Shown: positions 1 through 21,595 of the stretch, piece after piece
How positions within the stretch are numbered: the first letter of the stretch is position 1
Layout: the number at the start of each line of letters is the position of its first letter
Virus record (IMG/VR): IMGVR_UViG_3300034061_002704
Coordinates: 1-21,595 of that record
DNA length: 21,595 nt
Direction: 5' to 3' (one strand)
Source of the DNA: a virus
Notes under the pieces: model-generated
Databases searched by the model: none
What the model was told of the DNA's origin: nothing
What the model saw: the letters and a program-made list of their open reading frames with translations, nothing else
Made by a program: the position numbers and the translations under genes

Positions 1-389
1 GTCCGTGCCTCCTGGCCGTAAGACTTCTCCACCACGAGCTTCGCCACCTGCGAGTCGTCCTCGAACGCCACGCCGTTCAAGGCGTCGAGGGCCGCCTTCG
101 CGCAGTTGTCCACGTCGAACCGTGGCAGCAGCGGTGCCCCCTTCCGCAGCCCCTTCTTCGTCAGGTGCGAGGCCGGGCGGGCGAAGACGAGATCGAGGAT
201 CACCGTGAGCGGCTCCGTCGTGATCGGCGTTGCCCCGGCTTCGAGGGCCGCCGCTGCGATGGCCGCCCGGTACGCATGCACCGGGTGTTTGCCCGGCACA
301 TACGCCCGCGCGAACCCGCCCCGCGTCGAGACTCTGGGCCTCGGCTGCGGCACGGGATCGCCCGGCACGGAAAAGGTCAACGGCTTCAC
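1..389 (-). CDS. rusA: RusA-family Holliday junction resolvase (3' end beyond window)
   Basis: The product is a RusA-type crossover junction endodeoxyribonuclease, which as a dimer cuts four-way DNA junctions made during phage recombination and replication. I read 129 residues before the window ends; the family is usually about 120-140 residues, so little is missing. The start is GTG at 389, giving a typical RusA N-terminus with VPGDPVPQPRPR (residues 8-19). The acidic catalytic region is clear: FDVDN (91-95), the following AALDALNG and FEDDSQV (109-115), matching the family pattern of DxDN, DALNG and DDxQV. The start overlaps the stop of the upstream 49-codon membrane gene by four bases (GTGA), so translation is probably coupled. 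It is the most distal gene seen in the early operon that also encodes Bet and the sliding clamp, which fits a recombination-dependent replication role. Family assignment is strong; the gene symbol is by family only. Confidence 0.9.
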   Translation of the reverse strand, partial: MKPLTFSVPGDPVPQPRPRVSTRGGFARAYVPGKHPVHAYRAAIAAAALEAGATPITTEPLTVILDLVFARPASHLTKKGLRKGAPLLPRFDVDNCAKAALDALNGVAFEDDSQVAKLVVEKSYGQEAR

Positions 390-535
390 GGTGTCCTCGC
401 GGCCATGTACAGGCCGACGTTGGCGAACGCATACCCGAGGTAGGCCAGACCAAGCCCCGCTTTGCCATGCAGGGCCAGGTCGGCCGCCACGACGAGATAG
501 ATGCCGCCCGTCAGGGCGATGAGCCAAGGGGCCAC
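386..535 (-). CDS. small two-segment membrane protein, unknown function
   Basis: A 49-codon gene starting at GTG 535 and ending in a four-base overlap with the rusA start. The predicted product is almost entirely two hydrophobic stretches, roughly residues 3-19 and 27-45, separated by a short LHGKAG turn, so it should be a small inner-membrane hairpin protein. It lies directly after the secreted-protein gene (three-base gap). Tight packing between two convincing genes and the fit of the hydrophobic pattern to the only open frame in this interval support it. The function is not recognisable; small phage membrane proteins include holins and superinfection-exclusion proteins, but nothing here decides between those. 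Confidence 0.6.
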   Translation of the reverse strand: MAPWLIALTGGIYLVVAADLALHGKAGLGLAYLGYAFANVGLYMAARTP

Positions 536-538
536 GGT

Positions 539-832
539 TCACCTGTAGCGGATGACGGCGTACCAGCGGCGCGTAACCGGCGAGTAGGCCACGCCTTCCT
601 CGACGATGACCTTCTTGCCAAAGAAGCAGCAGTTGCGCCGGGCCTGCTCGGGCGTCGAGCCCATGCCGATGCCTTCGGTCTGCGAGCACTGGCTATGCAC
701 GAGCGTCCCGCGCCGGGCGATGACGGTGGCGTGCTCCTGGGCAGAGATCACGGCCGGGCCGCGCACGATGACCGTCTGGCCGTGGGCGAGCGATGCGGTG
801 AGGGCGAACAGGACGACGAAGGCAAAACGCAT
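539..832 (-). CDS. small secreted protein with signal peptide, unknown function
   Basis: A 97-residue protein with a clear signal peptide: Arg2, then a hydrophobic core AFVVLFALTASLA and a likely cleavage site around residues 17-19 (AHGQ). The mature part of about 78 residues is basic and carries three cysteines (one in SQCSQ, a CC pair in RRNCCFF), so disulfides in the periplasm are plausible. A good ribosome binding site (AGGAG, then caacgcc) precedes ATG 832. I recall similar small proteins with the GIGxGSTxxQARRNCC and RRWYAVIRY pattern in planctomycete genomes and phages, but not their function. Its location in an early operon rather than with virion genes suggests a role at the cell envelope during infection or lysogeny; this is inference. 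Confidence 0.72.
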   Translation of the reverse strand: MRFAFVVLFALTASLAHGQTVIVRGPAVISAQEHATVIARRGTLVHSQCSQTEGIGMGSTPEQARRNCCFFGKKVIVEEGVAYSPVTRRWYAVIRYR

Positions 833-881
833 GGCGTTGCTCCTGGGGTGAGTGAACCACGCCCGCAGGATGGCAACCGTG

Positions 882-1124
882 TCAAGCGTCAGGCTCGGCC
901 CGCCGCTGGGCGAAGTGCCGCTCTCGGCACTCCCGCGCCCGCTCTGCGATCTCGTCGGGCGTCGGGTCCACGATCCGCTTGCGGTACTTGCATACCCGAT
1001 CCGGTATACCGTGCTCGCGGCGAAGTTCGTGCAGCCGTTGCCGCCGGATGCCGAGGTGCGCTGCGATCACGTCAGCAGGCACCCCGGCATCCCACTGGCG
1101 GCGAAGCTCTTTGATGTCGAGCAT
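882..1124 (-). CDS. small helix-turn-helix-like protein
   Basis: An 80-residue basic protein whose ATG shares a base with the dnaN stop (TGATG), so it is translationally coupled to the clamp gene. Residues 1-45 read LDIKELRRQWDAGVPADVIAAHLGI followed by RRQRLHELRREHGI, which has the spacing of a helix-turn-helix: a helix (PADVIAAHLG), a turn and a recognition helix (RQRLHELRREHG). The rest is highly charged with many Arg and Glu. It is probably a small DNA-binding protein of the kind that contains resolvase/GcrA-like HTH units; target and function are unknown. An in-frame extension upstream into dnaN (to 1169) is possible but unlikely. Confidence 0.62.
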   Translation of the reverse strand: MLDIKELRRQWDAGVPADVIAAHLGIRRQRLHELRREHGIPDRVCKYRKRIVDPTPDEIAERARECRERHFAQRRAEPDA

Positions 1125-2233
1125 CAGTCCTTCGCCAACGGCATGACCACGCCGGTGCAGTCGCCGCACCGGAATACAACCGCACTCTGAGCGTCCACCG
1201 CCTCGACCTCGACGGGCTCGGCCTCATCCACGCCACGCAGGAACTCGACCACGAAGCCGGGGTCGAGCGCCACGCTCGCCGTCTGGCCCGCCTCAAGCAG
1301 CCCGCACGTCACGCTCGACTGCCCCGCCTCGGCGCTCTGAGCCGTCAGGTGGATGCCGTTCTCCACGAACGCGAACGTCACGCCCTTCGACTGCTCACTC
1401 GTCACGATGGCCGCCTGCCGCGTCGCCGCCAGGAGCTCGGCCCCGTTCACGAGCGTGGCCTTCGCATCCCGCTCGGGGATCACGTCACGCCACCGGGGGA
1501 AGCGTCCCTCGACGAGCCGGGCCGTGACCACCGTGCCGTCGATGGTCGCCACCACCTCGCGGTCGGTGGCCTCCAACTGCACCGCCCCCTCGCTGTGCGA
1601 GGCGATGCTGCTGATGGTCAGGATCGCACGCGCCGGGATCAGCGTCGTGGAGTCGTCCACCGCCTGGTCCACTTCGATCCCGTAGGACGAGAGCCGCCGC
1701 CCGTCCGTGCCCACCAGCGTCACCGTGCCATCCTTCACCTCGACGAGCACCGCCCCAAGGGCGAACCGGCTCGAATCGGTGTCCGTCGCGTAGGCCACCG
1801 CCTTCACGGCCCGCACGAACTGGTCGGCCGGGATGCGGCAGATCGGCTTCACGGTGGGAGTTTCCCACTGTGGGAACTCGGCCGCGTCTTCGGTCGGCAA
1901 CGTCCAAGTGCCGCCGCCCACGCTCACGGTGCAGGAGTTGCCGCTGGGGGCCAGCGTCACTTCGTCGCCCGATGCCGCCCCAAGGATCGCCTGCAAGCGG
2001 GCGAACGGGAGCAGCAGCGGGGCGTCGGTGTACGGCACCTCGGCCGACACCTGGAGTTCAAGATCGCTCGCCGTGATCCCGCCGTTTGCCAGCAAAACGT
2101 TCGACAGGATCGGCTTCGGGCTTCGGCTTGGAACAGCGGCCCGCACCGCAGCCAGGGCGGCACGGAGCGTTGCTATGGGGAGGGAGATGCCACTGGCGCG
2201 AGCCTTCCGTGGCTTCGTTGCTGTTGCGGTCAT
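1124..2233 (-). CDS. dnaN: DNA polymerase III subunit beta (phage sliding clamp)
   Basis: A full-length (369 residues) beta sliding clamp, the ring-shaped dimer that tethers the replicative polymerase and other proteins to DNA. Family hallmarks include PILSNVLL near residue 50 followed by the SDLELQV strand, an LPTEDAAEFPQW segment near residue 120, TDGRRLSSYGIEVD in the middle domain, VEGRFPRWRDVIP in the last third and an end with VVFR and VMPL like cellular clamps. The start chosen is ATG 2233, with AAAGGA seven bases upstream; a longer frame to 2263 adds ten residues without a better site. The first 17 residues are an extra low-complexity leader compared with typical clamps. It lies in the phage early operon after replication genes and before recombination genes, implying that the phage loads its own clamp for the host polymerase. 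Clamp genes are uncommon in phages, so acquisition from a bacterial dnaN is likely. Confidence 0.93.
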   Translation of the reverse strand: MTATATKPRKARASGISLPIATLRAALAAVRAAVPSRSPKPILSNVLLANGGITASDLELQVSAEVPYTDAPLLLPFARLQAILGAASGDEVTLAPSGNSCTVSVGGGTWTLPTEDAAEFPQWETPTVKPICRIPADQFVRAVKAVAYATDTDSSRFALGAVLVEVKDGTVTLVGTDGRRLSSYGIEVDQAVDDSTTLIPARAILTISSIASHSEGAVQLEATDREVVATIDGTVVTARLVEGRFPRWRDVIPERDAKATLVNGAELLAATRQAAIVTSEQSKGVTFAFVENGIHLTAQSAEAGQSSVTCGLLEAGQTASVALDPGFVVEFLRGVDEAEPVEVEAVDAQSAVVFRCGDCTGVVMPLAKD

Positions 2234-2339
2234 GGGAATCCTTTCGTGAGAGTGACAGACCAACCATCACGCCGAGAACGAACGTCGCGGCGTTGAGCGA
2301 AAAACCGGCGCATATCAGGGCGAGTTGCGAGAGCGTCAT
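2058..2339 (-). CDS. possible small membrane protein nested over dnaN start
   Basis: An open frame of 93 codons beginning at ATG 2339, which overlaps the stop of the preceding gene as ATGA. Its first 30 residues contain one convincing transmembrane helix (LALICAGFSLNAATFVLGV and a few following residues) followed by SRK, a positive-inside pattern. The 102 bases between the preceding gene and dnaN would otherwise be empty, which is unusual in this tightly packed operon. However, from about residue 36 on the frame runs through the first 176 bases of dnaN and looks like an out-of-frame translation (rich in Pro, Cys, Arg). The membrane part is probably genuine; the soluble tail may be accidental or the frame may once have ended earlier. 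Function unknown. Confidence 0.45.
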   Translation of the reverse strand: MTLSQLALICAGFSLNAATFVLGVMVGLSLSRKDSHDRNSNEATEGSRQWHLPPHSNAPCRPGCGAGRCSKPKPEADPVERFAGKRRDHGERS

Positions 2340-2584
2340 GCGGCACCGCCCTTCTGGGCCATCATCGACTTGATGTAGACCGCCATCTGGTGGGCTTCGG
2401 ATTCGGTCTTCTCCAAGGTGGCGGCGTTCTTCACGAGCCGCGCGTGCAGTTCGCGGATCGTGTCGGCCGCCCACTCCAAGCGCAGCCGGGAGTCGTCGTC
2501 GATTGCGTCGAGCCATGCCGCCTGGGCACACAGGTCCGCCACGATCAGCGGCGCGGGGGCGGGGTAGGGGTTGCCGTCAGCCAT
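2336..2584 (-). CDS. hypothetical small alpha-helical protein
   Basis: An 82-residue acidic protein whose ATG overlaps the end of the LexA-like gene and whose stop overlaps the next start (ATGA). After a Pro/Ala-rich beginning (NPYPAPAPL) it is predicted to be mostly helical, with heptad-like stretches from residue 30 to the end (RLEWAADTIRELHARLVKN and onward through KTESEAHQMAVYIK), so a short coiled coil or dimerising helix is likely. I do not recognise the family. It belongs to the early replication operon by position and overlaps. Confidence 0.68.
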   Translation of the reverse strand: MADGNPYPAPAPLIVADLCAQAAWLDAIDDDSRLRLEWAADTIRELHARLVKNAATLEKTESEAHQMAVYIKSMMAQKGGAA

Positions 2585-2831
2585 TGGCCACCTCCACCGG
2601 GCGAAGGGTGCGGGCCTGGCCGGGCTGCCACTGCACCCAGCCCTTGCGGCGCAGAGACCAGACGTGATTCACGACGGCGTTCTTGTGAATGCCGAAGTGC
2701 GTGGCGATGTCGTCAATTGCCACGCAGTAGCCGTTGCGGTCGCGGAAGTCGGTGATGTACTCGAAGACTTCACGCTGGCGGTCGGTCAGCTGGGGGCGTT
2801 CGGTGGCGGTGGCGGTTGCTGTTTCGGTCAT
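2577..2831 (-). CDS. LexA-type winged-helix DNA-binding protein lacking the protease domain
   Basis: An 84-residue protein that matches the N-terminal DNA-binding domain of LexA repressors: LTDRQREVFEYITDF (residues 15-29), then GYCVAIDDIATHFGI and the recognition-helix region HKNAVVNHVWSLRRKGWV, ending with a wing-like QWQPGQARTLRP. LexA is normally about 200 residues with a C-terminal self-cleaving serine protease domain; this protein ends immediately after the DNA-binding domain, so it cannot be cleaved by the RecA route on its own. It could bind LexA-like operators, modify the host SOS response or regulate phage genes. Start and stop are both in overlaps with neighbours (ATGA with the gene at 2828; shared bases with the gene ending at 2336). 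Fold assignment is strong, target unknown. Confidence 0.82.
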   Translation of the reverse strand: MTETATATATERPQLTDRQREVFEYITDFRDRNGYCVAIDDIATHFGIHKNAVVNHVWSLRRKGWVQWQPGQARTLRPVEVANG

Positions 2832-3337
2832 TTGATGGCTCCAAAAGAAATGGGTGAGATGTCTCCGTCTGCGGTCACTCGCCCGAAGAGGGCTTCTTGT
2901 CCGAGCAGCCGCTTCTTCGCGTACATCAAGACCCGTAGGGCCGTGGCAGCGTGCATGCGGGGCAGCTTGTCGAGCACCATGTTTTCGATGGACTCGTATT
3001 GGTCGGGCGATGCGGCGTCGATCACGGCGATGAAGTCGCTGGCCAGCCTCTTGTCCTCGTCGGCCGAGATGTTTAGGTCGAGCTTCTTGTGCTTCTCGCC
3101 GGTCTGCCGGAGCGCCCGACGCTTAAGCGAGAACAACTCGCGGTAGCCGTCGAGCATCCACTTCAGTTGCGGGTAAAGCGTGTCGTGCCCGCGCTTCACG
3201 TTGCGGATCGCGTCGTAGAGCACGTCCTGGTCGAGGCTGCTGAGGTCTTCGCGCCAGAGACGCTTCTCCTCCTCCGTGAACTGCACCATCGGCCAGAGCT
3301 GGTTGATGGCGGTCTTGTTGTCTTCCCAGGTTCTCAC
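2828..3337 (-). CDS. possible helicase loader-like replication protein with clamp-binding motif
   Basis: A 169-residue, mostly helical, charged protein starting at GTG 3337, which overlaps the stop of the upstream replication gene (GTGA). The first 70 residues (NQLWPMVQFTEEEKRLWRED, then LDQDVLYDAIRNVKRGH and YPQLKWMLDGY) have the pattern of phage helicase loader N-termini such as the G39P group: a Trp/Phe-rich first helix, an acidic E-x-LW helix, then an A-I helix and a P-x-L-x-x-M-like end. I cannot confirm that without a profile search. Near the flexible C-terminus, residues 147-151 are QEALF, which fits the bacterial beta-clamp binding pentapeptide QxxLF; the next genes include the phage's own clamp. 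Position directly after an initiator-like gene and before dnaN supports a replication role. Confident as a gene, tentative as a loader. Confidence 0.72.
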   Translation of the reverse strand: MRTWEDNKTAINQLWPMVQFTEEEKRLWREDLSSLDQDVLYDAIRNVKRGHDTLYPQLKWMLDGYRELFSLKRRALRQTGEKHKKLDLNISADEDKRLASDFIAVIDAASPDQYESIENMVLDKLPRMHAATALRVLMYAKKRLLGQEALFGRVTADGDISPISFGAIK

Positions 3338-4110
3338 AGGTTCCCTCCTACTGGTTGACGTGTCCTGACTCGATCTTTCTTCGCGTTGTCAAACTCACCG
3401 GCCAGGATGCGATCGACGTACTCAAAGAACCGAGTGACGGCGAGCGGCTGGTCGAAGAACTCGCAGCGGGGCAGGCGATCCATCGCGTGATGGGCCTTCT
3501 CCAGCCACGACGGGTAACTGGCGTTCTGAACCCAGCCATCCGGTGCCATGAAGCCTGGCCAGCGGGCGGCCCTCTCGGTGGCGTTCCACTTGGCGAGGAA
3601 GCGTTGCCACTCGTCTTCTGCCCAGCCGTCCTCGCGAGAGCCGCCTGGGCCTGTGTGTGTGTGTGTTTCTTTTAAGAACGAATCCGAAACAGAATCCGAA
3701 ACCGAAACCGAAACCCCCCTGTTTTGCTTGTCGGTTTGCTTGGGCTTTGCTTGAGTTTTGCTACCCCCTTTGCTTCCGTTTTGCTTGCGGGTTTCGCTCA
3801 GTTCGGCCAGCCGGGAAATGCGGCGACTGAACAAAACACCGCGAGAATCGCGGGAAAGAACGCCACTTTTCTCCAATTCGGCCAGCGCGGCGAGTTTTTC
3901 CTCGCGCCCGCCGCCAGAAACGGCATCCACGATCTGCTCGTCGGTTCGGGCCGAGCCGTCAGGGTTGCTTGCGTATCCCTGCTCGTTTGCTTCAAACAAG
4001 ATGCAAAGCAAATCGACAAGCAAACCTCTAGCAAAAAGCGAGCAAAACCTGAGCTCTGGATCTTTCATCCAGTCGCCAGTGAAGAACCAGAAGCCGGGTG
4101 ACTTAGCCAT
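3334..4110 (-). CDS. phage replication initiation-like protein (replisome organizer type)
   Basis: A 258-residue protein beginning at ATG 4110 with AAGGA seven bases upstream. It has three parts. Residues 1-100 form a conserved domain starting AKSPGFWFFTGDWMKDPELR and continuing through LFARGLLVDLLCILFEA and a winged-helix-like stretch (DEQIVDAV, LAELEKSGVLSRD, ISRLAEL), as in N-terminal domains of phage replisome organizers and DnaD-like initiators. Residues about 105-155 are a low-complexity Lys/Gln/Ser/Val linker. The last 100 residues (DEWQRFLAKWNAT, PSWLEKAHHAMDRLP, RFFEYVDRILAGEFD) form a helical domain. It is followed by a loader-like gene and dnaN. The role would be origin recognition or helicase recruitment. 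An upstream in-frame extension to 4245 runs through non-coding sequence and is rejected. Confidence 0.78.
   Translation of the reverse strand: MAKSPGFWFFTGDWMKDPELRFCSLFARGLLVDLLCILFEANEQGYASNPDGSARTDEQIVDAVSGGGREEKLAALAELEKSGVLSRDSRGVLFSRRISRLAELSETRKQNGSKGGSKTQAKPKQTDKQNRGVSVSVSDSVSDSFLKETHTHTGPGGSREDGWAEDEWQRFLAKWNATERAARWPGFMAPDGWVQNASYPSWLEKAHHAMDRLPRCEFFDQPLAVTRFFEYVDRILAGEFDNAKKDRVRTRQPVGGNL
3652..3713. repeat. simple-sequence tracts inside the replication gene linker
   Basis: On the plus strand a TG dinucleotide run occupies 3652-3666, followed by copies of the hexamer CCGAAA at 3684-3689 and three in tandem at 3696-3713. In the gene's frame these encode Thr-His and Val-Ser repeats of the linker (VSVSVSDSVSDS and THTHT). 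Both repeat types could expand or contract by strand slippage; changes in hexamer number keep the frame, while changes in the dinucleotide run would break it. Confidence 0.85.
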
Positions 4111-4154
4111 AGTGGATTCCTTTCCATTCCGCCCCGCCGCGCCGAAGCGGCCCC

Positions 4155-4526
4155 TCAACCGTCTCGCAATGCGAGCTTGCTCGCGATGCTCCATAACGTG
4201 TTTATGTATCCGCGACTGACAAGCCAACTGAACCGTTCGTCGCAATCGGAAAAAAACTCGGCCCCGTGCGACGGCTTGCCAAGAGCGCGCTTCATGGCTG
4301 CCTCATGCCTTTTGCAGTCATCACTAAAAGCCAGCCCTAGCGGGGTCAGCGATTGGTGATCCATGCGGCAAAAGGGGCAGCCTTTCGTGATGCCAATCTT
4401 CAACTCGGACCCAAGCCTCCCGGCGTAAAACCAGCCCTCGCTGTCAACCATGCTGCGTGTTACAGCCTGCGCCCAAAGCACCAAGTTCGGTGGCGCGTTT
4501 GAATGGTCGTGCATGCGCTGCCTCAT
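4155..4526 (-). CDS. GIY-YIG superfamily protein, T5orf172/MUG113-like
   Basis: A 123-residue protein with the signature of T5orf172/MUG113 domains, a branch of the GIY-YIG nuclease fold found in phages: GWFYAGRLG (residues 31-39, the GIY-like strand), ELKIGITKGCPFCR (41-54, corresponding to the KIGxS...R element), EAAMKRALGK (the conserved Glu helix) and HGAEFFSD (the GEWF-like end). A CPFC pair might bind metal. The start ATG 4526 overlaps the preceding stop as ATGA, and 44 bases separate its stop from the next start. Enzymatic activity is not certain because this branch often occurs as accessory domains. Fold assignment is moderate to good; the biological role in the replication operon is unknown. 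Confidence 0.7.
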   Translation of the reverse strand: MRQRMHDHSNAPPNLVLWAQAVTRSMVDSEGWFYAGRLGSELKIGITKGCPFCRMDHQSLTPLGLAFSDDCKRHEAAMKRALGKPSHGAEFFSDCDERFSWLVSRGYINTLWSIASKLALRDG

Positions 4527-4888
4527 GCCGCGCCTCCTTGCTGAATCACTTCCAACCCCTTATCCGTCACGCGGCAAATCCGCTGCATCTCGCCAGCCTG
4601 GCTGCGGCGCTGCTCGCCCGTGTCTGCGATGTAGCCGTGTTCGAGGAGCTCGCCGCACCGCTTCCAGTAGCAGCACGACTTCTTCCCGCTTAGGCCCGAG
4701 AGATCGCCTGCCTGCTCGTTGGTGAGCGGGCCGTGCTCGACGTATTGCCGCAGCAGTTCCCACCGCTGGGAGCCAGCCCGCACGCGCAGTTCTTTCGAGA
4801 CGGCGCAGCGGATGGGCAGTTCGATCTTCGGCTCAGGCCGCGCCGCGAACAGCGGCAAGTCGCAGTTGTCGTCGATGAATACGCCCAT
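4523..4888 (-). CDS. winged-helix DNA-binding-like protein
   Basis: A 121-residue protein. The start is ATG 4888, chosen because a GGAG motif lies about eight bases upstream and because the frame further upstream (to 5476) only shadows the neighbouring gene. Residues 43-121 have winged-helix organisation: ELLRQYVEHGPLTNEQAGDL (first two helices), SGKKSCCYWKRCGELLEHGY (recognition helix and strand), then a wing and ICRVTDKGLEVIQ, like MarR or PadR-type domains. The N-terminal tail contains DLPLF (residues 10-14), reminiscent of the beta-clamp binding motif QLxLF. It ends in an ATGA overlap with the GIY-YIG-like gene. Probably a phage DNA-binding accessory protein. Confidence 0.7.
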   Translation of the reverse strand: MGVFIDDNCDLPLFAARPEPKIELPIRCAVSKELRVRAGSQRWELLRQYVEHGPLTNEQAGDLSGLSGKKSCCYWKRCGELLEHGYIADTGEQRRSQAGEMQRICRVTDKGLEVIQQGGAA

Positions 4889-4986
4889 CCGTTGGCCCTC
4901 CGTTTCCTTGATTTGGCGGCGTAAGGTGCCGCGTCCCGCGAAGTCACTCAGCCTTGGGAGGTTTGCGAGCCTTCCCTGCGGTGGAT

Positions 4987-5412
4987 TCAGGCGTCTCCCG
5001 CTTTGCCACCGCTGCCCTCTTGCGGGCTTCCCCCTGCGGCTGGGGCTGTTTCTTCTTTCGCATCTGCGTCCAGCTGTCGTGCCACGGCATCGGTGTCTTC
5101 CTTCCAAGTTGCTGCGTCTTCGACCGTGTTCCTCGCTGCGAGCCATGCGCTCATCAGCTTGTTGGTCCATCTGCCGTCCCACTCCTCGCCATCCAAAGCG
5201 TCGATCAGCAGCACCAAGCGGGCGTGTATCCACTTCGCCTTCCTGGCGATCTGCGCGTCGGTCAGCATGGGTAGCGGGTCCGGCCCCCGACGGCCCGTAG
5301 GCTTCGGGGCGGCGCGTCGCCGCCGCTCGAAGACCTCGGGCTGCCGGGCCTCGAACTCGTTCCACTCGCGCGTTGTCGGCGGGTGGCCCTCGTTGATGCG
5401 ACGGTCGCTCAT
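4987..5412 (-). CDS. hypothetical protein, early operon
   Basis: A 141-residue protein whose ATG overlaps the bet stop (ATGA). The first 50 residues are basic and Pro-rich (RRRRAAPKPTGRRGPDPLP), the middle is helical and Trp-rich (ARKAKWIHARLVLLIDALDG, then EEWDGRWTNKLMSAWLAARN), and the last 30 residues are an acidic, Gly/Ala-rich tail. I do not recognise the family. Direct coupling to bet suggests a partner in recombination or single-strand DNA handling; an acidic tail and basic head would fit a DNA-associated accessory protein, but that is inference. About 100 bases separate it from the next start. Confidence 0.7.
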   Translation of the reverse strand: MSDRRINEGHPPTTREWNEFEARQPEVFERRRRAAPKPTGRRGPDPLPMLTDAQIARKAKWIHARLVLLIDALDGEEWDGRWTNKLMSAWLAARNTVEDAATWKEDTDAVARQLDADAKEETAPAAGGSPQEGSGGKAGDA

Positions 5413-6077
5413 CGCGCGTGTGCCTCCGCGTCGATCTCCTCCGCGTCGAAGTGCTCCACGCCGTTGTCTTCGGCATCGACGTGCGTGATGCGGGCCACCT
5501 GCTGGCGGGCCTGCTGCACGTTCACGGCCACGTTCACGCTCGGCCGCATCCGGTCGGCCTCGTCGGGATCGACGATGCCGCTGAAGCCGAAGGCCGCCCG
5601 GTACGCCTGGATGCGTGCTTTATGGCGAAGCATCCTGGCTGGCCACCGTCGCCATGGGTCCGTGTTCTGGACGCACTCGGCCATGTACTCCGTCACCTCT
5701 TCGGGGTGGGCACGGTCCTTGCGGTGGACGCGAGCCGTCACCGCCACCAACTTCCCCTGGTCGTCGATCCGGTCGATGAACTCGATGCCGTCGTACTGCG
5801 GGTGGCTGTTGGCGAGCTTGATCCAGCCATCCACGCTGACGATGGGCTGAATGCCGCCGCCCTTCTTGGGGAAGGCGTAGAGCTCGCGGAGCACCGGGTT
5901 CAAGCAGTACTCGTTGGCCACCAGCAAGAACGCGGCGAACTCTTCCTTGGTCGCGTTGTCGCAGCCGCACGTCTTGCGAACGGTCTGCTCGAACGCCTGG
6001 GCCTCCATCCCGAATCTGCTGGCCAGAGTCAGCAGGATGCTCTTGCGGTCCTGCGTGTTTGCAATCTGCGTCGTCAT
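5409..6077 (-). CDS. bet: Bet/RecT-family single-strand DNA annealing protein
   Basis: A 222-residue recombinase that binds single-stranded DNA and anneals complementary strands, as Redbeta of phage lambda does. The similarity to lambda Bet runs over most of the length: EFAAFLLVANEYCLNPVLRE (like FIALLIVANQYGLNPWTKE), LYAFPKKGGGIQPIVSVDGW, PQYDGIEF, VHRKDRAHPEEVTEYMAEC, PWRRWPARMLRHKARIQ and AAFGFSGIVDPDEADR. The C-terminal 45 residues are acidic and divergent. ATG 6077 has an AAGGAAAGAAAGG purine-rich leader. Lambda Bet works with the Exo nuclease and Gam; no such partner is recognisable in this window. It heads the run of replication and recombination genes, with rusA at the far end. Confidence 0.95.
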   Translation of the reverse strand: MTTQIANTQDRKSILLTLASRFGMEAQAFEQTVRKTCGCDNATKEEFAAFLLVANEYCLNPVLRELYAFPKKGGGIQPIVSVDGWIKLANSHPQYDGIEFIDRIDDQGKLVAVTARVHRKDRAHPEEVTEYMAECVQNTDPWRRWPARMLRHKARIQAYRAAFGFSGIVDPDEADRMRPSVNVAVNVQQARQQVARITHVDAEDNGVEHFDAEEIDAEAHAR

Positions 6078-6180
6078 TTGTGACGGTCCCTTTCTTTCCT
6101 TGGTGAAATCCCGCGTCCGCGTCCTGCCTCAGCGGGGCGATCCCTTCCGTGGCTTACCCGGTTCCACCGGGCTCCTTGTT

Positions 6181-6405
6181 TCAGTGCGTGATGTCGTGAA
6201 CGCTGACGGCCAGCCATGCGCCGCCCACGTCCACCGTGAGCCGGTCTCCCTCGACCCACTCGACACGGCCCTGCCACCGGCGGCCTGCCGTGCAGCCGCT
6301 CACGAAGTCGCCCTCGGCGGGCAGGCTCACCGGGCTCGGGGTGTGGTCAGCCATCCCCGCCACAGCGGCGAGGTACTCGTTCTGATGGGGGTCTGTGGTG
6401 AACAT
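6181..6405 (-). CDS. small hypothetical protein, first gene of early operon
   Basis: A 74-residue protein starting at ATG 6405, about 27 bases after the predicted start point of promoter P1 and with GGAG about 11 bases upstream. The second half looks like a small beta-barrel: EGDFVSGCTAGRRWQGRVEW, then EGDRLTVDVGGAWLAVSVHD, with alternating hydrophobic strands of the type seen in SH3-like or KOW-like domains. No family is recognised. It is separated from bet by 103 bases. A longer frame starting at 6459 would lie upstream of the predicted transcription start and is not preferred. Confidence 0.6.
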   Translation of the reverse strand: MFTTDPHQNEYLAAVAGMADHTPSPVSLPAEGDFVSGCTAGRRWQGRVEWVEGDRLTVDVGGAWLAVSVHDITH

Positions 6406-6438
6406 TTGAATAGTGGCTCCGTTTGGGGGTGGGGCGTG

Positions 6439-6466
6439 AATGTATCGACGAGTGAACAACTGTCAA
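6439..6466 (-). promoter_or_regulatory. sigma70-like promoter P1 for the bet/replication operon
   Basis: Reading the minus strand, TTGACA (6466-6461) is followed by a 16-base spacer and TACATT (6444-6439). This puts the transcript start near 6432, about 27 bases before ATG 6405. It is the best promoter match upstream of the long early gene run. Confidence 0.6.
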
Positions 6467-6493
6467 CCGGCCGCCTGAAAAATCTTTTGCTTC

Positions 6494-6507
6494 CGGTAGC
6501 GGTAGTT
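6494..6507. promoter_or_regulatory. operator-like site O1
   Basis: CGGTAGCGGTAGTT, matching site O2 in 13 of 14 bases. Its centre lies near -68 relative to the predicted P1 start, where an activator or a second repressor dimer could bind. A weaker promoter-like pair (TTGAAC, 17 bases, AAAGAT on the minus strand) would place it in a spacer instead. Confidence 0.5.
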
Positions 6508-6510
6508 CAA

Positions 6511-6654
6511 TCAACCAAGAAAAACACTGGCGAACGTCGCCAGGAGTTCGATGCTGTCGTGGACCGCACGGGCCAGCTTGGAGTCACATCCAAGTTCTTG
6601 ACCAAGGCGAACCAGCACGAGGCAGCGAATCATTTCATCCCAATCGATCTTCAT
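6511..6654 (-). CDS. small hypothetical protein in control region
   Basis: A 47-residue helical protein (starting MKIDWDEMIRCLVLVRLGQE) with a strong ribosome binding site, AAAGGAG, seven bases before ATG 6654, and its own promoter P2 some 22 bases upstream. It is separately controlled from its neighbours, and the promoter contains an operator-like site in the spacer. The first half alternates acidic and hydrophobic residues, the second half (SIELLATFASVFLG) is hydrophobic and could pack in a dimer or touch the membrane. Function unknown; its location between promoter sites suggests a regulatory or anti-repressor-like small protein. Confidence 0.6.
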   Translation of the reverse strand: MKIDWDEMIRCLVLVRLGQELGCDSKLARAVHDSIELLATFASVFLG

Positions 6655-6682
6655 GGCAGCACTCCTTTGCGTGCGTGGGGGT

Positions 6683-6711
6683 ACTGTACGGTATCGGTAG
6701 TTCCCTGTCCA
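6683..6711 (-). promoter_or_regulatory. sigma70-like promoter P2 with operator in spacer
   Basis: On the minus strand, TGGACA (6711-6706), a 17-base spacer and TACAGT (6688-6683). The spacer holds the operator-like site O2. The predicted start near 6676 gives a leader of about 22 bases before ATG 6654. Confidence 0.6.
6689..6702. promoter_or_regulatory. operator-like site O2
   Basis: CGGTATCGGTAGTT, fully inside the P2 spacer. A protein bound here would block RNA polymerase, so this is a repressor-type position. It differs from O1 by one base. Confidence 0.55.
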
Positions 6712-6754
6712 GCCCAACACAAAAAGATTTTTTGGGGCCGAGAAATCCCGAGAT

Positions 6755-6994
6755 TCAGGACTTCTTTCGCGGGCTGGCCTTCTTGGTGGCCCGCTTCCCG
6801 ATCGACCGGGCGGTGAGGTTGGCCTTCGCTTCCTTGGCCGCAGCCAGGGGGATCAGCCAGACCCGCTCGCCGAATCGCTTGCCTTCGAGGCGGCCGGATC
6901 GCAGGAGCATCCGCACCCAGCCGTCCGTGCAGCCCATGAATTCCACGGCCTCCGCGACCGTGAGGTATTCGCCGCCATCGACTTTGTGGGCCAT
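6755..6994 (-). CDS. MerR/excisionase-like helix-turn-helix protein, likely control-region regulator
   Basis: A 79-residue protein: a short N-terminus, then a HTH_17/excisionase-type domain (EYLTVAEAVEFMGCTDGWVR, followed by MLLRSGRLEGKRFGERVWLIP, the helix-turn-helix plus wing), and a basic tail rich in Lys and Arg (KRATKKASPRKKS). Such domains occur in excisionases and small phage regulators. It is transcribed divergently from the integrase, 174 bases apart, the usual place for an xis or lysogeny regulator. ATG 6994 is chosen because GGAGG lies ten bases upstream; ATG 7003 is an alternative and would produce an almost leaderless message from P3. Its promoter contains a 12-base palindrome, suggesting autoregulation. 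Excisionase versus transcription factor cannot be decided here. Confidence 0.75.
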   Translation of the reverse strand: MAHKVDGGEYLTVAEAVEFMGCTDGWVRMLLRSGRLEGKRFGERVWLIPLAAAKEAKANLTARSIGKRATKKASPRKKS

Positions 6995-7010
6995 TCCAAC
7001 CATGCCTCCG

Positions 7011-7038
7011 ATACTACCGCTAGCGGTGGCGGTGTCAA
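7011..7038 (-). promoter_or_regulatory. sigma70-like promoter P3 for the HTH regulator
   Basis: Minus strand TTGACA (7038-7033), a 16-base spacer and TAGTAT (7016-7011). Transcription should begin near 7004, so the message has almost no leader: the start codon is either ATG 7003 at the very 5' end or ATG 6994. Confidence 0.6.
7013..7027. promoter_or_regulatory. operator-like site O3 with perfect palindrome
   Basis: ACTACCGCTAGCGGT. The 12 bases 7016-7027 (ACCGCTAGCGGT) are a perfect palindrome that overlaps the P3 -10 box edge and spacer. The left half, ACTACCGCTA, matches the reverse complement of O1. A dimeric repressor bound here would shut off the HTH gene. Confidence 0.55.
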
Positions 7039-7061
7039 ATCGCCCGCCCGGCAGTTGCCGC

Positions 7062-7078
7062 CGGGGGCTCCGCCCCCG
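7062..7078. repeat. short GC-rich inverted repeat
   Basis: CGGGGGC and GCCCCCG separated by TCC form a seven-pair hairpin between the regulator and the integrase. There is no T-run on either side, so it is not a convincing terminator; it may be a structural or recombination-accessory element. Confidence 0.45.
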
Positions 7079-7124
7079 TAGGCTTCCCTGCGTCACGGAT
7101 TCAAGTGGAGGATAGGGGAACGAA

Positions 7125-7140
7125 ACTAATGTACACTAGT
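7125..7140. promoter_or_regulatory. imperfect 16-base palindrome upstream of the integrase
   Basis: ACTAATGTACACTAGT reads nearly the same on the other strand (two symmetric mismatches around a TGTACA centre). It lies 27 bases before the integrase ATG and just upstream of its ribosome binding site. It could be an operator for the integrase or an integrase arm/core-type site. TACACT inside it may also serve as a -10 box, though no good -35 is seen. Confidence 0.4.
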
Positions 7141-7167
7141 GGTCGTTACCCGCAGGAGGAGCCAGCG

Positions 7168-8055
7168 ATGTTACTTCGAGATGTTCTTCAAAACGAGTAC
7201 GCCCCTTTGCGGACGCTAAAGCCGCAGGCGATGAGGCAGTATCAACTGACCCTGACCAGATGGTGCGAGACGCTGGGGCGCGAGCCGACGATGGATGACC
7301 TTCAGCCGCTCGTCGTCCAGGCGTTCCTCTCGGCCCGCCGCACCAAGGTGTCCGCCGCCTCGGTTCGGAAGGATCGGACGCACGTCTGCTGCCTGTGGTC
7401 CTACTGTGCCAAGGTTCGCCGCACCCGCTCTGACGGCCAACTGCTGGAGTTTCCCACCGTCGCCCCGGTGCGAGCCCCTACGAGGCTTCCACGGGCCTAC
7501 CGGGTGGCCGATGTCTCGGCCTTGGTGCGCACGGCCCTCGGCTACCCATCGCCCGTCTGCGGGCTTCCTGGGGGCTTGTACTACGCCAGCATGATCCGCA
7601 TGTGCTGGGAGACGGCCAGCCGCATCGGAGCCGTGAGGCAGCTGCGGTGGGGCGAAGTGGACCTCGAAGGGCGGGCGGTCATCTTCCTGGCCGAAACCAC
7701 CAAGACCGGCGACCGGGATCTGCGGCGGGCGATCTCGCCCGAGTTGGCCGGGTGGCTGAGGCAGATCGAGCGGAAGCCGAACGACCTCGTGTTTCCCTGG
7801 GACCGCGACCCGACGAGCCTGTGGTACGAGTTCAAGAAGATCTGCCGGGTGGCGGGGGTGCAGCCGAGGGGCTTCCACGCGCTCCGCAAGAGTAACGCCA
7901 GTTATGTGACGGCCGCCGCCGGGGTCGGGGAAGCCGCCAGCGTCTGCGGTCACAAAGACAGCAAGGTGACCATCGACCACTACATCGACGAGACGATTGC
8001 GAAGCCGAAGCATACGGCCCTCGACTTCCTGCCGCCGCTCGACCTGAGCGAATGA
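7168..8055 (+). CDS. int: tyrosine recombinase / phage integrase
   Basis: A 295-residue site-specific tyrosine recombinase that would insert and excise the phage genome at attachment sites. The start ATG 7168 is set by AGGAGGA (7154-7160) seven bases upstream; an earlier in-frame ATG at 7105 lacks such a site. Residues 1-100 form the SAM-like core-binding domain (PQAMRQYQLTLTRWCETLGR, then VSAASVRKDRTHVCCLWSYC). The catalytic domain shows Arg152 (TASRIGAVRQLRW), Lys179 (TTKTGDRD), His237 and Arg240 (HALRK), His262 (CGHKDS) and the nucleophile Tyr272 (DHYID). All catalytic positions are intact. This is the only plus-strand gene, lying between the structural and early modules and divergent from the HTH regulator. 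Confidence 0.95.
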   Translation: MLLRDVLQNEYAPLRTLKPQAMRQYQLTLTRWCETLGREPTMDDLQPLVVQAFLSARRTKVSAASVRKDRTHVCCLWSYCAKVRRTRSDGQLLEFPTVAPVRAPTRLPRAYRVADVSALVRTALGYPSPVCGLPGGLYYASMIRMCWETASRIGAVRQLRWGEVDLEGRAVIFLAETTKTGDRDLRRAISPELAGWLRQIERKPNDLVFPWDRDPTSLWYEFKKICRVAGVQPRGFHALRKSNASYVTAAAGVGEAASVCGHKDSKVTIDHYIDETIAKPKHTALDFLPPLDLSE

Positions 8056-8073
8056 ACCGGGCAAGCGGGGAGA

Positions 8074-8101
8074 TGTTGAGGAAAGGAAGGAAAACTCAAC
8101 A
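8074..8101. repeat. inverted repeat between integrase and convergent gene
   Basis: TGTTGAG (8074-8080) and CTCAACA (8095-8101) are perfect seven-base inverted arms around a purine-rich 14-base loop. It occupies the 66-base gap between the convergent integrase and the end of the structural operon. It may work as a weak two-way terminator or be part of the attachment site; neither can be confirmed from one sequence. Confidence 0.4.
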
Positions 8102-8121
8102 CCTACAACCCGCCGCCCGGC

Positions 8122-8319
8122 TCATTGTTCCGCTGGCCTCGGCAAGTTCTCGCGTGCCGCCAGCATCGCCAGCAGCCGCTCGCGCTCTTCGAGCAGGCGG
8201 CCGATCATCCTGGCCGCCGTGCCGTTGGTCGCCGTCCAACTGTTTGACGGCCCGTGGCGGCCCACCCACAGCCACGCCTCCTGGGCCTCGTCCTCGCTGT
8301 AGTGCACGCGGGGATTCAC
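8122..8319 (-). CDS. small hypothetical protein
   Basis: A 65-residue protein starting at GTG 8319 in a GTGA overlap with the stop of the DUF1599-like gene. The sequence contains YSEDEAQEAWLWVGRHGP, then a basic/acidic helix (IGRLLEERERLLAMLAAREN) that could form a coiled coil. It is the last gene of the long minus-strand structural transcription unit before the convergent integrase. Family not recognised. Confidence 0.62.
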   Translation of the reverse strand: MNPRVHYSEDEAQEAWLWVGRHGPSNSWTATNGTAARMIGRLLEERERLLAMLAARENLPRPAEQ

Positions 8320-8666
8320 TCGACGCTCTCCCGGTAGAGCACCAGGGCGATGATTGAATACGCCGCGAGGTCGAGCAGCGTGTCCTCCACGCCGTCGAAT
8401 TCCACCTCGCCCCGGCGAAAGAACGACCGCAGCCGGTGCATCTTGTCGCTCATGCGGAGCACGCAGCCCGCGTATGCGGGCACGTTGATAACGTCGGCCG
8501 AGTTGCGAATGTTGCTCAGGGCATCGTCGTCCTGCCCGTAGTCTTTTGTCTTCCTCAAGTGGAGCGTGCGGATCTCGTCGAGGATATCCAAGAACTCGCG
8601 CGAGCCGGGCCGCAGTCCCTCTCGCATCACGCCATCACCATTGAGTCGGTCGGCCACGGTAATCAT
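8316..8666 (-). CDS. DUF1599 / nucleotide modification associated domain 1-like protein
   Basis: A 116-residue protein whose ATG 8666 overlaps the phosphoesterase stop (ATGA). The frame further upstream lies inside that gene and is rejected. The pattern KTKDYGQDDDALSNIRNSAD, then CVLRMSDKMHRLRSFFRRGE, EFDGVEDTLLDLAAYSIIAL matches DUF1599/Nmad1 proteins: a KxxDYG motif, an N-R pair, RMxDKxxRL, and E/D-DTLLDLAAYSIIAL, an all-helical MazG-like arrangement with acidic metal-binding positions. Comparative genomics has linked this family to phage nucleotide metabolism and base modification, but its biochemical activity is not settled. It is coupled to the phosphoesterase, so the two may act in one pathway. 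Confidence 0.75.
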   Translation of the reverse strand: MITVADRLNGDGVMREGLRPGSREFLDILDEIRTLHLRKTKDYGQDDDALSNIRNSADVINVPAYAGCVLRMSDKMHRLRSFFRRGEVEFDGVEDTLLDLAAYSIIALVLYRESVE

Positions 8667-9838
8667 CCCTTTCTGTTCCCTTCGCTGACGTGCATGGATC
8701 GCAGCCCGCCATCGGGGCTGTAGAGGAATGTTTCGCATGCCTGTCTAGCCCCGAGGAATCCGTTGGCTGAGTGCCAATCATCTGGCGGGCAAATCGTCGG
8801 GGCCGTCCGCACGATCACGCCGTCGAGCGTGTCCAGCGGCTTGTTGTGCTCGGCCGCCTGGTGGTGGAGATGCCCCGTGTGCCATTCGCGGTACGTGCTG
8901 CGGCTCCACGCCTCGCGTTGCTCCAGGGCCATGATCTGCGGGAGTTTCCGCTTCGCCTTGTGCCCGTGCGTGAACCCGAGCAGGTTGCGCCCGTGCGTGA
9001 GGTATTGCCGCGAGAGGAAGTCGGGCTTGATCGTCACGGCCTTCGAGCCACGGAACCGCTCCACGAGGATCCGCTGAAAGGCCCACGTCAGCACCTCGTC
9101 GTGGTTGCCGTTCACGATCACCACGTCGGTGGGGGCCGAGGCCGCCGACCGCTCGACGATGCCGAGCAGCGAGTCGCAACCCACCTGAATCATCTTCTGC
9201 AATCGGCCGTCACGCTCGAGCGGCGTGCCGCCGGTTGTCGTGCCGCTCGGGGTGTCGTAGTGGAAGAGGTCGCCCAGGAACGCGATCGTGCGGCGCGTGG
9301 GCTTGTGGGCATCTCCCACTGTCACCAGTTCGGCCCCGGCTTTGCCCACGAGCTGCTCGGCTAGGTCGAGGTCGTAGTCGCTGCCGCCCGTCGTCTTACT
9401 CCACGAGTATGCCCCGAAGTGCGTGTCGCTGATGACGAGCACCTGCCATAGACCGTCTGCCTTGGGTGCCTTGACAGTTTTGGTCAAGGGCTTGCGGAGC
9501 GTCTTCTTCGCGGCGTCGATCATCGCCTCGACCACTTCGATGGTGGTCGGCCCGCCCTTGGGCTTGAGTCGCACGAAGACCCGGTGCAGTTCGATGGTGC
9601 CGCCGTCGCCGTCGCCGCACTCCCACTTCGTCGCCTCGCTGGCTGCGACCTCGAAGCGGGCCATGTCGGCTTCGATGTGGCGAAGCAGATCCTCCACCGT
9701 CTTGATGCGGCGGCTCGTCGAGCGGGCCTCCAGCGAATCGCCGTCCTGCCGCTGCGTCACCTGCTCGGCATCGGCGGCAGGCTTCGCGGGCGGGAGCTTC
9801 GACGCCACGGAAGCCGCTAGCGTTTTCCGTTTAGCCAC
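8663..9838 (-). CDS. calcineurin-like metallophosphoesterase
   Basis: A 391-residue protein whose C-terminal two thirds form a two-metal phosphoesterase: SDTHFG (D138, H140), FLGDLFHYD (G189, D190), VNGNHDEVL (N245, H246, D247), a later THGHK (H291, H293) and TGHLHH (H323, H325), in the order expected for the calcineurin/Mre11-like fold. All metal ligands appear present. The first 130 residues are a phage-specific extension with a charged helix and a strand-rich part. The start is GTG 9838 with GGGAG seven bases upstream, overlapping the previous gene by 22 bases. Similar phage proteins are often called DNA repair exonuclease-like, but the substrate (DNA, RNA, nucleotides or phosphoprotein) is unknown. 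It is coupled to the Nmad1-like gene. Confidence 0.88.
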   Translation of the reverse strand: MAKRKTLAASVASKLPPAKPAADAEQVTQRQDGDSLEARSTSRRIKTVEDLLRHIEADMARFEVAASEATKWECGDGDGGTIELHRVFVRLKPKGGPTTIEVVEAMIDAAKKTLRKPLTKTVKAPKADGLWQVLVISDTHFGAYSWSKTTGGSDYDLDLAEQLVGKAGAELVTVGDAHKPTRRTIAFLGDLFHYDTPSGTTTGGTPLERDGRLQKMIQVGCDSLLGIVERSAASAPTDVVIVNGNHDEVLTWAFQRILVERFRGSKAVTIKPDFLSRQYLTHGRNLLGFTHGHKAKRKLPQIMALEQREAWSRSTYREWHTGHLHHQAAEHNKPLDTLDGVIVRTAPTICPPDDWHSANGFLGARQACETFLYSPDGGLRSMHVSEGNRKG

Positions 9839-10071
9839 TGGATCACTCCCTGCAAGCCGCTTGTTTTCCAGCCGCGCTCGCGTGCGGCTTCGATGATCGC
9901 ACGGGCGAATGCTGTCTTCTGGTGCGTCGCGTGATCGAACGAAGCCCGCACCGCCTCCAGTTCCGCCTGGGCCTCGGCTGGCAGCCGCTCAAACCACGTC
10001 CCGAATCCAGGGCTGCGGTTCCGCGTCCGAGCCAGCACGTCATCGAGCAGGCTTTTCTTTGCCTTTGCCAC
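9817..10071 (-). CDS. hypothetical protein, 84 residues
   Basis: Starts at GTG 10071 with GGAAAG four bases upstream. After a basic start (AKAKKSLLDDVLARTRNRSP) it contains a helical region (WFERLPAEAQAELEAVRASF) and a putative helix-turn-helix-like end (ARAIIEAARERGWKTSGLQG, then VIQWLNGKR). This order, with Lys-rich ends, suggests a small DNA-binding protein, but the family is not recognised. Its start overlaps the previous gene by 32 bases and its end overlaps the phosphoesterase start by 22. Confidence 0.65.
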   Translation of the reverse strand: MAKAKKSLLDDVLARTRNRSPGFGTWFERLPAEAQAELEAVRASFDHATHQKTAFARAIIEAARERGWKTSGLQGVIQWLNGKR

Positions 10072-10225
10072 GGGGCTTTCCTTTCGGCTTGGGCTTCGCA
10101 GAACGCCGCAGGACCATGTTGCCGTCGTCGTCCAAGGTGAACGGCGGCGAGGCGTCGTCGTCCTCGTAGTCGAGCTCGGCGAGGTTAGGCTTCGCTGCCT
10201 TGGGCGTTGGCTGCTTGCGTGGCAC
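10040..10225 (-). CDS. small acidic/basic low-complexity protein
   Basis: A 61-residue protein from GTG 10225, with GGAGG six bases upstream; the longer in-frame reading to 10387 is a shadow of the neighbouring gene. It has a Lys/Pro-rich beginning, an acidic middle (LAELDYEDDDASPPFTLDDD) and a strongly basic Lys/Gly/Pro tail (KPKPKGKPRGKGKEKPAR). It is likely disordered. It overlaps neighbours at both ends, 41 bases upstream and 32 downstream. Function unknown. Confidence 0.58.
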   Translation of the reverse strand: MPRKQPTPKAAKPNLAELDYEDDDASPPFTLDDDGNMVLRRSAKPKPKGKPRGKGKEKPAR

Positions 10226-10679
10226 GGGCCGCCTCCTTCCGTGCGTTGGAAATCGCACGGCGAACCAGCACCCTACCGGCCATGTCAACGAACGGCAGGC
10301 CTCGCTTCGTCGCCTCCTCGCGGAGCCAGCCCACGATCTCGTCGAGGTGGGCCTCGCACCACCCGGGCTCGCGGGCTTCTTCCTCATCCATCTTGCGGGC
10401 GCGGGCGTTGCAGGAACAGTTGGGCGTGGCCGTGATGCCTATGCGCTTCAAGAGTTTCTTGAGTTCGGTGCCGGGGCCGTGACTCGGGGCGGGGGGTTGT
10501 GAGGCTGCGGGCTGCGGCAACTCGAAACCCGGCTTCGGCGTACGCGGATATGCCGAGTGGTCGGTGTCCACAGTGATCTTGTCTCCGTCCTGGGAGACGA
10601 TGCAGGGCCGCACTTCGTCCAACGTGTAGCCACGTTCGCGGCAGCGGGCGGCGAGATGAGACAGGCGGCAGGCGATCAT
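10185..10679 (-). CDS. hypothetical protein with Cys cluster, 164 residues
   Basis: The start is ATG 10679, overlapping the stop of the cysteine-rich gene (ATGA). The first part has a short helical domain (CRLSHLAARCRERGYTLDEV, then RPCIVSQDGDKITVDTDH), then a Pro-rich linker, then a C-terminal domain with GITATPNCSCNARARKMDEE, PGWCEAHLDEIVGWLREEA and RGLPFVDMAGRVLVRRAI. The CSC plus later WC could bind a metal. I recall this C-terminal pattern (ATPNCSCNxRA...WCE...I..WLREEA) as recurrent in planctomycete phage-like clusters next to tail genes, without an assigned role. It may be a distal tail accessory or a regulatory protein. Confidence 0.7.
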   Translation of the reverse strand: MIACRLSHLAARCRERGYTLDEVRPCIVSQDGDKITVDTDHSAYPRTPKPGFELPQPAASQPPAPSHGPGTELKKLLKRIGITATPNCSCNARARKMDEEEAREPGWCEAHLDEIVGWLREEATKRGLPFVDMAGRVLVRRAISNARKEAARATQAANAQGSEA

Positions 10680-11617
10680 GGCAGCGGGTTTTTGCAAGGG
10701 GGGAATGTGTTGTAGTCCCACGCATGCCAGGAAAGCGTTGAGTTCCACGGTGTTTGCCCGATGTTTGGGTCACCGGGAAATTGGCCGTCACTCTCGACGC
10801 CTTCTTCTGGGTCAATGCAACAACCAGAGACCGTCAGCGCCAAGCTGACTGATTCGTTTCCGTTTCCGTCATTTTCTGAACCGTCCTGGCGCTTGATCGT
10901 AACGCACTCGTAACCGTGCGAAGTAAAGTACCCGGCGATATCTCCGGCCCACCCCACCAACGCCGGAATTACAGTGTCCGGCTGGTCTCCCGCCAAGGCG
11001 GGTGCAAAAATATGAAACCAAGGCGCCCCGGTCGTGCAACCTGGGCAGCATTGTTCGATAACGCAACCGCACTGATCTGGGCATAGAACTGCATCTTGCG
11101 GCCCGATGTCGTTCCACGGGCCTGGAACTTGGCACGGGGCAGAGCAGGCTCCGTCAACGCACTCCCCGTCCACGCACGACTGCCCTTCTGGGCAGCATAC
11201 GTTTCCGCAAAGAACCTGCCCGGCCGGACATTCGCATACGCCCGCCGCGCACGTCGTGCCGCACCCCTTGAACACGCCTCCGAGCTGCTGGCAAACGATG
11301 TCAGCCGTGATCGAACACGACGTGCCCTGGCAGCACGCGCCGTTGCAGCAAGTGTCTGGCTGGCAAGTGGGCGTGGAGCAGTTCGGCGTGCCGCCATCAT
11401 TTATGCACCGTCTTTTTTTCGTGTCGTTCGTGCAAACGTAAATCTGCGAACCTTCCGGCACGGCGCAACACGGGCAGCAGCAGCAGTCCCTAGCGCCTAA
11501 GTCGCCATCCCTAATGAGGCCAAACGACGGTTCATCCGGCGCGCCAGGCACGTAGGGTGGAGTCTCCCTAGGTGCAAACAGGAATGTTTTTGTGACAGAG
11601 TTGTAAAAAAATGCCAT
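10676..11617 (-). CDS. extremely cysteine-rich tail-module protein, tip/adhesin candidate
   Basis: A 313-residue protein with 37 cysteines (about 12%), most between residues 44 and 200. It starts at ATG 11617 in a TGATG overlap with the previous stop. The first 43 residues are ordinary; then come CCCCPCC, CCNGACC, and granulin- or Stig1-like units such as ECPAGQVLCGNVCCPEGQSC and CPDQCGCVIEQCC. The rest (VIPALVGWAGDIAGYFTSHG, CVTIKRQDGS, a VSLALTVSGCC strand) looks like a folded receptor-type domain. No signal peptide is seen, as expected for a virion protein folded after assembly or lysis. It is in the tail-tip position downstream of two tail proteins, so a disulfide-stabilised host-binding tip is the best guess; it is not a recognised tail fibre family. 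Confidence 0.8.
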   Translation of the reverse strand: MAFFYNSVTKTFLFAPRETPPYVPGAPDEPSFGLIRDGDLGARDCCCCPCCAVPEGSQIYVCTNDTKKRRCINDGGTPNCSTPTCQPDTCCNGACCQGTSCSITADIVCQQLGGVFKGCGTTCAAGVCECPAGQVLCGNVCCPEGQSCVDGECVDGACSAPCQVPGPWNDIGPQDAVLCPDQCGCVIEQCCPGCTTGAPWFHIFAPALAGDQPDTVIPALVGWAGDIAGYFTSHGYECVTIKRQDGSENDGNGNESVSLALTVSGCCIDPEEGVESDGQFPGDPNIGQTPWNSTLSWHAWDYNTFPPCKNPLP

Positions 11618-12465
11618 CAACTCACCGAGCAGTTTGCGACCGGAATCGTCACGTCGATGTATCCCGATCCGACGTCAATCGGGTTAGTGTTGCCCTGCAA
11701 TCCGAATGCTGGTGCCCAAATCTTGCACGTCTTGCACTTAAGGATCGGGCCGCTGCCATTGTCCTCAAACCGGATGCTCGTGATGACCGTCATCGGCTTC
11801 ACTTCGACCCATTTCATGCACGAGTCGCCGCCGCTGCGAGAGATCAGCAGGCGAAACACTTGCGAGTTTTCGCTGAGTTCTTCGCTCGCGTTTGCTATGG
11901 AGTCTTTGTCTTTGCCTGTGGCGCAGGCGTGGCCTTCGTTCACCAACTGCCACGCATCGCCGATTTTCGCCGCAATGCAGTCTCGCGACCCAGATGCGTT
12001 AGGAATGGCATACAGCGAGTTGCTAACGCTGGCAGTGCTGCCGTCTGCAAACTGAACCGCCTTCGCTGCCCCTTTGCCCCACGCGCCGGTGAAACTGCCC
12101 TTACGCACTTCGCCGCCGTCGTCGAGCGTGTTGACGAAGTACCACGCCGTCCCTTCCTTGGCGATGGCGCACACCTGCGGCTGCGTCGTGTCGAGCGGGG
12201 CCACGTCGTAGAGCTGGTTGAATGCCGCCACCGTGTTCGGCGTCGTCGTCTGGTTCTGAAACGTCAGCACTTGCTGGGTGCCGGTGGCCCACGCGGCCGT
12301 GAACGTCGCCATGCGAAACGGCTTTGGAGCGCTAGCCTGCTGGATCGCATCGAACGACAAGGCCCGCCCGCGCGTCGGCGTCAGTTCCACCTGACGCACA
12401 ACGTTCGCAATCCGCTCGGCGGATTCGCGCGTAAACTGTACGGCGTCGCGGTCGCTCGGCGTCAT
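11617..12465 (-). CDS. distal tail protein with two internal repeats
   Basis: A 282-residue protein starting ATG 12465 in an ATGA overlap. Two related units of about 60 residues occupy roughly 51-112 and 121-177: each has an FTxAW opening (ATFTAAWATGTQQVLTF; GSFTGAWGKGAAKAVQF), a Thr/Ser-rich turn, an N-x-LY strand (FNQLYDV; SNSLYAI), a C-IA motif (VCAIAKEGTAWYFVN; DCIAAKIGDAWQLVN). These look like beta-rich domains. The C-terminal part contains CKTC and ends with VTIPVANCSVS. It sits after the tape measure and first tail-tip protein, so it is probably a baseplate or tip component. Family not named. Confidence 0.72.
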   Translation of the reverse strand: MTPSDRDAVQFTRESAERIANVVRQVELTPTRGRALSFDAIQQASAPKPFRMATFTAAWATGTQQVLTFQNQTTTPNTVAAFNQLYDVAPLDTTQPQVCAIAKEGTAWYFVNTLDDGGEVRKGSFTGAWGKGAAKAVQFADGSTASVSNSLYAIPNASGSRDCIAAKIGDAWQLVNEGHACATGKDKDSIANASEELSENSQVFRLLISRSGGDSCMKWVEVKPMTVITSIRFEDNGSGPILKCKTCKIWAPAFGLQGNTNPIDVGSGYIDVTIPVANCSVS

Positions 12466-13373
12466 GTGGGCGGCGTCCCGAAGACCGTTGCGAAACTAGC
12501 CTCGGGATTCACGCGGCGATTCAGAACCGTCGCATTCCCGGTCATGTTCAGGCCACCGCTGCCGTTGAGCCCCACGGGATTCGGCGACGGCACCCACTCG
12601 GAGTTTTGGAAGTCGAACACCATCGCCCTCCGCTTCTGCCCGCCGTCGATGAAGTTGAATCCCACGTCGGGCAGCAGAAGGTTGTGGCCGCTCTGGCGGT
12701 AGGCCAGCGTGGCCGTCGCCTTCCAATACTTCACGACACTGCCGCCAAACTCTTCATACTCGTAGGTCGTGTCGATGCCAGCCACGCGGATCGTGTGGGC
12801 GGCGCAGCCGAAGTAGGTGGCGTCGTTCACGCTGTTGTTCGCGGCGTACCACGAGGACGGGAACGTAGAGAAGTTCTTCGTGACCTTCATCAGCACCACG
12901 CTTTCCGTGGTCATCAAGCCGGGATAGAAGTCGAAGGCCGAGTTGGTCAGCGGGTAGGTCGTGCCGTTGCCGGTGCCGTCGAAATACCGCAACGCCGGGA
13001 ACTCGCCGCTACTTCCCTCAAAACTCCACACGGTGGGGCGCGAGGTCGGCGTCAGGAAATCCTCGTCGCGCACGATGCCGTATTCCAGCACCACCTCGAC
13101 GTGATACGGCGAGCCCTCAAATCCTTCGTTGATCCAAAACTTCCGCAGCTTCCACGCCGCAAGCCGTGGGTGCGGCTCACCGAAAATCGCAGAGGACGCG
13201 ATCACCCCCGTGGTCGTGTTGAAGACGGCGGCCAGGATTTCCAATTCCGTCGCCGGGTCGTTTTGAAGCGTGCCGTCGGCGAGAACGCAGACGAATCGAC
13301 GCTTGACGATGGCGGGCCTGCCGACCTCACGCTCGAACGTCTGCGCCAGTTCTTTGGTCGATACAACGCTCAT
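12462..13373 (-). CDS. distal tail / baseplate-like structural protein
   Basis: A 303-residue beta-rich protein directly after the tape measure gene (three bases between stop and start), the place where siphoviruses encode the distal tail protein or baseplate parts. It has Phe/Tyr/Trp-rich strands throughout (WKLRKFWINEGFEGSPYHVE, ESVVLMKVTKNFSTF, TYEYEEFGGSVVKYWKATAT, LLPDVGFNFIDGGQKRR) and a Gly/Asn-rich end (GLNGSGGLNMTGNATVLNR). No catalytic motif seen. Specific family not recognised, so the role is from position. Its stop overlaps the start of the two-repeat protein (ATGA). Confidence 0.72.
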   Translation of the reverse strand: MSVVSTKELAQTFEREVGRPAIVKRRFVCVLADGTLQNDPATELEILAAVFNTTTGVIASSAIFGEPHPRLAAWKLRKFWINEGFEGSPYHVEVVLEYGIVRDEDFLTPTSRPTVWSFEGSSGEFPALRYFDGTGNGTTYPLTNSAFDFYPGLMTTESVVLMKVTKNFSTFPSSWYAANNSVNDATYFGCAAHTIRVAGIDTTYEYEEFGGSVVKYWKATATLAYRQSGHNLLLPDVGFNFIDGGQKRRAMVFDFQNSEWVPSPNPVGLNGSGGLNMTGNATVLNRRVNPEASFATVFGTPPT

Positions 13374-13376
13374 GCG

Positions 13377-16300
13377 TCACCCCATTCTCGCCGCGCCGAC
13401 AATCGCCACCGGCTGGTTGAAGTAGTTCGATGCGGCACCCGTGATGCCCGATGCGATGGCGTTGAGCAGCCGCGTCTGGAGGCGGGCCTCGATGAGCGCG
13501 GGGTCTTGGGCCTGTGCGGCCACGTCCTGCACCAACGCCTGCCCCTCGGCGGTGCGAATGTCAGCGACGTTTACGCTGGCGTTCGTCGGCCGCGTCAGCG
13601 CCTCCATCCGGCGGGCCTGCTCCTCCGCGACGCGGGCACTCTGGGCCAGGGCGGCGTTCGCCCCGGCGTAGGCGTTTTGGAAGCCTTGCAGGAAGGCGTC
13701 GTTCTGGCGGGCGACGAGCGATTGAAACTGCTGGGCGGCGCTGCTGCCCTGCTGCAACTGCTGGGCCTGCTGGCGGTTGGCCTGCACGCGGCCGTCCACG
13801 ATGCCCTGCTCAATGCGCTGCGCTTTTTCAAGCTCACGGATCCGCTTGGCTCCTTCGCGGGCCTCACCAAAACGGCGCTGGGCCCTGTCGGCTTCGTTCT
13901 TGCGCCTCTCTTCTTCTAGCTTCGCCTCTATGGCCTGGACGTTTATGGCCGCTTCCTTCTTTCGCTCCTCCAGTTGCTTGGCGGCTTCAAGTTCGGCTTT
14001 CTGCCGCTCGTCCAACTTGCTGGTCAGAAAATCCTCAACGCGCTGAGCTCCGGCCAGTCGCTCATTGAAAATCTCTCTTTGCTTAGCGACTTCCTGCTGA
14101 TACTGCTCAGCGGTCAAAGTTCCGGCGCGGGCCTGTTGCTGGGCGCGCTCTATGGCATCGCCAATCCCCGTGGCGGCGAACACGGCAGTGGCGCGCCCAA
14201 ACTCTTGGCGGGCTTGCTCGACCGCCTCCCTTGTTTTGCGGTCAGTTTCCTCAAACGTCTTATCAAAGCTTTCGCTGAAACCTTTTGCGGCAGCGAGCTC
14301 TTGCTCCTTAAGTTTCGCTTCGATCTGATCCAGCTGCGCGAGGCGGGCCGCAGCGGCATCGGCTGCGATAACGGCCCCGTCCTTGCGGGCGGCGTTGATC
14401 TCATCAACCAACTGCTTCTGCTGCCGCAGCACGAACTCCAGATCCGTTTCGCGCTGCCCCGCCTCTCCCTGAGCCGCCACGATCTGGTCGAGCCGCTGCT
14501 TGTCGGCGGCAGCGATACCCCGCTGCAATTCCTCAATCTTCGTGAACGCCTCGACCTGCTTCTGGTATTCAGCGTTAGCGGCGGCGGCGTTCTGGCGAAG
14601 CGTGGCTTCATTGATGATCCGCTTGCCGAACTGCTGCTCAAGTTGCTCAATGGCCTTCTGATACTTGAGGGCTGCGTCGAAGCCAGCCTGGCCGAAGCGG
14701 GCCGAGTCTTCGATGGCGACGTTCAACTGCGCCCGCACCGTCTCGACGGCCTTGGCGGCGGCGGCGTTTTCCTGCTCGGTGGCGCGGCGGGAATCCTCGG
14801 CGGACTGGCGGCGAACGTCGGCCTCCTCCTTGATCGCCTCAATCCGCTTGCTGAAATCCGCGAAGGCGTTCTTCTGGGCGGCTGCCAACTGCTCCTGTGA
14901 GAGGCCAGCGTCCTCCGCTGCGGCGGCCACATCCTCAAGCGACTTCACCAAGGCTTCCACGGCCTTCGAGCCTTCGCTCCCAAACGCCGCAGCCTGCTCT
15001 TGGGCCTTGCCGATCTCGCCAGACAGGTTGATTGCGCCGTCGATGGACTGGTTGAGCGACGCCACAAAATCGGCAAAGGCTTGGTTTGATGCCAGCCGCT
15101 GCGATTCTTGGATGGCTTCATTCCGCCGCTTGAGCAGTTCAGCGTCAGCCTGAAGGCGGGCCTGCGTCTTTTGGAACCCGAGGAAGGTCCGGTCGCTCGC
15201 CGTGTCGTCCAGGGCGCGAATCAGCCGGTTGATGCCGCCAAGCGATTCGGCGGTCGAGTTGGCAATGGCCGTGCCGATCCCGGCGAAGTTGGCGGTGATC
15301 TGGCGGTAGAGTCCCTGCGACGCCACGCCCACGCGATCCATCGCCCCGCCGAAGGCGTCGATGTCGGCACGCTGTTGATCGGTGAGCGCCCCGCCGAGCC
15401 GCTCCAGGTCGGCCGCAGCCGCCCCGAGTTGCCCGATCACCGGCAGCAGTTCGGCCCCGCTCTTCCCGAAGAGCGCCATGGCCGTGGCTGTCCGCTGGGC
15501 CGGGTCTGGCAGCTGGGCCAACGCCTGCGCCGCTTGCTGAAAAAGCGTCTCGGGGTTGCCGTCACGAACGGCGTCGGTGCTGATCCGCAGATTCTTGAAC
15601 GCCTCCACGGCCGACTTCGTGCCGTCGCGGGCTTCGTTCACTGCCCGCAGGAACCGGGTGAACCCGCCGCCCAACTGCTCGACGCTGGTGCCTGTTTGCA
15701 GGGCCGCCGCCTCGAGCACTTGGATGAACGAGAACGACACGCCGACGCGATCCGCCAACTGACCGAGCCGCTCCACCTCGCCTTCGAGCTGAATCAGATT
15801 GCGGCCAGCCGCCACGGCCCCGGCACCCAGCGCCGCAAACGCAGCAGCCCCTGCGGTGAATGGATTGATAAGACCGGCCACGCTCGCGCCGATGTTGGCG
15901 ATGCCGGTCTGGAGGCCACCGGCAAACACACGGCCGAGCCCTTCACCTGCCGACGCAAGGCCAGAAAGGCGACCGGCCACGTTGCCAATCGGGCCGGGCA
16001 GGGCCGCAAGGATGCCACTGAGTTCGTTGAACTTGAGTACGCCCGCGTCGCCTGCCTGCTGCACCGCTTGGCCAGACTTGTTGGCGGCAATGGTGGCCTT
16101 CGCAAACAGGTCGGCCTGCCTGTTTAGTTCGCGGTTAAACTCTTGCTTCGTTAGCAGCCCGGCCTGCTCCAGTGCGGCAGCAGCACGCACCTCCTTGTCG
16201 AATCGCTCCTGTGCGTTCAGGTTCCGCTGGCGAATGGATTCGGCCTGCGACTCCAAGGCAGCACGCTCGCGGACGGCCTGCGCTGCGGCCTGCTCTTCAA

Positions 16301-16835
16301 GCCTGCGGGCCTCGGCGAACGCCTCGGCCTGCTGCTTCTCAGCAGCGGAGACGGCATCGGACCGAGCCTTGGCCGATGCGGCGGCTTGCTTGTCAAGGCC
16401 GAGCCGCTCAATGGCAAATGCGTTCAGTGCTTGCTGGTCAATGGCACCGCGTTGCTGTAGATCCACTGCCCTTGCGATTTCGTCGGCAGTAACCCTTGCC
16501 TGGTCTCCGTACTGCTTCTGGATGCGAACGCCTTCCGCAAACGCTTCCGACGCTGCCTTCGCTTCCTGCGTCAGTTGGGCAAACGCAGCGGCATATTCCT
16601 GCGGGCCAATCGCCTTGGCCTGCAACTGATCGGCGAGCCTGGCAAACCGCTCCGCAAACCGCTCCTGCTCGGCTGCCGCAGCGGCCGACCGCTCCGTGAA
16701 TGGGGCGAAAACGGCCGTGGACTTCTCGACCTGCGAGCTGAGACTCTGAAGCGCACGCTCGGCCTGCGTGAGCGACTTTGGGACGCTAGAGGCGTCCGCT
16801 GTCACCTTCATCGCTAGGCCGAGGATTGTTGCCAT
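13377..16835 (-). CDS. phage tail tape measure protein
   Basis: At 1152 residues this is by far the largest gene. It is dominated by Ala/Glu/Gln/Arg-rich coiled-coil (for example residues about 60-260 and 580-1080) broken by a hydrophobic, glycine-rich region near residues 270-345 (LNPFTAGAAAFAALGAGAVA) and a TP901-like tape-measure core (LGQLADRVGVSFSFIQVLEA, TSVEQLGGGFTRFLRAVNEA, ALFGKSGAELLPVIG) near 355-470. Such proteins set tail length and later help DNA entry. Using about 0.15 nm per residue, the tail would be near 170 nm. ATG 16835 follows the chaperone stop by five bases. It comes after the tail tube and chaperone genes, as in lambda-like phages. Confidence 0.93.
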   Translation of the reverse strand: MATILGLAMKVTADASSVPKSLTQAERALQSLSSQVEKSTAVFAPFTERSAAAAAEQERFAERFARLADQLQAKAIGPQEYAAAFAQLTQEAKAASEAFAEGVRIQKQYGDQARVTADEIARAVDLQQRGAIDQQALNAFAIERLGLDKQAAASAKARSDAVSAAEKQQAEAFAEARRLEEQAAAQAVRERAALESQAESIRQRNLNAQERFDKEVRAAAALEQAGLLTKQEFNRELNRQADLFAKATIAANKSGQAVQQAGDAGVLKFNELSGILAALPGPIGNVAGRLSGLASAGEGLGRVFAGGLQTGIANIGASVAGLINPFTAGAAAFAALGAGAVAAGRNLIQLEGEVERLGQLADRVGVSFSFIQVLEAAALQTGTSVEQLGGGFTRFLRAVNEARDGTKSAVEAFKNLRISTDAVRDGNPETLFQQAAQALAQLPDPAQRTATAMALFGKSGAELLPVIGQLGAAAADLERLGGALTDQQRADIDAFGGAMDRVGVASQGLYRQITANFAGIGTAIANSTAESLGGINRLIRALDDTASDRTFLGFQKTQARLQADAELLKRRNEAIQESQRLASNQAFADFVASLNQSIDGAINLSGEIGKAQEQAAAFGSEGSKAVEALVKSLEDVAAAAEDAGLSQEQLAAAQKNAFADFSKRIEAIKEEADVRRQSAEDSRRATEQENAAAAKAVETVRAQLNVAIEDSARFGQAGFDAALKYQKAIEQLEQQFGKRIINEATLRQNAAAANAEYQKQVEAFTKIEELQRGIAAADKQRLDQIVAAQGEAGQRETDLEFVLRQQKQLVDEINAARKDGAVIAADAAAARLAQLDQIEAKLKEQELAAAKGFSESFDKTFEETDRKTREAVEQARQEFGRATAVFAATGIGDAIERAQQQARAGTLTAEQYQQEVAKQREIFNERLAGAQRVEDFLTSKLDERQKAELEAAKQLEERKKEAAINVQAIEAKLEEERRKNEADRAQRRFGEAREGAKRIRELEKAQRIEQGIVDGRVQANRQQAQQLQQGSSAAQQFQSLVARQNDAFLQGFQNAYAGANAALAQSARVAEEQARRMEALTRPTNASVNVADIRTAEGQALVQDVAAQAQDPALIEARLQTRLLNAIASGITGAASNYFNQPVAIVGAARMG

Positions 16836-16840
16836 GATTG

Positions 16841-17146
16841 TTACCCGAGTGCTCCGAGGAGCTTCTGCAATTCCTGCTTCATCTGGTCCGGGTGTTGCGG
16901 CGGCTTCTCAATCGGATTGAAGTCACTGGCCTGCGGAGCCTTGCCCTTCTGTGCGTATGGGGCCAAGACCGCCGAGGCGATGAGGCCCGTTTCCGCCCAC
17001 GAGTCGGGGATGGCTTCGTAGTAGCGCGTGTATGCGATCCACTCCGTGAGTTCTCGGCTGTCCATCCGCATGGACAACTCGCCGACCGTCATGCCCAAGT
17101 GCCCCGCCAGCCGAAACAGAAACCGTCTCAGCGGGCGGATGTTCAG
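16841..17146 (-). CDS. tail assembly chaperone, second frame (GT-like extension made by -1 frameshift)
   Basis: This frame has no convincing start codon of its own near its left boundary and begins as an extension of the upstream chaperone. Slippage on A AAA AAC gives 101 extra residues reading LNIRPLRRFLFRLAGHLGMT, then RELTEWIAYTRYYEAIPDSW, TGLIASAVLAPYAQKG and a helical end. The T-domain pattern (an ELTEW followed by PDSW and LIASAV) resembles lambda gpGT-like proteins. The fusion would be about 215 residues in total. It lies directly before the tape measure gene, which such chaperones keep unaggregated during tail assembly. An internal ATG (GMTVGEL) could make a shorter independent product. 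Confidence 0.82.
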   Translation of the reverse strand: MNIRPLRRFLFRLAGHLGMTVGELSMRMDSRELTEWIAYTRYYEAIPDSWAETGLIASAVLAPYAQKGKAPQASDFNPIEKPPQHPDQMKQELQKLLGALG

Positions 17147-17487
17147 TTTTTTGCCAACTCCTCCACGTCCGCTTCGCTCATGGCGTTGTGCTTCGTGGCC
17201 TTCTCGAACAGCCGCGACATGACGGCCGAGCTTTTCTGGCCGAGTTTTTCGATCTGCTCCCGCGTGAAAAGCAGGCTGCCCTTCTCGTCGCAGAGCACCC
17301 GCTGGAGATACTCCGTGCGGAAGTTGTCGATGCCGGTATCGCGCTTGCCAATCCACATCCGCTCGTAGGCGTCACGCTCGGCCACGCTCATCACGCGGAT
17401 GAACACGCTGCCGCCCCACTCCTTGACCTTCACTTCAAGAAGGGCGGCGTCGTCTGCGGCGAGAATCTGGTCTGCGGTCAGTGCCAT
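17143..17487 (-). CDS. tail assembly chaperone, first frame (G-like)
   Basis: A 114-residue protein in the lambda gpG position between tail tube and tape measure genes. ATG 17487 is chosen because GAGGA lies five bases upstream; ATG 17499 (four residues longer, in an ATGA overlap) is possible. The sequence has a small beta-rich part (LEVKVKEWGGSVFIRVMSVA) followed by helices (ERDAYERMWIGK, EYLQRVLCDEKG, REQIEKLGQKSSAVMSRLFE). This E/D-rich, small N-domain is typical of tail chaperones. It ends EELAKN-stop right at the slippery heptamer, so most ribosomes terminate here and a fraction continue in the -1 frame. Confidence 0.85.
   Translation of the reverse strand: MALTADQILAADDAALLEVKVKEWGGSVFIRVMSVAERDAYERMWIGKRDTGIDNFRTEYLQRVLCDEKGSLLFTREQIEKLGQKSSAVMSRLFEKATKHNAMSEADVEELAKN
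17146..17152 (-). other. programmed -1 ribosomal frameshift slippery heptamer A AAA AAC
   Basis: The minus strand reads GCA AAA AAC TGA in the G-like frame, a perfect X XXY YYZ slippery site followed at once by the stop. In the -1 frame reading continues AAA AAA CTG AAC with no stop until 16841. The downstream stretch is GC-rich and may form a stimulatory hairpin, but I did not find a clear strong pseudoknot by eye. Confidence 0.85.
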
Positions 17488-17495
17488 TTCATTCC

Positions 17496-17816
17496 TCATT
17501 CAGGCGTGATTTTGAACGTCACCGCATACCGTGCGATGTCGTTGACTTTGCCCGAGAGTTGCACCCGCTCGCAGATCGCCTTGGTGGAAAACGTCAGCCC
17601 ACCACCAGAGATGGCGAGCGTGGCTTTCCTGCCGTATTGGGCCAGCGAGACGTTGGCAGTGCTCAGGCACGAAATATCTATAGTGCCTGCGTCAAATGCC
17701 CAGGTGCTCGCACGCGCGAGCGGCATGCTGCCGCCCGCGTTGACCTTGATCTCCACGACCTCGCCGAAGTTCGTGGAGTTCCACGACGCTGTGACGCCCG
17801 CGCACTCTGTAGCCAT
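17496..17816 (-). CDS. tail tube-like protein, copy 2
   Basis: A 106-residue beta-strand-rich protein with many Ser, Thr and Val (EVVEIKVNAGGSMPLARAST, DISCLSTANVSLAQYGRKAT, LAISGGGLTFSTK, VNDIARYAVTFKI). Its C-terminal half aligns by eye with the preceding gene's product (IDxSxL, then A-L-I...G..F, VND...VTFK), so the two are probably related tail tube or tail-capping proteins. ATG 17816 is 19 bases after the previous stop. Its end overlaps the alternative chaperone start. Position immediately before the chaperone fits major tail protein; which copy is the real tube subunit is unclear. Confidence 0.72.
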   Translation of the reverse strand: MATECAGVTASWNSTNFGEVVEIKVNAGGSMPLARASTWAFDAGTIDISCLSTANVSLAQYGRKATLAISGGGLTFSTKAICERVQLSGKVNDIARYAVTFKITPE

Positions 17817-17835
17817 GACGGGCCTCCGTCAGGGC

Positions 17836-18216
17836 TTAGCGGGCAACCTTAAAGGTGGCCGTGCCCTTGATCGTGTCGTTCACCGCGAACGTGACGCTCG
17901 ACGAGGCAACCGTGGCATTCGCCGACAGGAACGAAACACCGGAGTGCGTGATCACCAGGGCGGCGCTGGAGGCGTCCGCGATGATGCTCTTGCCGAGGTA
18001 CTCAATGGTGACCTCGCGGCCGGTGTCCGAAACCGAGCCGGTCAGCGGCCGGTCGATGGTGCGGACGCTGTTGCCCGTCGTGATGCCGAGGTGCGAAACG
18101 TCGATCTTGTCTTCGGTCGCCGGATCGGTGAGGGCATACACGATGTTCGTGACTGTGAAGGCCGTTCCACCGAACGTGAAGACGGTTCCTGCACCATCAT
18201 GGGGCGTTGCGGACAT
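17836..18216 (-). CDS. tail tube / major tail protein-like, copy 1
   Basis: A 126-residue protein with the strand pattern of siphovirus tail tube subunits: GTVFTFGGTAFTVTNIVYAL, a conserved-looking EDKIDVSHLGITTGNSVR, then REVTIEYLGKSII, AALVITHSGVSFLS, SSSVTFAVND and GTATFKV. Tail tube proteins polymerise into hexameric rings around the tape measure. The start ATG 18216 has AGGAG nine bases upstream, inside the end of the previous gene. It lies between the tail completion protein and a shorter paralogue, in the normal order for long-tailed phages. Likely the major tail protein, though no profile search was possible. Confidence 0.78.
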   Translation of the reverse strand: MSATPHDGAGTVFTFGGTAFTVTNIVYALTDPATEDKIDVSHLGITTGNSVRTIDRPLTGSVSDTGREVTIEYLGKSIIADASSAALVITHSGVSFLSANATVASSSVTFAVNDTIKGTATFKVAR

Positions 18217-18219
18217 GCT

Positions 18220-18636
18220 TCAAATCTCCTGCCAGAGGATTGCGTAGGTTTGTGATACCGAATAAACCGGCGGAAGCTCACCGCCCGCCAACTGCACGAA
18301 ACCGTCAGCCTCGTTCTGAAGACTGACGTGCTTCACTTCCACATTGTTCAAGGTCGCCCCGTACCCATCCAGAACCTTTCGGCATTTGTCTGCCAAGTCC
18401 CGCACGGCCTCATACGTTTCGGCGTAGAGGTCGAGCGCCATGTTCACGGTGGGCATGCCCATCGGGCCTGAGAGCGTCTGCTGACGCAGCACGCCCGAGC
18501 GGCGATAGGTGGCAAACGGCAGGGCCGCCGACGCCGGGGCCAGCACCGGGAAGACGCGGCTGCCAAGCAAGGCCGCCACGGCGGTATCGGCCACCAGGGC
18601 AGAGCGGGCAACAGCCTCGGGGGATTTCAGCGACAT
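18220..18636 (-). CDS. DUF3168-like tail completion protein
   Basis: A 138-residue protein in the SPP1 gp17 / DUF3168 position, between the gp10-like and tail tube genes. The pattern is typical: an N-terminal helix with SPEAVARSALVADTAVAALL, GSRVFPVLAPASAALPFATY, a beta-strand with MALDLYAETYEAVRDLADKC, and the end SVSQTYAILWQEI. In this family the protein joins the neck to the tail tube. ATG 18636 is 36 bases after the upstream stop. Good match in size, order and motif layout. Confidence 0.82.
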   Translation of the reverse strand: MSLKSPEAVARSALVADTAVAALLGSRVFPVLAPASAALPFATYRRSGVLRQQTLSGPMGMPTVNMALDLYAETYEAVRDLADKCRKVLDGYGATLNNVEVKHVSLQNEADGFVQLAGGELPPVYSVSQTYAILWQEI

Positions 18637-18672
18637 GCCCCTAGCGTGACAGCCGATCCGCCCTGCTTGCAG

Positions 18673-19419
18673 TTAGGTGCTGTTGCTCACCGTGCCATTC
18701 GTGCGAAACACCAGCGTCGAGAGCGCCTGCTCCAGCGATATGCGGAGTTCCTGCTGGAGGATGAAGGCGACGTGCCCCTGCGATTGCCGCCAGGCTGTCG
18801 CCACTGGCGGCTGGCTGTCGATGCCGCCCTTCGGCGTAGGGTCGATGATGAGCGTCTCGCCCTTCTTCGCCTTCTTGAAGAACGCCTTTGGGTATTGCGG
18901 ATCGGTGGTGAATCCGCCCTTCTGGTCTGGCTTGATCTGAAACTTGCCATACCTCGCCTGGCTCGACGCGATCACCGAGTTCTGCCCACTGACCTGATGC
19001 ACCTTGCCGAGCTTGCTGCGGCGGGTGTATGGCTTGTTGGCCACCTTGGTGACTTCGCGCCGCTTGGTGCCGTTCTCAATCCACCACTGGTGAAAGGCTC
19101 GGTCGGGGCCGATCTTCACGCCGCCCTCGGTCATCTCGAGGGCCTTGCCCTGACCGGATTGGTTGAACCCGATGAGGCCGACCGCGTTGCCGGATTTCTT
19201 GTAAATCTTGACCTTCTGGTTCACGGCCCGCTTCAGGTTGCCGGTGGGGCCGACCGGCGTGACCTCCCGCAGCCGCATGTACGCAGGATTTATGGCCTTC
19301 TCCAGCACCTCGCCGAGGATCGGGGCGAGTTCCTTGGGGCCGAAAAGATCACGCAGCGACTTGCGGAGGTTCTCCAGTTGGGCGTCGTCGAAGTCGATCT
19401 TGATGCCCGCGACGGCCAT
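18673..19419 (-). CDS. HK97 gp10-like head-tail / tail component
   Basis: A 248-residue protein whose ATG 19419 shares a base with the upstream stop (TAATG). The first part, IDFDDAQLENLRKSLRDLFG, AYMRLREVTPVGPTGNLKRA and VKIYKKSGNAVGLIGFN, is the HK97 gp10 family pattern (small helix, then VGPTGNLK strand). The family is usually about 110-150 residues; this one is longer, with an inserted basic region (HQWWIENGTKRREVTKVANK and the stretch following) before a final DPTPKGG...RQSQGHVAFI part. Its role is to join the connector to the tail. It follows the head closure gene directly. Confidence 0.82.
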   Translation of the reverse strand: MAVAGIKIDFDDAQLENLRKSLRDLFGPKELAPILGEVLEKAINPAYMRLREVTPVGPTGNLKRAVNQKVKIYKKSGNAVGLIGFNQSGQGKALEMTEGGVKIGPDRAFHQWWIENGTKRREVTKVANKPYTRRSKLGKVHQVSGQNSVIASSQARYGKFQIKPDQKGGFTTDPQYPKAFFKKAKKGETLIIDPTPKGGIDSQPPVATAWRQSQGHVAFILQQELRISLEQALSTLVFRTNGTVSNST

Positions 19420-19739
19420 TAGCCCGCGTTCTCCTGGCAAATCGCCTCGTGCTCGGTGCGGTTGCCGTGCTCGAGCAGGCTCACGATCTCCAGCGTGCGG
19501 CCCCGCCATGCGAACCGCATCTGTTGCGTGAGGCCCGGCAGATACCGCAGTCGCACCTTGTGGGTGATGCTCACCTCCTGCTGGCCAGCCGTCAGAGCCT
19601 CGCGAGCGGTCACGCCGTCCACGCTCGCCCAGACGCTCGTGGAGTTGCTCCACGCCAGCACCGTCTCGCCCAGGGCATTGGTCGTGCCGCTGGCAATCTG
19701 GACCGTAACGCGGTCGCGGAGCTTCCCGGCGTCGATCAT
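19419..19739 (-). CDS. phage head closure / head-tail adaptor protein
   Basis: A 106-residue protein matching the SPP1 gp16/HK97 head-closure family: MIDAGKLRDRVTVQIASGTT, a NALGETVLAWSNSTSVWASV strand region, then ALTAGQQEVSITHKVRLRYL, RFAWRGRTLEIVSLLEHGNR, ending in EHEAICQE. These proteins form a ring that closes the filled head. The start ATG 19739 overlaps the connector stop (ATGA); the longer reading to 19961 is a shadow. Motif order (RDRV, W-A-x-V, H-VRLRY, R-G-R) is a strong family match. Confidence 0.9.
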   Translation of the reverse strand: MIDAGKLRDRVTVQIASGTTNALGETVLAWSNSTSVWASVDGVTAREALTAGQQEVSITHKVRLRYLPGLTQQMRFAWRGRTLEIVSLLEHGNRTEHEAICQENAG

Positions 19740-20347
19740 CGGTACGAGCCCCACTTCTGCGAGTCGAGCAGGGACGACACGGCGAACTCCAGTTCTTTGG
19801 AGATCGAGCCCACGAGCACCGTGCTGCGGTTGTCGTACCAGAAGCCCACGAGCATCAAGATGGCGTGGCGGATCGCGGCGGGCACGTCGGTGCCGCTCGA
19901 CCCGTAGCCAGCCCACCACGTCACGCTGATCGCGTTGTCGTCTTGGAGGTGCGGGGGCCACGTCTGGCCGTACAACGCTTTCACGGCCCCCGGCGTGCTG
20001 TGCCGGTCAACGCGGTAACTCGCCGACGAGTAGGTGGCCGTCTCGCCCGTCTGGAAGGTGAACGTCAAGGCGACGGCCGTGGCTGTGCCAGCGGTCGCCA
20101 TTGGCGGGCGGGGGAGCTCGATGTCCATCGTGCCGTCTGGTGGGAATCGGTCGAACCTCATCACCCACTGCGTGTAGACGAGCGTGCGGTCGAGGTACTG
20201 CTCGCACCACTCGCGGGCTGCCGTGATGAGCGAGGCCACATAGGCGTCGTCTGCGTTGCCGTCGATGCGGCAATGGGCCTTCGCCTCGGAGAGCGTGACC
20301 GGTTCAACGGCCGGGGGCGTTTGGCGCGTCAGGCTTCGGTAATGCAC
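19736..20347 (-). CDS. head-tail connector protein (gp6/gp15-like)
   Basis: A 203-residue protein of the phage connector family (HK97 gp6, phiE125 gp8-like). It shows PVTLSEAKAHCRIDGNADDA, AYVASLITAAREWCEQYLDR, LVYTQWVMRFDRFPP, strands with ATYSSASYRVDRHSTPG, ISVTWWAGYGSSGTDVPAAI and a C-terminal helix. The connector forms a 12- or 13-fold ring below the portal. I place the start at GTG 20347, with GAGGA about four bases upstream; ATG 20398 in the same frame would overlap the previous gene by 95 bases. Its end overlaps the head closure start by four bases. Confidence 0.87.
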   Translation of the reverse strand: MHYRSLTRQTPPAVEPVTLSEAKAHCRIDGNADDAYVASLITAAREWCEQYLDRTLVYTQWVMRFDRFPPDGTMDIELPRPPMATAGTATAVALTFTFQTGETATYSSASYRVDRHSTPGAVKALYGQTWPPHLQDDNAISVTWWAGYGSSGTDVPAAIRHAILMLVGFWYDNRSTVLVGSISKELEFAVSSLLDSQKWGSYR

Positions 20348-20543
20348 GGCGTCCTCTGCGTTTTGGGGTGGCGTCTGCGGTTTCCGTGGCCGGTTCAATG
20401 GCCGCCGTCTCGATCAATTCCTGCTGACGGTCCTCCACCGCGAACCGCTTGGCGATCAGTTCCGCCGCCAAGCCGCCGGGGATCTCCACGACCTGGCCGG
20501 GGCGGTAGTTGCGGAACGATCGCAGCATCCTTAGTTTCTTCAT
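20304..20543 (-). CDS. small basic protein in head module
   Basis: A 79-residue protein starting at ATG 20543 in an ATGA overlap with the glycosyltransferase-like gene. The first 40 residues, KLRMLRSFRNYRPGQVVEIP, then GGLAAELIAKRFAVEDRQQE, look like a small folded domain: a basic strand, Y-x-x-G-x-x-x-x-I, and a helix ending KRF. The second half is acidic then basic and probably disordered (TPKRRGRRALPKPDAP). Genes like this, sometimes with the same VEIPxGLAAELIA pattern, are common in head-neck clusters, but the function is unknown. Its end overlaps the connector start by 44 bases. Confidence 0.65.
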   Translation of the reverse strand: MKKLRMLRSFRNYRPGQVVEIPGGLAAELIAKRFAVEDRQQELIETAAIEPATETADATPKRRGRRALPKPDAPNAPGR

Positions 20544-21274
20544 TGGGGCACGCTCCATGCAGTTTCGGGCTTCTTTCCGTTGGTCGTGAACTCGGTGGTC
20601 CACTGAAACACGGGCTTGCCGAGGTTCTGCCCCGGCCACGTCACGACATACTCGCCGTGGCCCAAGACGACGCGCGGCGTGATGAAGACGCGGTTGCCGC
20701 TCTCCCGCCAGTTCCGCCAAAACCAGATGTCGTCATCGGTGCGGCCCTCGTTCCACGATCCATCGGGGCCGGGCTTCGACCAGAACCAAGGCTTCTTGCA
20801 CCGCTTCAGGGCGGCCGTGCTGATGACCGTCAGGCCGAAGTGGGCCGTATCCACCTCCTGCACCGGCTCGGAGAACCACGACATCGGCAGGCTCGTGGTG
20901 CCGCTCTCGGGCGGGTTGTCGAGCGTGCCCTTCAAGGTCAACATCGGCCTGCCGTCCTCGCGTTTCGTTTGCAGGCCCGTCAGGGCGTCGCACTGAAACG
21001 TCATCGCCATCGCGAAGAGGTGCTCCACGTCTTCCTTTGTGAAGAACGTGTCGTAGTCGATGGTGAGCAGATATTCCGCCTTGTCGATGAACTGCTCGAA
21101 AATTCTGCTATTCACCTGGCTCCAGAACGCACCAGTTCCCATCGTGGGGCGAATCCCGAGCGGCATGAGAGCCTGAGCCCACGCGAAGTGATTGGCCGTA
21201 AACGACAGCCGTGGCATCGACAGCACGGCCTCAACGCGAACGTCGGCCTCAGTGCCCCCAACCTTGACGATCAT
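20540..21274 (-). CDS. glycosyltransferase-like protein (GT-A type) in the head module
   Basis: A 244-residue protein with GT-A glycosyltransferase features: a short N-terminal nucleotide-binding-like part, TIDYDTFFTKEDVEHLFAMA with D73-x-D75 as the likely DxD metal and sugar nucleotide motif, an acceptor region TAHFGLTVISTAALKRCKKP, W-F-W, then TDDDIWFW (D180-D182, in the position of the GT2 catalytic acid/base) and LGHGEY (His206). The pattern resembles glycosyltransferase family 2-like phage proteins that modify DNA or virion proteins. The start ATG 21274 has GAGG six bases upstream and follows the terminator of the capsid gene. Its location just after the capsid gene is unusual. Activity and acceptor are not known. 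Confidence 0.78.
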   Translation of the reverse strand: MIVKVGGTEADVRVEAVLSMPRLSFTANHFAWAQALMPLGIRPTMGTGAFWSQVNSRIFEQFIDKAEYLLTIDYDTFFTKEDVEHLFAMAMTFQCDALTGLQTKREDGRPMLTLKGTLDNPPESGTTSLPMSWFSEPVQEVDTAHFGLTVISTAALKRCKKPWFWSKPGPDGSWNEGRTDDDIWFWRNWRESGNRVFITPRVVLGHGEYVVTWPGQNLGKPVFQWTTEFTTNGKKPETAWSVPQ

Positions 21275-21282
21275 GTGCTACC

Positions 21283-21322
21283 TCAAAAAGAGAGCGGGCC
21301 GCCCCGTAGTGGAGCGGCCCGC
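21283..21322 (-). terminator. rho-independent terminator after the major capsid gene
   Basis: On the minus strand a perfect nine-pair GC stem (GCGGGCCGC, 21322-21314; GCGGCCCGC, 21302-21294) with an 11-base loop is followed by TCTCTTTTTG. It lies between the capsid stop (21354) and the glycosyltransferase start (21274). Incomplete stopping would lower expression of downstream genes relative to the capsid protein. Confidence 0.82.
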
Positions 21323-21353
21323 CCAGTTTGCACATCACGTCAAGCCGTCAGGC

Positions 21354-21595
21354 TCACGCACCGACCAGGCCGATGACCGGACCGGCGACGGTCGAGGAGC
21401 CAAGGCTGTGGTGGCTGATCGCCACGCGAGCCGACGCCTTGATCACCGTCTGCTCGCTCAGGAAGTTGACCTGATCCGAGCTGGCGATCTCGATGCCCTG
21501 GCGGATGCCGTACATCGAGCTGTTGGCAAGGTTGCCGTACAGCGCCATGATCGCACCGGTGGAGTCCGCACCGCTCGGCAGGCGGTCGGTGAGGA
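21354..21595 (-). CDS. major capsid protein, C-terminal part (5' end beyond window)
   Basis: The frame is open from the right edge to a TGA at 21354, giving 79 residues. The visible end contains LTDRLPSGADSTGAIMALYG, then NLANSSMYGIRQGIEIASSD and EQTVIKASARVAISHHSLGS, a typical HK97-fold P-domain/A-domain end: a G-I-R strand, then VIKASARVAI with the conserved R and hydrophobic strand. In HK97-like phages the capsid gene precedes the connector genes, as here, and is followed by a terminator. The start is outside the window; ATG 21548 in this frame is internal. High-level virion structural protein. Confidence 0.83.
   Translation of the reverse strand, partial: LTDRLPSGADSTGAIMALYGNLANSSMYGIRQGIEIASSDQVNFLSEQTVIKASARVAISHHSLGSSTVAGPVIGLVGA

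Follow-up and report, generated by a model that had tools for sequence, protein, structure and literature searches.

Probable programmed -1 frameshifting between two tail chaperone frames of an IMG/VR virus, and a possible coupling of stop position to a 3' hairpin

Programmed -1 ribosomal frameshifting at an A_AAA_AAC heptamer very probably yields two tail chaperones from one message, G and a G-T fusion, in the virus represented by IMG/VR record IMGVR_UViG_3300034061_002704. The whole 21,595-base record (positions 1 to 21,595) was analysed and is referred to here as the window. Most ribosomes would read AAA AAC and stop at the adjacent TGA to give G, while a minority would slip back one base on the heptamer, bypass the stop and continue through 101 codons of T to give the G-T fusion. 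The slip would consist of tandem one-base slippage of the AAA and AAC tRNAs, with a downstream hairpin as 3' stimulator. If assembly proceeds as in lambda, the tape measure protein would be coated by many molecules of G and few of G-T, with the T part recruiting the tail tube protein.

Two tail chaperone frames around one slippery site

The G, T and tape measure genes all lie on the minus strand in the order G, T, tape measure, with the tape measure gene directly after the G/T pair, as in lambda-type pairs (Table 1). The 3' end of G reads GAG TTG GCA AAA AAC TGA, such that GC[A AAA AAC] TGA occupies 17154-17143 of the minus strand. The sequence confirms what the preliminary description had read there, namely a perfect heptamer followed immediately by the zero-frame stop and a -1 frame open for 101 codons past it. 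Counted from the first base of the heptamer, the -1 frame comprises 103 codons and has its stop at 16843-16841. T is expected only as part of a G-T fusion, predicted from the two frames to have about 214 residues. The K-K-L-N junction that had been proposed for this fusion stands as one possibility, the other being A-K-N-L-N, which tandem slippage after decoding of AAC would give. A start of G at ATG 17499 is less likely than that at ATG 17484, which is preceded by GAGGA and agrees with the matches of many relatives, which begin at residue 5 (the MALT start).

Table 1. Features of the tail chaperone region of the window
Feature	Position	Strand	Remarks
G-like tail assembly chaperone frame	17143..17484	-	113 aa from ATG 17484; ends AAA AAC TGA
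Slippery heptamer A_AAA_AAC	17146..17152	-	read from sequence
Zero-frame stop TGA, adjoining the heptamer	17143..17145	-	same place in relatives as TGA, TAA or TAG
T-like -1 frame (gpT homologue)	16841..17152	-	Pfam PF06223, phrog_337; conserved residues before first possible start
Predicted RNA hairpin, 6 nt 3' of heptamer	17103..17139	-	stems 17139-17134/17108-17103 and 17132-17123/17119-17110
Tape measure protein, expected chaperone client	13377..16835	-	1152 residues; phrog_8462, E 2.8e-20
Possible major tail protein	17836..18216	-	by place only

The assignment of the two frames as G-like and gpT-like tail chaperones, made earlier without database searches, is supported by family matches and by an HK97-like model of G. 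T matches PF06223 (Phage_tail_T, Minor tail protein T) with 30.5 bits, above the cut-off of 25.9, and phrog_337 with an E value of 1.6e-16. G, queried from 17499, matches phrog_344 (tail assembly chaperone) with an E value of 2.1e-24. Its match to the Pfam family Phage_TAC_13 reaches 15.7 bits, below the cut-off of 28.8, and the fold of G was therefore checked by an AlphaFold2 model (pLDDT 79). The top PDB match of this model is the HK97 chaperone 2OB9 (probability 1.00, E 3.7e-3), with a TM-score of 0.51-0.56 and 21-25% identity. Sequence searches of solved structures with the G and T profiles returned unrelated or designed proteins only.

The heptamer stands out beyond chance by its phase, place and conservation, not by its occurrence alone: AAAAAAC is present twice in the window, counting both strands, compared with 1.24 expected, and 35 of 100 shuffles contain as many. 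According to the available text of PMC5009743, A_AAA_AAC shifts less readily in E. coli than A_AAA_AAG does. Together with a hairpin, a weak slippery site would be suited to a low level of fusion protein.

Upstream of G, the candidate major tail protein (18216-17836, 126 residues) has no convincing family match in Pfam or PHROG. Between it and G lies a 106-residue minus-strand frame (17496-17816), also without a family match, which resembles the preceding frame in length and ending and is perhaps a duplicated tail protein. Elsewhere in the window are a sliding clamp homologue (DNA polymerase III beta subunit; 1127-2263, minus) in which all three Pfam domains are present, a RecT-family recombinase (5412-6077, minus) and, on the opposite strand to the latter, an integrase (7105-8052, plus). 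The presence of the recombinase and integrase suggests a temperate phage.

Conservation of the junction and reading of T

The junction was compared in 160 IMG/VR loci, of which 80 were found by T and 80 by G. All of the T-found loci read GCA AAA AAC TRA. Among the G-found loci, those near to the window read GCA AAA AAC and the others GGA AAA G(G/A)(C/T) followed by the stop, which places G_GGA_AAA one codon upstream while the position of the stop is unmoved. A canonical heptamer with a stop at the junction is present in all 160. The search pattern, which covers these two heptamer forms only, missed none of the 160 IMG/VR loci and was passed by 162 of 170 sources (the window, the 160 loci and phage AbIPP1); the remaining eight are L001, in which T is absent, and seven named phages that were read by hand. 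The 162 loci represent 105 distinct junctions, 55 of the form GCAAAAAAC and 50 of the form GGAAAAG(G/A)(C/T). Read across these junctions, the heptamer is replaced among relatives, not lost. The preliminary description had named loss of the heptamer in close relatives as evidence against frameshifting; a slippery heptamer is kept throughout, with A_AAA_AAC itself swapped for G_GGA_AAA in the second group. A single origin of A_AAA_AAC was considered and rejected, as the trees need at least two (G) and at least three (T) changes between heptamer types, although they are built on few columns and have weak support.

The two halves of the junction differ in their nearest relatives. Compared with users of G_GGA_AAA, the nucleotide identity of the window G is up to 0.84 and that of T is 0.59-0.69. 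Compared with A_AAA_AAC users of the L019 type, the values are about 0.61-0.66 for G and 0.68-0.72 for T. Over the 60 nt that start with the heptamer, the window is likewise nearer to the L019-type users. Since G is, outside its own clade, closest to the G_GGA_AAA users and the sequence just past the junction is nearer to the L019 type, an exchange with its breakpoint at the slippery site is possible (17152-17103; comparisons with L019, L101, L107 and L010).

A heptamer-unbiased test was provided by scanning GTDB genomes with the T alignment alone. This gave 49 loci in Streptomyces and other actinobacteria, Moraxella, Psychrobacter, Paraburkholderia, Emcibacter, a SAR92 bacterium, Planctomycetales and others. 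T lies in the -1 frame against a long frame at all 49 loci, even though +1 was allowed. An in-phase XXXYYYZ is present in 45 of the 49 overlaps (1367 positions) compared with 10/4900 and 18/3934 control positions, the exceptions being L178, L197, L198 and L200. The commonest heptamers are GGGAAAC (16 loci) and AAAAAAC (15).

With the addition of four viral scans, 509 sequences gave 508 T matches, of which 495 were analysed, 10 had no usable G and three (L169, L498 and L499) were scored as +1. The heptamer was sought in the final 50 codons of each overlap; if several were present, the one with Y = A or T and then the one nearest the stop was taken. A strict heptamer is missing in 14 of the 495 loci. 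Clustering at 85% T identity gave 171 representatives, 161 of them with a heptamer (GGGAAAC 74, AAAAAAC 55, GGGAAAA 14, others 18). With AAAAAAC in 55 and a stop-adjacent site in 86 of the 161, the heptamer and adjacent stop of the window are ordinary for the T family. Eight loci with T in -1 (L178, L198, L200, L272, L273, L274, L421 and L432) have a GGG GAA junction followed by a stop in place of a strict XXXYYYZ, possibly a looser slippery site. In L164, L166 and L168 (Rhodococcus phages Madraxi and REQ1 and Thermobifida phage P1312) T is also in -1 and the overlap lacks a strict heptamer.

The variability of codon positions marks the point at which the T frame begins to be read. Across 31 representatives, drawn from 101 usable rows and compared as an ungapped block, zero-frame position 3 is the most variable before the junction (mean entropy 1.01 compared with 0.45 and 0.35). 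Just after it, over the 16 codons that precede M21 of T, zero-frame position 2, which is T-frame position 3, is the most variable (1.10 compared with 0.41 and 0.67). To judge from this periodicity, T is translated from the slippery site onward, before any usable start. In the window no T-frame ATG, GTG or TTG occurs from the heptamer to T residue 19, in agreement with the earlier remark that the second frame has no convincing start near its beginning. In many relatives the T frame is closed by a stop 3 to 17 codons upstream of the heptamer, which leaves little room for an upstream start. Furthermore, 118 of 156 representatives contain no ATG, GTG or TTG in the stretch from the last T-frame stop to the F-x-F-R-L-A-like motif (of the 161, five were dropped for want of a recognisable motif).

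These observations bear directly on whether T is instead a separate gene, reinitiated at ATG 17092 (T residue 21) after termination of G. The G stop is about 50 nt upstream of this ATG, which is present in 31 of 31 window-group representatives and may serve as a minor internal start, and several database entries annotate G and T as two genes. However, the codons upstream of ATG 17092 already show T-frame periodicity, and T residues R9, F13, L15, A16 and L19, all of which precede M21, are invariant in 26 aligned proteins including those of named phages. M21 itself is replaced by K or Y in the T proteins of Moraxella, AbIPP1 and P1312. The sequence that precedes the ATG, GGCGGGGCACTTGGGC, contains no good ribosome-binding site, and a separate gene would leave the retention of the heptamer without a reason. 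We consider reinitiation very unlikely as the source of T.

Transcriptional slippage on the run of six A at the site would also fuse G to T, but the available text of PMC3711429 ties transcriptional realignment to A runs longer than 7, homologous sites such as GGGAAAC, GGGAAAA and GGGTTTC contain no long run, and the shift is -1 at 49 of 49 genome loci, all of which makes slippage of the polymerase highly improbable. Misassembly, or decay of a gene by frameshift mutation, might be proposed as the source of the frame change in a single virus fragment such as the window. The identical change in 162 of 162 junction loci, which include other contigs and one named phage, its occurrence in bacterial genomes and the purifying selection on both frames leave this with practically no credence, and on comparison of the relatives' sequences it is already refuted. 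Programmed ribosomal frameshifting would instead be a common and often unannotated recoding event of this family. G and T are annotated as joined genes in two Streptomyces phages, and T-like genes annotated separately, for example in Moraxella phage Mcat32 and Acinetobacter phage AbIPP1, may need joining.

Hairpin and stop position

A hairpin is predicted 6 nt past the heptamer (Table 1). It was not mentioned in the preliminary description, is new here for this locus and is a candidate 3' stimulator that would probably increase the slip rate. It is more stable than dinucleotide shuffles (z -2.75 and -2.47) and than synonymous-codon nulls in which the protein is kept (z -3.91; 0 of 300 as stable). 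Against the same type of null, 24 of 31 window-group representatives have z < -2 and 28 have z < -1, compared with mean z values of -0.87 to +0.65 for six other stretches of T. The exact pairing is less constant. RNAalifold on a 160-column alignment did not find the hairpin, and covariation for the named structure is modest (72.4% of cells paired compared with 67.3% when shuffled; 4 pairs with changes on both sides compared with 2.8), both because the stem register differs between groups. Stability is, as far as these alignments indicate, conserved more than the exact base pairs.

A Shine-Dalgarno-like stimulator on the 5' side was considered and rejected. The GAGGAG that precedes the heptamer is free to change at third codon positions (GAA/GAG, GAC/GAT) and codes for the conserved DVEEL. 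Across the family, words of this kind located 3-18 nt upstream are, if anything, more frequent at stop-distal sites.

Among the 161 representatives the distance from the heptamer to the zero-frame stop is clustered, at 0-3 nt in 86 and 33-36 nt in 48. The RNA past stop-adjacent sites has a mean z of -2.18, with z < -2 in 45 of 86, whereas that past stop-distal sites has a mean z of -0.18, with z < -2 in 8 of 75. The structure signal is limited to the first windows past the heptamer and peaks in the window starting 6 nt in; in stretches 60 and 120 nt further on the two classes are alike. The contrast persists within each common heptamer and within every GC class in which both sides are represented by more than a few members. 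Against synonymous nulls, the 42 nt after the heptamer of stop-distal representatives are slightly less structured than expected (mean z +0.58), as if structure were avoided.

Phylogenetic generalised least squares on the T tree retained the association, giving a slope of -1.66 with p 0.0006 when lambda was fitted (0.89) and p 0.006 at lambda near 1, compared with p 0.35 to 0.84 for the downstream control stretches. An independent-pairs test was underpowered (6 supported pairs, or 13 on all branches) and had a median p of 0.5; at a threshold of -1.5, pairs in the same direction averaged 2.5 and those in the opposite direction 0.1. Among the nearest opposite-state pairs listed, 13 of 15 are in the predicted direction, some by little. 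As the sample consists of representatives of one protein family and the tree was built on about 100 columns, the association is a lead and not a rule.

We tentatively suggest, with doubt somewhat outweighing confidence, that the family contains two cassette designs, one with a stop within the next one or two codons and a selected 3' hairpin, and the other with a stop tens of bases on (mostly 33-36 nt) and no hairpin. Early termination may be the reason, by keeping zero-frame ribosomes off the hairpin. On a busy message, termination next to the heptamer would keep the bulk of these ribosomes from unwinding the hairpin, which on our hypothesis would thereby be present for each arriving ribosome. 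If the coupling holds in other families, it would amount to a simple rule of design for -1 frameshifting in bacteria and would aid prediction tools. Xu et al. (2004) is said to be the main comparative paper on the tail chaperone frameshift. In the literature searched, including the available portions of PMC10885494 and PMC5009743, no statement of a link between stop position and hairpin was found; the PRFect prediction tool, as described in the former, uses the distance to the stop and the folding energy as two distinct features.

Relation to known systems

The parallel with lambda G/G-T drawn in the preliminary description extends to protein families, gene order and phase. In both systems the pair precedes the tape measure gene, a -1 frameshift occurs near the end of G, and the T domain is of the same Pfam family. 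The lambda heptamer is G_GGA_AAG, whereas the window has A_AAA_AAC with an adjacent stop and its G is only weakly like Pfam chaperone models. The distinctiveness that had been implied for this heptamer and its adjoining stop is not upheld, both being in print. According to the available text of PMC5009743, lambda gpG and gpGT bind the tape measure protein in a 30:1 ratio. The best fold match of the window G model is the HK97 tail assembly chaperone 2OB9, though TM-score and identity are low.

The nearest published arrangement is that of Acinetobacter phage Loki, in which, base-level comparison aside, AAAAAAC adjoins the stop of the G-like gp12 in the gp12/gp13 pair as in the window; the same motif is given for IME_AB3 (both in the available text of PMC5313236). 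AAAAAAC is also found, in other phage groups, in the tail chaperones of the Caulobacter phiCbK group (excerpts of PMC3556154) and, as A_AAA_AAC, among the tail sites of haloarchaeal HCTV-1, -2 and -5 (excerpts of PMC5009743), and possibly in Paenibacillus phage Dragolir (excerpts of PMC6003738). Colossus has GGGAAAC where its phiCbK relatives have AAAAAAC (PMC3556154), and the rest of the phiCbK and HCTV sets use GGGAAAC or GGGAAAG (PMC3556154, PMC5009743, same excerpts). Turnover of the heptamer is thus already known from the mixture within these sets. The available portions of PMC3556154 and PMC5009743 contain no mention of a hairpin tied to stop position. The present locus adds to a known class of tail chaperone frameshifts, and its new part is the hairpin and the link of that hairpin to the position of the stop.
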